Assembly: GCA_903858935.1 (NCBI GenBank)
Contig: CAIOKO010000140.1
Location: 1 to 64,000 of the forward strand
DNA length: 64,000 nt
Source of the DNA: an uncultured Schlesneria sp.
GTDB taxonomy: Bacteria > Planctomycetota > Planctomycetia > Planctomycetales > Planctomycetaceae
Direction: 5' to 3'
Shown here: piece after piece, positions 1 to 64,000 of the stretch
Layout of the letters: every line of letters begins with the position of its first letter
Position numbering within the stretch: position 1 is the stretch's first letter
Made by a program: the position numbers and the translations under genes
The notes under the pieces: model-generated
The model's database searches: none
What the model was told of the DNA's origin: nothing
The model's input: only the letters and a program-made list of their open reading frames with translations

Positions 1-440
1 CGACGCGAACCTCCCCAACATCGAGTGCCCCGAAGACGGGGCTTTACCAACACATTTTCGTGTAACCTATGTCCCCGAACGCGCGCCACCCTTGTGTCCG
101 GCCCAAACACCTCGCGTCGGTGGAAGCAGCGACTTTCAAGCTAATTCTTCTCGCAATCAACCCGGTTGACTCATTCGATAGCTGTCCACTTCCACTGACA
201 CAAGGTCAGTGGAGAGCTTGCCTTTCTGCGATTAAGCTTGGTGGTAGCTTCTCAGTCGTTGCTTCCACCGACGCGAGGTCGGTGGAGAGCTTGAAGCTTG
301 AGAGTCGCCACTACACTTTTTCAAATTACCCCTGTTTTCCCGACGAAAAGTCCTTCAAGGCGTTGCCGTTCAGGGTATTCAGCCGGCTCAAACGTGATCC
401 AAAGTCGGGATGACACGGGAGAATTCATCGTGCTATTTGA
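1..440. other. Intergenic region with no convincing gene
   Basis: No open frame here has a recognisable domain, a good ribosome binding site or a believable composition. Short frames on the plus strand overlap each other and run through the hairpin repeats, so I treat them as chance. The stretch holds an inverted repeat and two hairpins, given as a separate entry. Confidence 0.6.
110..285. repeat. Inverted repeat and two related hairpins
   Basis: Positions 110-133 and 255-278 are inverted copies of a 24-base sequence with one mismatch. Two hairpins of the same design lie at 192-212 (CCACTGAC paired with GTCAGTGG) and 265-285 (CCACCGAC paired with GTCGGTGG). The single T-to-C difference in one arm is matched by A-to-G in the other, so pairing is kept. 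Both hairpins are followed by GGAGAGCTTG or GAGAGCTTG. This suggests selection on structure or copying of a small hairpin repeat; no T-tract follows, so they are poor intrinsic terminators. Confidence 0.65.
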
Positions 441-929
441 TCACTTGATCGGCGAAAGTTTTGATCCGACAAAGTTCATAAAATCTCGAACTTGATTCAC
501 ATTAGCAAATGCTGATTTCGGGATCACCGAAAAGGTTCGGCGTGTCATGTAAAGCAGGATGTATTCCGACGTCTCCAGATAGCCGGAATAAGCACTCCAC
601 TTCAAATCTGACGTTCCATCAATCGTCTCGACATGGATTGTCTCGTCACCGAAGACGAGCGAAATCGGCGCAGTAAACTTCTTGTTATCAAGAAAGGCGT
701 GTCGCCAAATTAGCGATCGTCCGATCACCATGGCAATTAACACGAAGCCAATAACAATGAGCAATGCACCGGTCCAATGAATCGGAAACAGTGCCGCTCC
801 GACGATAAAGCCGACGACACCAAATATCGAATTGGCTCGTGCTCCTTGTTGATGGGCGTTCCAATGCGCGTGACAAGCTGCCATGAATTCTTGCAGAGTC
901 AGACGATAGGTGATCGCAATGGGAGTCAT
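441..929 (-). CDS. YcxB-like small membrane protein
   Basis: A 162-residue protein that I read as YcxB-like. A short cytoplasmic N-terminus is followed by two membrane segments at about residues 34-50 and 54-72, then a soluble domain of about 85 residues with the family's pattern of alternating strands (FGDETIHVETIDG, LKWSAYSGYLETSEYILLYM). The cellular role of the family is not known. The ATG at 929 is chosen over an in-frame GTG at 941 because GTGAG lies at a normal distance before it. It starts 24 bases after the end of the upstream small exported protein, so the two are probably cotranscribed. Confidence 0.65.
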   Translation of the reverse strand: MTPIAITYRLTLQEFMAACHAHWNAHQQGARANSIFGVVGFIVGAALFPIHWTGALLIVIGFVLIAMVIGRSLIWRHAFLDNKKFTAPISLVFGDETIHVETIDGTSDLKWSAYSGYLETSEYILLYMTRRTFSVIPKSAFANVNQVRDFMNFVGSKLSPIK

Positions 930-953
930 TCGAAATCTCACTGGAAAATGGCG

Positions 954-1325
954 TCATTCAACGCGGTCCGCGATACCAAGGACCGGCGTCCCTTTCGCCA
1001 TGTCTGACAGATGACCCCAGTGCTCAACGACCATTCGCTTGCCAACCGGTCTCCAGCGTTCAACCCGACCGTCTTCGAAGACAATGACCGACAGTCGATC
1101 TTTCCCAACTGCCTTTCCACTGGATTGGCGACCCGTTTCAGCGACAAACGCCGTTCCGTCCTGATTGATTGAACAATCTTCTATCACCCCATTCGAAAAC
1201 TCGATATTCCATTTCCCAATCGGCAGGTCGGACACCATGGTACCCGGCGCCGACCAACCGAACGGAATCGTGTTCATCACGTGCACGGCCGCGCCAAGAA
1301 TCAGAATACAGACGATGGTTCGCAT
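954..1325 (-). CDS. Small exported hypothetical protein
   Basis: A 123-residue protein, not assigned to a family. The N-terminus (MRTIVCILILGAAVHVM) looks like a signal peptide or membrane anchor. The rest is rich in short strands and includes a WNIEFSNGVIEDCSINQDG segment, resembling small lipocalin-like or TIGR03067-like beta proteins that describe residual function poorly. AGGA lies seven bases before the ATG. It is immediately upstream of the YcxB-like gene on the same strand. The function is unknown; calling it exported is an inference from the N-terminus only. Confidence 0.6.
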   Translation of the reverse strand: MRTIVCILILGAAVHVMNTIPFGWSAPGTMVSDLPIGKWNIEFSNGVIEDCSINQDGTAFVAETGRQSSGKAVGKDRLSVIVFEDGRVERWRPVGKRMVVEHWGHLSDMAKGTPVLGIADRVE

Positions 1326-1516
1326 GAGGTTTCCTGGAACGGACTAACAAACAGAGGAACTGAAACGGACTGGGAAATTGTACGGGCACTGCGATATTCA
1401 TCACACAACTATTTATAAATCGCATGGCTGCACTTCGGAATTGGGCGAAATCAACCGACTTGAATTCCCCGCTCCGACAGCAGCGATAATTAAGTTTCAA
1501 GCTTATTTTTCAGCGG

Positions 1517-1873
1517 TCACAAAGGCAGAAATTGAATTTGACCAAACCAATCTTCAACTTCGCTTGCGACTCCAGTCAAAATCAAGTCTTCAATCGCTTG
1601 AAGAACTGGAGTGCGTTGATGAACGAGTAATAGCCCGGACATCATCTGGCGATTTTCTATCCGCGTAAGTGCTGTTGCCCGCATGGAATTGACGTCATGC
1701 GAAACTACGACAAATCCGTGTTGCGACACGTATTCGAGTACAACGGAATCAGATGCCCGCGAAAGTTCGATGTCTCGAAGGCGAACAATGTCAATCGTTG
1801 GTTCGCGTCTTAATAGTCCGACGACAATCTGATCCATCAGATCGTTATCCGCGAGGAAGCGAGGACGGCTCAC
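1517..1873 (-). CDS. DUF5615 PIN-like toxin-type protein
   Basis: A 118-residue protein with the DUF5615 signature: FLADNDLM near the start supplies the first acidic residues, and VVVSHDVNSMRA in the middle supplies another Asp, as in PIN-fold nucleases. Family members are usually the toxin-side partner of DUF433 proteins. The start is a GTG at 1873 that overlaps the stop of the DUF433 gene in a GTGA tetranucleotide, so translation is coupled. A longer frame reaches 1966 but that part lies inside the DUF433 gene and does not belong to the domain. Ribonuclease activity is inferred from the fold, not shown. Confidence 0.75.
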   Translation of the reverse strand: MSRPRFLADNDLMDQIVVGLLRREPTIDIVRLRDIELSRASDSVVLEYVSQHGFVVVSHDVNSMRATALTRIENRQMMSGLLLVHQRTPVLQAIEDLILTGVASEVEDWFGQIQFLPL

Positions 1874-2190
1874 GTCGGTTCCCCGACAACCGAATGACGG
1901 ACTGATCGAAGTCGAATCACGACAGGACTCGGGCTCTGTTCTGCGGACTGGCGAAGACTCGTCCACAGATTTTCTTGACGCTTCAGGTAGTCGTCAATAA
2001 ACAGACGATTTGCGAGGTAGTATGTGATCGCCCCGTAAACCTCTTCCAAGGTCAATACCGGATATTGAAGTTGAATGGACTCAGGTGAATTCCCATCTTG
2101 AAACGCAATCACAATAGAATCCAAGGAAAGATCCGCAACACCGACGCGCAGCGCTCCAATTTCTTCTCGGACATATGTCTTGTTAGTCAC
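1870..2190 (-). CDS. DUF433 antitoxin-like protein
   Basis: About 106 residues from a GTG at 2190; a further in-frame GTG at 2235 would add 15. The centre carries the DUF433 pattern: SLDSIVIAFQDGNSPESIQ, then a YPVLTLEEVYGAITYYL helix, which in this family forms a helix-turn-helix-like module. DUF433 proteins are found upstream of DUF5615 PIN-like proteins and are taken to be their antitoxins and repressors. Here the order and the four-base overlap fit that arrangement. The C-terminal extension of about 30 residues is longer than usual and may be the toxin-binding tail, which is inference. Confidence 0.72.
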   Translation of the reverse strand: MTNKTYVREEIGALRVGVADLSLDSIVIAFQDGNSPESIQLQYPVLTLEEVYGAITYYLANRLFIDDYLKRQENLWTSLRQSAEQSPSPVVIRLRSVRHSVVGEPT

Positions 2191-2510
2191 AGCGTTCTGC
2201 TTCTGGTTCAGGTTGTCCAAGGAAGTACAAATCACCCATCGGACTACGGATTCATTTGCCTGTCGGCAATAACGTTTGCTCTTCCGTACTCGGCAGCCTG
2301 TCCAAGGTTGGTTTACTGTTTCGGTTTCGCAATAATCCCCGGTATTGATCTGAGCGACAACGGATTCAAGTGAATTTGCTGATGAATTTTTTACGAATAC
2401 CTTCCCGGATGGACTGTGATATGCTGATCGTATTCAGAACTCCTTCGATCAAAAACGAAACTTCCTCACCCATCCAATGGTGATCCTTCCGGCAAATTGA
2501 GGTGACACTC
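2191..2510. other. Divergent spacer between toxin-antitoxin pair and histidine kinase
   Basis: This 320-base stretch separates two divergent transcription units and so should hold both promoters. I see no gene, repeat or clear operator. A GAGGTGA ribosome binding site sits at its right end in front of the kinase start. Confidence 0.5.
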
Positions 2511-5282
2511 ATGGTTGCAGAACTCACCCCGCTCTCGGCCGAATCACTTTACACGTCGCTGGTGGAAAGTCTGCCGATCAGCGTTTTCCAGAAGGACAGA
2601 CAATTTCGACTCTTATTCGGCAACCAGCGATTTTGTGGTGCGCTCGGTCGGACACTCGCTGAGTTACGAGGCAAAGACGACTTCGATCTGTTTCCCGTTG
2701 AATTGGCCACGAAATACCGTCGTGACGATGTGCATGTCATGGAAACGGGAACGTTGCTGGAAGATACCGAAGAGATTTCTGATGCGGCAGGAAACCGGCG
2801 GCACATCCAGGTCCTTAAGGCACCTGTGCGAGACTCGGCTGGTCAGATCGTTGGTGTTCAGGGAATGTTTTGGGATGTCACCGATCGCCTGTTGACCGAA
2901 AATCGCTTGAAGGAAGCGCATGCCTTTCTCGACTCGATTGTGGACAACGTCCCGATCATGCTGTTCGTGAAAGAAGCCGAAGAGTTGAGGTTCGTGCGGT
3001 TCAATCGAGCGAGCGAAGAGCTGGTGGGGATGGATCGCAAAGAAGTCCTGGGTAAATGTGACTTCGATCTATTTCCACCTGAACTGGCAGAATTTTTCAC
3101 AGAAAAGGATCGTGCAGTCCTTGCCAACGGAGTCATGGTCGAGATTTCTGAAGAAATCCTCGACACCCAGAATCACGGGCGCCGAATTCTGCATACAAAA
3201 AAGATTCCCGTCCTCGACCCGACCGGACAACCCCGTTTCCTGCTCGGTATCTCGGAAGATATCACCGAGAAGAGGCGGACAGAACTGGCATTACAGGAAG
3301 CGAAAGAGGCGGCAGAATCAGCCAGCCGCGCGAAAAGCGACTTTCTGGCGAATATGAGTCACGAGATCAGAACCCCGATGAACGCGGTTCTCGGAATGAC
3401 CGAGCTTTTACTGGACACCAAGCTTGACAGTACCCAGCGAGAATACGTGAAAATGGTGCACGAGTCGGGCGAGTCATTGCTCAGCCTGATCAACGATATT
3501 CTTGATTTCTCGAAAATCGAGTCGGGGAAATTCCAACTGGATGAGACAGAGTTCAGCCTGCACGAGGTGCTCGGCGACACGATGAAAACACTGGCTGTAC
3601 GAGCCTCTCACAAGGATCTTGAACTGGCCTTTCATGTGGCTACTGACGTGCCTGCCGGGCTTGTGGGCGACCCTGGCCGGCTGCGACAGATTGTCATGAA
3701 CCTCGTCGGCAACGCCGTAAAATTCACAGAACGGGGTGAAATCGTTCTGGACGTCAGTTGTCGCTCGAAAGATGCGGAAACTGTCGAACTTCTGTTCCTG
3801 GTTCGTGACACGGGAATTGGCATAGCCAACGATAAGATCGACCGGATCTTCCAGGCGTTTGAGCAGGCCGACACATCAACTACGCGTCGTTATGGTGGAA
3901 CCGGATTGGGGCTGACAATCACCTCACGGCTTGTCCAACTGATGGGAGGATCAATCTGGGTGGAAAGCACGCCCGGTATGGGAAGTACTTTTTTTTTCAC
4001 CGCCCGGATCGGCATCGCCGCACACGGGGCATGGAATCAAAATGGCAACGGCATTGCACAGCTCAAAGGGACACGAGTTCTCCTGGTCGATGACAATGCG
4101 ACAAATCGTTTAATTCTGACCGAGATCCTGGAGAACCATCAACTGCGGCCCGTTTCTGCCCAGACTGCTGCGGAAGCACTGGAAAAGATCAGACGCGCAA
4201 GGGCGATGGGAGAACCTTTCTCGCTCTTGCTGAGTGATGTCAACATGCCGGATGTCGACGGTTTCATGTTAATTGAAAAGATCCGTCGTGATGAACGGAT
4301 GCGCGATCTGGCCGTCATCGTACTGACGTCGGGCGATCGTCCCGGCGACCGTGATCTCTGTGAGAAACTCAACGTCGCCGCCCATCTGCGCAAGCCCATC
4401 AAGCAATCTGAATTGATGCAGTCGATCGTTCTGGCACTGGGAGTCACGCGTCCAGAACCGGAACCGCCTTCCCGCTCCAGCGATTCTCGACCTGCTGTTC
4501 GCCCGTTGCGCATCCTTCTGGCCGAAGACTCGTATCCAAATCAGGTTCTCGCCGCAGGCTTGCTTCGCAAGCGAGGGCATCAGATCACCGTCGCCAACAA
4601 CGGCCAGGAGGCGATCGATCTGCTCAAATCAGAGGTGTTTGATCTGGTGCTGATGGATGTGCAAATGCCGGTGATGGATGGATTGGAAGCAACAAAAACG
4701 ATCCGGATGTTAGAAGCTCGCGAGAAATTGAATCCGCGAATCCACAATCCGATTCCGATTGTGGCCATGACAGCTCACGCGATGAAAGGGGATCGCGAAC
4801 GCTGTCTTGAAAGTGGTATGACCGGGTATTTGTCGAAGCCGATTCGTACTCATGAACTGGACGATATTCTCGCCGACTTGTTTGCGGACAGGAACGGCAA
4901 GTCCGTAAATGCTGAAACCGATTCCAAAAATGTCATTGATTGGTCGGAAGCGTTGTCATCCGTGGACGGCGACACTGACTTATTACGCGTCGTGGCCGGG
5001 GCACTGCTCGAAGAACTTACCGACCTCGAATCGAGTCTTGCCAATGCGGTCGCATTATCCGAGGCGACTTCAGTCCAGAAAATCGGCCATCAGCTTAAGG
5101 GGGCACTCGGGACACTTGGTGCCCGGACCAGTCGAAACCTCGCCGAACGGCTGGAAGTCATGGGGGCGCAGTCAAACCTGTCGGCGGCATCAACATGCTT
5201 TCACGATTTTCAAATCGAACTTCACAAGGTCAGTGTCGTCTTAACGTCGTTCGTGGAAGGAAGAATTCGAATTGACAATTGA
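2511..5282 (+). CDS. Hybrid sensor histidine kinase: PAS-PAS-HisKA-HATPase-REC-REC-Hpt
   Basis: A 923-residue phosphorelay kinase without membrane segments, so presumably cytoplasmic. Two PAS domains lie at about 10-125 and 135-255. A coiled linker leads to the H-box FLANMSHEIRTPMNAVLGM with phosphoacceptor His284. The ATPase domain follows with an N-box around NLVGNAVKF and the G-boxes DTGIGIAND and GTGLGL. Two receivers have Asp576 (SDVNMPDVDG) and Asp716 (MDVQMPVMDG) and end in KP motifs. A C-terminal Hpt domain has His860 in IGHQLKGALGTLGA. All phosphotransfer residues are present. The ATG at 2511 is preferred to a GTG at 2502 because GAGGTGA precedes it. No output domain is present, so a partner must carry the signal; the downstream receiver-ATPase protein is a candidate. 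Confidence 0.93.
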   Translation: MVAELTPLSAESLYTSLVESLPISVFQKDRQFRLLFGNQRFCGALGRTLAELRGKDDFDLFPVELATKYRRDDVHVMETGTLLEDTEEISDAAGNRRHIQVLKAPVRDSAGQIVGVQGMFWDVTDRLLTENRLKEAHAFLDSIVDNVPIMLFVKEAEELRFVRFNRASEELVGMDRKEVLGKCDFDLFPPELAEFFTEKDRAVLANGVMVEISEEILDTQNHGRRILHTKKIPVLDPTGQPRFLLGISEDITEKRRTELALQEAKEAAESASRAKSDFLANMSHEIRTPMNAVLGMTELLLDTKLDSTQREYVKMVHESGESLLSLINDILDFSKIESGKFQLDETEFSLHEVLGDTMKTLAVRASHKDLELAFHVATDVPAGLVGDPGRLRQIVMNLVGNAVKFTERGEIVLDVSCRSKDAETVELLFLVRDTGIGIANDKIDRIFQAFEQADTSTTRRYGGTGLGLTITSRLVQLMGGSIWVESTPGMGSTFFFTARIGIAAHGAWNQNGNGIAQLKGTRVLLVDDNATNRLILTEILENHQLRPVSAQTAAEALEKIRRARAMGEPFSLLLSDVNMPDVDGFMLIEKIRRDERMRDLAVIVLTSGDRPGDRDLCEKLNVAAHLRKPIKQSELMQSIVLALGVTRPEPEPPSRSSDSRPAVRPLRILLAEDSYPNQVLAAGLLRKRGHQITVANNGQEAIDLLKSEVFDLVLMDVQMPVMDGLEATKTIRMLEAREKLNPRIHNPIPIVAMTAHAMKGDRERCLESGMTGYLSKPIRTHELDDILADLFADRNGKSVNAETDSKNVIDWSEALSSVDGDTDLLRVVAGALLEELTDLESSLANAVALSEATSVQKIGHQLKGALGTLGARTSRNLAERLEVMGAQSNLSAASTCFHDFQIELHKVSVVLTSFVEGRIRIDN

Positions 5283-5436
5283 GTCTTCAGTGAGAGTTCG
5301 AATTGATCTAAAGCGAGTCAGTTGATCGAACGCAATCAACCAGAGACAATCGCCGATTCAGGCGACGCGCTTGTGTCCTTCAGTTTTTTCCTGTTACGAA
5401 AAGTCAGCAGAGGCTGATGGCGACTGGGAGGTCGGG

Positions 5437-6642
5437 ATGATTCTGGGCAAACTGTTACCGTGCGGCGGAGGAGCTGCGATTCCGTTAACGAAGGGGTCTC
5501 TTGTTCTGGGACGCAAGCCCGAATGTGATATCACGATCGCCTGTAATTCCGTCTCGAGTCGCCATTGCCTGCTCGAGTTTGAAGACGGCTGGTGGTGGAT
5601 TCGCGATCTCGAAAGCCGGACTGGTACTGGGGTCAACGGACGTCGGATCACTAATCAACGAATCGCTCCCAAAGACATCCTGACGATCGGTCGTCAGCGA
5701 CTTGTCGTTGTCTACCAGGTTAAAAAAGAGTTTGCCGCAATTGTCGCCAGGCGTGACGCAGAAGAGGATCTCGCGCTCAGCTTTCTTACGGAGCCGCAGC
5801 AGGCGGTTCGCCAGGAGCTTCCGCTCCGTGAACCGAAGGAACTTTTACGACAGATACAACGCCAAGTTCCTGAAGAGGAAGTGCGTGAAAAATCTCTGAC
5901 GCTGACAACAACGTTTTCGCAAACTCAAACCCAGAAACGCATCCTTGAAACGCCTCCGGAATTTTCTCGGTCAACCGTACAATCAACTGATCGGAAGTCG
6001 ACAACGACTCAAGACGGTTCACAAACTACTTCAGCAGAGAATGAATTGAAGCCACATTCCGCTCAAAGCATTTCGCAGCCTGCCTCGATACCGCAGACTT
6101 TTCCGCAACGCACGCCGTCAGAAACTTTAACAGCCACACAGGCCCCGCTTCCCAAACCAAAACCGATGAACGGATTCGGTCCTGAACTCGGAAAATTACT
6201 CCCTTCCGGTGGTGGCGCACCAATTCCGCTCAGGGCGCCCGAACTGGTTCTGGGTCGAAGTCCTGAATGCGACGTTCGAATTCGCTTTCCGTCAGTCTCT
6301 TCACGACATTGCAAACTGATGTTCGACAAGGGGTATTGGCTTGTTGAAGATCTAAACAGCACGAACGGAACATGGGTCGACGGAGATCGTTGTCTGCTTC
6401 AATGTTTGTTGCCGGAAAGTGTTCTCGCATTGGATAAGCATCGCTTCACGGTCCATTATTTACCGCGTACCGACGGGCCACCTCCCGTGATCAAGCGTCT
6501 TTTCACGCAAAGCCTGCTTGAAAAAGCGGGGTTTGGCAAACAGCTCTCTGGAGACCAGCTTGCCGGTCGCCAGCTCCCTGATGACGACGAACGAAAACCA
6601 AAGAGATACAACCTGTTGGACTCGGACGACGAGTCACGTTAG
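5437..6642 (+). CDS. Protein with two FHA domains
   Basis: A 401-residue protein with an FHA domain at each end. The first spans about 1-100 (LGR at the first strand, SSRH, then TGTGVNG) and the second about 250-350 (LGR, SSRH, STNGTWVDG). FHA domains bind phosphothreonine peptides. The middle 150 residues are low-complexity, rich in Gln, Ser and Thr, and could be phosphorylated. The second domain has the canonical Asn-Gly pair, while the first has a Gly-Thr-Gly variant that may weaken binding. The ATG at 5437 follows GGGAGG; a frame starting upstream adds residues that do not resemble FHA. It lies between a histidine kinase and a receiver protein, suggesting cross-talk with Ser/Thr kinases. 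Confidence 0.88.
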   Translation: MILGKLLPCGGGAAIPLTKGSLVLGRKPECDITIACNSVSSRHCLLEFEDGWWWIRDLESRTGTGVNGRRITNQRIAPKDILTIGRQRLVVVYQVKKEFAAIVARRDAEEDLALSFLTEPQQAVRQELPLREPKELLRQIQRQVPEEEVREKSLTLTTTFSQTQTQKRILETPPEFSRSTVQSTDRKSTTTQDGSQTTSAENELKPHSAQSISQPASIPQTFPQRTPSETLTATQAPLPKPKPMNGFGPELGKLLPSGGGAPIPLRAPELVLGRSPECDVRIRFPSVSSRHCKLMFDKGYWLVEDLNSTNGTWVDGDRCLLQCLLPESVLALDKHRFTVHYLPRTDGPPPVIKRLFTQSLLEKAGFGKQLSGDQLAGRQLPDDDERKPKRYNLLDSDDESR

Positions 6643-6737
6643 AGACGATCCAATGAAGATCGGAAGTTGTTCCGATTTTGTGATGTCTGTGGGTGAAAAG
6701 TTCGTACTGACGAGCCGATGGCTCGCTGGAGTCGATT

Positions 6738-7643
6738 ATGATGAAAATGCTGATCGTAGACGATTCGCCAATGGACAGGGCACTTGCTTCGGGGCTGATC
6801 AAACGACGTATGGATTGCCAGATTTTTGAAGCGTCTAACGGTCGTGAGGGACTGGCAAGAATCGAGAGTGATCATCCGGATTTTGTGCTGACAGATCTCC
6901 AGATGCCTGAGATGAATGGCTTGGAATTTGTTTCGATCATCAAGGATCGCTTTCCCAATATTCCCGTGATCCTGATGACGGCGCAAGAAAGCGAAGAAAT
7001 TGCCTCTCAGGCACTCAGACATGGCGCAGCCAGTTACGTACCAAAACGTCGACTTGCCGAGGATCTGATCGCCACAATCCAACGTGTCCTCGCCACGGCA
7101 CGCGAAGAACGTCGCCAATCGGTATTGATGCATCACCTGGCCCAGACGGAAACGCGGTTCATTTTGCAGAACGATCCGAATGTGCTGCCACTATTAGTCA
7201 GTTACTTGCTGGACATGCTGCGCTGCATGCCGCTCGGTTACGAAACAGAGCGCCTTCGCGTCGGCATTGCCCTGGAAGAGGCTCTCAATAATTCCTATTA
7301 CCACGGCAACATGGAAGTTTCGGCCAATGGCGGCCCCCGTGACCGGAAGAGTTACGAACATTTGGCCGAACAACGATCCGCAGAATCCCCTTATTGCGAT
7401 CGAACGATCAATGTTCAAGTTTGGATTTCACCCGCGGAAGCCAGATTCGTCATTCGGGACGAAGGGCCAGGTTTCGCCTGGCAACAGCATCTCGATCATC
7501 AGGTCTCACCAACCCAGCAAAGCTTCGGTCGAGGCATCGTCCTCATGCGATCGAGTATGGATGAAGTTTCTTATAATGAACAAGGCAATGAAGTCACGCT
7601 CGTCAAACGAAGTGTGAGTGTCGATGAGGAAGAAGTCGACTAA
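6738..7643 (+). CDS. Receiver domain fused to RsbW-type HATPase
   Basis: A 301-residue protein. Residues 1-120 are a CheY-type receiver with acidic pair DD in LIVDDSPMD, phosphoacceptor Asp53 (LTDLQMPEMNG) and a conserved Thr-Ala, but the usual KP near the end of the domain reads PKRR. Residues 150-295 form an anti-sigma-type ATPase with an N-box EEALNNSYYHGN and a G-box DEGPGF, ending GRGIVLMR. Such ATPases act as serine kinases or anti-sigma factors switched by phosphorylation. GGAG stands about eight bases before the start. It lies 95 bases after the FHA gene and may be the output of the hybrid kinase upstream, which is inferred from position. Confidence 0.88.
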   Translation: MMKMLIVDDSPMDRALASGLIKRRMDCQIFEASNGREGLARIESDHPDFVLTDLQMPEMNGLEFVSIIKDRFPNIPVILMTAQESEEIASQALRHGAASYVPKRRLAEDLIATIQRVLATAREERRQSVLMHHLAQTETRFILQNDPNVLPLLVSYLLDMLRCMPLGYETERLRVGIALEEALNNSYYHGNMEVSANGGPRDRKSYEHLAEQRSAESPYCDRTINVQVWISPAEARFVIRDEGPGFAWQQHLDHQVSPTQQSFGRGIVLMRSSMDEVSYNEQGNEVTLVKRSVSVDEEEVD

Positions 7644-7743
7644 GTGAGCTAAATATTTTGGCAGATCGGGAGGGCGAGGCTCCCGACGCAAACTCCTCGT
7701 GGTTCGTGAAGAAACGAAACGTGAGTACTTCAGATTTCATTTG

Positions 7744-9747
7744 ATGAGACCAACCATGCAAATCCTTTCGAGAGTCGCTTGTCTGGTATTGATATTTTCT
7801 GTGCCGCTCCTGGCTCAAGAATCACCGAATTCGTCGCCAGGCGACGCGATGATCGATAGTCATCTCATCCTCGAGACGGCCCAGGTCAGCCGGCGCTTTC
7901 TCGAAGGAGCAAACTCGCGAGAAGAGTGGGAATCGCAACGGGGGGAACTCAAACGCCGGTATTTTGAGATGCTTGGACTGTGGCCCTTGCCCGATCGAAC
8001 GCCGCTGAAAGCAACGGTCACAGGTACGTTGTCACTCGAAGGTGTTCAAGTCGAAAAGGTCCATTTTCAAAGTCGCCCGGGTTTATACGTCACCGGAAAC
8101 CTTTATCGACCGACCAATATCGCAGGGAAACTTCCGGCGGTCCTGTATGTCTGTGGCCACGCAGACAAAGGACGCGACGGAAACAAGACAGCCTATCAGC
8201 ATCACGGCATGTGGTTCGCCACGCACGGATATGTCTGCCTGATGATTGATACGTTGCAGCTTGGTGAAATCGCCGGGATTCATCACGGAACTTACCGCAA
8301 AGAACGATGGTGGTGGCAATCTGCTGGATATACCCCAGCAGGGGTGGAATGCTGGAACGGCGTGCGGGCGTTTGATTACCTGGTCTCTCGTCCCGACGTT
8401 GATGCGGAAAAGCTGGCTGTCACGGGAAGAAGTGGCGGAGGTGCTGCCAGCTTCTGGATCGCCGCAGCTGACGATCGAGTCAAGGTCTGCGTACCCGTCA
8501 GCGGCATGGCCGACCTGCAATGCTATGTCGACGATAAAGTCTGTAACGGTCATTGCGACTGCATGTTTTTTTACAATACCTATCGCTGGGAATGGACGAC
8601 GATCGCAGCGTTGGTCGCACCCCGTCCGATGTTGTTTGAAAACTCGGGCTATGACCCGATCTTTCCGATGCCAGCCAATGAGCGGATTCGTGACCGTCTG
8701 TCAAAAATCTATGGCTGGTATGAGAAGAAACCTGGCGAATTATTTGACGTCGGCGTCACACCTGGCGGTCATACTGATAACGTTGCACTGAGGCTCATGG
8801 CCTATCGCTGGATTAATCATCATCTCAAGGGTGACAACTCCGAAGTTGATGAGCCGAAGCTGCCAGTCATCGAAGGGAAACAATTGCGCGTCTTTCCCGA
8901 AGACAGCGACCTCCCAGCAGACCGCCTGAACGCGACAATCGACGAGACCTTCGTTCCGGCAGGAAATCCGGAGCCACCAAAGACACCAGAAGAATTTACC
9001 TCCTGGTCCAACCGACTGACCCAGCGCCTGGAAGAACTGGTATTTCGTGAGTGGCCAGATCAAGTTCCTGCCGCCGAAGTCCGCGACAGGCGAGCCGATG
9101 GGGAGTATATCCTCGGCACCGAAGACGAAATACTGGTGCTCGCCAGGCGGCACGAAGCCCCTCAACAAGTTCCCAAGTCGCCTGAACATCGCGAGCGATT
9201 GTGGCTGGTGATCTTGAATCCTGATGAGCCGGAAGCAAAGCTTCCTGAATGGGTCAAGGATACCGTGTTGGCAGGCCAGTCGACCGTCACGATCAGCCCA
9301 CGTGGCTGTGGTGAGTCACTGGCATGGACTCGCAAAAATCCTCCGAACTATGTCGAACGAGCACACGCTCTGGTCGGTCGCACAGTCGATGCGGGTCGGG
9401 TTTACGACATTCAAGCAGTGGCTCGCTGGCTGCATGAAGCGGACGGAAACGAACTGACGATAGGTGTGGCAGGACGGGGACCAGCAGGTGTTCTCGGTGC
9501 TTATGCAGCACTGTTCGAAACAAGCATCAGCGAGGTGTTGCTGGTTGATCCCCCGAAATCACACCGCGAGGGACCAACCCTTTTAAATGTGCTCCGCATT
9601 TTCGACGTACCCGACGCGATCGGGCTGCTTGCCCCCAGACACGTAACTCTATTAAGTGCCGATACCGACGCATTTAAACGGTCTGAACAAATCTATAAAG
9701 CCGCCGGTTATGAATCTCGAATCACGCGAACGACATTGAAGAAATAG
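7744..9747 (+). CDS. Exported alpha/beta hydrolase, acetyl xylan esterase-like
   Basis: About 667 residues beginning with a signal peptide that ends near LLAQ; an ATG at 7756 is an equally good start. The N-terminal half is an alpha/beta hydrolase of the type found in planctomycete acetyl xylan esterase-like proteins. The nucleophile elbow is GRSGGGAA, a likely acid is in GYDPIFPM and a likely His is in PGGHTDN. The C-terminal 280 residues repeat some hydrolase-like features but lack a clear second triad. The substrate is unknown; polysaccharide esters are plausible. It shares its layout (LGLWPLPDRTPL and a YVTGNLYRP-type strand) with the gene starting at 63284, so the window holds two paralogues. 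Confidence 0.8.
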   Translation: MRPTMQILSRVACLVLIFSVPLLAQESPNSSPGDAMIDSHLILETAQVSRRFLEGANSREEWESQRGELKRRYFEMLGLWPLPDRTPLKATVTGTLSLEGVQVEKVHFQSRPGLYVTGNLYRPTNIAGKLPAVLYVCGHADKGRDGNKTAYQHHGMWFATHGYVCLMIDTLQLGEIAGIHHGTYRKERWWWQSAGYTPAGVECWNGVRAFDYLVSRPDVDAEKLAVTGRSGGGAASFWIAAADDRVKVCVPVSGMADLQCYVDDKVCNGHCDCMFFYNTYRWEWTTIAALVAPRPMLFENSGYDPIFPMPANERIRDRLSKIYGWYEKKPGELFDVGVTPGGHTDNVALRLMAYRWINHHLKGDNSEVDEPKLPVIEGKQLRVFPEDSDLPADRLNATIDETFVPAGNPEPPKTPEEFTSWSNRLTQRLEELVFREWPDQVPAAEVRDRRADGEYILGTEDEILVLARRHEAPQQVPKSPEHRERLWLVILNPDEPEAKLPEWVKDTVLAGQSTVTISPRGCGESLAWTRKNPPNYVERAHALVGRTVDAGRVYDIQAVARWLHEADGNELTIGVAGRGPAGVLGAYAALFETSISEVLLVDPPKSHREGPTLLNVLRIFDVPDAIGLLAPRHVTLLSADTDAFKRSEQIYKAAGYESRITRTTLKK

Positions 9748-9775
9748 AAGGTGGAGGAAAGACGACACATTTATC

Positions 9776-10491
9776 GTTTAACCCGTAGCCAACGGCGCAG
9801 GCGAATCGGCGTCCAGCCGATTTCTTCAACCGTTGCCGAAGCCCCGTTTTCGCAATGCTCCAACGAGTAATGACACCTCGGCTGACGACAATTCCGCCGC
9901 TTCGCCCCCCCGCTTCTCTGCGAGGCGCGGTTAAACGATGAAAACGAAATCATTGTTTAACCCGCAGCCAACGGCGCAGGCGAATCGGCGTCCAGCCGAT
10001 TTCTTCAAACGTTGCCGAAGCCGCGACATTTCACACCGCTCCAACGAGTAATGACACCTCGGCTGACGACAATTCCCCCGCTTCGGTCCCGCTTCTCTGC
10101 GAGGCGCGGTTAAACGATGAAAATGAAATCATTGTTTAACCCGCAGCCAGCGGCGCAGGCGAATCGGCGTCCAGCCGATTTCTTCAAACGTTGCCACACG
10201 CTCGACTTTTTGCAATGCCCCTACGAGAAATGACACCTCGGCTGACGGGCACTCCGCCGCTACGGTCCCGCTTCTCTGCGAGGCGCGGTTAAACGATGAA
10301 AATGAAATCATTGTTTAACCCGTAGCCAGCGGCGCAGGCGAATCGGCGTCCAGCCGATTTCTTCAAACGTTGCCGATGCCGCGACATTTCACACCGCCCC
10401 AACGAGAAATGACGCCTCGGCTGACGGGCACTCCGCCGCTACGCTCCCGCTTCTCTGCGAGGCGCGGTTAAACGATCGGGACACTTACATC
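9776..10491. repeat. Four tandem 179-bp repeats
   Basis: Units start at 9776, 9955, 10134 and 10313, and the array stops at 10491, where the unit's first bases GTTTAAC recur. The period is exactly 179 each time. Each unit begins with GTTTAACCCG and ends with its complement in GCGCGGTTAAACGAT, so its ends are inverted repeats. Inside is a second hairpin (AATCGGC, GTCCA, GCCGATT). Units differ by scattered substitutions, most in the middle third. The array lies between the 3' ends of two convergent genes. I see no coding frame shared by all units, although short frames exist on the minus strand in two of them. Confidence 0.92.
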
Positions 10492-10525
10492 GTTTAACAG
10501 ATCCATTGCCGTGGCCGACAACAAA

Positions 10526-11911
10526 TCACAAAACCTCACGAATTGGCTGGCCCTCAGACAGCGGCATCGGACGACCATCAACCATTTTGTAAGAGATACT
10601 TTTTGGATCGTAACCCAGCGCCGTAAAGATGGTGGCATTGATATCGGCAGGCGAAATGGGACGAGCATGCGGGTAAGCACCAGTACTGTCCGATTCACCA
10701 ACCACCTGGCCACCTCGAATTCCCGCTCCGGCCAATACGACTGAGTAACACTGTGGCCAATGGTCGCGCCCCGCATCCTTATTGATGATCGGAGTTCGAC
10801 CGAAATCTCCCGTCCAGATCACCAGTGTTGTTTCCAGCAAACCACGAGCTTCAAGGTCATCCAGCAGAGTCGCAAACGCCTGTTCCATTGGAGGGACCAG
10901 GGTTTTCTCCATGCGGCTGAAATTATCCTTATGAGTGTCCCAGATGATGCTTCGACCATTCACTGCCGAGACAAATTTTGCCCCTGACTCGACGAGTCGA
11001 CGCGCGAGCAGATGTGACTGCCCCCACGTGTGCCGCCCGTAACGATCTCGCAGTTGAGGCGGTTCCTGTGAGAGATCAAACGCCTGCGAGGCCTTATCCG
11101 ACATCACCATCGACGAGGCCTGCGACTGAAAGACGTCCATGTCTGCCGCCATTGATGAGGCAATCGATAAACCACGTCGGTTCACCTGATCAAGTAAGCC
11201 CAGCCGTTCGCGAAATGTTTCGGACGTCAGACTGGCATCGAGCTTCAGATTACGAACTTTAAAATCAGCCGCATTAGGATCGGCATCGAGTACCAGAGGA
11301 TCGTGTTGCATCCCCAGGCAACCACCAAACTGGCCCGGTGTCAGATAGACCGTACTGTCGCAATGGGGATAGGGTGCAATGACATAGGGTGGAACACCAC
11401 TGCTGTAACCATCTCGACGCGCCAACCAGCCGACCAATGTTCCTAAGCTGGGATGGTCGTTCGAACTGGGATTAATCAGCGTACTGTCGACGCGATAAGG
11501 GCGGCCGACGGTCGTATAGTACATCCCCGCGTTGTGGCTCGCCTGCGAATGATTGACCGATCTCAAGATCGCCAGTTTGTCCGCAACTCGGGACATTTTT
11601 GGCAACAGTTCTGAAATCTGGATTCCTGCAACATTGGTATCAATCGGCTGGTAGGGACCGCGAACCGCGTCCCCCGCCTTCGGCTTGGGGTCCCAAAGAT
11701 CAATGTGGCTCGGCCCGCCGCAATTGAAGATCATGATGACAGATTTGGCTTTGCCAACTGCGGTTGGCTGTGCATGTGCCGCTTGTGAAAGTCCAGACAA
11801 CAATGATGTCGAGGCAACACCCGTCAGCTTCAGAAAACTTCGACGAGATGCGGACAACGAACTCTCAGATAAGTTCAAATCCGTCGCGGGGACATTTTGC
11901 ACGAGACCCAT
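10526..11911 (-). CDS. DUF1501 Tat-exported protein
   Basis: A 461-residue DUF1501 protein, a family allied to the alkaline phosphatase/sulfatase fold and greatly expanded in Planctomycetes. The N-terminus has a twin-arginine motif (SRRSFLK) and a hydrophobic stretch ending near AHA. Family marks include GGPSHIDLWDPK near residue 66, the LRSVNHSQASHNAGMYY segment, WDTHKDN, and GDFGRTP followed by RDHWP. Biochemical function is unproven for the family. DUF1501 genes commonly follow a DUF1549/DUF1553 gene, but none is adjacent here. It is convergent with the hydrolase gene across the 179-bp repeats. Confidence 0.9.
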   Translation of the reverse strand: MGLVQNVPATDLNLSESSLSASRRSFLKLTGVASTSLLSGLSQAAHAQPTAVGKAKSVIMIFNCGGPSHIDLWDPKPKAGDAVRGPYQPIDTNVAGIQISELLPKMSRVADKLAILRSVNHSQASHNAGMYYTTVGRPYRVDSTLINPSSNDHPSLGTLVGWLARRDGYSSGVPPYVIAPYPHCDSTVYLTPGQFGGCLGMQHDPLVLDADPNAADFKVRNLKLDASLTSETFRERLGLLDQVNRRGLSIASSMAADMDVFQSQASSMVMSDKASQAFDLSQEPPQLRDRYGRHTWGQSHLLARRLVESGAKFVSAVNGRSIIWDTHKDNFSRMEKTLVPPMEQAFATLLDDLEARGLLETTLVIWTGDFGRTPIINKDAGRDHWPQCYSVVLAGAGIRGGQVVGESDSTGAYPHARPISPADINATIFTALGYDPKSISYKMVDGRPMPLSEGQPIREVL

Positions 11912-12110
11912 CTCCGAAAACCGAATTCATTCTCCAATGTGACGTCAGTTCCGGGGAGCTGTCACATTCTCTGACCGAGGGAACGCATAAACATAGCACG
12001 ATGCGACGATGGAGACCAGAAGAAAGTTGGTATATCGGGCCCGAAGTCCACGTAAAACGCGAGAATCAGGTGATCAACTGCTTAAATCTGTGGGGCTGCA
12101 GCGTGTTTTG

Positions 12111-14699
12111 TTACTTACCGAAGTATCGATAAAACAGGTGTTTCACAGTTTCCATTCCGATGCCGTACAGCAGCGTGATGACCAGGATCATTCCTAAAAG
12201 GCGCGTTGGCGGGACAACAAATCCCAGGGATTTGGCAAGCGGCGAGAAAGGCAACGCCAGAACCAGCAATGCAATTAACGCCGAAGCGATCAGCAGCAAC
12301 GTTCCCGGACGACTTCGATAAAACGGACGTTGGGTTCTGACGACAAGCAGGATCATTAGTCCCGTTAATGTCGACTCCACAAACCATCCTGTGCGGAACA
12401 GCTCGTGATTGCTGCGGCCAAAGACCAGCAGAATGGCAGCAAAGGTGATGAAGTCAAACAACGAACTGGCCAATCCAAAAGTCATCATGAAGCGCAAGAT
12501 ATAGCCGACATCCCAGCGTCGTGGGCGTTCGATCAGTTCAGGATCGACCGTGTCAGTGGCCAGCGCCATCGCCGGGAAATCGGCCAATAAATTGACGAGC
12601 AGAATCTGCGATGCGAGCAACGGCTCAAACGGCAAAAACAGTGACGCGACCGCCAGACTGAACATGTACCCGAAATTTCCGGCAATTGCGAAAAACACAT
12701 ACTTCAGTGTGTTCGAAAAAGTCCTTCGACCTTCTCGCACACCTTTCACCAGCACTCCCAGGTCTTGCTCAAGTAGCACGACTTGAGCCGCTTCCCTGGC
12801 AACATCGACGGCGCTGGCAACGGATATTCCCACATCGGCGGCATGCAAAGCCGAAGCGTCATTGATCCCGTCACCCATGTATCCGACGACCGCACCCGTA
12901 TGCTGCAATGCCCGAATGATCTGCTCTTTCTGATTCGGCTCAATCTCGGCAAAGACATCCGCTTCGCGGACTCGCTGGTACACCGCCTCATGGCTGAGTG
13001 TTCTCAAATCGGTACCGGTCACAATGATCGGTGAATCGATCCCGACACTCCGGCTGACCGTCGCGGCGACGGCCCGGTTGTCACCGGTAATGATTTTCAG
13101 GCCGACTCCGAGCTGACGCAGTTGTTCCAACGTTTCGCGAGCATCCGCCTTGGGTGGGTCTGAAAAGGCCAGGAAACCCAGAAACGTCATTTCGCATTCG
13201 TCCGACTTACTGATGTGAGCAACATCGTCCGACCGAATCGCCAGTCCCAGAACTCGCAGACCTTCATTGCTCATTGCGGCGAATTGGCTTTCGATTGACT
13301 CCCTTTGAGTCTCCAGGCTGACGAGTTCGCCACTGGCCAATTCTGCGTTCGTGCAGACTTCCAGAATGTTGGCCAGCGCCCCTTTGGTAATCAGAAGTTT
13401 TTTCCCATCCATCGAGACCCGGATGCTAAGCCGTTTGCGGATGAAGTCGTAAGGAATCTCGTCGAGTTTCTCGACACCGGTCGCGTCGAGTTTACAACTA
13501 TCAAGGATCGCTCGATCGATCGGGTTTGCGAAACCCGTCTGGAAAAATGCGTTCAGAAATGCAAATCTCGCGACACGATCACTGGGCTTGCCCGTCACAT
13601 CAAATGTCGACTGCAGATGGATGTGGCCTTCCGTCAACGTTCCGGTTTTGTCCGAACACAGGATCGTCATGCCACCCAGGTTTTCAATCGACAACAGTTG
13701 CTTGACGATCACCTTATGCCTGGCCATCGACTTGGCCCCGGCTGACAGCACAACGCTCGTAATTGCGGGTAACAATTGAGGGGTCATCCCCACGGCCAGG
13801 GCCAGCGTGATCAGTAATGATTCTGCGACCGGTTGATGCTGCCAGCCAACCTTGATCGCAAACAGGATCACCGTGATCACCACGACGATCTTGATCAGCA
13901 ATTGTCCGAAATGATTGAGGCCCCGCTCAAAACCCGTTTCTGGAGCTTTGTGCTCAAGTCGTTCCGAGATCTTGCCGAACTCCGTATCACGACCCGTTCC
14001 GACGACTAATGCGGTTCCCATCCCGCTGATGACGTAAGTACCGAGATAAAGAGAATTCGTTCGTTGGCTGAGTGGAGTATTTTCAGGAACGACGGCGACC
14101 ACTTTTTCCGCAGGAAAACTTTCCCCGGTCAAAGCCGCTTCGTTCAGAAACAGATCTCGCGACGAGAGCATTCGGCAATCACCAGGGATCATATTTCCCG
14201 CACTCAGGCGGATGACATCTCCCGCGACGATCCCTTCCAGTGGGACCTCCCGATCCTGACCGTCACGAATCACAGTCGCTTTGGTTTCGATCATTCCCAA
14301 CAGTTTCGCCACAGCATCTGCCGCACTCAGCTCCTGCCAGAATCCGAGCAAGCCGCTGGCGAGCAAGATGAAAACGATGATCCAACCATTCGTCGTGTCA
14401 TTCAAAAGCGTGAATGACAAAACAGCCGAACAGAACAGCAGCACAATAATCGGATTTTTGAATTGATCGAACAGTGTTGTCCAGATCGATCGCCGATGAG
14501 CCTTCAATTGGCTCGTCTGCGCCAGACGCTTTTCCGCATCAGACTGAGTCAAACCTTCTGCCGAAGACTTCAACGAATCCAGCAACAGGTCAATTGGCAG
14601 TGACCAGAATCCCATTTTCGTTCCGCCGGACCGATCCGTAACATCAACAGAAACTTGCGGTAGAACCGGTTCAGCGATTGGACCCATCTCGTTTTGCAC
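12111..14699 (-). CDS. mgtA: Magnesium-translocating P-type ATPase (type IIIB)
   Basis: An 862-residue P-type ATPase of normal length for MgtA/MgtB. The phosphorylation motif is SDKTGTLTEG with Asp at about residue 350, the actuator loop is TGESFPAEK, and the hinge is GDGINDASALHAADVGISV. The C-terminus has the extra membrane helices of type IIIB enzymes. The expected reaction is ATP-driven Mg2+ import at the cytoplasmic membrane. The start used is a GTG at 14699 with AAGG about ten bases upstream; an ATG four codons later is also possible. I looked for a magnesium riboswitch in the leader and could not recognise one. No mgtC neighbour is present. Confidence 0.85.
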   Translation of the reverse strand: MQNEMGPIAEPVLPQVSVDVTDRSGGTKMGFWSLPIDLLLDSLKSSAEGLTQSDAEKRLAQTSQLKAHRRSIWTTLFDQFKNPIIVLLFCSAVLSFTLLNDTTNGWIIVFILLASGLLGFWQELSAADAVAKLLGMIETKATVIRDGQDREVPLEGIVAGDVIRLSAGNMIPGDCRMLSSRDLFLNEAALTGESFPAEKVVAVVPENTPLSQRTNSLYLGTYVISGMGTALVVGTGRDTEFGKISERLEHKAPETGFERGLNHFGQLLIKIVVVITVILFAIKVGWQHQPVAESLLITLALAVGMTPQLLPAITSVVLSAGAKSMARHKVIVKQLLSIENLGGMTILCSDKTGTLTEGHIHLQSTFDVTGKPSDRVARFAFLNAFFQTGFANPIDRAILDSCKLDATGVEKLDEIPYDFIRKRLSIRVSMDGKKLLITKGALANILEVCTNAELASGELVSLETQRESIESQFAAMSNEGLRVLGLAIRSDDVAHISKSDECEMTFLGFLAFSDPPKADARETLEQLRQLGVGLKIITGDNRAVAATVSRSVGIDSPIIVTGTDLRTLSHEAVYQRVREADVFAEIEPNQKEQIIRALQHTGAVVGYMGDGINDASALHAADVGISVASAVDVAREAAQVVLLEQDLGVLVKGVREGRRTFSNTLKYVFFAIAGNFGYMFSLAVASLFLPFEPLLASQILLVNLLADFPAMALATDTVDPELIERPRRWDVGYILRFMMTFGLASSLFDFITFAAILLVFGRSNHELFRTGWFVESTLTGLMILLVVRTQRPFYRSRPGTLLLIASALIALLVLALPFSPLAKSLGFVVPPTRLLGMILVITLLYGIGMETVKHLFYRYFGK

Positions 14700-15148
14700 G
14701 TAAGTGATGCCTTATTGTTCATTGACGTCTGGCACGGCAGCCCCCATGCCCCCGGCGACACTTGATCGCCAGCGAATAATAACATGACCAGTCTCAACGG
14801 TGGAAACAACCGGCGATCGATGATGGATTCACGCCAGCGAACAGCGATCGAACTCGATCATGGCCATCCCGCAGTAATTATTGTGAACGTTACAAATTGA
14901 ATAATGGTGCTAAAAATGCATTCCCGCATCAATTTCAATTCTTCCCAACCGCGAGAAACAAGTTGCTCCTGACAGAACATGAGTCAGTTTTATCTGGTAT
15001 AATCGCCGCGAAGCGAGAGCGACATGTCGCTTTGTGAATTCATTACAGCTTACACCAAACGCAGCCTTCATTTGAGACTTCAGGACATTTGATATCGGTA
15101 TTGGCAATAGAATTTGTTCGTCGTCATTTTTTGCCAGGGGATGAGACC
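14700..15148. other. Divergent spacer, no gene seen
   Basis: About 450 bases between the P-type ATPase (minus) and a DUF1501 gene (plus). It should contain both promoters. The part from 14860 to 14960 is AT-rich. I see no conserved RNA motif, repeat or open frame worth naming. Confidence 0.45.
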
Positions 15149-16615
15149 ATGGATCTGTTCCAACAATACGCTCGAAACATGACTCGGCGTCATTTCTTTC
15201 AACAGGGATCAAACGTCCTGGGTGGCGTCGCACTCGCCTCGCTGATGGGGCAAGGGGCCTCGCGATCGCTGAATGCTGCAGAGCAAAGTCCGAATCTTCA
15301 GGCGCTGATGACTCATCACGCTCCTAAAGCGAAACATGTGATTTATCTGCACATGGTTGGTGGCCCGCCTCAAATGGACCTGTATGACTACAAACCGGTC
15401 ATGAAAGACTGGTACGACAAGGATCTGCCAGAGTCGGTCCGTAATGGCCAGCGACTGACGACGATGACATCGGGACAAGCTCGTTTTCCAATTGCTCCTT
15501 CCAAGTTTCAGTTCGAGCAGGTGGGGCAATGCGGCATGTGGGTGACGGAACTGTTGCCGTGGACCAAAAAAATGGTCGACGACATGTGCTTTATCCGCAC
15601 CATGAACACCGAGGCGATCAATCACGAACCTGCCATCAGCTATATGCAGACGGGAAACCAGGTGACGGGTCGTCCGTGCCTGGGAGCGTGGACGTCCTAC
15701 GGACTTGGTTCACTGAATGACGACCTGCCGACCTTTGTCGTGATGGTCGCCAAACCGACCAATACCGAACAGGTTCAAGCCATTTCCGCTCGGCTGTGGC
15801 AGGCGGGATACCTTCCCGGCGAACATGCCGGGGTCTCGTTCCGCAGCGGCGGCGACCCGATCCTTTACATCAATAATCCACCCGGCGTTCCCAGCGAAAT
15901 CCGGCGGACGACACTGGATGGTCTGCGGGAACTGAACGAACTGACTTATGGTCAAATTGGCGATCCCGAAACACGGACTCGGATCGAGCAATACGAACTG
16001 GCGTATCGTATGCAGACCAGTGTTCCGGAACTGACAAATCTGGCATCGGAGACGGAAGCGACGCTGAAGCTTTACGGAGACGAAGTTAAGAAGCCGGGTA
16101 CTTTCACCAATAACGTCTTATTGGCTCGACGACTGGTCGAACGAGGAGTTCGATTTGTCCAGATCTATATTAATAACTGGGACACACATGCCAATGTGGC
16201 GGGCCGACTTCCCAGCCAATGCCGTGACGTCGATCAGGCCTGTTACGCTCTGGTTCAAGACTTGAAGCAACGTGGCATGTTTGACGACACATTGATTATC
16301 TGGGGTGGTGAGTTCGGTCGAACGATCTACTCACAAGGGGGGTTGTCCAAAGAGAATTACGGTCGCGACCATCATCCACGCTGCTTCACAATGTGGATGG
16401 CTGGCGGAGGTGCGAAAGGTGGCACAATTTACGGTGAAACTGACGACTTCAGCTACAACATCGTAAAAGATCCCGTAAGCGTTCACGACTTCCACGCGAC
16501 CGTGCTGCATTTGTTGGGATTCGACCATGAACGTTTTTCGTACAAATTTCAGGGACTGGATTCCCGATTGACAGGCGTGGAACCGACGCGAGTCATAAAA
16601 GAATTGCTCGCGTGA
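15149..16615 (+). CDS. DUF1501 Tat-exported protein
   Basis: A 488-residue DUF1501 protein. The leader carries the twin-arginine-like motif TRRHFFQQG before a hydrophobic stretch. Family marks are MVGGPPQMDLYDYK, IRTMNTEAINHEPA, NNWDTH, GGEFGRT and GRDHHPRCF. The closing ATVLHLLGFDHERFSYKFQG is typical of the group. The start at 15149 is preceded by AGGGG; an upstream frame to 15089 has no leader features. Like the minus-strand DUF1501 gene at 10526-11911 it has no DUF1549/DUF1553 neighbour. Export and a periplasmic location are inferred from the leader; the substrate is unknown. Confidence 0.9.
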   Translation: MDLFQQYARNMTRRHFFQQGSNVLGGVALASLMGQGASRSLNAAEQSPNLQALMTHHAPKAKHVIYLHMVGGPPQMDLYDYKPVMKDWYDKDLPESVRNGQRLTTMTSGQARFPIAPSKFQFEQVGQCGMWVTELLPWTKKMVDDMCFIRTMNTEAINHEPAISYMQTGNQVTGRPCLGAWTSYGLGSLNDDLPTFVVMVAKPTNTEQVQAISARLWQAGYLPGEHAGVSFRSGGDPILYINNPPGVPSEIRRTTLDGLRELNELTYGQIGDPETRTRIEQYELAYRMQTSVPELTNLASETEATLKLYGDEVKKPGTFTNNVLLARRLVERGVRFVQIYINNWDTHANVAGRLPSQCRDVDQACYALVQDLKQRGMFDDTLIIWGGEFGRTIYSQGGLSKENYGRDHHPRCFTMWMAGGGAKGGTIYGETDDFSYNIVKDPVSVHDFHATVLHLLGFDHERFSYKFQGLDSRLTGVEPTRVIKELLA

Positions 16616-16699
16616 TCCGAACTCCACAAGTTTGCGTTAGCAATACGAAGGGGCGACAGGTCGTCGTCCTCGTGAGAACTTTTGCGGGAGCCCACGACA

Positions 16700-17752
16700 A
16701 TGTTGGGACAACGAATGAATGCGATTTTGAAATCAGGTCTGATCCTTGGGGGACTCTTACTGCTGGGGATGCCGACGGCGGCACGTGCCGTGGATGTTTC
16801 TGACGCCGGTCATTTTTTCAGTGCGGAAACGCTCGAAAAAGCGAATAAGGCGATTGCCGAGATTGAAAAGAAGGCCGGTCACGAAATCCGGATTGAAACG
16901 CACGCCACGGTTCCGATCGACAAAGTTGAAGCCGTCTCGAAGATGGACCGGACTCAGCGACAGGAATTTATGCATGCCTGGGTCAAAGAACGAGCGAAAG
17001 ACGTGAAAGAAAACGGAACCTTGATCCTGATCTGTAAAGATCCAGCCCGAATTGAAACTTGGTTCAGTGGCAAACTGAAGGACGAAGGTTTCACTCAGGC
17101 TGACCGTGACAAGATTTCAGAAGTTTTGACGACCGGTTTCAAAGCCAAGAATTTTGACGGGGCATTAAGTGATGCCGTGGCATCGCTCGGTACAGGTTAT
17201 GCAAAGCTGAGCCCGGTACACGCAACAAAAAAGACGATGCGGAACGACGCTCCATTGCAACGCGCACCGGTTGCTACTCACGGGATTGGTGTTCCAAGAC
17301 CGATGCAGTCGAGCTGGATGCCAATGATCTGGACGATCGGCAGTGTGTTGCTCGTCATGTTCGTGGTTTCTTCCCTCATCAGAGCCTTTAGTGGTGGAGG
17401 TGGACGCGGTTACGGCGGTGGCGGATATGGAGGTCCTGGATACGGCGGCGGCTACGGTGGTGGCGGTGGAGGCTTTTTGAGCAGTCTGGCCGGAGGAATC
17501 TTCGGAGCTGTCGCGGGAAACTGGGTCTACGACCAGTTCTCGGGGGGCCATTCAGCTCATGCACACGATTCATTTTCATCATCCGACCCGTTAGCCGGCA
17601 GTACCACGCTGGGAGACGATACGACATCGAGTGATAACGGTTGGACCGACGAAGGAAGCTCCAGCGGTGGCGGCTGGTTCGACGGTGGCGACGCCGGCGG
17701 AGGAGGCGGCGACTTTGGTGGCGGTGGAGATTTCGGCGGCGGGGATTTCTAA
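16700..17752 (+). CDS. TPM-domain protein with glycine-rich tail
   Basis: A 350-residue protein: signal sequence to about residue 30 (ending ARAVDV), a TPM domain (DUF477/Psb32/TLP18.3 type) at about 35-170, a membrane segment near 205-225 (SVLLVMFVVSSLIRAF), and a C-terminal tail dominated by Gly, with Tyr, Ser and Asp. TPM proteins sit on the outer face of the cytoplasmic membrane; several have phosphatase-like or photosystem-repair roles in plants, but bacterial roles are uncertain. The tail ends in repeats of GGGG/DFGGG. The ATG at 16700 follows GGGAG at a good distance. A strong hairpin terminator follows the stop. Confidence 0.85.
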   Translation: MLGQRMNAILKSGLILGGLLLLGMPTAARAVDVSDAGHFFSAETLEKANKAIAEIEKKAGHEIRIETHATVPIDKVEAVSKMDRTQRQEFMHAWVKERAKDVKENGTLILICKDPARIETWFSGKLKDEGFTQADRDKISEVLTTGFKAKNFDGALSDAVASLGTGYAKLSPVHATKKTMRNDAPLQRAPVATHGIGVPRPMQSSWMPMIWTIGSVLLVMFVVSSLIRAFSGGGGRGYGGGGYGGPGYGGGYGGGGGGFLSSLAGGIFGAVAGNWVYDQFSGGHSAHAHDSFSSSDPLAGSTTLGDDTTSSDNGWTDEGSSSGGGWFDGGDAGGGGGDFGGGGDFGGGDF

Positions 17753-17808
17753 ACCAGAATCGAAAGATTGTTAGAATCCTGGCAAATTCACCAACTGTAA
17801 TAATAAAG

Positions 17809-17844
17809 AATCCCTGCCTGACCGACTTTGGCCAGGCAGGGATT
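17809..17844. terminator. Bidirectional intrinsic terminator
   Basis: A 12-bp perfect stem, AATCCCTGCCTG paired with CAGGCAGGGATT, closes a 12-base loop. It is followed by TTCTTTTTCTT on the plus strand and preceded by AATAAAG on the same strand, giving an A/T flank on both sides. It lies between the convergent ends of the TPM gene and the sugar kinase gene and can serve both. Confidence 0.9.
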
Positions 17845-17865
17845 TTCTTTTTCTTCAACAAACAA

Positions 17866-18939
17866 TTACCGCTGGATTCGAGCCGAGCCGCCCTTGGCAA
17901 AGGCTTCGACTTGTTCCACGGTCGACATTGTGGTGTCGCCTGGGAATGTTGTCAGCAGAGCTCCGTGCGCCCAGCCGAGACGAACTGCTTCGTCGGGCGT
18001 CTTCCCATTCAGCAGGCCGTAGATGAAACCAGCCGCGAATCCGTCGCCGCCACCGACCCGGTCGTAGACGTCCAGTTCGCAGGTCGGAGCGTTATACGTC
18101 TTCCCTTCGATCCAGCAGACGGCACTCCAGTCATGACGATTGGTCGTATGAACTTCACGCAGGGTCGTTGCCACAACCTTGATGTTCGGCAATTGCTTGG
18201 CAACGTCGTCCATCATGCCGACGAACGCAGCGGGATCAATCTTCGACTTTGATTCGACGTCCGGTCCCTTGAGGCCCAGACCTTTTTGCAGGTCTTCTTC
18301 GTTACCGACCAGCACGTCGACATTTTCCACGATTCGGCGAAGGGTCTGTTGAGCGGTCGACAGGCCACCGGAAATCTGCCACAGCTTCGCTCGGAAGTTC
18401 AGGTCGAACGAAACAATCGCCCCGGCAGCTTTTGCGGCCTTCATCCCTTCGATAATCAAATCAGGTGTGGTTGACGACAAGGCTGAGAAAATCCCGCCGC
18501 TGTGGAACCAGCGAACGCCGCCGGCCATGATTGTCTTCCAGTCGAAATCGCCCACTTTCAACCGAGCGGCTGCTTCGTTGCTGCGATTATAAAATACGAC
18601 GGGAGCTCGCACGCCAAGCCCCTGATCGCTGTAAACGGTCGCCATGTTGGGTCCGGTCACGCCGTCGTGTTCGAAATGCTTGTAGAACGACTTCACACCC
18701 ATCGCTCGGACACGTTCGTTGATCAGGTCGCCAATCGGATAATTCACCATGGCCGACGCAACACCGGTCTTCATCCGGAAGCAGTCAGAAAGGTTCGCTG
18801 CCACGTTGAATTCGCCGCCGCTGACGTGAATCTTGCATTCGGTCGCCTTTCGGAACGGGATGATCCCGGGATCGAGCCGATGGACCAGAGCCCCCAGCGA
18901 AAGAAGATCTAAAGTACCAGTGGGGGAAATTTTGAGCAT
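17866..18939 (-). CDS. PfkB-family sugar kinase, probably 2-keto-3-deoxygluconate kinase
   Basis: A 357-residue ribokinase-fold kinase. The second PfkB signature, [16 protein letters not shown], holds the catalytic Asp; the N-terminal substrate side has [10 protein letters not shown] and the centre has [10 protein letters not shown], both usual for KDG kinases. The likely reaction is ATP-dependent phosphorylation of 2-keto-3-deoxygluconate, but fructose or ribose cannot be excluded from sequence alone. The ATG at 18939 follows AGGAG with ideal spacing, so the longer frame to 18966 is rejected. No aldolase or uronate pathway gene is adjacent. The gene diverges from glnS. Confidence 0.82.
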
Positions 18940-19245
18940 TTTGTCTCCTTGAGTATGAAAATTCACGTTAAACCGTTATCGAAGCCGCAGGCGCTCTCAT
19001 CAAATGCGGCGGGCATGATAGTGGCTATTCCAACAAAATTCAGCCGAAACAGCCTGTTTCCGCATCGGTTTCTTCAGCCAGAGAAATCCCCGCCTATCCC
19101 AATACGATACCACCGCCAATTGACGACCCGAAGCTGGTCCGGCTACAAGTCAATCAGTTATAGTTTGACATCCAGCCCTAACGGTATTCGTCCCGGAATT
19201 CGCTCGCTTTCCGGGACGGACGTCATGCAGAAGAAACGAATTGAC

Positions 19246-20943
19246 ATGTCCACGGAAGAGACACCCTCAGTACCATCCGCAACCAACTTTATTCGAGACC
19301 TGATCGACGCCGACAATGTGTCGGGGCGATTCGACGGGCGAGTCCACACGCGGTTCCCGCCCGAGCCGAATGGTTACCTGCATATCGGCCATGCGAAATC
19401 GATCTGCCTGAACTTTGGTCTGGCAATCAAGTACGGCGGCCAATGCAACCTGCGTTTTGACGACACAAACCCGGCCAAGGAAGATGTCGAATACGTCGAT
19501 TCGATCCAGGAGGACGTCCGTTGGCTTGGCTTCAAGTGGGACAACCTTTTCTACGCCTCCGACTATTTCGAAACGATCTATCAGTACGCCGAGGCTCTCA
19601 TCGAGAAAGGGCTGGCTTACGTCGACAGTTGTTCGACCGAAGAAATCCGTCAGCTACGCGGCTCGTTGACTCAGCCAGGTAAACCTGGTCCTTATCGCGA
19701 TCGATCCATCGCTGAAAATCTCGATCTGTTTCGGCGAATGCGCGCGGGTGAATTCCCCGACGGTACCCACGTTCTCAGAGCCAAAATCGATCTGGCTCAC
19801 ACTAATATGAATATGCGAGACCCCCTGCTCTATCGTATCAGACATGCCGAACATCATCGGACCGGAAACAAGTGGTGCATCTATCCGCTTTACGATTTCA
19901 CGCACGGTTACAGCGATTCGCTGGAACGGATTACTCATTCGATCTGTACGCTGGAATTCGAAAATCATCGACCACTTTACGATTGGCTGATTGAGGAACT
20001 CGATCTTTATCATCCGCAACAGATCGAATTCGCTCGGCTGAACCTGACTCATATGATGATGAGTAAGCGCAAGCTGCTGGAACTGGTCGAAACCAAGTCG
20101 GTCTCAGGCTGGGACGATCCCCGCATGCCGACGATCGCCGGAATTCGCCGTCGCGGCTACACCCCCGAAGCAATGCGGGCGTTCTGCGAAGAAATCGGTG
20201 TGACCAAGTTCAACGGACTGACAGAAATCGTCGTTCTGGAAAACGCGGTTCGGGCGGATCTCAACAAGACTTCCAATCGAGTCATGGCGGTGATCAACCC
20301 CATCAAAGTCGTGATCGAAAATTATCCCGATGATCTCGTCGAAGAAATGGATGCGATCAACAACCCGGAAGACCCCTCAGCAGGAAGCCGGCTCGTCCCC
20401 TTCTCGAAGACGCTGTACATCGAGAAAGACGATTTCATGGAGACGCCGCACAAACAATTCTTCCGCATGTCACCCGGTCGCGAAGTCAGGCTTCGCTGGG
20501 GTTACCTGGTTACCTGCCAAAGCGTGGTGAAAGACCCCGCGACGGGCGAAGTGATCGAACTGCGGTGCACGTACGACCCGCTGACCAAGGGGGGCAATGC
20601 TCCGGATGGCCGCAAGGTGAAATCCACGATTCACTGGGTCTCGGCCGCGCACGCCGTCACCGCCGAGGTTCGTCTTTACGACCATCTGTTCTCGATCGCC
20701 AATGTAGCCGACATTCCGGACGGCGAAGATTGGAAAAATTATCTTAATCCCAAATCACTTGTGGTTGTCCCCGAAGCGAAGCTGGAACGGTCGCTCGGCA
20801 CTGCCCAGCCGGGTTACCGCTGTCAGTTCGAACGACTCGGCTACTTCTGCGTGGATAAAGATTCCACGCCAGAAAAACTGGTCTTTAACCGCACGGTGAC
20901 TCTGAAAGACGACTGGGCCAAGATCCAGAAAAAACAAGCTTGA
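19246..20943 (+). CDS. glnS: Glutaminyl-tRNA synthetase
   Basis: A 565-residue class I synthetase, close to the usual length of about 550. It opens with the family pattern [16 protein letters not shown] and [18 protein letters not shown], in which HIGH is at residues 46-49. The second signature reads MMSKRK at 270-275, the GlnRS form of KMSKS. The C-terminal anticodon-binding beta barrels are intact through the stop. It charges tRNA-Gln directly, so the organism need not rely only on the amidotransferase route. The ATG at 19246 matches other GlnRS starts; frames upstream run into promoter DNA. Confidence 0.95.
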
Positions 20944-20960
20944 TGAACGAGGAACCGTGG

Positions 20961-20979
20961 CCGACGCTGCCAGCGTCGG
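20961..20979. repeat. Short palindrome after glnS
   Basis: CCGACGCTGCCAGCGTCGG forms an 8-bp stem with a 3-base loop 17 bases after the glnS stop. No T-tract follows, so it is a weak terminator candidate and may instead be one of the dispersed GC-rich palindromes of this genome. Confidence 0.5.
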
Positions 20980-21026
20980 ACCATCGCTTGATCAACAAGG
21001 AATGACAAATTAGGAGAGAATTCACG

Positions 21027-21641
21027 ATGTGGTTCCTTTCAATCATCGCATTCGTTTCGTTTTGCCTGGCCTTACCGTCCGTCCACGCAGGTCAGTTCAA
21101 CGAAGTCTTGAGTATTGGTGATGCTGCACCAACCTGGGAGAATCTCCCTGGAACGGACGGAAAGACGCATTCATCGAAAGACCTGAAAGACAAGGACGCA
21201 ATCGTGCTGGTCTTTACCTGCCTCAGTTGCCCAACGGCGGTGGATTACGAAGAACGGTTTAATCAACTGGCAAAGCAGTATGGTGGCCCGAACGGCAAGG
21301 TCGGCTTCGTCGCCGTCTGCGTGAACCAGATCCCCGCCGATCGTCTCGACAAATTAACTCTTCGAGCCACCCAGCAGAAATTCGCGTTCCCGGTGCTGTA
21401 TGACGAATCACAAAAGATCGCCAAAGACTACGGCGCGATCTTCACCCCCGAATTCTTTGTGCTGAATAAAGAACGCAAGATCGTCTACATGGGTGCGATG
21501 GACGACGAAACCAACGCCGAGAAAGTCACAAAGCGCTACGTCGAACAAGCACTCGTCGCGGCACTCAAAGGTGAATCCCCCGCCGTGAAAGAAACAATCG
21601 GAAGAGGCTGTCGAGTAAGATACGCCCGCGAGAAAAACTAA
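21027..21641 (+). CDS. Exported thioredoxin-fold redoxin
   Basis: A 204-residue protein with a signal peptide ending near VHA and an AhpC/TSA-redoxin domain. The active site is TCLSCP, a CxxC motif at the end of the first strand, and the domain continues through FAFPVLYDESQKIAKDYGA and TPEFFVLNKERKIVYMG. The C-terminus ends with GRGCRVRYA, a variant of the TxxxGCxVRY tail of planctomycete redoxins. It probably reduces or oxidises thiols in the periplasm, but the partner is unknown. AGGAG lies before the ATG at a good distance. It stands alone between glnS and the serpin gene. Confidence 0.85.
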   Translation: MWFLSIIAFVSFCLALPSVHAGQFNEVLSIGDAAPTWENLPGTDGKTHSSKDLKDKDAIVLVFTCLSCPTAVDYEERFNQLAKQYGGPNGKVGFVAVCVNQIPADRLDKLTLRATQQKFAFPVLYDESQKIAKDYGAIFTPEFFVLNKERKIVYMGAMDDETNAEKVTKRYVEQALVAALKGESPAVKETIGRGCRVRYAREKN

Positions 21642-21833
21642 CCGTCCGGCACAGCCGGTTCATGCGCGTCGGAAGACGGGTTCAGAAGAGGATGATCGTT
21701 CGCGCGTTGATCGGGCTCCGAATTGAGGGGACGTCCAGGGTGTCCTTATGAAACGACTAGAACTTGGAACAGAAAGTGGGTGCCACGGTTTTACCGTCTT
21801 CGGCAAGGCCGTTCACTTCGGGCGCGTTCACTC

Positions 21834-21880
21834 GTGACCAAGCTCCAGATTGGTCACGCAACTCTTCGAAGCTCTGCTGC
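21834..21880 (+). repeat. Dispersed hairpin repeat, copy 1
   Basis: Hairpin GTGACCAA/TTGGTCAC followed by CGCAACTCTTCGAAGCTCTGC. It matches two other copies at 30473-30525 and 30591-30644 in the order CCAAGCTCCAG, TTGG, then CTTCGAAGCTC. The surrounding 374-base gap (21642-22015) has no gene that I can support. Confidence 0.7.
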
Positions 21881-22015
21881 ACGCGGGGCTAAGTAACTCC
21901 GTACCACCGGGCATAAGTCGGCGCAATTGTTTTTCGAGATGACATGTAACCTGGCGAGACATCGTGCGGTTCGTTGCCCATTTCAGCGACTTCAGCGTTC
22001 AACTACTAAATCAAG

Positions 22016-23599
22016 TCAAACCTTCTGACCCACGTACCGTCCAATGAACAAGATACTCTCAGTTTCACGATCTCGAATCAGGAACAGAAAGGGCTTGTTC
22101 GCTTTGAAGATCGGCACAAATGGTCGAGTCTTCGGCCGCTCGACCAGCGCGGCACTTGTGGGCGCGGCAAAGATGACGGCGGTCGCAGCGGCGGCTTCCG
22201 TTCCGACTTCACTGACATCGACATACGTCTTGTGCAACAAGTTCGTAATATAAAGACGATTTTCAAATTTCTGGCTGGTACTCAGCTTATCGAATTGCGC
22301 GGCTTCGGGCTTCCCGCCTGGCTCCTCAAATGCCCTAACCATGCCAAGCGATTGCAGGGTTTCACGTAAATGATATTTCGCTTCCAGTTTGTACTTGGGT
22401 AAAGACAGATTGACCGTGCGCCGTTTCAAAGAGTGAATCCACTGCTGCAACGTCTCATACTTCAGCGAGCCTTCAAGCTCCGGTAGACCCTCAACTGATT
22501 GAGGGACAATCAGGATCATCTCCAGTTTGCTTCCCTGGTAATCGAGGGCGAGTATCGTATGTCCTCCGGCATCGGGATAGAGCGACGGATCATCGTCTTT
22601 CAATTCAATCTTAATTTCATTGGGGGTCGGGAAAAACTCGCCACTCGAACCGAACGCGCCATAACTTGCCGTTGTCGAATTCCACTGATGCATCATGGGA
22701 AGCTTGATCGTCTGACTGGCTGACTGCTGAAAGGGTTCAAGTTGTGTCGCCGAAGGTTTGAACGGTTCAGCCCAATCCCCTTTGAAAAAGACCGCATTCG
22801 TGATCACCAGTCGGGTGAGGTCAGTGATATCCCCCGATGAAAGCAGGTCCCGAATACGATCGTTCGTGTGCAGCAAGATCCATTCGTTAATCTCGGTTCG
22901 CGCGGGTTCAGGACGGCTCTTGAAATCAATCGGAAATGCCACGGTTCCGTAACTTGGCATCAACGTCGAAATAAAGTTCGGTTGAATCGGATAGGATTTC
23001 TCTAACCAGAGCGCATTGGCAATTTGCAGTTCATAAGTCGAGGTCTGTCGTACGAGGGAATTGAGTTCATTCGCCAATTGCCTCCCCTTTTCCGACGACG
23101 TTTGAGCTTCATTAAATTTATCCGACTTATTCAAAACAGCCGTTCGAGCGTTGACAGACTTGAGTTCCTCGCGAAGCCTGGCAATCCTTTCGGTGACCTC
23201 GGGTGAAACGACAGGGATGACGCCTGACAGAAGGTGCCCCTGACCTCGATGAATCTGCGCCAAGTCCCCCGTAGGGATGTGCAGAACATCTGTCATCTGC
23301 TGCAACGTTTGATCGACGGCTCCTTCAGTCGCCATAGTCAGTGCGATCGAAATGGAAAACGGCGACACGAACACATTCTTGACTTGATCGGTTTGTGCCA
23401 GTTTTTGATAGAGTTCAATCGCGAATTGACCGTTGGCCTGCAAAGCCGCCGCCCGATCCGCTCGTCCCTCTGCGGATAGTGGTTTAGCGATCTTGCCTGG
23501 TGCTTGCGGCTTGATTTTGGCAGCTTCCTCGGCAACCAAAAACTGCGACAACCCCCAGCTACATATCAGCACTGCGAGCACCATATTCAGGGCTTTCAT
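22016..23599 (-). CDS. Serpin (serine protease inhibitor) with an inserted segment
   Basis: A 527-residue exported serpin; serpins usually have about 380. The leader ends near VAEE. The serpin core begins around residue 55 (FAIELYQKLAQ, NVFVSPFSISIALTMATEGA). The hinge of the reactive loop is GTEAAAATAVIF near residue 465, and the signature FLFLIRDRETESILFIGR closes the protein. The Ala-rich hinge is the inhibitory type, so a trapping inhibitor is likely; the target protease cannot be read, but the P1 region lies in SAALVERPK. Residues 111-185, after helix C, are an insertion of about 70 residues with a charged helical stretch. The ATG at 23599 follows AGGGA; an upstream frame to 23662 lacks a leader. 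Confidence 0.9.
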   Translation of the reverse strand: MKALNMVLAVLICSWGLSQFLVAEEAAKIKPQAPGKIAKPLSAEGRADRAAALQANGQFAIELYQKLAQTDQVKNVFVSPFSISIALTMATEGAVDQTLQQMTDVLHIPTGDLAQIHRGQGHLLSGVIPVVSPEVTERIARLREELKSVNARTAVLNKSDKFNEAQTSSEKGRQLANELNSLVRQTSTYELQIANALWLEKSYPIQPNFISTLMPSYGTVAFPIDFKSRPEPARTEINEWILLHTNDRIRDLLSSGDITDLTRLVITNAVFFKGDWAEPFKPSATQLEPFQQSASQTIKLPMMHQWNSTTASYGAFGSSGEFFPTPNEIKIELKDDDPSLYPDAGGHTILALDYQGSKLEMILIVPQSVEGLPELEGSLKYETLQQWIHSLKRRTVNLSLPKYKLEAKYHLRETLQSLGMVRAFEEPGGKPEAAQFDKLSTSQKFENRLYITNLLHKTYVDVSEVGTEAAAATAVIFAAPTSAALVERPKTRPFVPIFKANKPFLFLIRDRETESILFIGRYVGQKV

Positions 23600-23780
23600 T
23601 TCGATTCCCTTTTTCGCGCGATATTGGATGGGGTGTTGGACATGATTAGAGTCTCGTTTCACGGATACTTTCTACAACCGTCCGAAATCGGCGGCAAGTT
23701 CGTATTGAAATCAGGTCGTTAACTACGGAGTCGCAAAACCTGATTGGCAAACCAAACGAAGTATCGCGATTCATGACTGC

Positions 23781-23933
23781 GTGACGTTGATCGAGATCAC
23801 TGAATCGCACAGTCAGATCCGAGTTCGCATGACGAAGCCCCAGGATGATTCCGAAAAAGTCACGATCTACATACCCAAAACTCTGAAAGACCTTCGAAAG
23901 AACTCACCGAAGGGTCATAAGCTTTCCGGGTAA
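23781..23933 (+). CDS. Short hypothetical frame beside decayed gene
   Basis: A 50-codon frame from a GTG (VTLIEITESHSQIRV) ending KGHKLSG. Its composition looks protein-like (KVTIYIPKTLKDLRKN) but no ribosome binding site is clear and I do not recognise it. It ends three bases before the ATG of the decayed coiled-coil gene and may have belonged to the same unit. It could be a remnant rather than a living gene. Confidence 0.3.
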   Translation: MTLIEITESHSQIRVRMTKPQDDSEKVTIYIPKTLKDLRKNSPKGHKLSG

Positions 23934-23936
23934 TAC

Positions 23937-24178
23937 ATGATCGATGACCAGCATGAAGCTGATCCCGCTCCACGAATCAAAGAGTTACGGCGGTAGATCG
24001 ACGAAGCCAGGGACTCTCTACGTGATGACCAACATGGATACAGGAACAGAAACGACTTGCGGACAGCCAGATACGTCGGTTGGAAGACCTTGCTCGGAAG
24101 GCACTTAGAAGAAGGATCGAACCGTTCCGTAGCTCTAAAATTCAACGAAAATTACTGCAAGAGCAAGAGCTGGCGTGA
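23937..24178 (+). pseudogene. Decayed coiled-coil gene
   Basis: From an ATG at 23937 the frame reads MIDDQHEADPAPRIKELRR and stops at a TAG (23994-23996) where CAG would give Gln and continue as IDEARDSLRDDQ. After about 24035 the protein-like reading moves to another frame: IQEQKRLADSQIRRLEDLA and then KALRRRIEPFR to a stop at 24176-24178. Joined, the pieces make a charged coiled coil. So at least one nonsense and one frameshift change broke it. The original family is not recognised; short helical proteins of mobile elements are one possibility. Confidence 0.5.
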
Positions 24179-25056
24179 GCATGTCTCCTTTGGATTAGAC
24201 GCACAAGTTGTTCACTAATCTGAACATCATTCACAGCAAACTTTTGTTCCTACCCAACTTACGTTGAGATGGCAACGCGATAAATATTCTGAAAAAGTGC
24301 TGGAAACAGTTCCAGAGGCTACTACACTCTTTCCGTCGGCCAGCAGCAGCAAACAACGCTGACGCAAATCATCGATTTTGGAAAATGTAAAACGTGTGGA
24401 GACCACAGGTTTTACCTCGGAATTCGTGGTTTTGCGTATGGTTGAGACAATCTACGAACCTGAAAAACCTCGTTCATCGAGGCGTCCACGTTCGTTGAAC
24501 AGTTTGAGGATAAACGTTCAGATTTGCTTCAACTGTTCTACTCCGAAGAAACCTTGGGTTCGCCGTGCGCAAATAGACATTCGCAAATGTTTCTGACTTA
24601 ACGCCTTGGAATTTTCAACAGATAAAATGACGATTAGACGTTGACGGGACGAGCCGCAAGTCGCTCCCGTTGATCAACTACGTACCTTATGAAAAACGGA
24701 AAGAGACGCAAAATGCAACAACACTGGGACGAAGATCAATACAGAGCTGATTCCAACCGAAAAGTCAAAACCAAGACACTCGGCCGGATCGTGGAACACT
24801 GTTTTGCACACGTGAAAAAAAACCGCATTCTTCCCCGCAGCTGTGGTAAGCGACTCGATCGAACCAACGTTGATCCAGGTCTGGCAGTGATTCTGCACTT
24901 CATGCGAGCGATTCAAAAACGAATCCAGCCGTTAAACAACTAAGTGAGGCGGCGAGCTTAACAGTTTTTGTCGAGGAAGCATCCAGCCTCCTCATTCGCT
25001 TGATGTCAATAGATGAGCGCCACAGCTGCGGGGCGCGACGAATCAAGACCTGAATA
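24179..25056. other. Region of decayed or non-coding DNA
   Basis: Apart from one weak plus-strand frame (24689-24943) I see no gene in these 880 bases. Codon structure is poor and no frame stays open. ACGGGA and TCCCGT at 24644-24670 can pair. This looks like eroded sequence continuous with the broken coiled-coil gene to its left. Confidence 0.45.
24689..24943 (+). CDS. Hypothetical small basic protein, perhaps a transposase remnant
   Basis: An 84-codon frame of very basic composition (MKNGKRRKMQQHW, then RKVKTKTLGRIVEHCFAHVKK). It has no clear ribosome binding site. The run of Arg, Lys and His with a GRIVEHCFAHVKKNRIL segment resembles the tail of some IS5-type transposases, but the similarity is only by eye. 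It stands in eroded DNA, so a fragment is more likely than a working gene. Confidence 0.25.
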   Translation: MKNGKRRKMQQHWDEDQYRADSNRKVKTKTLGRIVEHCFAHVKKNRILPRSCGKRLDRTNVDPGLAVILHFMRAIQKRIQPLNN

Positions 25057-27414
25057 TTACCGAGTCGGTCTACGAAACAGCCGCTCCACGTTCATCAATT
25101 GTTTGGTGTCAAACTCTTTCCCTTTCAGTGTAGCGAACTTTTTCAGCTGATCCTTCGTCAGCAGCGCCATGACCTTTTCATTCTGTTCAGTTGTCAGTTT
25201 GGCCAGCACCTCACGCGGATCTGCGTTTCCAACAGGCTGAGGAGTTGGTTGAAGTTGAGCGTTTTTCAATTCGCGATAGTGATTCAAAACAGCCTCGATA
25301 TGCTGCTTCTGCTCGCCTGCGATTCCCAAAGCTTCGATGACTTCGGCCTCGGCAATCGCTGATGACTCAATCGCCTGCCAGTAAATCTGTTGTAAACGTT
25401 GATACTGTTCCAAAGAGATCGTGGCTTTCAGTTGCGGCAGGAACTCAGCAGTTTTGGTGTTCCATAACTCCGTCATTTTCGCAAGCTCCTGCTGACGTCC
25501 CTCTGCCGTTTGACCAGGGAACGGCATGATTCCGAATGGAGGCATCGCTGCCTCCTGATAAGTCACCTTACCTCCGCTATTACTTCGGATCAGGCGAATC
25601 CGAAACCCTCCGCCCGCTTGAACCCAGGACTTGCCAAACTGTTGTCTGATTTCAAGGACCTTGGCAATGACCTCTTGATTTAGACCCAGATCCGCCTGGA
25701 CCTCCGGGATGATCAGTAATGAAAAGATCCCATCCCCTCCGCCGGTATTTCCCTGATTGATCATGCCGGCGATTCGACGTCCCGACGGGGCGATACCACC
25801 CGGTTGTCCGCCACCAGGACCAACGATCGGTTGCCCGTCTGGTCCCAACTGCGGACGCATGTGTCGTGGGCTGGTCAGATCCAGCGTGCGTACTTCGTTA
25901 AGATCAATGGGTTTCCCTTTCATTGCGGCAAATTGATCGAGTTGCGCTTTCGTCAGTACTTCATCGATTTTCGATTCATATTCACTCACCAGTCCTGCGA
26001 CTTTTTCTCGGACTCCGTCAGGCGCCGCAAGATCTTCGGCGTTGGGACGGGGTCGTGATGCCTCAAGCAGCGCCAGTCGCTTCACCTGAAAATCCTCGGT
26101 GATCGCTTCGATCTTAACCTGCTGTTCTTGAGTGATCCTCAGTGCTTCAATCACTTCCGGTTCAAAATAGGCTGCCGTCCCGATCGCCTGAAAGTGAATC
26201 TGTTTCAACCGACTGAACTGTTCCGCCGTCAGAACTTGTTTGAGTTCTGGCAGGTACCTGGCGATCACAATATTCCACTGCCCGAAATCCCAATCGGGTG
26301 GTGTCGGTTCATTGAATGAAACGGTCCGACCATCGGCCAGCCTGACGTGGGTTCCCTGCCAAGACCCAAGCAACCCACCGGAGACGCCCCGAGCTGCAAA
26401 AAATCCATTCCAGACCGCTTCGATCCTTTTTGTCACCTCATCGCTTAAACCCAGTTCCTTCTGAACGGCATGGTTGATGGCCAGTTGAACCATCGAGCCT
26501 CCTGCACCAAACCATCCGAACGTTCGTCGGGGCCCGCGAGAAGTCAGCTTCGTCAGATCAAACGGTTTCCCTTCGAGCGTGGTCAGCTTATCCTGCTGTT
26601 CTTTCGTCAGAATCGCCCTGGCCTTTTGATCCCGTTCCTGAAGCGATTGTTGATACTTGACGAACGAGACCCCGGTACGCTTCATCAACTGTTCTGGCAT
26701 TAAATACTCGATATTGATCGCCCCAATCTGCTTGACCTGATCCGCAGTGAGTTCCAGGCTTTTCAACAAATCGCGATCATGGATCAACGCCTCGGAACCA
26801 TAGACTTGCCGGGCGATTTGGTGGAGTCGTTCGAGTTGCTCGGGTGTGAAAACCGCTATGATCTGCGGGATGAACGTCTCGTCAGCCTTTTTGATCGGGG
26901 CTATTCTTTCGATAAATCGTTTTTCTCGCTCTTCGGGCGACATTCCCCGTAGTTTTTCTATCTCTTGGCGGTCTAATCGACCGCCCTGACTGTTTCTGTT
27001 CGCATCCAGTTCGTGGCAGTATTGTTCAATCAGGCTGTGAACCTTGATGGAACTGGCGTTGTCGAGACCGACCTCATTGCGAACCGCTTGTTGAGCGGCG
27101 ACAAAAAAGATTCCTCCCTCTTTACCAATCAGGATCTGCCGTCCCCCTTCTCGATAAGCCAGCCCCGAAGCGGGTTCCGTCGCCGTACCCGGTTTGGCAG
27201 CCTCCTGAGCAAACAACGCGGAACCGTCTGCGATCATCCAAACCAGTGCGACGACAAATCCAGCAACGAGTCTTCGCGGTCCGTCCTTGTGTGACACTGG
27301 CAAGCTTCTTCGCTCGCCTGTCCTCTTGGAGGCGGAAGTTGGGTTCAATAGCAAACAGAACGGCGGGCTGAAGCAACCGACCGTCACACCGGGTGAACCA
27401 GTTCCTCTTTGCAT
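25057..27414 (-). CDS. Large exported protein with three internal repeats
   Basis: A 785-residue protein of unrecognised family. The long, basic N-terminus leads to a hydrophobic segment and a cleavage-like site near ALFAQE, a common look for planctomycete leaders. The rest has three similar units at about 105-305, 315-530 and 575-780. Each has an LGL-like helix start, a segment like SLEQYQRLQQIYWQAIES or its variants, and ends with an LTKxQ motif plus a GKxFD or GKPID strand. The short LTxEQxxKL motifs resemble those of Spy/CpxP-type periplasmic helpers, but three long repeats are not usual for them. AAGGA lies eight bases before the ATG at 27414. Function unknown. Confidence 0.7.
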   Translation of the reverse strand: MQRGTGSPGVTVGCFSPPFCLLLNPTSASKRTGERRSLPVSHKDGPRRLVAGFVVALVWMIADGSALFAQEAAKPGTATEPASGLAYREGGRQILIGKEGGIFFVAAQQAVRNEVGLDNASSIKVHSLIEQYCHELDANRNSQGGRLDRQEIEKLRGMSPEEREKRFIERIAPIKKADETFIPQIIAVFTPEQLERLHQIARQVYGSEALIHDRDLLKSLELTADQVKQIGAINIEYLMPEQLMKRTGVSFVKYQQSLQERDQKARAILTKEQQDKLTTLEGKPFDLTKLTSRGPRRTFGWFGAGGSMVQLAINHAVQKELGLSDEVTKRIEAVWNGFFAARGVSGGLLGSWQGTHVRLADGRTVSFNEPTPPDWDFGQWNIVIARYLPELKQVLTAEQFSRLKQIHFQAIGTAAYFEPEVIEALRITQEQQVKIEAITEDFQVKRLALLEASRPRPNAEDLAAPDGVREKVAGLVSEYESKIDEVLTKAQLDQFAAMKGKPIDLNEVRTLDLTSPRHMRPQLGPDGQPIVGPGGGQPGGIAPSGRRIAGMINQGNTGGGDGIFSLLIIPEVQADLGLNQEVIAKVLEIRQQFGKSWVQAGGGFRIRLIRSNSGGKVTYQEAAMPPFGIMPFPGQTAEGRQQELAKMTELWNTKTAEFLPQLKATISLEQYQRLQQIYWQAIESSAIAEAEVIEALGIAGEQKQHIEAVLNHYRELKNAQLQPTPQPVGNADPREVLAKLTTEQNEKVMALLTKDQLKKFATLKGKEFDTKQLMNVERLFRRPTR

Positions 27415-27623
27415 TTCTGACGTCCTTCCGTTGTTACGTGATTGACGAGTTATTTGAAGAAATCTAATCGATTGAGCAAGATCCTAAACAATTCACCTTA
27501 TTTTCAGATGAAATGCAAATCCACATCCAAAAAACGCAATCAGGCCAAACGATTTTTCGTTTCGAATCGATTGAATTTGGACTCGCAGTGGAAATGCAAG
27601 CGTCCGAATAGCCGGATGAAATT

Positions 27624-28484
27624 TCAGAAGTCACCGATCGGTTCGCCACCGGCACGACTGATCAGCGCCTGAAACACGTTGCTGTCGATATTCTCGTTGA
27701 CGAACTTCGTGCTGCCATCGGAGAGTGAGAAATGCGATCCGCCGATGTGCGGACTGGAGAATTGAAACACAGTTTCACAGCAAGACGAAGGGCGATTGAA
27801 TCCCGCCGCAGCGCAGGTCGTTGTGGCAGCTGCGGTCCAGCGGAGCACCGAACGTGAATAACCCTGACTCCCTCCTGCACCGGGGCAACTTGTGCAGCTG
27901 TTACACGACCCTCGCGCCCAACCACGAATTTCCGCAGCGATTTCGCCAGTAAAAATCGTGTTCGAGGTTCCGTCGGTGATATCGCGGAATCGAACGGACG
28001 AGACGGGAAAAAAAATGCCGTTGTTGACCCCGGGTGTGGTTCCGGCATTTCCTGCGTAATGGCTGAAACCGAATTTGGTGTCGATGACACCTTCCTTCGT
28101 TTGTGAAGCGCACTTGTAGGCGGGGATCAATGCAATCACATTGGTTGCATTAATGACGTTATCGAACGCGACGTTGAAGTTGTACTGATTGTAGAGCGGT
28201 GTTTGATCAGCGAACGGCAAAATCAATGTCTGCCATGTCGTCAATTGATTTGTGTTGGAAGATGTTCCCGAAGTCCCCAGCACACCAAATGGAAACGTAC
28301 CATACGTTGATTCATAGTTGTGAAGTGCGAGGGCAATTTGTTTCAAGTTGTTTTTGCACTGGGAACGACGGGCAGCTTCGCGTGCTTGCTGCACGGCGGG
28401 CAATAGGAGAGCAATCAAAATCGCAATGATCGCAATCACCACAAGCAGTTCGATTAAAGTAAAACCTTTGCGGCGTGGGTTCAT
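27624..28484 (-). CDS. DUF1559 pseudopilin-like protein
   Basis: A 286-residue protein with a type IV prepilin-type N-terminus: [19 protein letters not shown], with the G/FTLIE cleavage site, followed by [12 protein letters not shown] and the DUF1559 domain ([18 protein letters not shown]). The C-terminus has the family's HxGG...DGS pattern ([15 protein letters not shown]) and [13 protein letters not shown]. Planctomycetes carry dozens of these; they are thought to be exported pseudopilin-like proteins, but function is not established. It lies 21 bases downstream of the TiaS-like gene on the same strand, which may be chance. Confidence 0.93.
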
Positions 28485-28505
28485 AATGATTTCCCGTCTG
28501 GTTCT

Positions 28506-29213
28506 CTAAGGCAGCTTCAAGGCCGTAAATGTACTTGTCCCGGATTCCGTGAAGCTGCGGCGGGCGAAAACAACGGCCTGTTGCAAGCAAAAATTGGGAC
28601 GCAGATGTTTACCGACGTCGATCAGACCAGTCGGAATGTCGGCGCCGGTGTCGTAGTCCCGCACCACAATTTCACGTTGGTGAATGGCTGCGATCGATTG
28701 CACTCCGGAAAGGTCGTCCGGCCACGATTTCCATTGGATGATTCGACCGTCGTCTCCTGTGATTGCCAAACCGACCGCAGCCAGTGCTCCGATGACGCCC
28801 CCTTCAGTTCCACCCAGCCCTTCGAGATGAATTCCATGATGGGCAGCTAACTGGCGCGGCTGCTCCTGATTGACAATCTCTTGCTGGCATCGCCTGCCGA
28901 AATCCCGCACCGAATCGGGAATCATCTCGGCCATGCACAACCCGGGATCGCTGCCAACAACGTACCATTCCTGCATGGTATGACGGCACAATTCGAGCAA
29001 TTGCGATGGTTCTGCGTTGCCGATCGGTTCAAACATCATCGATGCCGAACCATTGTGAGATGTATACGGAATGCGCGAATCGAACAGCAGCTGATGACGC
29101 AGAATCCTGTGGCACCGCCAGCGGTCGGCAGCGCGACGGACGATTTCTCGAGCCAGGTAATTAGTACCTCGGGTCTCAATTGTGTCTGTGTCATCAATGC
29201 CAACAAAGATCAT
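28506..29213 (-). CDS. TiaS-like domain protein
   Basis: A 235-residue protein opening with GIDDTDTIETRGTNYLAREI, the acidic start of the N-terminal ferredoxin-like domain of TiaS (tRNA-Ile2 agmatidine synthetase), and continuing through VGSDPGLCM and GLGGTEGGVIGALAAVGLA. In archaea TiaS modifies a tRNA wobble cytidine, but this protein lacks the kinase-like and zinc-binding parts of the full enzyme, so that reaction is unlikely. Similar stand-alone proteins occur in bacteria with H4MPT one-carbon pathways, an association I recall but cannot confirm here. Its ATG overlaps the stop of the membrane gene upstream (ATGA), so translation is coupled. Confidence 0.65.
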   Translation of the reverse strand: MIFVGIDDTDTIETRGTNYLAREIVRRAADRWRCHRILRHQLLFDSRIPYTSHNGSASMMFEPIGNAEPSQLLELCRHTMQEWYVVGSDPGLCMAEMIPDSVRDFGRRCQQEIVNQEQPRQLAAHHGIHLEGLGGTEGGVIGALAAVGLAITGDDGRIIQWKSWPDDLSGVQSIAAIHQREIVVRDYDTGADIPTGLIDVGKHLRPNFCLQQAVVFARRSFTESGTSTFTALKLP

Positions 29214-29848
29214 TCCGGCCGCTCCTGCGGCAAATTCTCATCGCGGCGCGACCGGAATGAAAACAATACGATGCCGCTGATCAATCCTGCGATCAAACCG
29301 CACAAAATATAAGTTCCAACCGCTTGCGACAGCCATTCAACGAGAGGCCGACGACCCGCCGCTTCCCAACCGAGTGCCTTGGCGCCGCCGCGAACGCCCA
29401 GCGCCAACAGGTTGCTCGCCAGCCCAGCGAGTGAGAAAGCAACATATTGCCGCCATCCGCTGTTGGCGCGGCGAAGAGTCCAATCCAACAGTGGCCCTGT
29501 GGCGGTCAAGCTGGTAAATGCCCCCAGACCGACCGCTTCGCCGCGAAACCCGACAAGTTGAAAACAGACTGCCGTGATGGCCGCCGTGCCACCCATCACG
29601 CAGCCGGCCCCTCGTCGCGGAACTAGAGCCAATCCCAATGCCATCGGAAAAACGACCCGCAGGATGGCGTGACCGGGAATGCGTTTAATACCGAGATCGA
29701 GAAATGTTGAAGAACAGGCCGCCAGCACCCCAAACGCCGCCAGCAAAAACCAGTCGCGCGCGGTGGCCGAAGTCGCGCCCGTCGCGAGTTGGCGCAACCG
29801 CGTGGTGGAGCAAAGGCCGGGATGTCGAGGCAGAAACGACGCAGACAT
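29210..29848 (-). CDS. Membrane protein coupled to the TiaS-like gene
   Basis: About 212 residues from an ATG at 29848 (a start at 29890 adds 14). Five or six hydrophobic stretches are visible, among them FLLAAFGVLAACSSTFLDL and GTYILCGLIAGLISGIVLF, and the tail is charged (RSRRDENLPQERPE). It is reminiscent of small substrate-binding subunits of ECF-type transporters, but no specific family is recognised. Its stop overlaps the start of the TiaS-like gene in ATGA, so the two proteins are probably made in fixed ratio and may act together. The molecule it moves is unknown. Confidence 0.6.
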   Translation of the reverse strand: MSASFLPRHPGLCSTTRLRQLATGATSATARDWFLLAAFGVLAACSSTFLDLGIKRIPGHAILRVVFPMALGLALVPRRGAGCVMGGTAAITAVCFQLVGFRGEAVGLGAFTSLTATGPLLDWTLRRANSGWRQYVAFSLAGLASNLLALGVRGGAKALGWEAAGRRPLVEWLSQAVGTYILCGLIAGLISGIVLFSFRSRRDENLPQERPE

Positions 29849-29996
29849 TAGGACCTGCCTGTGGTTTTCAAGGGTGAAAGAGCGAGCCAAGCGGCCACAA
29901 AAGCAAATTGCAAAGTTGTACCATTTGCGGGTTAAGTCTAAGTCGTGAAATCGTGGAGTTCAAGCCAGACAGGGCATTGAGAACACATCGACGAAG

Positions 29997-30416
29997 TTAT
30001 GAAACGTGTCGCTTTAATGTCGCCTGCAATCGCCTGGCGAAGACATCGTCAACCAGATGGAATATCTCGCTTCGAAGTTCGTGGAAATCCTGTAACAAGT
30101 CCTTTGCGAGGGGGGTCAACGCGCTCCGCCGAGTTCCACTCCCGCCGACGTGGGCCTCCACCAGTTTCGCTCCCAATGCCAGCTCCGCTTTCTTGATCCG
30201 CGCCCAGACAAACCGGTAGCTGCGACCGACCTCCGTCGCTGCGGCTTTGATGGAATGCGTCTGATCCACAGCAGCAAGCATCGCCGCCAGGCCGGAACAG
30301 AAGATGCTTTCACCGTTCGCCTCCAACCACAGTTTGACGCGAGGAGTGACAGTCAATTGAGACGTCTTGGCTTTGCTCCGTGTAGCGGGCAATTTCTGCT
30401 TGATCCCGATCGACAT
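29997..30416 (-). CDS. ModE-like DNA-binding regulator without molybdate domain
   Basis: A 139-residue winged-helix protein. Residues 30-130 match the ModE/LysR-type N-terminal domain: SIKAAATEVGRSYRFVWARI forms the recognition helices and GSGTRRSALTPLAKDLLQDF the wing and following helix. The C-terminal TOBE domains that bind molybdate in ModE are missing, so sensing must differ or be absent. The ATG at 30416 follows GAGGG. It lies about 150 bases upstream of the membrane/TiaS-like pair on the same strand and could regulate it, which is inferred from position. Confidence 0.78.
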   Translation of the reverse strand: MSIGIKQKLPATRSKAKTSQLTVTPRVKLWLEANGESIFCSGLAAMLAAVDQTHSIKAAATEVGRSYRFVWARIKKAELALGAKLVEAHVGGSGTRRSALTPLAKDLLQDFHELRSEIFHLVDDVFARRLQATLKRHVS

Positions 30417-30472
30417 GAAAAATCCCTCACTTCCTTTGGTTGCCATGGCCGTGAACATCTTTCGCTCGTACC

Positions 30473-30525
30473 CCTCGTTGCCAAGCTCCAGCTTGGTAAT
30501 ACAAGTCTTCGAATCTCTGCTTCGC
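30473..30525 (+). repeat. Dispersed hairpin repeat, copy 2
   Basis: CCTCGTTG then CCAAGC/GCTTGG hairpin (30481-30496), then CTTCGAATCTCTGCTTCGC. It is the same design as copies at 21834 and 30591 and lies upstream of the exported hydrolase. Confidence 0.75.
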
Positions 30526-30590
30526 AGGCGGTCAAGACGTTAATAATACAGAAAAATTCAATCGTCAGAACGAACGACGAGGAAATTTCC

Positions 30591-30644
30591 CCTCGTTACC
30601 AAGTTCCAGCTTGGGATCGCAACTCCTCGAAGCTCCGCTTCGCG
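30591..30644 (+). repeat. Dispersed hairpin repeat, copy 3
   Basis: CCTCGTTACC, then AAGTTCCAGCTTGGGA, then CGCAACTCCTCGAAGCTCC and GCTTCGCGG. It stands 118 bases after copy 2 in the same orientation. The sequence between copies 2 and 3 holds no gene. Confidence 0.75.
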
Positions 30645-30706
30645 GCCCGCGAGTCACTTGCGACCCGATCGAAGCGTTAAATACAACCCCCGGACAAGGA
30701 TTTAAA

Positions 30707-31660
30707 ATGAAGCATATAGCCCCGCTGTTGTCTCTTGCATTCTGTCTCTGCCTGACCAACCCTGTATTCAGCACAGACACCCCGGCAATGGTCGTGGAGC
30801 TCTGGCCGGATTACGTTCCCGACGAGAAACCAGGACTATTCGGTCCGGAAAAAGTGGTTATGTCGCCGAAATTGGACGTGAGTCAGGTCGAAGTGACCGA
30901 ATCCACCCGCATGATCACCAACGTCACAAAACCAACGATCACGATCTATCGTCCCGCGAAAGAGAAGGACACCGGCACGGCAATGTTGATTTGTCCTGGC
31001 GGTGGCTACTGGAACCTGTACTGGGAACTGGAAGGAGAAGAAGTCGCCACCTGGCTGAACAGCATCGGGGTGACCGGCATCATACTGAAGTATAGAGTCC
31101 CCCGTCGGCCTGATGAACCGAAGGCTGAACCCGCCCGTCGCCCGCTTCAAGACTCGCAGCGAGCGATGAGCCTGGTCCGAAGCAAAGCCAAAGACTGGGA
31201 CATCAATCCCGATCGAATCGGCATCATCGGCTTCTCAGCAGGTGGCCATCTCGCTATCGCCACGGCAATAAAATTCGACGAGCGTTCTTACACACCACAA
31301 GATGAAATTGACAAAATCAGTTGCCGCCCCAACTTTGCCGTCATGGCCTATTCCGGTTATCTCAAGAACAAAGACAAGGATCAACTCGCCCCTGGACTGA
31401 GTATCCCCAAAGAGACGCCGCCGGTCTTTCTCGTTCACGGCGGCAGCGATCTGATCAGCCCTCCCGAGCACAGCGTGATGATGTACCTCGCCCTGAAACG
31501 AGCCGGCATCCCGGCAGAATTACATGTCTACGCCAATACCGCTCACGACTTCGCCATCCGCCCCGGCGACCGCCCGTTTTCGACCTGGCCACAGTCATGT
31601 GCCGCCTGGTTGCGACAACAGGGGTTTCTCGCGACCGACAGAGTAGAACTAAAAAACTGA
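30707..31660 (+). CDS. Exported alpha/beta hydrolase (esterase type)
   Basis: A 317-residue protein with a signal peptide ending near FSTDT. The hydrolase core is BD-FAE/esterase-like: oxyanion region CPGGGYWNLYW, nucleophile elbow GFSAGGHLA, acid in HGGSDLISPPEHS and histidine in ANTAHDFAIRP. All three triad residues are present. Related planctomycete proteins are grouped with carbohydrate esterases, so deacetylation of polysaccharide is a fair guess. AAGGA lies seven bases before the ATG at 30707. An intrinsic terminator follows about 100 bases after the stop. Confidence 0.85.
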   Translation: MKHIAPLLSLAFCLCLTNPVFSTDTPAMVVELWPDYVPDEKPGLFGPEKVVMSPKLDVSQVEVTESTRMITNVTKPTITIYRPAKEKDTGTAMLICPGGGYWNLYWELEGEEVATWLNSIGVTGIILKYRVPRRPDEPKAEPARRPLQDSQRAMSLVRSKAKDWDINPDRIGIIGFSAGGHLAIATAIKFDERSYTPQDEIDKISCRPNFAVMAYSGYLKNKDKDQLAPGLSIPKETPPVFLVHGGSDLISPPEHSVMMYLALKRAGIPAELHVYANTAHDFAIRPGDRPFSTWPQSCAAWLRQQGFLATDRVELKN

Positions 31661-31763
31661 ATGCTGAACGTGTGCCCCGACTTGTTTAGTATCCCGCGAC
31701 TTCCTGACAAATTTGACGACTTCAATCGAACCCACCTCAGAAAATTCTGACTCCTCTTCTGAA

Positions 31764-31784
31764 CGACCGCCGGTCGGTTTTTTT
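31764..31784 (+). terminator. Intrinsic terminator after hydrolase gene
   Basis: CGACC and GGTCG pair around a GCC loop and are followed by a run of seven to eight T. It lies 104 bases after the hydrolase stop. The stem is short, so termination may be incomplete. Confidence 0.65.
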
Positions 31785-31863
31785 GGGCCAACGAGCGCTG
31801 AGTGATTAGAGCCGTAGTTTTCCAACGCAGCATGCATGCGTTCAAATCCTGTTGTCCCGACTA
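31784..31863 (+). pseudogene. tRNA-like remnant
   Basis: An 80-base segment with tRNA features. TGGGCCA at the left pairs with TGTCCCG at the right except for one position, a D-arm-like TGAGTGATTAGAGC follows, TTTCCAA sits where an anticodon loop (UCC) would be, and GTTCAAATCCTGT looks like the T-arm. But the anticodon stem does not pair and the T-stem is imperfect, so it is not a standard working tRNA. The isotype cannot be fixed; glycine or proline tRNAs share parts. A hairpin follows at 31876-31903. Confidence 0.4.
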
Positions 31864-31875
31864 TTTTCAGAAATG

Positions 31876-31903
31876 AGCCCTTCGGCGAGTATATCGAAGG
31901 GCT
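31876..31903 (+). terminator. Hairpin after tRNA-like remnant
   Basis: AGCCCTTCG pairs with CGAAGGGCT around a ten-base loop and is followed by TTTCAT. It resembles a weak intrinsic terminator of the kind found behind tRNA genes. Confidence 0.5.
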
Positions 31904-32123
31904 TTCATATTGCGTGGATCAGGGTTTTCGTTCGCGGACCACGTTCAAACGGCACGGTTTGTTACACTCATTTCTCGCCGGAATTGACATAACATCCTGA
32001 CTCGCCATGCGATAAAGTATTTCAAATCCCCTCGCCTGTTTTAGGCGTCTTCGGCCACTTATTATTACTTCAGTGTCGTTATAGAATCAGAGGTTCGGCC
32101 TTTTTTCGGCGGCAAATGTGAGG

Positions 32124-33467
32124 ATGACTGCTGTGACGATGGTGCCAAGAGCGACGTATCCCGGACGGCGGATCGTCATCACGACGTGGGGATCCCTGGG
32201 GGATCTGTACCCGTACCTTGCCATCGGCTTGGGTCTCAAGGCTCTGGGCCATGACGTCATCCTCGGCACGGCTGAATGCTACCGGCGAAAGATTGAGGAA
32301 TTGGGACTCCGTTTCCGGGCCGTGCGCCCCGACTGCACCTGGCTAGCTGACCCCGATATGCTGCGGCGGCTCTCGCACCCCCGTTGGGGCTTGATCCGGG
32401 TTGCACGCATGGTGCTTGCCAAGCTGTGCGAATCTTACGAAGACACGCTAGCTGCGGCCGAGTGCGCAGACCTGCTGGTGGGCAATCTGGCGACCTACGC
32501 CACTGGTTTGGTTGCGGAAAAGAAAGGAATCCCCTGGGCCTCCGTCATGCATATCCCCACGCTTTTCGCCTCGGCCTACGATCCTCCGCTGCTGCCTGGC
32601 CTGCCGGGTTTCTCGAAAAGGCTCCGCTTCCTTGGCCCGGCTTTCTGGGGACCGCTTGGTCGGGGCCTCAAATGGGGGTCACGTTTTTTGGCCAGGCCTT
32701 GGCATCGTTTAAGAGGGCAAATCGGCCTACCACCCGTCAGGGGCGTGAACCCGCTAACGGACTGGCACTCGCCTTTGCTGCATCTGGCTCCGTTCTCGAG
32801 ATGGCTCGTGGACAAGCAACCCGACTGGCCCGCGCAGACCGTCGTCACCGGCTTTCCTTGGTTTGACCAGGATGGCAGCACCGGGTTGCCTCCGGCGTTG
32901 GCGCAGTTCTTGGATGACGGCCCATCCCCGATCGTCTTCACGCTTGGCACGGCTGTGGCTACGGACGCCGGCCGGTTCTATGAAGTCAGTGCCCGGGCCG
33001 CCCACTTACTCGGTCGCCGGGCCGTCCTCATCCTTAAAGACCCGCGCAACCGGCTACCCACCTTACCAGAGGGCGTGGCGGCCTTCGATTACGCGCCATT
33101 CTCCGACCTGTTTCCTCGGGCAGCGGCTATCGTCCACCACGGCGGAATTGGCACTACTGGGCTCGCAATGCGGTCGGGGCATCCGATGCTGGTTATGCCT
33201 TGCGCCTGGGACCAACCCGACAATGCCGAGCGCGTGGCGAGGTTGGGCATTTCCCGCACCATTCCTCGACATCGATACACTCCGGCCCGCGTTGCAACCG
33301 AGTTGCAGCACCTGTTCGACGATCCGGCGTATGCACGGCGCGCCTCGGAGATCGGTGAGCAGGTACGGCAAGAGGACGGCGTGCGGGTCGCTTGCGATGC
33401 CCTGGGAAGAATGCTTCAGGCGGCCGGGTCTATGCAAAGAGGAATGGCCGAGCGAACCAGCCGCTAA
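32124..33467 (+). CDS. GT1-family glycosyltransferase
   Basis: A 447-residue glycosyltransferase of the UDP-glycosyltransferase/MGT type. The N-terminal Rossmann domain opens RRIVITTWGSLGDLYPYLAIG. The C-terminal donor domain shows FTLGTAVA, FDYAPFSDLFPRAAAIVHHG with the GGIGTTGLA motif, and MPCAWDQPDNAERV, which bind the nucleotide sugar. Relatives transfer sugars to lipids, sterols or natural products. The gene is clearly richer in G+C than its neighbours and sits between two tRNA-3'-like repeats, so horizontal arrival is likely. Several in-frame starts (32118, 32124, 32133, 32139) are possible and none has an ideal ribosome site. Confidence 0.85.
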   Translation: MTAVTMVPRATYPGRRIVITTWGSLGDLYPYLAIGLGLKALGHDVILGTAECYRRKIEELGLRFRAVRPDCTWLADPDMLRRLSHPRWGLIRVARMVLAKLCESYEDTLAAAECADLLVGNLATYATGLVAEKKGIPWASVMHIPTLFASAYDPPLLPGLPGFSKRLRFLGPAFWGPLGRGLKWGSRFLARPWHRLRGQIGLPPVRGVNPLTDWHSPLLHLAPFSRWLVDKQPDWPAQTVVTGFPWFDQDGSTGLPPALAQFLDDGPSPIVFTLGTAVATDAGRFYEVSARAAHLLGRRAVLILKDPRNRLPTLPEGVAAFDYAPFSDLFPRAAAIVHHGGIGTTGLAMRSGHPMLVMPCAWDQPDNAERVARLGISRTIPRHRYTPARVATELQHLFDDPAYARRASEIGEQVRQEDGVRVACDALGRMLQAAGSMQRGMAERTSR

Positions 33468-33566
33468 GGGATTTGAGCTTGATAGCTAAGGTCGGTCGCC
33501 CCCTTGCGTGCGGACTGAAGATCCACCGCAAGCGCGCTTCCCAGGCACGGACTCCGGCCAGAAAAA

Positions 33567-33595
33567 GTTCAATAGCCGTCCTGTCAGCCCGACTA
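33567..33595 (+). repeat. tRNA-3'-like repeat, copy A
   Basis: GTTCAATAGCCGTCCTGTC followed by AGCCCGACTA. Apart from a five-base insertion it follows the 3' part of the tRNA-like remnant (GTTCAAATCCTGTTG, TCCCGACTA). GAAAAA precedes it. No gene is seen in the rest of this 278-base gap. Confidence 0.6.
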
Positions 33596-33745
33596 TTGTT
33601 TTTTCAGAGGGCGTTATCAGATTCGGCTTCCGGCATTTGGCAGGGAACTCCGCCATGAGGCTCCATTGAGGCCGAGTTCAAACCGATGCCGCGTCTCTGC
33701 GATCCTACCACCGTTACACGAGAAATCGATTGCCCCGCAAATTAA

Positions 33746-34582
33746 TTATTTGCCATGTCGCTCACTTATGCTTCGAAGATAAGCGGCAAGCTGCTGGTGC
33801 TGGGCATATTCGGCCCAGCCGTCTGGTGTGTTATGGACCTTCCTATCGCGAATTGTCGGATCGGCGCCCTTCTCAAGCAGCCATTCGACCATTTCATGTC
33901 GATTCTGCAGAGCCGCGTAGTGAAGAGGGGTTCCGGCATAGTCGAAACCGGCCGGGATGGAATTAATCTCCGCGCCACGTGTCAGCAATTCGCCAGCGGA
34001 TTCGAGTTGGCCCCAGGCCGCCGCGTAGACTAATGCGTTGTTCATGATCTGAAGACGATCATGACGTACCGCCTCAGGAATCGTCGGTCCGAATGGCCAG
34101 GCCACCTCGCCGGCTTGCCGATTCAAACGACCGTCGTCATCGAAACAACGCCTGAGTCCCTGGAGATCACCTAACGCGGCAAACTTCCGCAAATTATCGA
34201 CGGGAGCACCGCGCGTCAGCAGTAATTCCACAATCGAATCCTGCCCCCAGTAGAGGGCCTCTTCAAGAGGCGACCACGTCCCCTCACCCGAAATCGAAGC
34301 TCCTAAGTCCAACAGCACTTCTACGCCAAGGAGGTTGTTGCCCGACGCGGCAGCAACCAGCGGCCCGTTTAACTCCGCGCCGAACTGAGCAAAAAGCTGA
34401 ATCAGATGACCGAGGGATCGTCGTACAGGCATTTCAAGTACGAGGCATTGAAGCAGCGTCGGGTGATCGCGCGAGAGAGACCGATCTCTCGCCAGCGATG
34501 ATTCAGCGCGAACGAGACGTTCCAACTCCTCGGCGTTGTCCGAAATGATTGCCGCCTGGCTCGGCAGAAATTTGTCGTCCAT
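33746..34582 (-). CDS. Ankyrin-repeat protein
   Basis: A 278-residue protein with about five ankyrin repeats. The clearest are PLEEALYWGQDSIVELLLTR, ALVYAAAWGQLESAGELLTR and PLHYAALQNRHEMVEWLLEK. Repeats bind protein partners; no enzymatic domain is attached and no signal peptide is seen, so it is probably cytoplasmic. The N-terminal 80 residues may be degenerate repeats. It is enclosed by two tRNA-3'-like repeats in the same orientation, about 1.17 kb apart, so it may have been gained as a unit. No ribosome binding site is obvious before the ATG at 34582. Confidence 0.85.
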   Translation of the reverse strand: MDDKFLPSQAAIISDNAEELERLVRAESSLARDRSLSRDHPTLLQCLVLEMPVRRSLGHLIQLFAQFGAELNGPLVAAASGNNLLGVEVLLDLGASISGEGTWSPLEEALYWGQDSIVELLLTRGAPVDNLRKFAALGDLQGLRRCFDDDGRLNRQAGEVAWPFGPTIPEAVRHDRLQIMNNALVYAAAWGQLESAGELLTRGAEINSIPAGFDYAGTPLHYAALQNRHEMVEWLLEKGADPTIRDRKVHNTPDGWAEYAQHQQLAAYLRSISERHGK

Positions 34583-34734
34583 GGCGTACCACGTAAGGAG
34601 TTTAAGGGATCAGACCATAAGGCGGTTGGAACCGTTTATTAGGGACTGAACCGGGACACCGTCATTTCTGGCTTCAAACGACATCCTCGGGGCATGCCCC
34701 TGATACCCGAACAGCCTAACCCCAACCAGAATAA

Positions 34735-34763
34735 GTTCAATAGCTGTCCTGTTGCCCCGATCA
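34735..34763 (+). repeat. tRNA-3'-like repeat, copy B
   Basis: GTTCAATAGCTGTCCTGTT followed by GCCCCGATCA. Same orientation as the copies at 33567 and 42561. Preceded by CCAGAATAA, as copy A is by CCAGAAAAA. The remainder of the gap from 34583 to 34998 holds no gene that I can support; it should include the sulfatase promoter. Confidence 0.55.
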
Positions 34764-34998
34764 AAGGGGACTTTCTTCTGAACGGCAGAATATCACTTTA
34801 TCTTCTTTTATCTCCTGGAAGTTTAGAATCGAGCCGTCCATTGTGGGTTTTGCTTTGATTTGTCTCGTCGGTTAATCTGCAATCGACGCCACGAATTCAA
34901 TTCCAAAAAAGAATTGGACCGAACCGTTATCCTGTGTTGTCTGAGCAACGCGTTCGAAATTCTTTTCCCTCGTTCAGGATCGATTGAATCAACCTCCT

Positions 34999-36837
34999 AT
35001 GAGATATCTATTCCCCGGCTGCGTCGCCTCACAGTTTGTGGCATTTGTCTTTATTACTCTGATCTTTCTGAATTCGGACGCGAGTTCTGCGCCGCCGAAT
35101 GTGGTTGTGTTTCTGGCGGATGACGCCGGTTGGGGAGACTATAGTCATTCGGGTAATAAACAAGTCTCAACTCCTCATATCGATTCCATCGCTCAGCGTG
35201 GGGTATCGCTCGAACGTTTTTACGTCTGCCCCGTTTGTGCGCCGACGCGAGCCGAATTCCTGACGGGCCGCTACCATCCACGTGGCGGAGTGCGTGGTGT
35301 TTCTACCGGACAAGAACGACTGGATCCTGATGAAAAAACGGTCGCTGACGCCTTCAAAGCAGCCGGATATGCAACCGGCGCTTTCGGCAAATGGCACAAC
35401 GGCACATAGTGGCCGTATCACGCGATGGCCCGTGGTTTTGACGAGTATTTTGGGCATTCGTCGGGACATTGGGGCGAATACTTCGATCCGCCGCTGGAAG
35501 AAAACGGGCGGATGATTCGCACGCAGGGTTACATTGCCGATATTTGTACCGACCGGGCTCTTGGCTTTATCGACAAAAACAAGGACCGGCCTTTTTTCTG
35601 TTTCGTGCCATTTACGACTCCACACTCGCCGTGGTCCGCTCCCGAGAAGGAATGGCAACAGTTTAAAGACAAGCCAATCACTCAGCGCGCTACCGATCCC
35701 GACAAAGAGGACATCAACGAAACTCGCTGCGTCCTGGCGATGATGGAAAATCAGGACGCGAACGTCGGACGAGTGCTCGCGAAGCTCGACGAACTTCGAT
35801 TACGGGACAATACAATCCTCTTCTATTTTTCAGATAACGGTCCGAACACGTCGCGGTGGACGGGGGGAATGAAGGGAAAGAAAGCTGGCACCGACGAAGG
35901 GTCTGTGCGTAGTGTCGGCTACCTGAGCTGGCCCGCGAAGCTCCCGGCTGGAAAAACGTTGACCCAGATTAGCGGTGCCATCGATCTGTTACCGACATTA
36001 TTATCGCTTGCCGGAATTCCCCGTGTTGGGGATAAGCCACTGGATGGCCGCGATCTGAGCCCCTTGTTGTTCGACCAATCGGCCAATTGGCTCGACCGAC
36101 CGATCTTTACGACCTGGGCCGGTCGAGTGAGCGTCCGCACGCAACAGCATCGACTTGACGAACAAGGAAGGCTGTTCGATATGGTCGCCGATCCCGGACA
36201 AACCGAACCGATCAATGATCGACAACCCGAAGTCGCCGCCCGTTTGACCGCAGCGGTTCAAGCCTGGCGGAAGGAGGTATTCCCCGCGCCGTACCCAAGT
36301 GCGCTTGAATCCAAAGGCAAGAACGGGCTCCGCCCGGCGGTTGCCAATGCCGTGGACCCGCGTCCCTTCACTGTGGGGTATTGCGAGTTTCCGATCTCAA
36401 TGCTCGAAGCCCGCGACGGCGAACCCAACGGCGATGTTCGGCGCAGCTCCAACGCACCGAATTGTTCGTTCTTCGTGAATTGGACGAAAACGGAGGACAG
36501 TATTGTCTGGCTGATCGACGTCCACACCACAGGGCGTTACGAGGTTTCGATCGACTACACCTGCCCTGAAGCCGATGTTGGCTCTGAGGTGGCATTGAGC
36601 TTCCGTGATAGTCGTCTGAAGGGGCGCGTCACTTACGGTTGGGATCCCCCGCTGAATACGAATCAAGACACACTTCCTCGCCCCCATGGCGAATCTCAGT
36701 TGAAGGAATTTCGCCCGCTGAAGCTCGGCGAAATACAACTCGAACAAGGTGTCGCCCCACTGACATTGCAAGCTCTTGAGATCCCTGGGAAATCAGTGAT
36801 GGACGTACGACGCTTGACGCTCACCTTGCTGCCGTAG
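34999..36837 (+). pseudogene. Sulfatase gene interrupted by an amber codon
   Basis: A formylglycine-type sulfatase of 612 codons in one unbroken frame except for TAG at 35407-35409 (codon 137). The reading is FGKWHNGT, stop, WPYHAMARGFDEYFG; related sulfatases have Gln at that place, so CAG to TAG is the likely change. The rest is intact: signal peptide, active site CAPTR with the modifiable Cys, metal-binding DDAG and FYFSDNGPNTSRWTGG, and a C-terminal beta domain. If not suppressed, the product ends after 136 residues. A recent nonsense mutation is the simplest view; a base-calling error or amber suppression are alternatives. Confidence 0.88.
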
Positions 36838-37067
36838 CGGTCAATAGGTAAAGGGTGACGAAGTACGATTGGTGGCGAGATGCATGCTATCCGGCGATAA
36901 CTTGTTTTTTGACGCAGCCTTATGACGCCAAGCTCCCACAACTCCCCGTCTTCCAGGAAAACTTGGATTGGAGCGTTGCCGCCTCAATGAATTCTCCTGC
37001 CGATTCGAAACGGTGCCTGTACCGGTCCACGAACTGCCGGGGCTGAGCCACAATTTTGCTTCCCGCT

Positions 37068-39635
37068 TCAATCTAAAAACGGCACTGGGATATCTTTCAT
37101 CGAGAACGGGTAAGATTTCGGATCGCCTGCGCGGTCGGTCATTTTAATGTGAATGGACTTGATCGTGCGATCTTGTGGTAACGAGGCGAAGTTGAAGGTT
37201 TGGCTGGAATGGCTCGATTGATTCCCTTTCGCATTTCCTGGCTGTGCAGCACCGTTGACGAACCCGCCGCCGCTGGAAGAGCCGCTGGCTGATCCCCCCG
37301 CGCTCCCTCCTCCTGTTGACGAATACAGGTTCCCTTCGTCGTCTTCGATCGTCACGTCGAACGCGCCCATCGAGTCTCTCATCACCTTGAATTGTTCTTC
37401 AAACGTCCGAGCCCGCTTCTGCCGGGTTGTCTGTGGCAGCGACACCGCGACTTGAATTCCGTTTGGTCCCTGACTGATTGATTCGATCGAGAACGTTTCT
37501 CCATCGACTATCTTGGTTTGCTTTTGAGTCCCATCGAACTCGGCGATCAGAATTCGACCGGGGGTCACAAGCAACTCCCCTGTCAGAGTCGCCAGCCTGG
37601 AGACTTGCTCAGTCTCTTCGAGATAAACCGGGAACGCACCGGGAACCGAGGCTTCGAATTCGAGACTTCGAAGCGTGATCGGATTGTCCGCTTGATGTTC
37701 GAGTTTCTGACCATTTTCGCCGGTCGCTATGAGGTTTTGGCCAATCTCGACGATCGTACTCGTCGACGCTCCCCCTTTGACACGATTGTTCGGTTTGCCG
37801 CCCACATTCAAACGGCCATTCCTGGATTCGATATCAAACGCTAACCCGAGAGTCGGGTTGAACGCGCGTCCGCCTGTTGAAGAATTCGACGACGTGAAGA
37901 CGCCGCCACCCCCGCTGCTGAAGCCACCGACACCACCTCCACCCTCGTTCGACAGTCCATTACCGAAATTGTTGATCTGAGTCTTATTCTGCAGCGGCCC
38001 ATTGATCCGCGATGGTGTTTGACTGTTAACTTTGGCCATCATCTTTGCCGGATCCATCTTAATCGACTTCTGATGTCGTGCGACGCCATCGACTTTGCGG
38101 ATCCGAATATTGAAATTCCCCGCTGTCGCTGCTGGCCGAGCGTCTGCTTCGTTGGCGTCATCGCGATCGGTATTGTTCCTGACGTCCGCCGGATTGTTTG
38201 GGGCGTCGGATGTTTCAGCGTCTCGCTCAAGTTTTGCTTGTTGAGCAGGCTCGGCCGGCTGTTTTGGTGTCGACTCGGCCTTTTGCGTTTTCCCTTTTTT
38301 TGGCGATTCGTTTTTTGCGAGCAGTATCGAATCGCCCTTGCGTGGTTTCTCGTGAGATTGAGTTGGAAGTACTTGAGCCAGCATCATCCATCCCGCAGCG
38401 AGAGCGGCGAGAGTAGCTGAAACAGTCACGATGATTCTCCTTGATTGGGCACGTTGCCAGTGCGTGGAAGGGCGTGTGAGTGAGTCGGGAAGAGCAACCA
38501 GCCGAGGTTGCTCAACATGCGCTAAACATTGTTGCAAGACCGTTGCGACATCTGCCGCCGAGGAATAACGGCCTTGAGCTTCCTTTGCCAGCAGTTTCGC
38601 GATAAGAGCGTCCATCCAGTCTGGCATCTCGGCATTCAGTTCCTGCACCGGCGCAGGCGACTGATCGATTACTTTTCGAATTGCTCCGTAAGCGGTCGAT
38701 GCCCGGAACGGCGATCGCCCCGTGCATGCCTCGTAAAGCACAGCACCCAAACTGAAGATGTCGGTTCGATAATCCAAAGGTTCGTCGCGAGCTTGTTCGG
38801 GAGACATGTACTCCGGTGTGCCGAGCAGGACGTCAGAAGCGGTCATCCGGATGTCATCAATCGCTCGGGCCAGCCCGAAGTCGGTGATCTTCACTCGTTC
38901 GACTTCCGTTTCGAGCAGGATATTGGCTGGTTTGATATCTCGATGAATCAACCCCTGCGCGTGCGCAGCGGCCAATCCCTGGGTTACCTGCAAGCCGATT
39001 CTCAAGACTTCCTTTACGGATAACGCCCCACGTTGTGCGAGTCGTTTTTGCAGCGATTCCCCGCGAATGAATGTCATCACCAGGTACGGAATCCCCTGCC
39101 ATTCTGAGATGGCATGAATGCCGACGACGTTTTCGTGAATCACCGCTGCTGCTGAACGAGCTTCCCGGACAAAACGTTGTTTGGCCGCTCCTGAAGCCAG
39201 ATATAACGGAGCGAGCAACTTGATCGCGACGTATCGATTGAGAACTGCATCGAATGCCTTAAAGACGACACCCATTCCTCCGCGGCCTAGCAGTCCGATG
39301 ATTTCATATGTGCCGATGCGGCCCAGCATTCGAGGATCGTCGCTCGGTCCGAGCAACTTTCGATAGTATTCCAGATCCTTTTCCAAAGATCGCCGCGAAC
39401 TGGAGATGCACGAGTCTTCCTCACTCGCCGCAATCTCACGCGTCGAACAGCTTCTTAACGACGTCTTCAGTTCGTTCCATTCACCCGGCGTTGCCGTTTG
39501 GGAATCAAGTTCCTTGCGACATTTAGCGCAGTCGTCGAGATGCTTCTCGAGTTCGCGGCATTCAAAGTCTGAAAGCTCTCCAGCGATGAAACGCATGATG
39601 GATTCAGGATCACAATCAATCGTCGGCGCGGTCAC
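37068..39635 (-). CDS. Zinc-finger anti-sigma motif fused to Ser/Thr protein kinase
   Basis: An 855-residue protein. Residues 17-40 hold a zinc-binding anti-sigma motif (HLDDCAKC). The PknB-type kinase runs about 106-375: GRGGMGVVFKAF glycine loop, Lys139, HRDIKPAN with catalytic Asp233, DFG at 252-254, and GTPEYMSPEQ. One membrane segment at about 400-423 separates it from a 430-residue outer part with Gly/Ser-rich stretches. The start is a GTG at 39635 that overlaps the sigma factor's stop in GTGA and is preceded by AGGAG; the longer frame to 39857 lies inside the sigma gene. The pairing suggests a kinase that holds or releases the sigma factor in response to an external signal. Confidence 0.9.
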   Translation of the reverse strand: MTAPTIDCDPESIMRFIAGELSDFECRELEKHLDDCAKCRKELDSQTATPGEWNELKTSLRSCSTREIAASEEDSCISSSRRSLEKDLEYYRKLLGPSDDPRMLGRIGTYEIIGLLGRGGMGVVFKAFDAVLNRYVAIKLLAPLYLASGAAKQRFVREARSAAAVIHENVVGIHAISEWQGIPYLVMTFIRGESLQKRLAQRGALSVKEVLRIGLQVTQGLAAAHAQGLIHRDIKPANILLETEVERVKITDFGLARAIDDIRMTASDVLLGTPEYMSPEQARDEPLDYRTDIFSLGAVLYEACTGRSPFRASTAYGAIRKVIDQSPAPVQELNAEMPDWMDALIAKLLAKEAQGRYSSAADVATVLQQCLAHVEQPRLVALPDSLTRPSTHWQRAQSRRIIVTVSATLAALAAGWMMLAQVLPTQSHEKPRKGDSILLAKNESPKKGKTQKAESTPKQPAEPAQQAKLERDAETSDAPNNPADVRNNTDRDDANEADARPAATAGNFNIRIRKVDGVARHQKSIKMDPAKMMAKVNSQTPSRINGPLQNKTQINNFGNGLSNEGGGGVGGFSSGGGGVFTSSNSSTGGRAFNPTLGLAFDIESRNGRLNVGGKPNNRVKGGASTSTIVEIGQNLIATGENGQKLEHQADNPITLRSLEFEASVPGAFPVYLEETEQVSRLATLTGELLVTPGRILIAEFDGTQKQTKIVDGETFSIESISQGPNGIQVAVSLPQTTRQKRARTFEEQFKVMRDSMGAFDVTIEDDEGNLYSSTGGGSAGGSASGSSSGGGFVNGAAQPGNAKGNQSSHSSQTFNFASLPQDRTIKSIHIKMTDRAGDPKSYPFSMKDIPVPFLD

Positions 39636-40228
39636 GATTCTTCTCCTGTGGCTAAAAGTTCGTCGACCTTCGCTCGAATGCGTTTCATAACCCGCGTGCG
39701 AGCGATGTAGATCGCTCCGAGGCTCTTGCCCGTTTGCGCCGACACCGCTTTCGGTGAATGTCCTTCCACCGCCGTGAGCCAGAATGCATCCCACGTAGCC
39801 GGCTCGAACTCCGATCTGACCTGACCAGTCGCCCAACTTAGAGCCTCTCGCTTCCACTCCAAATCAAACACGTGAGCGTCGGTTTGAGGCAAATCAGACA
39901 GTGACCTCATCGCCGTCGTACCGCCCGGTGCAGCGTCCTGCGGAATTCGACTGAGTGCGTTGAGTGTTGCGTTGCGCGCAATCGTTTGCAGCCAGGTTCG
40001 AAAGCGACCTCGCTTGGGGTCTGGCTTCCAACCAGCAATGTGCTTACTGACTGAAAACAAGACCTTCTGAGCTAAATCCTCCGCATCGGCGGCTTGTAAG
40101 CCTTTTGACAACGCCATCTTTACGATGACCAGCCGATAAATATCCGAAAACTCGGTCCAGGCATCCGCATCGTTCCCGGACTGCAACCGCCTGATCAAGC
40201 TCAGTCGCGTATCCGGTGTCAAAGGCAT
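39632..40228 (-). CDS. ECF-type RNA polymerase sigma factor
   Basis: A 198-residue sigma-70-family factor with region 2 (DLAQKVLFSVSKHIAGW, RFRTWLQTIARNATLNAL) and region 4 (EGHSPKAVSAQTGKSLGAIY, ARTRVMKRIR). The type is close to the planctomycete ECF groups paired with protein kinases. The ATG at 40228 follows GGAG with good spacing; the longer frame to 40390 adds residues unlike the family. It overlaps the kinase gene by four bases (GTGA), so the two form one coupled unit and the kinase is the presumed regulator. The target promoters are unknown. Confidence 0.9.
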   Translation of the reverse strand: MPLTPDTRLSLIRRLQSGNDADAWTEFSDIYRLVIVKMALSKGLQAADAEDLAQKVLFSVSKHIAGWKPDPKRGRFRTWLQTIARNATLNALSRIPQDAAPGGTTAMRSLSDLPQTDAHVFDLEWKREALSWATGQVRSEFEPATWDAFWLTAVEGHSPKAVSAQTGKSLGAIYIARTRVMKRIRAKVDELLATGEES

Positions 40229-40433
40229 CTCAATAACTCCACACAGAACTGTCGATGCAAGCTTTCTACCAATATACACACACCCAATTCCGATTTCTTT
40301 CAGAAGAGAAACGTAATCGCGAACCGTGGTGACACAACACGGTGAGCGTTCAGCACTTTTCGATTGCTGAGCCGACTTCGTTAGCTTCACGCAAATCGTC
40401 GCCCGAACTATCGCACCAGTAATTAGTTAAAGC

Positions 40434-40634
40434 ATGAACTTCTGCAATCGAAAGTCCTCGCGACATCGAACTTGCTGTGTCCCCGGATTGTTGACAGACT
40501 CGCCCGAGGATTCGATCGGAGCAACAAGCGTGATTCGTGATGTCTATTTGGATGCGATTCGACGTGCTGATAACGGAGACTATCTTCCTCTAATTGAGTT
40601 GCACCGGAAATACGCTGCCCAGTCACATCGGTGA
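40434..40634 (+). pseudogene. Fragment resembling the C-terminal end of a Fic-type protein
   Basis: A 66-codon frame whose second half, VIRDVYLDAIRRADNGDYLP followed by LIELHRKYA, looks like the closing helices of Fic or mobile-mystery-B proteins. The catalytic HxFxxGNGR part is absent upstream, so at best this is the tail of a broken gene. The first half reads as non-coding. The family call is by eye only. Confidence 0.3.
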
Positions 40635-40863
40635 GTCCTTATTTACCGCAGGAGTCGTGGAGTCCTCATACTGGAACGCGACATACAGATGACATTTCCG
40701 TTTATCGTTCGGGCGAAGATACGGAGTTCCTTTCCATTCGGGAGAGTTGAATTGTTCAAATCCCACCACCAGTTGAAGTGGGAAGTCCAATTGGTCGTCG
40801 CTGGATATCCCTGGTTGCAGATGCTTTGCCGCGACCAAAAAATTCCACTCCGTCGATCTCCAT
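40623..40863 (-). pseudogene. Small hypothetical gene with a probable single-base frameshift
   Basis: From ATG at 40863 the frame reads MEIDGVEFF and is then lost, while the frame from 40838 reads VAAKHLQPGISSDDQLDFPL and continues through VVGFEQFNSPEWKGTPYL to a stop at 40623. The two join smoothly (EIDGVEFLVAAKHLQ) if one base is removed from the six-base T run (A run at 40837-40842 on the plus strand). So this is a frameshifted gene, or a homopolymer error in the sequence. The product, about 80 residues, is not recognised. No neighbour suggests a role. Confidence 0.5.
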
Positions 40864-41063
40864 TCGCCAGGGTGCTACGCCAATTCAAATACCATTCCCT
40901 CCCGCCGCCATTTTCCTTACACTTCTTGCTCTGCTATGACCCCGGGAAGTTCGATCTTTCGAACGCCTCATGGCGTTTTAGCAAGATCAAATCTACGTTT
41001 CGTATCTCCAAGATGCTTTAGAACCGACACTCTATTTTTTAAGAACATTGAGGGGCAATACCC

Positions 41064-42386
41064 ATGGCTGCTTCGACGTCAATTCTCCCTGATAAACTGC
41101 ACGAGTACCCAAAATACGATTTGATCGACGGAGCCGGCGGAGCTTCGATTCTTGATGACTGCCTGAATAAGTTCGGTGGGGTGCTGCAACTTCTACACCG
41201 CTACGCTGGCCGGACATTTTGTACGCCAGGTAAACGCCTTCGCCTTGACGCGAAATCGTATTATCCAGACTACATGAACGGCACCGGTCTCGATGAGCTC
41301 TGGATGTGTTGCACCGTTCCCATCGTGACGGGTGTGATTGATACGCGCACGAAGAAGGCGCCCTTTCGCGAAGGAGAAGCGCACGTCCTCACTGCGAACG
41401 GACAAGTCATCTCGCTGCAGGATTTGATCACCGCCAACCCGAAGGCTGTCATCGGTGACAAGATCACCGCTTTTTCGAAAAAGATGTTCGGCAACCCTAC
41501 CTGGCCGATTGTGTCGAAGAAATTCGACAATTTGAATCCGATTCCGGATCACCTTCACTGGTCGAAATGGGAAGTTTATGACATCAATTCTTTCGACAAT
41601 CCCGGAGTCAGCCCGTCGCATTATCACACCACGGCAATGGGCTTGTACTCGTTCGTGACGAAGGATCAGTTTCTTGCCTGCATGAAGCGCTGGGGAACGG
41701 GCGAGTATAACGGGATCCGCCACCTGGCACCGCACGTGATGATGAAAATTGATGACGGGTTCGTGATGCCGAATGGTGTGTTGCACTCACCCACGAACCT
41801 TTGCACGCACGAGTTACATGTCACGATGGATGAGCACTTCCTGGCCGAGGACCTGACACTCGACGGACGTATTGGCGCAGCGGATGCGTTTTACGCTTGC
41901 AGGGAAGAGGACTATCCCAAGGCCCGGCACGAAGACTGGGAATACCTGGTCGAAAAGTTCGATTTCGCAGCGAACCAGGACCCGAATTTCGTCCTGAAGA
42001 ACTCGCGTCCGGCGATCACCGCGGAAGAATTTCAAGGCCAAGGAGTCGACGCAAAGTGGATCGTTTACGGTGATTTTCTCGGCGATCAGAAGTGCTCGAT
42101 TCTCCGACTCACCGTACAGCCTGGCTCGAAGACGAAGTTTCACCCAGAGTGTCCGGCCCTATTCCACACGAACCGCGGAAGCGGCCGCATTGGAAAGCTC
42201 GAAGTGCGTTATCACCAGAATATGATTCTCGGCGAGATCTATCCCGAAATCGGATTCATCACTCAGGCAGCGCTTGATAACGGCGGTGTGGAAATCGAGA
42301 ACACGGGAACTGAACCCCTTGTGTTGACCTTCGACTTCCCGCAGCACGCGCATACCAAAACGCCAGGCGTTGCCCGCGGTAAGTAG
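41064..42386 (+). CDS. Cupin-like protein, possibly related to class I phosphomannose isomerases
   Basis: A 440-residue protein with two beta-rich parts. Metal-type histidines appear in GVSPSHYHTTAMG and again in GFVMPNGVLHSPTNLCTHEL, and the C-terminal half has a cupin-like FHPECPALFHTNRGSG segment. The Gly-Val-Leu-His pattern recalls the active-site loop of ManA-type isomerases, but several family residues do not line up, so the reaction is uncertain. No signal peptide is present. GAGGGG stands about eight bases before the ATG. Alternatives include a sugar epimerase-like cupin of unknown substrate. Confidence 0.55.
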   Translation: MAASTSILPDKLHEYPKYDLIDGAGGASILDDCLNKFGGVLQLLHRYAGRTFCTPGKRLRLDAKSYYPDYMNGTGLDELWMCCTVPIVTGVIDTRTKKAPFREGEAHVLTANGQVISLQDLITANPKAVIGDKITAFSKKMFGNPTWPIVSKKFDNLNPIPDHLHWSKWEVYDINSFDNPGVSPSHYHTTAMGLYSFVTKDQFLACMKRWGTGEYNGIRHLAPHVMMKIDDGFVMPNGVLHSPTNLCTHELHVTMDEHFLAEDLTLDGRIGAADAFYACREEDYPKARHEDWEYLVEKFDFAANQDPNFVLKNSRPAITAEEFQGQGVDAKWIVYGDFLGDQKCSILRLTVQPGSKTKFHPECPALFHTNRGSGRIGKLEVRYHQNMILGEIYPEIGFITQAALDNGGVEIENTGTEPLVLTFDFPQHAHTKTPGVARGK

Positions 42387-42560
42387 TCGGTCAACGTTGG
42401 CACTCGACATACAGGATTGCCTGATTGGTCATATTGACCGAGACAGTTTGACCACGATGACGAGGTACGTTTTTCTGCAGCGTGCTTGATGTTCAGCTTA
42501 CAAGCGCTGGAACAAGTGAGATTAACGACGTCATCCAGTCGCCACATGAGCCCTAAAAAA

Positions 42561-42622
42561 GTTCAATAGCCGTCGAGTCGTCCCGACTAAGGGGATATTC
42601 TTCCGAAATGTTGAATATCCCC
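42561..42622 (+). repeat. tRNA-3'-like repeat, copy C, with hairpin
   Basis: GTTCAATAGCCGTCGAGTC followed by GTCCCGACTA, then a hairpin GGGGATATTC/GAATATCCCC (42591-42622). Preceded by CCTAAAAAA. The 491-base gap from 42387 to 42877 otherwise contains no gene that I can support. Confidence 0.6.
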
Positions 42623-42877
42623 TATTTGTTTCTGCCAACCCGGTTCGGGGCCTGTTGCGATGAGTTTATCGCTCTCGATCGCGCCGAATGTTTTTTGTCT
42701 TTGGTTCGTATCCTCGGACGGAAACTCACCGGGCTTTATTCGGTCGCCTCGATGTGGCAAAAGAACTACGGTTAAAGAACCGCATTGACTTCTTCGCGAT
42801 TGATTCGCCGTTGAGATACAATTTCTTCTCGATCTTCTTCGGAGACAAACCATGTCATACGTAAAAATGAGATATTC

Positions 42878-43306
42878 ATGATCCCTCGCTTTCGACATAT
42901 TCTGATTCCGCTTGATTTCACGGAAAAGAACATCGCTGCTTTGAATATCGCGTTCGATCTGGCCGTTGTGAATCATGCCGTCACGACGTTGCTGCACGTC
43001 GTCGAGGAAATTCAAGGCGAACAGGATGCCGAAGCTCAACAATTCTACGACGGACTTCGGAATCGAGCGGACTCGGAATTGGAAACACTTTCGCAGCGAT
43101 TTGACGAAGCGGGCCTGATCGTGGAACGCAAGGTCCGGATTGGAAAACGACTCACCGAAATCGTCGTCCATTCGGATGAGCATAATGTGGATCTGATCGT
43201 GATGAGTTCCCACGTACCCGATTTGACGAACCCAATCGAAACCTGGAACACACTGAGCTATCAGGTTTCTGTTCTGTGCTCATGCCCGGTGCTTCTGGTG
43301 AAGTGA
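42878..43306 (+). CDS. Universal stress protein (UspA-like)
   Basis: A 142-residue UspA-fold protein: FRHILIPLDFTEKNIAALNI at the start and VDLIVMSSHVPDLTNPIET to CPVLLVK at the end. The ATP-binding GxxGx9G(S/T) signature of the ATP-binding class is missing, so this is probably the non-binding type. Such proteins modulate stress responses in the cytoplasm; the specific role is unknown. The ribosome binding site is weak. It stands alone, 90 bases before the DUF1549/DUF1553 gene. Confidence 0.85.
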   Translation: MIPRFRHILIPLDFTEKNIAALNIAFDLAVVNHAVTTLLHVVEEIQGEQDAEAQQFYDGLRNRADSELETLSQRFDEAGLIVERKVRIGKRLTEIVVHSDEHNVDLIVMSSHVPDLTNPIETWNTLSYQVSVLCSCPVLLVK

Positions 43307-43395
43307 CATGTTGTTATCCACGATTCCTCAATTTGATTATGATAGAACAGGAATGTGTGATGACGAACTGAGCATCTGAAGGGGCAGGTTAGCCG

Positions 43396-46300
43396 ATGTT
43401 CTCGAAGGAGATTTTACTGCTCATCGGTTTGTTCACTGCCGATCCAGCGCCGAAATTCGATGCGCAGATCGTTCCGCTGTTGAAGCGACATTGTGTGAAA
43501 TGCCATGGGCCGGTGACCGCTGAGGCACGGCTCAATTTAAGCACCCCAGGGGCAGTGCTGCGTGGCAGTGAGAATGGTCCGGTGCTGCGACCGCATGATC
43601 TCGAAGCCAGTCCGCTGTGGAAGCGCATCGCCGCCAACGAAATGCCGCCGGAAGACCCGCTGTCGGCGGACGAGAAATTGTTGATTCGTGCCTGGATCGA
43701 GCATGGGGCGCCGGGCTTACCAACCGTCGCAGGACTGGCAGCCACGGGGGACGGTCATTGGGCGTTTCAGAAGTTGTCGTTACCGAACGTTCCCGACGTG
43801 GCTCAGACGTTGTTGCCGCAGAACCCGATCGATCGATTTATTCAAGCCGACCTGGAGCACGAGAAACTTTCGCTCGGCCCGGTCGCAGACCGGCAGACGC
43901 TCATTCGCCGTTTGAGCTACGATCTTCTCGGCCTCCCCCCGACTGACATGGAGCTGCAAGCCTTTCTGAATGACGGCTCGCCGGACGCTGTGGAGCGTCT
44001 GGTCGATCAGTATCTTGCTTCGCCGCATTACGGGGAACGGATCGGCAAGGTGTGGCTCGACGCCGCCGGTTATGCCGATTCAAATGGATACTTCAACGCA
44101 GACAGCGACCGGCCGCTGGCTTATCGATATCGCGATTACGTGATCCGATCACTCAACGCCGACAAACCCTTCGATCGATTCGTGCGCGAACAACTGGCGG
44201 GTGATGAACTGATCGGCTGGACCCCCGACATGCCGATTACTGAAGAGGTGATCGATGCCCTGACCGCAACACATTTTCTGCGGAATGGCCAGGATGGGAC
44301 GGGTGAAAGCGATGGCAATCCCGACGAGGTGCGCGCCGACCGGTATTACACCATTGAAGGGACGATGCAGATCACGGCAACATCGCTGCTCGGTTTGACG
44401 ATTCAATGCGCCAAATGTCACTCGCACAAATTCGAACCGATTTCTCATCGTGAGTATTACCAGTTCCAGGCGGTCATCGCGGGTGTGTTTCACCACGAAA
44501 AATGGATTAAGCCGAATGAGCGGTTCGTGCTCGCTCCGCTACCCGGCGAACGAGCGGCATGGGAAGTTCGCCTTGCAGCGGCGGAAGATCAGACCCAGCT
44601 CGCGAAGCAGAAACTGGCCGAGTGGCTTACGGCCAATCGTCCGCGCGGGAAGATCGCCTGGAGCGATGGCTTCGACGGGCCGCCGGAATCCCTCGCGGAA
44701 CGCTGGAGCCCCAAAGCTCCCGGCGACGACGCACCTGGCGGCGAACCTGCGGTCGCACTGAATTCCGCTGCGGCGCCTGGCGCACGGATCATAAATGGGC
44801 AGTTACAGGTATTGGAAGCTGGCACGGCGGGAAATCGGTGGCTGGTGACAAGACAAATCTTTGATTGGACACCGGATGCCGTCGGTGCCGCGATCCAAGT
44901 CACCTTCGATCTGGTCGACCGCCGCGTCGATCCCAACGGCACGCCCGCCGAACGGACTGCCTATTACATCGCTGCACACGACTTCGATGACAGCGGCGCA
45001 AAACCTGGCGGGAATCTTCTGATCGATGGCAATCCGGCTACCAGCACCACTGTGTATCTCGATTACCCCGGTGCCGATCAAAAGCAACTCGGCGCGATCG
45101 GCACGACCCCTTATACGGGGGGACGCAATTATGGCGTCCGGATCACGCATCAGAAAGACGAAAAATTCTTGATGGAACATCTCGTGGACGGCGTTCCAGA
45201 AGAGAAAACGCTGACTTTCACTGAAGATCAATTGCCGGATGGAGCCTTCGGTTACGAATTCTGCTGTGGGCGAAGTTATATTGTCGATAATGTCGTGGTG
45301 GAAACGTTCGACCAGCCGCAAGACATTGCGGCCCTCGCCGAATTCGTGAAAAGCGTGCAACCGTTGAAAACTTCAATGAGCGAGGCCGCTAAACAAGCTT
45401 CTGCGTTGAAGAATAATCCACCGGGCAAGCTCCCTTGGGCTGTTGATTTGACCCCAAACCCGCCGGCAGTGCAGTGGCTCAACCGGGGTGATTATGGTTC
45501 CCAAAAGGAACCGGTCGGCCCTGGTCCCTTCAGCGCCTTGAGCGATGACGAACAAGCCTGGCCTGAATCGCCAGCGGAAAATGCTCGTACCACAGGCCGC
45601 AGACTGGCGTGGGCAACATGGGTCACCAAGCCCGGCTCGCGACCCGCCTCATTAATCGCCCGCGTGCAGGCCAACCGCTTCTGGCAGCATCATTTCGGCT
45701 TCGGCATCGTCGACACGGCGGACAATTTTGGGTTGAGCGGCTCGCCGCCCACGCATCCTGCCCTGCTCGATTGGCTGGCCGGCGAATTTGTGCGCACGGA
45801 TTGGAGTGTCAAATCGCTGCAGAGGCGGATTGTCACGTCGCAGACCTACCGGCAATCGAGTCGATCTCCGCAGGATCAGTTGAACGCCGATCCTGACGGT
45901 CGGCGATACACGCGTGCTCCGGTGCGGCGTCTGGATGCCGAGGCGATTCGCGATACCTTGCTTTATCACGCGGGAATATTGAACGATCAACTCTACGGAC
46001 CGTACATCAAGACCGATCGGGCAAGCAACGGCGAAGTGATCGTGCAAGAAAAGAATCCTGATTTCGCTCGGCGTTCGATCTACCTGTATCAGCGGCGAAC
46101 TCAGGTCGTCAGCATGTTGCAGATTTTCGATGCTCCGACGATCGTGTTCAACAGCGTCCGTCGCACTCCGACGACGATCCCCTTGCAGTCGCTCAATCTG
46201 CTCAATTCGGAATTCGTCTCGAAGCGGATGCTTGAATTTACCCAGCAGGTGTTCGCCGACGATCGGCCAGACGACGAAAGGCTGAAGACCGTGTTTCTGA

Positions 46301-46464
46301 GATTATGGGGCCGTCCCCCGACAACTGAAGAATACTCTGCCGCACAGAAATTTCTGGCGACGCAAATCGCCGAGCGTGGTGGCTCACCAGAGGCGACGCG
46401 GCAAGCCTGGCTGGATCTGCACCAGATGTTATTCGCCGCCAGTGCGGCGCTTTATCTCGAATAG
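43396..46464 (+). CDS. DUF1549/DUF1553 protein with planctomycete cytochrome-type motif
   Basis: A 1022-residue exported protein. The N-terminal part has a heme-binding CVKCHG motif (Cys33, Cys36, His37) in a PSCyt1-type domain. DUF1549 follows at about 130-340 (AKVWLDAAGYADSNGY) and DUF1553 at about 700-990 (RVQANRFWQHHFGFGIV, RRLDAEAIRDTLL). Between them is a beta-rich stretch at about 400-640. These proteins are characteristic of Planctomycetes and Verrucomicrobia and are thought to degrade or sense polysaccharides with a DUF1501 partner, which here begins nine bases after the stop. The actual chemistry is not known. Confidence 0.9.
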   Translation: MFSKEILLLIGLFTADPAPKFDAQIVPLLKRHCVKCHGPVTAEARLNLSTPGAVLRGSENGPVLRPHDLEASPLWKRIAANEMPPEDPLSADEKLLIRAWIEHGAPGLPTVAGLAATGDGHWAFQKLSLPNVPDVAQTLLPQNPIDRFIQADLEHEKLSLGPVADRQTLIRRLSYDLLGLPPTDMELQAFLNDGSPDAVERLVDQYLASPHYGERIGKVWLDAAGYADSNGYFNADSDRPLAYRYRDYVIRSLNADKPFDRFVREQLAGDELIGWTPDMPITEEVIDALTATHFLRNGQDGTGESDGNPDEVRADRYYTIEGTMQITATSLLGLTIQCAKCHSHKFEPISHREYYQFQAVIAGVFHHEKWIKPNERFVLAPLPGERAAWEVRLAAAEDQTQLAKQKLAEWLTANRPRGKIAWSDGFDGPPESLAERWSPKAPGDDAPGGEPAVALNSAAAPGARIINGQLQVLEAGTAGNRWLVTRQIFDWTPDAVGAAIQVTFDLVDRRVDPNGTPAERTAYYIAAHDFDDSGAKPGGNLLIDGNPATSTTVYLDYPGADQKQLGAIGTTPYTGGRNYGVRITHQKDEKFLMEHLVDGVPEEKTLTFTEDQLPDGAFGYEFCCGRSYIVDNVVVETFDQPQDIAALAEFVKSVQPLKTSMSEAAKQASALKNNPPGKLPWAVDLTPNPPAVQWLNRGDYGSQKEPVGPGPFSALSDDEQAWPESPAENARTTGRRLAWATWVTKPGSRPASLIARVQANRFWQHHFGFGIVDTADNFGLSGSPPTHPALLDWLAGEFVRTDWSVKSLQRRIVTSQTYRQSSRSPQDQLNADPDGRRYTRAPVRRLDAEAIRDTLLYHAGILNDQLYGPYIKTDRASNGEVIVQEKNPDFARRSIYLYQRRTQVVSMLQIFDAPTIVFNSVRRTPTTIPLQSLNLLNSEFVSKRMLEFTQQVFADDRPDDERLKTVFLRLWGRPPTTEEYSAAQKFLATQIAERGGSPEATRQAWLDLHQMLFAASAALYLE

Positions 46465-46473
46465 GAGATCCCG

Positions 46474-47883
46474 ATGCACGACTCGACTTGGGAACTGAAT
46501 CGCCGAGCGTTTCTCGCCTCTCATGCAGGGGGGCTGGGAGCGCTCGCACTCACCAGTCTGCTACAGGATCAAAAACTGCACGCTGCGGAAGCACGGCGGC
46601 ATGCGGCTGTCTCGCTGACGCCAAAGGCAAAGGGGGTCATCTGTCTGTTTCAGCACGGCGGGCCGAGCCAGATCGATTTGTTCGACGAAAAGCCGATGCT
46701 GCGGAAGTATCATGGCAAACCTTATCCCGGCGGGGCACTCGAAACGCATTTCGACAAGCAGGCTGGTAACGTCCTGGGGAGTCCGTTCAAGTTCATGCCG
46801 TATGGCCAGTCTGGCATCGAGATGTGCGAGCATCTCCCCTGCACCGGCGCAATTGCTGACGAAATTTGTCTCGTCCGCTCGATGAACACAGAATCGGTCG
46901 ATCACGAGCAGGCGCTGCGAGCGATCCACGGCGGCAAGCTGATCGCTGGCATGCCGACCCTGGGTTCGTGGGTGACTTACGGCCTGGGAACTGAAAATGC
47001 GAATCTGCCAGCATACGTCGTCCTGGGCGATCCGGGCGGTTTGCCGGTTGATGGTGAGCGGAACTGGTCATCAGGCTGGTTGCCCGCCGTGTATCAAGGG
47101 GTGCCGTTCCGCTCCGGATCGAGTCCCGTGTTCAACTTGCAATCGCCCGACGGCTTAACCGGGAAGATGCGCCGTAATCAGCTCGATCTGTTGGCATCAT
47201 TCAATCAAAGTTTCCTGGATCGCCATCCAGAAAAATCGGAGCTTGCAGCACGAATCACGAATTTCGAAGTGGCTGCCAGAATGCAGCTCGCTGTGCCGGA
47301 AGCGCTCGATCTTTCGCAGGAATCGGAAGAGACCCAAAAGCTCTACGGTCTCGACCGTCCTGAAACCGAAGAGTACGGCCGACGGTGTCTGACGGCACGG
47401 CGGCTCATCGAACGGGGCGTTCGCTTCGTGCAGATTTTCATGTCGGGCCAGCCGTGGGATACGCACAGCAAAAACGCCGAGCAACTGACAAAACTCTGCC
47501 AGCGAACCGACCGACCCAGCGCGGCACTCGTGCAGGACTTAAAGCAGCGCGGCCTATTGGACGACACGATTGTAATGTGGACCGGTGAATTCGGACGACT
47601 ACCAATTTCCCAGGGGCCAGACGGCCGCGACCATAACCGTCGAGCGTTTTCGCTCTGGCTGGCCGGCGGCGGTTTCCGTAAAGGTTACGCACACGGAGCC
47701 ACTGACGACTTCGGTTACGAATCGGTCAAAGACGTGGTCACAGTACACGATCTCCACGCGACGCTGCTGACAAATCTGGGGATCGATCATCGCCGACTCA
47801 CCTACCCCATGGACGGCCGCGAGGCCAGCCTCACCGATGCCGAAGTCACCAAGTGCCGAATCGTGGACGCATTGCTGGCGTGA
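46474..47883 (+). CDS. DUF1501 protein, partner of the DUF1549/DUF1553 gene
   Basis: A 469-residue DUF1501 protein with a Tat-type leader (LNRRAFLAS followed by a hydrophobic stretch). Family marks are HGGPSQIDLFDEKP, VRSMNTESVDHEQAL, PWDTHSKN, GEFGRLP and GRDHNRRAFS. It starts nine bases after the DUF1549/DUF1553 stop with GGAG before its ATG, the usual operon order for this pair. The two other DUF1501 proteins in this window have no such partner. It is likely periplasmic. Confidence 0.92.
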   Translation: MHDSTWELNRRAFLASHAGGLGALALTSLLQDQKLHAAEARRHAAVSLTPKAKGVICLFQHGGPSQIDLFDEKPMLRKYHGKPYPGGALETHFDKQAGNVLGSPFKFMPYGQSGIEMCEHLPCTGAIADEICLVRSMNTESVDHEQALRAIHGGKLIAGMPTLGSWVTYGLGTENANLPAYVVLGDPGGLPVDGERNWSSGWLPAVYQGVPFRSGSSPVFNLQSPDGLTGKMRRNQLDLLASFNQSFLDRHPEKSELAARITNFEVAARMQLAVPEALDLSQESEETQKLYGLDRPETEEYGRRCLTARRLIERGVRFVQIFMSGQPWDTHSKNAEQLTKLCQRTDRPSAALVQDLKQRGLLDDTIVMWTGEFGRLPISQGPDGRDHNRRAFSLWLAGGGFRKGYAHGATDDFGYESVKDVVTVHDLHATLLTNLGIDHRRLTYPMDGREASLTDAEVTKCRIVDALLA

Positions 47884-47955
47884 GTCGCAGATTTCACAGA
47901 TTTCGATGTCGAGACTTCAACATGTGCTGCCGACCCAAAGCGACGATCGCATCAT

Positions 47956-48375
47956 TTATGCCGAGGAACATTTCGTGATAAAGGAGTGTTCCTTTCCACT
48001 GAGCTTCAGTGTGGCGTGAAATGTGAGTTCGTAATTCGATCCCGTTACAGAGCGGTTCAATGCTTTGGCGAAGTGAACCGTTTCAGTATCGGGAGCAATC
48101 GATTGGTCATAAACGGAATCCATGCAGTCAGCTTCCAGAGAATCCTTAATGCCCCTCAACGCTTGCTGAATAAACAGATTGACATTCGTGATCCCCTTAC
48201 CAGGCAAAACAATTGAATACAGCGACTTTGCGTTGCTAAAGAGGGTGAACTGTGTTCGGTCCACTCCAAACAAATGAACAGACCAGTCTGCAAACGGATT
48301 CTCAGCCAGAGGCAGAGTTTGCAATGCTCCAACTTTGATTTTGGAATTCAGCTTTTGCGAGAGTTGAAAAATCAT
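47956..48375 (-). CDS. DUF6933-like small protein
   Basis: A 139-residue protein whose first 60 residues fit the DUF6933 layout: MIFQLSQKLNSKIKV, then LPLAENPFADWSVHLFGVDR and TQFTLFSNAKSLYSIVLPGK. The rest (about 75 residues) is helical and specific to this copy. The role of the family is not known; members are small cytoplasmic proteins often near mobile DNA. The start is ATG at 48375 in preference to a TTG one codon upstream. Function unknown. Confidence 0.6.
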   Translation of the reverse strand: MIFQLSQKLNSKIKVGALQTLPLAENPFADWSVHLFGVDRTQFTLFSNAKSLYSIVLPGKGITNVNLFIQQALRGIKDSLEADCMDSVYDQSIAPDTETVHFAKALNRSVTGSNYELTFHATLKLSGKEHSFITKCSSA

Positions 48376-48509
48376 CAACAGCCTTTGTTCATTGCTGTGA
48401 TGAGAATTTGTGGCAAGGTTGTTAGCGACAACAAGTCAAATTACGGGATCCGAGCCAGTTTCCCCCAGCGATAAGGCGGGGCCCGTCGGCAGGTCTTTCA
48501 ACGACAGTG

Positions 48510-49904
48510 TCATTTCGGAAAATAGGCCCGCCCGCGTGATTTTTCCACAAGATCTCGCCATTTGGCTGAACCGTCATCCGGGACCAAACGGGTGTTGACC
48601 CCTTTCTCAAAGTACGGCATCTGGCCTGCGTTGGCGCAAGTGAGCATGAAGTTGACGGTCCCGTTACTGGCGACGTACATCGTTCGACCATCGGGCCAGG
48701 TTGTTTCCAACAGGCGTTGTGGTTCCGGCCGCGAGACGGGCTTGGCAACCTCGTACTTTTTCAGAATGTCGCGGTTCAACTCGAAGCCAACGCCAGGAGC
48801 ATCCGGGACGGCAGCCGTGCCGTTTTCGACGACGATGGGAGCAGTGAGTGTCGACGCGACAAAGAGCTGATGGCAATTCACTGCCGGCCATTTTGCCCAT
48901 TCCAGAGCTCCGCCGAATTGCAACGAGTGCGCTGCGGTGATCGACGATCCGACCAGTTGCAGCCAGAATGGCTTTCGCGACATGGCGCAGACGGCCGCTG
49001 TCTGCATGAGCATTGTTGCTCCGCCCCCGACAACAAAACCATCACAGGCGTCCTTTGTCAGCATTTCCCATGGATCGGGATTCCCATAGTGGAGCGCGAC
49101 TTTGGCTTTCACCGCCTCCTTGACCCGATGATTACCTTCCAGATCCGCCTGAGGCAGTGGTCCTTCCCAGATGTCGACCTGGGGAATGCTGTCAAATTCC
49201 AGCAGGATTGGAATAGCCTGCTCGGCAGTACGGAGTGTGTCGTTGAAATCCATGTCGATCTTGAACGACTCGGGCACAACCTTGATGGCGAGTTCGATCT
49301 GTTTCCAGAGATCAAACCACGGCCGCCCCTTCGTCTTCAGCGACAGATAGCCAGATTTGTAGGCGAGAGCGCATTCACTGGCGAGATCCTCGGGCGGAAG
49401 GTCGATGTTCCACCACGAAAGTGGCGTTCGAGCGTGTTGCTTCTTTCCCAGTAAAGCGTGGATGGGAAGATCGAGCGTGCGAGCGACCGCATCAAACAGA
49501 GCCGACTGCAAGCCGGCACCGAGCGAATCATCCCACATCAACTCGGCCGCATTCTTCCCCTGGCAGCGCGCAACGGACTGGTCATTGGTTGCTCCCCACG
49601 TATAGAACAGCATGGTCTCGCCAAATCCGGTTTTCCCGGATTTCAGGGTGACTTCGCAGATTTCCAGGTACTGCCAATGCGGGATTTCCCGCGCCATCGC
49701 CCGAGCAGGGATCTCGCGAAACGGAAGTTGAATCGTCGTGCGTTCAATCTTTTCGACGGTCAACCATGACGACGAAACGGCTGCAGGAAGATCGGGAGCC
49801 GACCAATGTCCAAGCAATCCAGCCGCGGTTGCGGCAGCCCCCCATTTCAGCAAGTCTCGACGGTTCAGGCGTGGATTGAAAGAGATATTACTTCGTTGCG
49901 TCAT
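48510..49904 (-). CDS. Tat-exported enolase-superfamily protein
   Basis: A 464-residue protein with a twin-arginine leader (NRRDLLKWGAAATAAGLL). The capping domain and barrel are of the mandelate racemase/muconate lactonizing type: KSGKTGFGETM, the barrel Lys pair around SLKTKGRPWF, and acids in KIDMDFNDTL and DIWEGPLPQAD. The last third (after about residue 290) is less typical, and I cannot place the final metal ligand or the second catalytic base with confidence. Family enzymes abstract a proton alpha to a carboxylate. Export of such an enzyme is unusual. The ATG at 49904 has GGGAG at good spacing; a frame to 49931 is rejected. Confidence 0.8.
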   Translation of the reverse strand: MTQRSNISFNPRLNRRDLLKWGAAATAAGLLGHWSAPDLPAAVSSSWLTVEKIERTTIQLPFREIPARAMAREIPHWQYLEICEVTLKSGKTGFGETMLFYTWGATNDQSVARCQGKNAAELMWDDSLGAGLQSALFDAVARTLDLPIHALLGKKQHARTPLSWWNIDLPPEDLASECALAYKSGYLSLKTKGRPWFDLWKQIELAIKVVPESFKIDMDFNDTLRTAEQAIPILLEFDSIPQVDIWEGPLPQADLEGNHRVKEAVKAKVALHYGNPDPWEMLTKDACDGFVVGGGATMLMQTAAVCAMSRKPFWLQLVGSSITAAHSLQFGGALEWAKWPAVNCHQLFVASTLTAPIVVENGTAAVPDAPGVGFELNRDILKKYEVAKPVSRPEPQRLLETTWPDGRTMYVASNGTVNFMLTCANAGQMPYFEKGVNTRLVPDDGSAKWRDLVEKSRGRAYFPK

Positions 49905-50130
49905 TCCCATGGCTCCCGATATTTCTCGCAATTCGATTTCGGAGTAGACCAGAGGGGAGGCTCCTCGGGCGATCCCTGATCTTAATCACAGAGTGGGGTC
50001 AGGTGCCATGATAAATAGAGTAGCGCAATGTGCCATGTCAGTCAGCTCAAGGAATTATCTTGTTGTTCCGATGATGCCAACCGATAGAATGTTCGGAATG
50101 CAATTTTCCCTGAAATCACGGAACCCCACG

Positions 50131-50637
50131 ATGCCTTCCACCGCCACTCCCGCCATTCGCAGAGCTTACGTCGCGATGCTGATCGGATGCGTGATGATTC
50201 TTGTCGCTGGCCCGTCATACGCAAAGGACGACATCGGACGTGTGAAAGAATTGTTCAAACGGCTGGAAGGGCGTTGGAAAGTCACGAGTGCCGAGGTTTC
50301 TGGGCAGAAGTTCGAATCTGATGAAGAATGGAGTTTCGTTGGTGGAAATTACACGTGGAGCGATTCCAAGCGAAAACTTCGCGGCTACGCTTCGATCAAT
50401 TACACTTGGGACCCTCACCAGATCTACTTTCACCACGAGCACTCGTCGGTCACCGGACCAATCGAGACCGGGGATGTGCGCAACTGGGACTCGGGCATCT
50501 ACAAGCTGTCCGACGACGGTGAGACGCTCAAGGTCTGCCTCGGGCTTCTTCCTTCGAAGGAGTTCGCAACGACGAAAGAGGATAAACGTCGTCTGTATGT
50601 GCTGAAGCGAGTGAAAGCCGATGCGCCAGTTAAGTAA
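50131..50637 (+). CDS. Small exported protein of TIGR03067 type
   Basis: A 168-residue protein: signal peptide with VAMLIGCVMILVAGPSYAK, then a beta-rich domain that begins LEGRWKVTSAEVSGQKFES and contains CLGLLP near the end. The layout is that of the planctomycete TIGR03067 domain, for which no function is established. The ribosome binding site is weak, and a start at 50098 is possible. It diverges from the enolase-superfamily gene and converges on hypF. Confidence 0.65.
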   Translation: MPSTATPAIRRAYVAMLIGCVMILVAGPSYAKDDIGRVKELFKRLEGRWKVTSAEVSGQKFESDEEWSFVGGNYTWSDSKRKLRGYASINYTWDPHQIYFHHEHSSVTGPIETGDVRNWDSGIYKLSDDGETLKVCLGLLPSKEFATTKEDKRRLYVLKRVKADAPVK

Positions 50638-50685
50638 GTAATTCTTTCCAGATTGAGAACAATTGGGGGCGTCAGCAGAGTTTAT

Positions 50686-52983
50686 TTAGTCATTTCCATG
50701 CTGGAATAGACTAAGGGCGGTCTGACCGACGCAGATGCCGCCGTCGTTTGCGGGAATTTGCTCGTTGATCAAGACACGAACCTCAGGATGTTGTTCGAAT
50801 TCATGCAGCAGCGAATTAAGTAATAGCTCGTTTTGAAAGACCCCTCCTGCAAAGACGACGGTGTTCACGGCTTTCTCACGACACAGCTTTAAGACTTGCT
50901 GCGCGGTTGATGTGACGACTGCTGCATGGAAGCCCGAGGAGATTTCAGCAATTGGACGGCCTGCGAGGCGATCAGAAATAATTTCCTTTAACAGCGGACG
51001 ATAGTCGAGTTCAGGGAAGGGATACGGAGCTTGTGGGGGGCATTTTCCGGCCTGGTGTTCGAGCCAGATGGCGGCCTGACCTTCGAAAGTTGATTCCTGG
51101 AGAAAACCGACGAGAGCAGCGACAGTGTCGAACAGTCGGCCCATGGATGTTGAGACGAAACAGTGCAGGTTCTTATCGACTAACTTTGTGGCATCAGCAA
51201 ACCGCTTTGAAAAGTGGAATGGAGATTCCCTTAGATCAGGAAGATTGCTCAGTTCGGCTAAGAATCCGGCTGCTGCTTGAACGGGATACCGGGCCGCAGC
51301 ATCCCCTCCAGGGATTCTCGAGGGAAGTAACGAATGACAGCGTTCGAAGCCATCGCAGACACTGCCGACGAAGAATTCGCCTCCCCAGATAGTTCCGTCG
51401 GTCCCCAGGCCGGTACCATCAAAGGCGACTCCGACGACTCGTTCCGTCAACAAATTCTGTTCGGCCAGAACGCTGGCGATGTGTGCGTGATGATGCTGAA
51501 CAGCCACATGTCGGCGGGCAGGTAATCGAAGTGCCAACCGGGTCGATGTGAACTGCGGGTGAAGATCATGAACGACAGTCAATTCGGCGGAATTGATTTC
51601 GTACATGGCCAAGAAGTCATGCACTGTTTTATGGAAGGATTCGTCTGTTTCCAAGTCTCCGAGATCGCCGATGTGCTGGCTGACAAACACTTGGCCTCTG
51701 ACAACGAGAGCGATCGCATTTTTCAGATCGCTCCCTACTGCGAGAATCGGATCGAGGGTTGGTAGTTTGCAAACCGTACCAGGAGAATATCCACGAGCAC
51801 GACGGATCATGAACGGTTTTTCGTTTCTAATGGCGACAACAGAATCATCGACACGCCGGGCGATCGGGCGATCGCCGATTAAGATTGCATCGGCGATTCC
51901 TGTCAGCCGACTGATTGCGTCTTCGTCGCGGTAGGCAATTGGCTCGCTTGATCGATTGCCACTTGTCAGTACTAACGGGCCAGGCGACCCGTAGTCAAAC
52001 AACAGATGTTGAATCGGTGCATAGGGAAGCATCACTCCGAGCGTTGAACAATCGGGTGAAACTCCTGTCAAATCGACTTTGGCAGGTGCCAGCACGATGG
52101 GCCGGGAGGCACTTTGCAGCAATTGTTCGTGACACAGAGAAAGCGCGACGTACTGGCGAGCTTCCTGCAGATTGCGAACGAGTAGAGCAAACGGACGTTC
52201 TTTGCGGAATTTCCGTTCACGTAAAGTAGCGACGGCCGTGGAATTACTCGCATCGCAGGCCAGGTGATAGCCCCCCAATCCTTTCACGGCAACGATGCTT
52301 CCTGTAGCGAGTAATTCAGCCGCTTGCCGGATGGCTCGCTCGCTTCCGTCCGTTGAGCGGTGACTCTCGATTAACCGATAGCCTGGCCCGCACGAATCGC
52401 AGGCGGTGGGCTGAGCATGATGTCGGCGGTCAAGCGGGTTGTCGTATTCGTACTGGCATGACAAACACATTTTCCAGGGGGCCATCGTCGTACCCGGGCG
52501 ATCGTACGGAAGACTTTTGATAATCGAATAACGGGGTCCGCATTGGGAACAATTGATGTAGGGATAACGGTTTCGCCGATCGGTTGGGTTTTGCAATTCC
52601 CGCAGACACTCGTCGCAGAGAGAAAGATCCGGCGAAATACGAACCGTGGGAGACGAATCGCAGCGACTGCCCAGGATTTGAAAATCGGAGAATCCCTCTG
52701 GAACCACTTCCTGAACATCGACCGTTGTGACGTGGGCCGCAGAGGGTGCCTGTAATTGGAGTGATGTGAGAAAGACATCCACATCCGAGTTTCGTCCTTC
52801 CGCATGAATTTCGACTCCTTCGCGACCATTCAGCACCCAGCCTTTAACATGATGAATCTGGGCCATGCGAAATACGAACGGGCGAAACCCGACACCTTGA
52901 ACGACACCCTGGATCGTGATTCGACGAGCAATAACAGCGTTTTTTCGGGCGGAATCAGGCATTTGGTCGTTTTCGGTAATCAT
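50686..52983 (-). CDS. hypF: Carbamoyltransferase HypF
   Basis: A 765-residue HypF, close to the usual length of about 750. The acylphosphatase domain is at about 18-105 (GVVQGVGFRPFVFRMA), zinc-finger pairs at about 115-200 (CDECLRELQNP, CSQCG, CLSCQYEYDNP, CDSCG), a YrdC-like domain at about 215-390, and the Kae1-like carbamoyltransferase to the end (VQHHHAHIASVLAEQ, GVAFDGTGLGTDGTIWGGEF). HypF makes thiocarbamate for the CN ligands of NiFe hydrogenases with HypE. No other hyp or hydrogenase gene is in this window, so partners must be elsewhere. Confidence 0.95.
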   Translation of the reverse strand: MITENDQMPDSARKNAVIARRITIQGVVQGVGFRPFVFRMAQIHHVKGWVLNGREGVEIHAEGRNSDVDVFLTSLQLQAPSAAHVTTVDVQEVVPEGFSDFQILGSRCDSSPTVRISPDLSLCDECLRELQNPTDRRNRYPYINCSQCGPRYSIIKSLPYDRPGTTMAPWKMCLSCQYEYDNPLDRRHHAQPTACDSCGPGYRLIESHRSTDGSERAIRQAAELLATGSIVAVKGLGGYHLACDASNSTAVATLRERKFRKERPFALLVRNLQEARQYVALSLCHEQLLQSASRPIVLAPAKVDLTGVSPDCSTLGVMLPYAPIQHLLFDYGSPGPLVLTSGNRSSEPIAYRDEDAISRLTGIADAILIGDRPIARRVDDSVVAIRNEKPFMIRRARGYSPGTVCKLPTLDPILAVGSDLKNAIALVVRGQVFVSQHIGDLGDLETDESFHKTVHDFLAMYEINSAELTVVHDLHPQFTSTRLALRLPARRHVAVQHHHAHIASVLAEQNLLTERVVGVAFDGTGLGTDGTIWGGEFFVGSVCDGFERCHSLLPSRIPGGDAAARYPVQAAAGFLAELSNLPDLRESPFHFSKRFADATKLVDKNLHCFVSTSMGRLFDTVAALVGFLQESTFEGQAAIWLEHQAGKCPPQAPYPFPELDYRPLLKEIISDRLAGRPIAEISSGFHAAVVTSTAQQVLKLCREKAVNTVVFAGGVFQNELLLNSLLHEFEQHPEVRVLINEQIPANDGGICVGQTALSLFQHGND

Positions 52984-53254
52984 CGATCCGATTTTCGGAA
53001 TCTTTGAAAAGTATTCTTGCAGGAATTGGTGGTAAAGCGAGCGGTCGATTGACCGGCGTGACGGTGCGACTTACCCTATTTGTAGCAAAATGAGAAATCT
53101 CGATGTGGGGATGAGAACTTCGAAATTCATTTCGAATGTTCCGTGATATTGAAGGCTCTGGTATCGCGTCTGTTCAGATTGAATGCCGTTTGTTGCCGAT
53201 GTGCATGAAACGGCGGGTTGGTATGGGAAAGGAATTGATCGGTTGATCGCAGTT

Positions 53255-54493
53255 ATGGAGCAGGCTCCTTCCCGGTTTGATGATTTGGGGCTCAGTAAGG
53301 ATTCGTTGTTCTCCGTCAAGAGAGCTGGATTTACTGACCCGAGCGCCATTCAGGCCGCGTTTATCCCCGTCGCTCTCTCCGGTCGCGATTGTATCGGCCA
53401 GGCTCGCACGGGCACCGGCAAGACCGCCGCCTTCGTGCTGCCGATCCTTGATCGGATCGATCTCGACGACCCACGAACGCAAGCGCTCGTTCTGACCCCA
53501 ACACGAGAACTCAGCCAGCAGGTGGCTGACGAGGTGGATCGACTCGCGTTCAAATGCGAAGTGACGACCGCCTGTTGCGTCGGTGGACGGCCGATTCATC
53601 AGCAGATTCGCAAGTTGGAACAAGGTGCGCAGATCGTGATCGGCACACCTGGTCGCGTGATCGATCTGATGGCCCGGCAACTGCTGAAGATGGCCGATCT
53701 GAAAATCGTCGTCATGGACGAAGCCGACCGAATGCTGGATATCGGCTTCCGTCCGGATATCGAAAAGATCTTGCGACAATGTCCGGAAAATCGACAGACT
53801 CTACTGCTGTCCGCGACGTTGCCACCCCCCGTAGAACGACTGGCTCGGCGGTACATGCGCGATCCCGAACGGATTGACGTATCCGCGTCAAACGTCGCAC
53901 ATGCGTCGATTGACCAGTACTACATTACGGTGGATCATCATCGAAAGTTTGGCACGCTGGTCCGATTGCTGGTGCAGGAGCGACCGCAACAAGCAATTGT
54001 GTTTACTCGCACAAAGCGTGGCGCAGAAGAGGTCCATCGACGGTTTGTCGGTCGCCTGCCGAAAATGGCGTTCATTCATGGTGATCTGGCCCAAAGCGCC
54101 AGGGATCGCGTGATGCGGCAATTTCGGGATGGCCAGATCCGGCTGCTGATCGCTACGGATGTCATGGGCCGAGGGATCGATGTCAGCGGAATCTCGCACA
54201 TCATCAATTACGATATCCCGCAGGACTGCGACGACTATGTGCATCGAGTCGGTCGCACGGGACGGCTTTCATCCACTGAAGGACAGGGTGCGGCGATTAC
54301 ATTTGTTGCTCCGGACGAAGGCCAGCAACTGACGAATATCGAAATCCGCATCAACAAGATACTTGAGGCTTACCCGCTGACGGGCATCGATCCGGTCGAA
54401 ACTCGACGCAAGGTGAAGCACATCGACGAGATGCCGCCGCCGATCTCACGCACGCACGAAGTTGACGACGACGACTTCTGGTCAGTCGCTTGA
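53255..54493 (+). CDS. DEAD-box RNA helicase, RhlE-like
   Basis: A 412-residue DEAD-box helicase. Visible motifs: Q-motif Gln33, Walker A ARTGTGKT at 50-57, PTREL, TPGR, VMDEADRM, LSATL, and HRVGRTGR. The C-terminus ends soon after motif VI with a short acidic tail rather than a long basic extension. It remodels RNA, likely in ribosome assembly or RNA turnover. The start at 53255 gives the normal FDDLGLSKDSL opening; a frame from 53183 adds 24 residues unlike the family. No strong ribosome binding site is seen. A terminator follows. Confidence 0.92.
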   Translation: MEQAPSRFDDLGLSKDSLFSVKRAGFTDPSAIQAAFIPVALSGRDCIGQARTGTGKTAAFVLPILDRIDLDDPRTQALVLTPTRELSQQVADEVDRLAFKCEVTTACCVGGRPIHQQIRKLEQGAQIVIGTPGRVIDLMARQLLKMADLKIVVMDEADRMLDIGFRPDIEKILRQCPENRQTLLLSATLPPPVERLARRYMRDPERIDVSASNVAHASIDQYYITVDHHRKFGTLVRLLVQERPQQAIVFTRTKRGAEEVHRRFVGRLPKMAFIHGDLAQSARDRVMRQFRDGQIRLLIATDVMGRGIDVSGISHIINYDIPQDCDDYVHRVGRTGRLSSTEGQGAAITFVAPDEGQQLTNIEIRINKILEAYPLTGIDPVETRRKVKHIDEMPPPISRTHEVDDDDFWSVA

Positions 54494-54562
54494 TCACGCG
54501 TGTTGACATTACGGCGAGATTTTGCCGGTAACAAGCACGATCGTAAGCGACACCTGGCTTGA

Positions 54563-54606
54563 TGGGATGCGTTCCTGTGACAGGAAACGCATCCCACATC
54601 TTTTCT
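54563..54606 (+). terminator. Intrinsic terminator between convergent genes
   Basis: TGGGATGCGTTCCTG pairs with CAGGAAACGCATCCCA, with one bulged base and a TGA loop, and is followed by CATCTTTTCT. It lies 70 bases after the helicase stop and faces the plus strand. Confidence 0.8.
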
Positions 54607-54643
54607 CGAAGTAATGATCCAAGCGGCCAACGCAAGGCTTGAT

Positions 54644-55486
54644 TTAGTCTTCTGAAGGACGTGCCCGGTTCATCCAATGTCCCGAGGAATCCGTTCCGCT
54701 GACCCAGACCCCCTTCTGGTTCCAGCCCAGATGTGCATGCACGTCCGCGGGTGCGTAACGTAAGGTCAGGCCGCATCGACGGCGGCTGGAATCGTTCGCT
54801 TCGGAACCGTGCAACAGGAGGTCTGAGTGAAATGAAACTTCGCCCGCTTTCAGGCAATCATCCACGAAGCGACCGTACTGTTCGACGTTATCGATCGTTT
54901 GATTGAGGACATTGTGTTCGGCGGGATCGCTGGGCCGAAATGTCATTGCACCATAATGATGCGAGCCAGCAACGAATCGCATGCAGGCATTTTCGACATC
55001 GGCATCGTCGATGGCGAGCCAGACAGTGATCGCCTTTGACGGGGTCAGAGGCCAATAACTTGAGTCCTGATGCCAGGCGACTTTTTTCCCGTCGTGCGGC
55101 ATCTTGCAGAAAAAATGCGATCCCCAGCCGATGACATTTTCACCCAGCAGATCGCGAAGACAGGAAGCAATTTTGGCGTTCGTGACAATGTCCCAGACTC
55201 GACCATACTTCAGATGGGCCGAGCTGATTGAATAGCTGTCGCCGCCAGAGGCCACGACTTTCGCAAGCAAATTGTCAAAGTAACTTCGGATACTTTTGAT
55301 CTCGTCATCGGAGTAAATCCGAATTCCCGCGATGTAACCATCGCGATTGAACTGTTCGATTTGAGCGCTGGTGAGCACACGCGGCGATGTGTTCTTTACC
55401 GGATGGAAGCTCAGGTCACGAGGGATATCGGCGAGGTCGGTCTGGTCTAAAACCGCTTTGAATTCGGTCGGTGCAGGAGTTGACAT
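54644..55486 (-). CDS. Phytanoyl-CoA dioxygenase (PhyH) family protein
   Basis: A 280-residue Fe(II)/2-oxoglutarate-dependent dioxygenase. The metal facial triad is His139 and Asp141 in WHQDSSYW and a distal His, probably His226 in LLLHGSEAN. The double-stranded beta-helix is intact and no signal peptide is present. PhyH relatives hydroxylate fatty acyl groups, amino acids or natural products; the substrate cannot be read. AGGAA lies nine bases before the ATG at 55486. The next gene upstream on this strand is the TIGR03123-like protein; a functional link is not evident. Confidence 0.85.
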   Translation of the reverse strand: MSTPAPTEFKAVLDQTDLADIPRDLSFHPVKNTSPRVLTSAQIEQFNRDGYIAGIRIYSDDEIKSIRSYFDNLLAKVVASGGDSYSISSAHLKYGRVWDIVTNAKIASCLRDLLGENVIGWGSHFFCKMPHDGKKVAWHQDSSYWPLTPSKAITVWLAIDDADVENACMRFVAGSHHYGAMTFRPSDPAEHNVLNQTIDNVEQYGRFVDDCLKAGEVSFHSDLLLHGSEANDSSRRRCGLTLRYAPADVHAHLGWNQKGVWVSGTDSSGHWMNRARPSED

Positions 55487-55688
55487 GCTGGCGATTCCTA
55501 CGGGTGTAAAACGACATCAGGCAAAATCAGATTATATTCCGCAAGGCCTTCAACCAGAAGTCAGACTCGTTTCGAACTCGTATGATCCAAGTCGTGCGCA
55601 TCCTTTACACTGCATCCCCTGAGTTTCTGCAACGCAGAGGGAAACTGTGGTTCCTTTCGCGAAAGCTGAATCTCCGATTCTCGCCCAT

Positions 55689-56756
55689 TCATCGATGCGA
55701 TTCTGATGCCAGTTGTGCGACGGCATAGGCACAGGCGGCTTCAGCGATTCCGGATGAGAATTGTTCGGCGAGCGATATCACGGTTGCATCCTTCGTCTTT
55801 CGGTTCTCCTGGATTAACTGACGAGCGAGAAATGAACCTGATCCCGACACGATGATCGTTGAGCAGGGTAACGAAAGTCGATTGAGCACTCGTTCAAGCG
55901 ACCCTGCAAGTCGCTGTCGCTGGACGTCAGCAAGGAACCGGGCCATTTGGACGGCCTGCTCGAATGAGACCTCATCCCGGTCGCAGCACAGCATCCTCAC
56001 AATGCGATCGTGGGCCGCCTGCTTCGTAGCGGGCTTTCCGTTTGCGGTATCCAGTTCTTGCGAATTTTCAGCAATGTCCCCCAGCAGCAGATGAACGTCC
56101 AGAGTTGTGGCGAAAACCTCTGAAGCGAGTGAGCAATATCCATTTTGAAAGGGAACGCTATGAGCCACGGCGCATAGCGGTGTGCGGCTGACCCCAGAAT
56201 AAGACAATTCACCGCTTTGCAGTCGACTGACATCGGTCAGACCCAAGGGAACAGGTTTGCCATCTTTAAATGGAATGATATCTGTGGTCGTGGTGCCGAT
56301 ATCGATCAGTACTCCGCTGCCACTTGGAGCAAACTTCATCGACCAGGTGGCAAGCGCATGCCAATTCGCCGCAGCGACTCGCATCGTCGACGCTCGCGCT
56401 TCGTCGGGATTCACGAACTGACCATCAGTAGTCCAAGTCCTCAAATTCGATCGCGGGGTCTGCTCTGATGAGTTACAGGCAACCGACCGACCGGAGAGAG
56501 AGACATTGATGCAGGTCTCGACTGCATCAATAATAAAACGGACCCCTTCGGACTTCGTTGAAAAGCAGTCCGCCAACTCTGCCGTCATCGTCAATGCAAG
56601 ACGTTGCGTTTGCGGGAAAGACTTAAGAATCGAAGCAATCTGATCCTTGAGCTGTTCAGGCTGACGCCAGATTGCAAACGGGCGACTGACAGCACGACCC
56701 GTTGCGTCCGCGGCTTTAATATTTGCTCCACCGATATCAAGACCGAGAATCGTCAT
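55689..56756 (-). CDS. H4MPT/methanofuran-pathway protein (TIGR03123, MfnF-like)
   Basis: A 355-residue member of the hydantoinase/oxoprolinase-like, ASKHA-fold group that in H4MPT-using bacteria and methanogens is known as TIGR03123. The first phosphate loop is GLDIGGANIKAAD near the start and the second is VLIDIGTTTTDIIPF mid-protein; ESHR closes the sequence. In methanogens MfnF joins two precursors in methanofuran synthesis, and planctomycetes carry H4MPT-linked one-carbon genes scattered in the genome. The ATG at 56756 begins the domain; a longer frame to 56978 is not supported. No other H4MPT gene is adjacent. Confidence 0.75.
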   Translation of the reverse strand: MTILGLDIGGANIKAADATGRAVSRPFAIWRQPEQLKDQIASILKSFPQTQRLALTMTAELADCFSTKSEGVRFIIDAVETCINVSLSGRSVACNSSEQTPRSNLRTWTTDGQFVNPDEARASTMRVAAANWHALATWSMKFAPSGSGVLIDIGTTTTDIIPFKDGKPVPLGLTDVSRLQSGELSYSGVSRTPLCAVAHSVPFQNGYCSLASEVFATTLDVHLLLGDIAENSQELDTANGKPATKQAAHDRIVRMLCCDRDEVSFEQAVQMARFLADVQRQRLAGSLERVLNRLSLPCSTIIVSGSGSFLARQLIQENRKTKDATVISLAEQFSSGIAEAACAYAVAQLASESHR

Positions 56757-57007
56757 CTGTTCGATCGCCTCAGTTTTTGGGTTCGAAGACAAACGTCGAA
56801 CCACCGCCGCCGTTGGAGCCATGCGACTGGAATCAGGTTGGACTGGTCGATATTCAATATGTGTGATGAATACGAATAACACAGGACAAGCAATCCTCGC
56901 AACCCAGAGACATTGAACAACGTGATCCGACTTCGTCTTGTGATCGTTGATCCTTCTCCCGTACGATGTTCGCAACACTTAAGTTCCTTTTAGCGCAGGA
57001 AGCGTCC

Positions 57008-58255
57008 ATGCATTGTTTGATCGTTGAGACATGCGGCTTTCGCAAAAACAGGGATCGACAGCCGAATAGTGATTCTTCAAGCAAAGCCTCCGTGAATTCA
57101 CCAGAGGTCGTCTCTGTCGTCCTTTCTCAATTGACGGTCAGCGTTACTCTTGGGTTGTTGCTGATCAGCAATCTCGCCTTGGGACAGACTTTGACACGGC
57201 CCGTGCGACCGGGCGATTCGTCGTTAACGAAAGACAAACCGGCAACACCCAAAAAAGCAAACACGATCAATACGGTGATCGAGTTTGAATTGCTGCAGAC
57301 CGAAGGTGGCGGGGGCCTGCATGGACAGCAATGGTTAAAAGTCCTGGAGCCACTGGACGTATCACTGCGAGTTCGTAAACCCATCCTGGGTGACAAACCG
57401 GAAATGAAGGAACGAGAAGCAGGCAAAACTCGATACGTGACTGCAATCGGCACGCTCGATCGTTCCGGTAATCTCGTGTTCCCTGATCGATCCTTTGCCC
57501 TCAGTGATGCGACGAAACTTAAAGAATGGATCAACGAATTGCGGACATACGGGGTCAAGGGAACGCCGGTGGGAAAGTCGCTATGGGGATTAAGCGAGGA
57601 ACAATTCGCGAGCCTGTTTGATGGCTTACTCAAAAAGGTTGACTTTGAGACGGAAAACCTGCCCTTGAAGCAGGCTGTGACGAAGTTACCCCTTCCGTCG
57701 GAGTTTCCAGTACGCTGGAATTCCGATGCGGTCGACAAACTTGCCAGACTCGGAGAACAGGCTCGTGTAAGACAAGAATTAAAAGGTTTCAGCGCGGCGC
57801 TTGCACTGGCTTTGTCATTGAGCGACAACGGCTTCGGGTTTCGCCCAAACCGAACTCCTTCGGGAGTCATCGAGCTATTGATTGAGCCACGGAACACGAA
57901 GCTGGAACAATGGCCGATCGGTTGGCCGGTGCAGAAAGCCACTTTTAAAGCAGCACCGAAGCTTTACGCAATGGTTCCGATCGAACTGGCGGACGTCGAA
58001 CTGTCAGATGTTCTGACGGCCATCTCGGAACTCGCAGAAACCCCAATCCTGATCGATTACGCCGAGCTGGAAGCAAGGCAGATCGATCTGGAAAAAATCA
58101 AAGTTTCGTTCCCTCGCAAAATGACCACATGGAGCCTTGCGCTACGCCAGCTCGTTGTTCCTAAGCGATTGACTCGCGAGCTGTGGCAGGACGAAGCGGG
58201 ACGAGTCTTTGTGTGGATCACCACAACGCGAGCCGGTCGCGCGAAGGATGAATGA
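57008..58255 (+). CDS. Exported protein with STN/secretin-like C-terminal region
   Basis: A 415-residue protein of unrecognised family. An N-terminal hydrophobic segment ([15 protein letters not shown]) looks like a signal peptide after a long cytoplasmic start. The last 90 residues ([20 protein letters not shown], then ETPILIDY and [12 protein letters not shown]) have the alternating pattern of STN or secretin-N domains that bind partners in the envelope. A central part has a charged helical stretch. AGGAAG lies before the ATG. Its stop overlaps the ATG of the DUF692 gene (ATGA), which is evidence for a shared function. It has only two Cys, both near the N-terminus, so it is not an obvious DUF692 substrate. 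Confidence 0.65.
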
Positions 58256-59181
58256 TGCTCAGTCGACTTGGGTATGAGAATCTCGGTCTTGGGGTCGGCC
58301 TCAGATCGGTTCATTTCGATCACATACTGAAGCAGAACCCGCTCGTCGATTGGTTTGAAGTGATTTCCGAGAATTACATGGACTCACAAGGACGTCCAAG
58401 GTACGTGTTAGAACAAATTGCCGAAAGATATCCAATCGTGATGCATGGCGTGTCGCTGTCGATTGGCAGTACTGAACCACTGGACTTTGATTATCTCAGA
58501 AAGCTGAAACGACTGGCAATGGCCATTGATGCCCGGTGGATTTCAGACCATGTCTGTTGGACTGGTGTCGCCGGGATTAATACACATGATCTCTTACCAC
58601 TTCCCTACAATGAAGAATCGCTGCAGCACGTTATAGATCGAGTTTCAATCGTTCAAGATGTTCTCGAGCGGCCGCTTGTCCTGGAAAATCCAAGCAGTTA
58701 TGTGACGTTTGTTGCATCGACGATGAGTGAAGCCGAATTTATCGCTCGCCTTGCCGATGAGGCTGACTGTGGATTACTTCTTGACGTCAATAACGTCTTT
58801 GTTTCGGCCAAAAACCATGATTTCGATCCGGTGGAATATTTGCGATCGATGCCGCATGAGCGTGTCGTCCAGATGCATCTTGCAGGACACACTAATTGCG
58901 GTACGCATTTGATTGATACTCACGATGGCCCCGTGATCGATCCGGTCTGGGAGCTGTTTCGACTTGCTCATGGATCTACAGGCGGCGTTTCAACGCTTCT
59001 CGAATGGGACGCGAGCATTCCCGAATTCCCAATCGTTCACCAAGAGGTGCTGAAGGCCAAACGAGTCGTCGCCGATGTTCTGTCAGGCTCGCCTGACTTT
59101 TCAGGTTTCACAGTGGCCTCAAATCAACGGCAGAACATCGTACCCCACCCGTCAATCATGACGACAGCCGATGTCGAATAA
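58252..59181 (+). CDS. DUF692 (MNIO) multinuclear iron oxidase-like enzyme
   Basis: A 309-residue TIM-barrel protein of DUF692, now called MNIO. Likely metal ligands are His65 in MHGVSLSIG, Asp99/His100 in SDHVCW, Glu145 in LENPSSY, Asp179/Asn180 in LLLDVNNV, His209 and His213 in MHLAGH, and Asp222/His224 in DTHDGP, with Glu251 in LEWD. All appear intact. MNIO enzymes modify cysteines in RiPP precursors together with a DUF2063 protein; no DUF2063 gene, precursor or bufferin-type peptide is visible next to this one. Translation is coupled to the exported protein upstream (ATGA). The product is therefore open. Confidence 0.85.
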
Positions 59182-59216
59182 CCCTGTGGCTTTCTTTTAA
59201 AGCATTGAAAAAGAAA

Positions 59217-59245
59217 CGAAGCCCGACTGAGTAAGTCGGGCTTCG
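59217..59245 (-). terminator. Intrinsic terminator of ahcY
   Basis: CGAAGCCCGACT pairs with AGTCGGGCTTCG around a GAGTA loop; a 12-bp perfect stem. On the minus strand it is followed by TTTCTTTTTCAA, the expected T-rich tail for transcripts of the ahcY gene. Confidence 0.85.
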
Positions 59246-59378
59246 TGAAGTTCATCGTCGCCGAGAAAAATGAGGTAGTGATGTCAAAACCAACTCAGTC
59301 ATCTCTTCGTTCGAGGTATTGAAACACTTGGTTTTAAAGGCCTGAGGTTTCGTAAACGTCAACTTCAAGCGCTCAAGC

Positions 59379-60773
59379 TTAGTAGCGGTAGTGGTCTGGC
59401 TTGAACGGACCACTGATTGGCAGCCCCAGATATTGTGCCTGCTTTTCCGTGAGCTTCGAGAGTTTGACACCAATCTTTTCGAGGTGAAGTCGAGCAACTT
59501 CTTCGTCAAGCTCTTTTGGCAGACGGTGAACACCGACTTCGTACTTGCTGGCATTGTCCCAGAGGGCGAGTTGAGCGAGAACCTGGTTCGTGAAGCTGTT
59601 GGACATCACGAACGAAGGATGGCCGGTCGCACAACCGAGGTTGACGAGTCGTCCTTGAGCCAGCAGGATCACGCTTCGGCCGGTGTCTTTGAATGTATAT
59701 CGATCAACCGCACCGACTTCACTTGGCTTGACGTTAACCTTTGTGGCTTTGCCGTTCTTGACCTGAGCTTCCAGCCAGGCGACGTCAATTTCGAGGTCAA
59801 AGTGTCCGATGTTACAGATGATCGCGTCGTTAGGCATCTTGACGATATGCTCGCCGAGAACAATGTCACAGCAGCCGGTCGTTGTTACGAAGATGTTGCC
59901 TTGGGCTGCGGCATCTTCCATCGTCGTGACTTCAAATCCTTCCATGGCGGCTTGAAGAGCACAAATCGGATCGATTTCAGTGACGATCACTCGAGCACCG
60001 TAACGCTGCATCGAAATTGCACAACCCTTACCGACGTCGCCGTAACCAGCAACGACACAGACCTTGCCTGCGAGCATCACGTCTGTGGCTCGCTTAATTC
60101 CGTCGGCCAAAGATTCGCGACATCCATAGAGATTGTCGAATTTGCTCTTGGTGACGGAGTCATTTACGTTGATCGCGGGAACCTTGAGTTCGCCTCGCTC
60201 ATGCATTTGAACCAGACGATGCACACCCGTCGTCGTTTCTTCGCTTAAACCCTTGATTTCCTTCAACAACTCAGGAAATTTTTGATGCACCATTGACGTC
60301 AAATCACCCCCGTCGTCGAGGATCATATTGAGCGGCTTACCGTCAGCGAAAAAGAGTGTTTGCTCAATACACCAGTCGAATTCTTCGTTGGTCATCCCCT
60401 TCCACGCATAGACAGGAATGCCTGCCGCTGCAATAGCGGCGGCAGCGTGGTCTTGTGTCGAGAAGATGTTGCAGCTGCTCCAAGTGACTTCGGCACCGAG
60501 GGCTGTCAGTGTTTCGATCAGCACGGCGGTTTGGATCGTCATGTGAAGGCACCCGGCAATCCGAGCACCCTTAAGAGGCTTCGACTTGCCGTACTTTTCT
60601 CGCAACGACATCAAGCCAGGCATTTCGTTTTCAGCGATTTCAATCTCTTTGCGACCAAATTCCGCAAGTCCGATGTCCTTCACTTTATATGGAAGACGCT
60701 TAGAATTGACGGCAGAGTTTGCGGTTTTTGTGGCGTCAGAACTTTTTGGCTTAGTCGCTTCAACGGTCGACAT
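59379..60773 (-). CDS. ahcY: Adenosylhomocysteinase
   Basis: A 464-residue SAH hydrolase of normal length. It splits S-adenosylhomocysteine to adenosine and homocysteine with bound NAD. Motifs seen: [51 protein letters not shown], the NAD-binding [10 protein letters not shown], and the C-terminal [10 protein letters not shown] lid. AAGGA precedes the ATG with ideal spacing. The gene diverges from metF across a 460-base spacer, so the two methionine-cycle genes may share regulation. I looked for a SAH riboswitch in the leader and could not recognise one. Confidence 0.96.
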
Positions 60774-61233
60774 TTCGACATTCCTTCTAGGCTTACGTTA
60801 ACTCGGGCTATTTCTACGTGAAAACCCGAAAATCATGATCGGGACGTGAAGAATACATTCTACAACTCGACAAGAACAAACCTGCATCTGTCAAGTATGG
60901 GGATCGTGTCGCCGATCAACTGTCACAATAGTATAGCCGCATCGGCAATCAAAGTCTTCCGAACGCAACAAGGATTGTCGGTGAAGAAAAATTCACACGT
61001 TCGTTCGAGTAAAAAGCACAGGTGATTCAACTCTCCGTAATTGTTTAAAATCTTTGATTGTATGCATTTACTTGGAAGACTGGATTGCTTCACTCGATTT
61101 GAAAATCTTTCGTTGTGGCTCTTACCGCGTTTTTTGGCAGTCGGCGTTGTTTCGGTCAATCAATAATGCTGGCAGATTGAAGGATGATCGCTTACTCTCG
61201 TGGATATCAGTCTTTCGAAAGGGAATCTGCAGC
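60774..61233. other. Divergent spacer between ahcY and metF
   Basis: This 460-base region should hold the promoters of two methionine-cycle genes. I found no riboswitch fold that I could support and no clear operator. A TTGACA stands on the ahcY strand (60891-60896 region) without a well-placed -10. The longer frame before metF (from 61054) has a non-coding look. Confidence 0.4.
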
Positions 61234-62121
61234 ATGGCAAGTAGCACCGTTGTTCGGATGCAAGACGTTTATTCTGGCGGTCGATTTGGGCTGTCAATTG
61301 AGATCTTTCCGCCCAAAACCGAAGAAGGAGACGAAGCGCTCCGTCAAACCCTGAGCGAAATAATCCCATTTGGGCCGGCTTTTGTCTCGTGTACCTATGG
61401 TGCTGGAGGCTCAACAAGCAAAAGAACGGTGGAATGGTGCAAGGAAATCCAAGAACGGTTCCATACGACGTCGACGGCGCATTTCACTTGTGTTGGCAGC
61501 ACCCGGGATCAGCTGATCGAGTGGTTGCGTTTCGCTTGGTCGGCCGGAATTCGGAATATCATGGCGCTTCGCGGAGATGCTCCTGCAGGTCAGACCGAAT
61601 TTCATGCAATCACTGGCGGGCTCAACCACGCCAACGAACTCGTTAGCCTGATTCGTGAGCACTTCCCTGGGATGGGGATTGGTGTTGCGGGCTACCCGGA
61701 AAAACATCCGGAATCACCGAGCCTGGATATCGACTTCGAAAATCTGGTCCGGAAGGTACGATGCGGTGCGGATGCAATTTTTACTCAACTTTTCTTCGAT
61801 AACACAAGCTTTTTTCGCTTTCGCGATCGCGTGAATCGCAGCGAACTGGGTGTGCCACTCATTCCTGGTATCATGCCAATCACGGAATTCGCTCGAATCC
61901 AGCGAATCACTTCCATGTGTGGAGCAATGATGCCGCAGTCATTAGCTGCCAGACTTGAAGCAGCAAAAGACAATAAGGAAGACCAGTATAAAATTGGTGT
62001 TGAGTTCGCAATTGGACAATGCCGTGAACTGATCGATCAAGGAGTCAACGGTATTCACTTTTACATTTTGAATAAGAGCCATGCGGGTCGTGAGATCCTC
62101 AATGGTCTAGGTTTTTCATGA
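61234..62121 (+). CDS. metF: 5,10-methylenetetrahydrofolate reductase
   Basis: A 295-residue MetF, the usual bacterial length. The catalytic Glu is in SIEIFPPKTEEG, and the folate/FAD-binding pattern continues through CTYGAGGST, NIMALRGDAP, GVAGYPEKHPESP and TQLFFDN. It reduces methylene-THF to methyl-THF for methionine synthesis. The ATG at 61234 has AAGGGA about eleven bases upstream; a longer frame from 61054 is rejected for lack of similarity. The stop overlaps the start of rlmN (ATGA), so translation is coupled. Confidence 0.93.
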   Translation: MASSTVVRMQDVYSGGRFGLSIEIFPPKTEEGDEALRQTLSEIIPFGPAFVSCTYGAGGSTSKRTVEWCKEIQERFHTTSTAHFTCVGSTRDQLIEWLRFAWSAGIRNIMALRGDAPAGQTEFHAITGGLNHANELVSLIREHFPGMGIGVAGYPEKHPESPSLDIDFENLVRKVRCGADAIFTQLFFDNTSFFRFRDRVNRSELGVPLIPGIMPITEFARIQRITSMCGAMMPQSLAARLEAAKDNKEDQYKIGVEFAIGQCRELIDQGVNGIHFYILNKSHAGREILNGLGFS

Positions 62122-63194
62122 CTCCACTTCCGCTCGTTGGAACGTCGGCAATAAAGCCTCGTGTCTATGAACTTGATGCCGCAGGGTTGGCGGCATGGTG
62201 TGAAGCCGCAGGATTTCCGGCGTATCGAGCCGAACAGATCAGACGGTGGATCTTCGGCCGCAGGGCGAACGACTTTGCCGAAATGCATGATGTTCCCGCT
62301 GCATTGCGGACCGCTCTGTCAAATGACTTTTCGTTATTCCCTGCTCGACGTGCACAGCACCAGGTTGCAAGCGATCGAACGGAAAAACTGCTCCTTGAAC
62401 TTCACGATGGGCAGTTTATCGAGTGCGTGTTGATGCGCGAGACTGATCGGCGGACTATTTGCATTTCGACACAAGTTGGCTGTGCAATGGGGTGTGTCTT
62501 TTGTGCCAGTGGGCTTTTAGGACTGAAGCGGAATTTGACGACCGGCGAAATTTTGGAGCAAGTGCTGCGACTTGATCGATTGCTCCAAAAGGGTGAGCAA
62601 ATTACGAATGTCGTCGTCATGGGAATCGGTGAGCCGCTTGCCAATCTTAAGTCACTTATTCCCGCACTCGATACTCTCAACGAAAAGGGTGGCCTTGGAC
62701 TTGGAGCTCGACGGATCACAATCTCCACGGTTGGTTTGCCAGAAAAAATTCGCGAACTGGCGCAGCTTGGCAAGCAATACAATCTGGCAGTTTCGCTTCA
62801 CGCTCCAAACGATGAAATACGTGATCGACTTGTTCCGGTCAACGACAAGATTGGCATCGATGCAATCCTCGACGCGGCGGATGACTATTTCACAATCACT
62901 GGCCGTCGAGTCACATACGAGTACGTGCTTTTGTCGGGTGTCAATGATGAACCACAGCACGCTCGGCAATTGGCAAAGCGACTGCAGTCGAGAATTGCGC
63001 ATGTTAACCTGATACCAATGAACGGTGTCTCAGAACTGGAATTCGTTGCCCCTACAGCACCGCGCACAGTCGAGTTTGTGCAGGTTCTTGAATCCTTTGG
63101 CATCCCCGCTACGGTTCGGAAACGCAAGGGAGCTGACATCGACGCGGCGTGCGGCCAATTGAGATTGGCGCAAGAACGTGAAGCCACTGTTTAA
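62118..63194 (+). CDS. rlmN: 23S rRNA/tRNA adenine C2-methyltransferase RlmN
   Basis: A 358-residue radical SAM enzyme. The 4Fe-4S motif CAMGCVFC has Cys122, Cys126 and Cys129; the catalytic Cys of the C-terminal part is in DAACGQLR. The N-terminal accessory domain (LAAWCEAAGFPAYRAEQIRR) is typical. It methylates A2503 of 23S rRNA and A37 of some tRNAs by way of a methylated Cys. It begins inside the metF stop (ATGA), so metF and rlmN form one unit; both use the methionine/SAM economy, but a direct link is not established. Confidence 0.95.
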   Translation: MTPLPLVGTSAIKPRVYELDAAGLAAWCEAAGFPAYRAEQIRRWIFGRRANDFAEMHDVPAALRTALSNDFSLFPARRAQHQVASDRTEKLLLELHDGQFIECVLMRETDRRTICISTQVGCAMGCVFCASGLLGLKRNLTTGEILEQVLRLDRLLQKGEQITNVVVMGIGEPLANLKSLIPALDTLNEKGGLGLGARRITISTVGLPEKIRELAQLGKQYNLAVSLHAPNDEIRDRLVPVNDKIGIDAILDAADDYFTITGRRVTYEYVLLSGVNDEPQHARQLAKRLQSRIAHVNLIPMNGVSELEFVAPTAPRTVEFVQVLESFGIPATVRKRKGADIDAACGQLRLAQEREATV

Positions 63195-63283
63195 ATCGAT
63201 TCTGATCATTCGCATTGGCGATCGTTGATTTCTATTATGTTCCCTGACAGGTTCTGCTCTTCATTCCTGAAATGGGACGCATC

Positions 63284-64000
63284 ATGACCGAACGGCCTTC
63301 AATTAATCGTCGTACTGCTCTGAAGATGGGTACTGCGGCAATCGCAGCCCTGAATACGCTTGCAAGTCCGCAACGGTCCTTCGCCGAATCGTCACGTGTT
63401 TTACCTGCTGGATCCCTTCCAGGCGACTTGAGGCTTGGGCCGCTGAAGGACCTGGATGCATACTTTCCTTGGACACCAAGCTCAACCCCTGGTGAATGGA
63501 CGCAACGATCTGCGTACGTCCGTCGACAGCTGCTTGTCGCAACCGGGCTCTGGCCAATACCAACGAAACAGCCACTGAACGCGGTCGTGCAAGGAAAGGT
63601 CGAACGAGACGACTACACGGTCGAACGAGTGATACTCCAAACCGGAGACATGCTTTACTGTACGGGCAGCCTTTATCGACCAAAGGTCAAGCCAAATGGA
63701 AAGTACCCCGCCGTGCTCTGCCCCCATGGACATTGGGCAAACGGTCGATTTTACGAACATACCGAGGCAATGTTTAAACAGGAACTTGATTCGAAAGCCG
63801 AATCACTTCCGAGCGGACGATATCCACTCCAGGCTCGCTGTGTTCAACTCGCCCGAATGGGATGTGTCGTGTTCCTGTATGACATGTTGGGTTATGCCGA
63901 TGGAGGCCCCTTAACCCACGAACTGGCCCATGGCTTCAAAATCCAGAGACCTGATCTCAGCCAGCCCGACCACTGGGGACTTTTCAGTGCTCAATCCGAA
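63284..64000 (+). CDS. Exported acetyl xylan esterase-like hydrolase, cut by the window end
   Basis: The first 239 codons of a Tat-exported hydrolase; it continues past 64000. The leader has the twin-arginine motif NRRTALKMG before an Ala-rich hydrophobic stretch. The mature part matches the same family as the hydrolase at 7744: VATGLWPIPTKQPLN, GSLYRPKVKPNGKYPAVLCP and HGHWANGRFYEH, the last an oxyanion-type segment. The nucleophile and the rest of the triad are beyond the window. The ATG at 63284 precedes the leader; an ATG at 63271 is also in frame. Confidence 0.8.
   Translation, partial: MTERPSINRRTALKMGTAAIAALNTLASPQRSFAESSRVLPAGSLPGDLRLGPLKDLDAYFPWTPSSTPGEWTQRSAYVRRQLLVATGLWPIPTKQPLNAVVQGKVERDDYTVERVILQTGDMLYCTGSLYRPKVKPNGKYPAVLCPHGHWANGRFYEHTEAMFKQELDSKAESLPSGRYPLQARCVQLARMGCVVFLYDMLGYADGGPLTHELAHGFKIQRPDLSQPDHWGLFSAQSE

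Follow-up and report, generated by a model that had tools for sequence, protein, structure and literature searches.

The closest described arrangement to the locus considered here is that of BtuM and BtuR, in which the gene of a solitary S component adjoins that of an ATP-using enzyme; the pertinent passages of the report propose that this enzyme traps the cargo (PMC6072759). Another relevant group of proteins is DUF1559, with 68 paralogs in P. limnophila, which an extract of one source presents as a large planctomycete group of unknown function (PMC10632474) and an extract of another names as a solute-binding family (PMC2754498). The remaining points of comparison are TiaS, the tRNA(Ile2) agmatidine synthetase, methanogenesis marker protein 11 (TIGR03280) and the regulator ModE. 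A literature search, with most subscription journals outside its scope, found no description of the present unit in titles or abstracts, and searches on marker protein 11 and on the TiaS kinase domain (TCKD) together with TiaS returned nothing.

The window is a stretch of 64,000 nucleotides from an uncultured Schlesneria sp. (genome G000). On its minus strand, the order of transcription is a ModE-like HTH gene, a membrane gene, a TiaS-domain gene and a DUF1559 pilin-like gene (Table 1). The membrane ORF, which encodes six helices, begins with an ATG at 29848 and stops at 29210-29212, sharing an ATGA with the TiaS-like ORF, which begins with an ATG at 29213 and stops at 28506-28508. A script could place the overlap at 16 loci; it measures 4 bp at 13 of them and deviates at L013, L014 and L033. 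The four genes are regarded as real because their dN/dS values against a 90%-identical relative (G005) are low: ~0.08 for the TCKD gene, 0.08 for the membrane gene, 0.09 for the pilin gene and 0.16 for the ModE-like gene. The sequence-only reading had described the ATGA overlap (28506-29848) and an upstream ModE-like regulator lacking a molybdate domain, and both descriptions hold; no Pfam or NCBIfam match to the Mop molybdate-binding domain was found in the 153-aa protein. That the regulator belongs to the unit is likewise supported, by the conserved pairing, a common upstream element and a subfamily almost confined to carriers. The "small undescribed unit" put forward in that reading survives as to the pairing and the common element, and was drawn too small, with the fourth gene left out.

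Table 1. Features of the module in the window, with positions counted from its first nucleotide.
Feature	Position	Strand	Remarks
Stand-alone TCKD (TiaS kinase-domain) enzyme, 235 aa	28506..29213	-	residues 1-~155 TCKD, plus conserved C-terminal beta-rich part
Membrane protein, 212 aa, motif PGHAIL	29210..29848	-	predicted ECF S-component fold; 4-bp ATGA overlap with TCKD gene
ModE-like single-domain regulator, 153 aa	29997..30458	-	HTH only, without Mop domain
DUF1559 / N-methyl pilin-like surface protein, specific subfamily	27624..28484	-	CxxCxxCPGAGGS replaces poly-Gly in the window's clade
Putative operator, 28 bp	29899..29926	-	5' of membrane gene; common to relatives and unlinked pilin genes; position placed by hand

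Three further features of the window were recorded around the module. Upstream of it lies a hydrolase-like ORF (30611-31660), a possible further partner, with a 44%-identical homologue directly 3' of the pilin gene in G008 (L020 9059-10087). A 785-aa ORF at 25057-27414 is apparently internally repetitive and is 72% identical in G005, where it adjoins the same module. The REP-like palindrome CAAGCTCCAGCTTGG occurs in three copies within 1 mismatch (21839-21853, 30482-30496 and 30600-30614), against 0.02 expected.

Given the BtuM-BtuR arrangement and the naming of DUF1559 as a solute-binding family, capture, passage and ATP trapping under ModE-like control are proposed. In this tentative reading, to which slightly less than an even chance is assigned, the four genes would form one regulated unit for the uptake of a small molecule and its trapping with ATP. 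The ModE-like protein would bind the 28-bp upstream element, and the DUF1559 protein would capture a solute outside the cell. The solitary S-type membrane protein would pass this solute without an ECF motor, and the TCKD enzyme would then use ATP to keep the molecule inside, by phosphorylating it or activating it in another way. Co-inheritance and the common element are observations, while transport and chemistry are what we infer. As in BtuM-BtuR, so far as the pertinent passages describe it, the gene of a solitary S-type membrane protein stands beside that of an ATP-using enzyme; the window differs in having a TCKD protein in place of the adenosyltransferase BtuR, together with an extra surface protein and a ModE-like regulator. 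The leading guess for the cargo is a molybdenum-cofactor-related or other pterin- or nucleobase-like compound. A catalytic domain known from one archaeal tRNA enzyme is found here in bacteria, in company with a vitamin-importer-like membrane protein, a surface protein and a regulator of its own.

The TCKD protein was detected in 9 of 59 relatives, the window's own genome counted, and in 8 of 392 phylum genomes, and the membrane profile returned the same 8 planctomycete genomes. The two genes are adjacent in 18 of the 19 planctomycete loci read (15 genomes and four further contigs, with a fifth contig, L010, equal in length to G005:C177 and taken as identical with it); at the 19th, G030, the contig stops inside the TCKD gene. 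Distances within the two families are correlated (r 0.87 over 105 pairs from 15 loci), a value to which shared ancestry contributes too. The additional contig search yielded 5 loci through exact peptides of one sequence, so that distant members are undersampled.

Beyond the planctomycetes, a tblastn search of plasmids placed the TCKD family in Natribaculum (2) and Pimelobacter (1) only, and a search of viral contigs found no relative. On the two Natribaculum megaplasmids, the TCKD gene neighbours an importer of BtuCDF type, with PF01497 as its substrate-binding protein; both species retain this block, although the order of others in the stretch has changed. On a 3.8-kb plasmid of Pimelobacter simplex, the TCKD gene is divergent from a PGH-motif membrane gene and overlaps a lipoprotein-like gene; used as a query against the plasmids, the Pimelobacter membrane protein matched itself only. 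The importer in two haloarchaea and the PGH-motif gene on an actinobacterial plasmid suggest a link to transport beyond the planctomycetes. The TCKD gene of the Natribaculum luteum plasmid (L046 11950-12708) is missing from the gene table of the plasmid collection, yet it has an open frame, with 92% identity to that of N. longum.

The enzyme itself matches Pfam TiaS_TCKD over residues 3-129 with 34.1 bits (cut-off 27), and the Pfam search of the protein returned none of the other TiaS domains. The full-length TiaS equivalog NF040849 scores 35.9 bits against a cut-off of 600 (E 3.1e-9), over residues 1-150 only of the 235. The best NCBIfam match is methanogenesis marker protein 11 (E 1.1e-12, residues 2-150), yet the first 134 positions of that model are unmatched and the score of 47.6 bits compares with a cut-off of 255.8. 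An AlphaFold2 model built on 12 aligned sequences (pLDDT 87.6) shows a compact soluble domain without a long hydrophobic helix, and it resembles TiaS in both Foldseek (E 1.1e-8) and VIA (Z 20.9, 149 residues, 1.8 A). The GIDDTD motif is retained and the ATP-site motifs are present. In the alignment, T17 is the counterpart of Thr18 of TiaS; the T17 and DDTD columns are invariant in the 12 aligned sequences. The protein had initially been described as only the N-terminal domain of TiaS: the domain is borne out by Pfam and the model, and in addition there is a conserved C-terminal part of its own (residues 156-235). Planctomycetes conserve these ~80 residues, and they can still be recognised in the relatives from Actinobacteria (Pimelobacter) and haloarchaea (Natribaculum), from which it follows that the proteins are a distinct two-part family rather than truncated TiaS.

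The likeness to TiaS in fold, GIDDTD motif and Thr18 equivalent could also mean that the protein is a TiaS-like tRNA-modification enzyme whose gene adjoins the membrane gene by chance, and the ATP-site motifs would fit such a role. This is held to be very improbable. The protein is much shorter than TiaS (~420 aa) and has no other TiaS domain by Pfam, and its occurrence in so few relatives and the overlap at 13 of 16 loci also speak against this reading. Further differences from TiaS are its bacterial origin, its own C-terminal part and the pairing of its gene with a membrane gene.

The membrane protein likely, though not certainly, has the fold of an ECF S component, as judged from its model, which is of moderate quality (pLDDT 77). 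In Foldseek, ranks 1-7 are all ECF S components, TmRibU being the best at E 0.024, with none at E 0.001. In VIA, whose lists exclude no fold family, 14 S-component entries come first (TmRibU: Z 11.3, 161 residues, 3.4 A), followed by pMMO subunit B at Z 9.0. The Z of 11.3 falls below the ~13 that VIA advises for helical bundles, in which arrangement alone can reach 13. The pLDDT, this shortfall and the pMMO match all weigh against the uptake model. No Pfam match to S-component families was found among 12 members of the membrane-protein family. The T component (EcfT/CbiQ, PF02361) is absent from three of the nine carriers, G018, G029 and G031, the first of which is a single-contig genome, so that the membrane protein is at most a solitary S-type protein. 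The window's genome has a single T component, adjoining CbiM- and CbiO-like ORFs (named by eye).

The DUF1559 protein exceeds the cut-offs for both PF07596 (DUF1559 / SBP_bac_10; 179.8 bits) and an N-methyl pilin start, features that it shares with the planctomycete DUF1559 proteins. The genes downstream of the pair belong to one subfamily with GGWARG-(Gly-rich)-GFARG, set apart from other DUF1559 proteins by a poly-Gly or Cys loop and, among the 59 relatives, restricted to carriers of the unit. Of its 14 members, 11 have the poly-Gly version of the loop; the other three, which make up the window's clade, have the Cys version. The 9 of 59 relatives recovered with the subfamily profile are precisely those that carry the unit, six with the gene linked and three with it unlinked (G010, G013 and G018, the sequences of which had been left out of the profile that found them). 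Scores were 505-523 bits in G000, G010 and G018, and no further DUF1559 gene of these genomes or of G001 scored above 243. Across the phylum sample, the subfamily was found in 5 of 392 genomes, all within the 8 carriers; it was absent from G414, G122 and G201, absences that are weaker as 6 candidates per genome were scored there, against 40 among the 59 relatives. These three carriers, which have genes for other surface proteins in the vicinity, are a point against uptake. One defined DUF1559 subfamily tied to defined partners makes its function directly testable.

The same co-occurrence raises a second explanation, that the TCKD enzyme and the membrane protein modify the loop of this pilin and import no solute. 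The TCKD gene, the membrane gene and a single DUF1559 subfamily occur together, and the loop of that subfamily (GGWARG-polyGly-GFARG or CxxCxxC) is missing, as is GWARG itself, from all 18 next-best paralogs that could be read among 20 retrieved (2 unreadable). Where the pilin is missing, other surface-protein genes lie near the pair, PEP-CTERM and prepilin in L033 and a beta-propeller in L032 (prepilin and propeller named by eye). The poly-Gly of the L032 propeller and that of the Pimelobacter lipoprotein-like ORF may be due to chance. Pilin modification is nevertheless considered unlikely: an S-type fold indicates small ligands, the TCKD model is that of a compact soluble protein with no long hydrophobic helix, and both Natribaculum species carry the enzyme by an ABC importer instead. 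As a separate observation, two distant planctomycetes have a PEP-CTERM/DNRLRE-type surface gene 5' of the pair (L033 574-2033 and L013 4547-5311).

Under the preferred uptake reading, expression would be governed by the ModE-like protein. Its ORF matches TIGR00637 at E 1.7e-14 and resembles ModE in the N-terminal DNA-binding domain, for which scores of 53.7 (this ORF) and 56.2 bits stay below a cut-off of 98.5; the difference from ModE is the missing Mop domain. Among the 59 relatives, strong matches to the subfamily were confined to the carriers G000, G005, G010 and G013; the 5 other carriers had none, and one weak match (2.6e-15) fell in a non-carrier. Strong presence in only 4 of 9 carriers counts against the uptake model as well. 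The unlinked pilin gene of G010 has the ModE-like gene immediately 5' of it, and the cluster of the distant L033 begins with a ModE-like stretch.

For a candidate operator, the first palindrome scan was an unguided one over 12 regions. The unlinked promoters of the S-like and pilin genes of G010 have TTGCAC-N4-GTGCAA in common, with 25 of 28 bases matching. Compared with this G010 element, the window site matches at 23 of 28 bases (0/500 shuffles), and the sites of G005, L012 and L014 at 19 (0.002), 18 (0/500) and 17 (0.03), respectively. G013 gave 18 for its membrane gene (0.006) and 19 for its pilin gene (0/500), and the mobA region of G010 gave 0.004; the remaining S-like or pilin regions, out of 28 regions tried, were no better than 0.088. 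A leave-one-genome-out matrix run against 2,532 background stretches gave p 0.0004-0.0024 for eight sites, a test that is partly circular, as its training sites were chosen for their similarity to the element of the G010 pilin gene, and the single-query shuffle test is the cleaner one. The element is borderline (~0.004) in G029 and G414, neither of which shows a ModE-like gene at the locus, and is not above background in L011 although a ModE-like gene is present there. Nor does it exceed background 5' of the ModE-like genes themselves, and it is at best borderline at mobA (p 0.0063 in G010, 0.066 in W, 0.11 in G013). Where a ModE-like gene exists, one upstream element is mostly common to the membrane gene and, if it is unlinked, the pilin gene, and for this reason the membrane, TCKD, pilin and ModE-like genes are probably one regulon, to judge from these sites. 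The putative site differs from the ModE box of E. coli.

A dedicated regulator in the module would also suit a sensory unit, in which the S-type protein would act as the receptor and the ModE-like protein would respond to a signal that the TCKD enzyme produces or uses up. S-component folds are found in sensor kinases, according to an extract of one source (PMC11109136). With 5 of 9 carriers lacking a strong ModE-like match, a sensory role is quite doubtful.

Molybdenum is hinted at by several of these features, not proven. In G010, mobA is the gene immediately 5' of the membrane gene, and in G013 it overlaps the ModE-like gene by 4 bp and is divergent from fhcC (TIGR03122, 5.8e-78); these physical links come from two genomes. 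In the window's genome, mobA is apart, on C225, by fhcC- and xanthine-dehydrogenase-like ORFs (named by eye). Since mobA (57/59), moaA (58/59) and mch (56/59) are near-universal among the relatives, their distribution gives no means of tying them to the unit. The suggestion of a molybdenum tie in the sequence-only reading thus keeps the regulator and the mobA adjacency in its favor and gains no co-occurrence signal from mobA or moaA, whereas the suggested tie to one-carbon chemistry finds no support in co-occurrence with mch, the unit being in 9 of 59 relatives. That the unit serves H4MPT/methanofuran chemistry is accordingly rated highly improbable, even though mobA, linked to unit parts in G010 and G013, adjoins fhcC in four genomes (G013, and by eye also G000, G001 and G008). 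A further point against it is that FhcC in G000 also adjoins a xanthine-dehydrogenase-like gene (by eye).

A specific form of the uptake reading, itself rather unlikely, is the salvage of a molybdenum-cofactor-type pterin. The S-type protein would import a dephosphorylated molybdopterin-like compound, the TCKD enzyme would re-phosphorylate it, and the product would be used by MobA, whose gene is adjacent in G010 and G013, under a ModE-derived regulator. With moaA in 58 of 59 relatives, a missing de novo pathway, and hence obligate salvage, is unsupported. If this form were correct, the enzyme would, to our knowledge, be without precedent as a free-standing kinase of small molecules with a TiaS fold. 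A pilot search for FdhD (PF02634) in the window's own genome found none.

The pairing of mobA with fhcC was itself recorded in G000, G001, G008 and G013 (L068, L069 and L070, and C225 of G000 as L076 5537-11601), with the genes of all but L068 named by eye. On C225, xanthine-dehydrogenase-like and XdhC-like genes (by eye) lie near mobA and fhcC, and a possible binding of a metal pterin by planctomycete Fhc merits attention.

Follow-up and report, generated by a model that had tools for sequence, protein, structure and literature searches.

A BufB-type MNIO in a Schlesneria-like planctomycete as the probable maturase of a dispersed bufferin-like RiPP pathway with a twin-arginine-type signal on its precursor

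The window, i.e., the whole 64,000-nucleotide stretch of DNA analyzed here, comes from a Schlesneria-like planctomycete genome (7.93 Mb, 99.96% complete) and contains, at positions 58252-59181, an open reading frame that a Pfam profile search identifies as a full-length DUF692/PF05114 protein (E 5.4e-108), the only PF05114 gene of this genome. Its ATG overlaps the TGA of the frame at 57008-58255 by four bases (ATGA), so that the gene and its overlap are both as the initial annotation had described them. The start codon of the upstream frame, which codes for an exported protein of 415 aa, is uncertain, as an in-frame ATG at 56966 would extend the product to 429 aa. Two further genes of the same genome, both outside the window, bear on the function of this locus, and the four features are:

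57008..58255, + strand: exported protein, 415 aa, from a family found throughout the Planctomycetaceae, with no Pfam match
58252..59181, + strand: MNIO (DUF692/PF05114), BufB-type bufferin maturase, 309 aa, by profile matches and ligand alignment
C140:83255-84160, - strand: DUF2063 (PF09836, BufC-like) protein, on the same contig, by the Pfam profile
G000:C258:131547-132050, - strand: Cys-rich precursor (BufA2-like), by precursor profile A1

The MNIO scores 355.9 bits against the NCBIfam model NF050167 (MNIO_BufB), above the curated equivalog cut-off of 310, and its nearest relatives are encoded by Schlesneria MAGs (87-93% identity). The prior claim that all likely metal ligands are kept is borne out by an alignment to TglH (8HCI): the iron ligands H71, H107, E151, D184, N187, H216, D229, H231, and E258 of the latter (PMC10880893) have their counterparts in H65, H100, E145, D178, N181, H209, D222, H224, and E251 (9/9), all nine of which are invariant across an alignment of 29 sequences. 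Since D253 aligns with Asp240 of MbnB, the proposed general base, and this Asp is absent from TglH, the enzyme looks, from its residues, to be of the MbnB/HvfB kind rather than the carbon-excising TglH kind. Among MNIOs of known structure, 3BWW, which is closely related to HvfB, is the nearest in sequence.

The initial annotation had labelled the upstream protein STN-like and read the two genes as an uncharacterized MNIO pair lacking a DUF2063 partner, with either the exported protein itself or a distant precursor as the substrate. The STN label finds no support, as neither this protein nor 18 members of its family have any match, STN included, in a Pfam search; the AlphaFold model (pLDDT 47) is too poor for use. 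The idea that the overlapping protein serves the MNIO, either as a partner or as its substrate, draws on the four-base overlap, a gene order kept in nine genomes of the genus, and a co-occurrence over 59 genomes, in which the 415-aa family accompanies 27/30 BufB-type MNIOs as against 12/29 genomes without one (p 9e-5). However, this last signal vanishes within the family: outside the genus, 10/12 genomes with the MNIO and 10/10 without it have the 415-aa family, i.e., there is no association. The family occurs in 39 of the 59 genomes, 12 of which are devoid of a BufB-type MNIO, and is absent from three that carry one; where both are present, the genes adjoin in only 9/27 (G000, the window's own genome, to G007, and G014) and lie apart in the other 18. 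The four-base overlap is itself confined to the closest genomes, giving way to a gap of tens of bases or of some 180 bases elsewhere in the genus. The two Cys noted near the N-terminus are indeed there (residues 3 and 9); they precede the predicted signal helix, and the homologue comparison reveals no conserved Cys in the family, several members of which are entirely without Cys. Lastly, all those genomes of the 59-genome set with the adjoining pair also encode a DUF2063 protein. We therefore reject the exported protein as the MNIO substrate, and regard a DUF2063-free partnership of the two as highly improbable. The 415-aa gene is probably an incidental neighbor acquired in part of the genus; the overlap may couple its translation to that of the MNIO, and the protein is likely to have an envelope role unrelated to the RiPP. 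Divergent to it in the window is a gene for a probable H4MPT-linked C1 transfer pathway protein (55689-56978, - strand; TIGR03123, above cut-off), and beyond this lies one for a phytanoyl-dioxygenase-like protein (54644-55486, - strand), whose match to the chlorinating enzymes of TIGR01762 is sub-threshold (77 bits vs a cut-off of 226).

A DUF2063 partner is lacking only as far as the window extends. Genome-wide, a single PF09836 gene was recovered (63.9 bits vs a cut-off of 27.2), 24 kb beyond the MNIO on the same contig; its product falls below the NCBIfam HvfC cut-off while exceeding that of Pfam. To search for the precursor, we used a profile (A1) built from the precursors that precede the MNIO in other genera, with ten members in the alignment. 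These are proteins of 141-225 aa that bear an RRxF signal at the N-terminus along with nine core cysteines, and all ten alignment members match the BufA2 model NF050166 weakly. A1 has one match in the window's genome, C258:131559-132047 (- strand; E 2.3e-51), in a protein with the N-terminus MNTNGMDRREFHQLSLAALTGVIAGVTVGC that scores 22.8 bits against NF050166, below its cut-off of 60. The suggestion of a distant precursor is thus borne out by a protein with nine core Cys encoded on another contig, and the genome as a whole offers one DUF2063 protein and one Cys-rich precursor, so that the DUF2063-free arrangement has to be abandoned. Both observations that the initial annotation had named as speaking against its pair have thereby been made: DUF2063 and precursor genes outside the local context, and an upstream gene that differs from one MNIO homologue to another. 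No match to the Bufferin 1 precursor (DUF2282, PF10048) was found anywhere in the genome, a plasmid-borne precursor was looked for and none was found, and the AlphaFold model of the precursor (pLDDT 48) is too poor for use. More generally, orphan MNIO arrangements should not be named from one window: doing so would have been unsafe here because both partners exist, 24 kb away and on another contig.

The phyletic patterns of the three genes are closely matched. Among the 59 genomes, 30 with and 29 without a BufB-type MNIO, the precursor occurs in 30/30 vs 1/29 and DUF2063 in 29/30 vs 0/29, each pattern agreeing with that of the MNIO in 58/59; the exceptions are G008, with the precursor only, and G033, with a partial MNIO match. 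The Fisher p of 5e-16 over the 59 genomes overstates the case, given the non-independence of close relatives. With the genus set aside, the rest of the family, sampled mostly at one genome per genus, still shows the precursor in 12/12 genomes with the MNIO vs 0/10 without it (p 1.5e-6), and DUF2063 in 11/12 vs 0/10. In a sample of 393 genomes from the phylum, all 42 with a strong precursor match also have a BufB-type MNIO, within 1 kb in 35 of them. Several genomes (G026, G036, G187, G235, and G181) possess two or three strong precursor genes, in some cases outnumbering the BufB-type MNIO genes, and one MNIO may serve several precursors in such organisms.

In other genera, these genes usually form a compact operon in the order precursor, MNIO, DUF2063, which is the only unit common to their loci; conserved operon neighbors such as DoxX were not found there. 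This bufABC order in one cluster occurs in most of the other genera examined and not in the window's genome. In one of the compared genomes (L047:424-2397, - strand; G026:C292), the MNIO and DUF2063 lie in one open frame of 657 aa, being either truly fused or joined through a sequencing error in the stop codon of the MNIO. Within Schlesneria, all three genes are retained in 14/15 genomes, with the precursor never adjoining the MNIO and instead showing one of two settings. G000-G007 and G014 have it immediately 3' of leuC and in the same orientation, with 47 nt between the two genes in the window's genome (L120:7548-9589 on G000:C258; also L121-L126, L129, and L150), and these are the same nine genomes in which the 415-aa gene adjoins the MNIO. 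The leuC product, 3-isopropylmalate dehydratase, is a copper-sensitive Fe-S enzyme, and the two genes may share a transcript. In the six genomes G008-G013, the precursor instead directly precedes a mogA-type molybdopterin adenylyltransferase gene (L153:3136-4157, L127, L128, L151, L152, and L154), which it overlaps by four bases in G013.

The DUF2063 gene still lies 3' of the MNIO in G003, G006, G007, G009-G012, and probably G013; in G003, a related Schlesneria (L008/L140), the 415-aa protein, MNIO, and DUF2063 are encoded in a row. It is away from the MNIO in six genomes, viz., G000, G001, G002, G004, G005, and G014, with a distance of 146 kb in G002, which is assembled as a single contig. 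Detached copies of DUF2063 cluster with the adjacent copies from their own species group. As the tree of DUF2063 matches that of the MNIO in its main groups, we conclude that the gene moved and was not replaced horizontally from outside; support is low on whether it moved once or twice. The genes flanking it in the split group encode a large exported protein and an aldo/keto reductase, unlike those beside it in the unsplit group, which means that the move was not one clean inversion. What appears to be a second DUF2063 copy in G013 comprises two pieces at contig ends and is most likely one cut gene. Such a break-up of the operon in two steps might be read as the mark of a decaying relic whose function was lost in this subgroup, as might G008 (L154, on C95; 97% complete), in which the precursor is present and the MNIO, DUF2063, and 415-aa homologue were not found. 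Yet the nine MNIO ligands are all invariant, the enzyme remains 87-93% identical among the closest species, the detached precursors keep their nine core Cys and RR signal intact, and 14/15 genomes of the genus hold the complete set; loss of function is therefore very unlikely.

Taken together, we consider it very probable that this BufB-type MNIO acts as the catalytic subunit in a bufferin-like RiPP pathway encoded by three dispersed genes, the 415-aa gene being an incidental neighbor, and the dispersed pathway probably serves copper buffering. A template is offered by HvfBC, in which the iron center is tuned by an indispensable DUF2063/RRE partner and, in its active form of a mixed-valent diiron cluster, converts Cys to 5-thiooxazole (PMC13419390), and by Caulobacter Buf1, which chelates copper via thiooxazole groups (PMC12452194). 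The chemistry is transferred to the present system from family membership, and the metal, the route of export, lipidation, and continued cooperation of the dispersed products are inferences as well. In the most likely scheme, which follows the bufferin and oxazolin systems, the DUF2063/RRE partner (C140:83255-84160) would bind the N-terminal part of the precursor (C258) in the cytoplasm and present its Cys-rich core to the MNIO, whose mixed-valent iron center would oxidize cysteines of the core, with thiooxazole-type groups as the probable result. Once modified, the precursor would leave the cytoplasm, probably through the twin-arginine (Tat) route, to bind copper or some other soft metal on the outside, and many members are probably anchored there as lipoproteins.

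It is also conceivable, though rather unlikely, that the three proteins act together on a product that is not a copper buffer and has a role with another metal or in redox processes. Consistent with this, no copper genes were seen at the MNIO, DUF2063, or precursor loci and no copper-response gene is conserved beside any of them; the precursors are longer than the usual Buf2, with nine core Cys, a conserved C-terminal stretch, and scores below the BufA2 cut-off; and the landscape paper on MNIO pathways expects roles beyond copper (PMC12452194). Against it, the MNIO is above the BufB cut-off, and copper is the metal bound by those products of BufB- and HvfB-type enzymes that have been characterized (PMC12452194, PMC13419390). 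A copper-buffering role remains our preferred reading.

In relation to known systems, the best reading is of a variant of the bufferin-type pathway, the unusual point of which is the twin-arginine-type signal on the substrate. It is like Bufferin 2 (BufA2-BufB-BufC, Buf_6/12Cys; PMC12452194; NF050166/NF050167) in its above-cut-off BufB-type MNIO, its DUF2063 partner, the bufABC order in other genera, and an exported Cys-rich precursor with CKGxGxC-type motifs. However, Bufferin 2 has 6 or 12 Cys and uses Sec, whereas the present precursors have nine core Cys with a weak, below-cut-off BufA2 match and an RRxF twin-arginine-type signal, and their loci are without a conserved DoxX gene and, in Schlesneria, dispersed. 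The oxazolin system HvfABC (PMC13419390) similarly employs an MNIO and a DUF2063/RRE partner to modify several Cys of one exported precursor, but HvfA is a Sec substrate, the present precursor is without EGKCG repeats, and the MNIO and DUF2063 protein are below the HvfB and HvfC cut-offs, respectively. The adjamnio-I precursors, as summarized in Table 2 of the landscape study (PMC12452194), are comparable in length (122-293 aa), in Cys content (8-21), in the lack of a predicted Sec signal, and in having their gene precede an MNIO; going by that summary, their partners are of PME-type 2 without the Pfam DUF2063 signature, which the present partner passes. The present precursors may nonetheless overlap that group.

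The export signal was assessed in 38 precursors chosen by their Cys core alone: RRxF precedes a short hydrophobic stretch in 38/38, and nine core Cys are found in 37/38. A strict lipobox-like pattern is seen in 18, and in several others an equivalently placed Cys escapes the pattern. TatC is present in the genome, and from the motif, its position, and its conservation the precursor is probably a Tat substrate, with the lipobox-like Cys suggesting that many precursors are probably anchored as lipoproteins. The landscape study points out that signal-peptide-bearing precursors need a means of avoiding export before modification and describes only Sec signals, with no mention of planctomycetes or twin-arginine in its main text (PMC12452194), and no paper linking twin-arginine with bufferin-type or MNIO RiPPs was found in the literature searched. 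Somewhat speculatively, and with a little less than even confidence, we propose that Planctomycetota and Verrucomicrobiota-type genomes encode a class of MNIO-modified precursors that use Tat for export and are often lipid-anchored, and that would be modified, folded, and perhaps metal-loaded in the cytoplasm before export; the positions of the stand-alone precursor genes beside leuC or mogA in Schlesneria would then reflect a link to copper-damaged cytoplasmic enzymes. If true, modification prior to Tat export would solve the premature-export problem of Sec-type bufferins, and because Tat accepts folded proteins and can proof-read, this precursor family with its invariant twin-arginine-type motif provides a direct test case for how such export is avoided. 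The lipidated RiPP DybA (PMC12636315) is likewise an MNIO-modified precursor that becomes a lipoprotein, but differs in its ChrH-type MNIO, its macrocycle chemistry, and a lipoprotein signal described without mention of twin-arginine.
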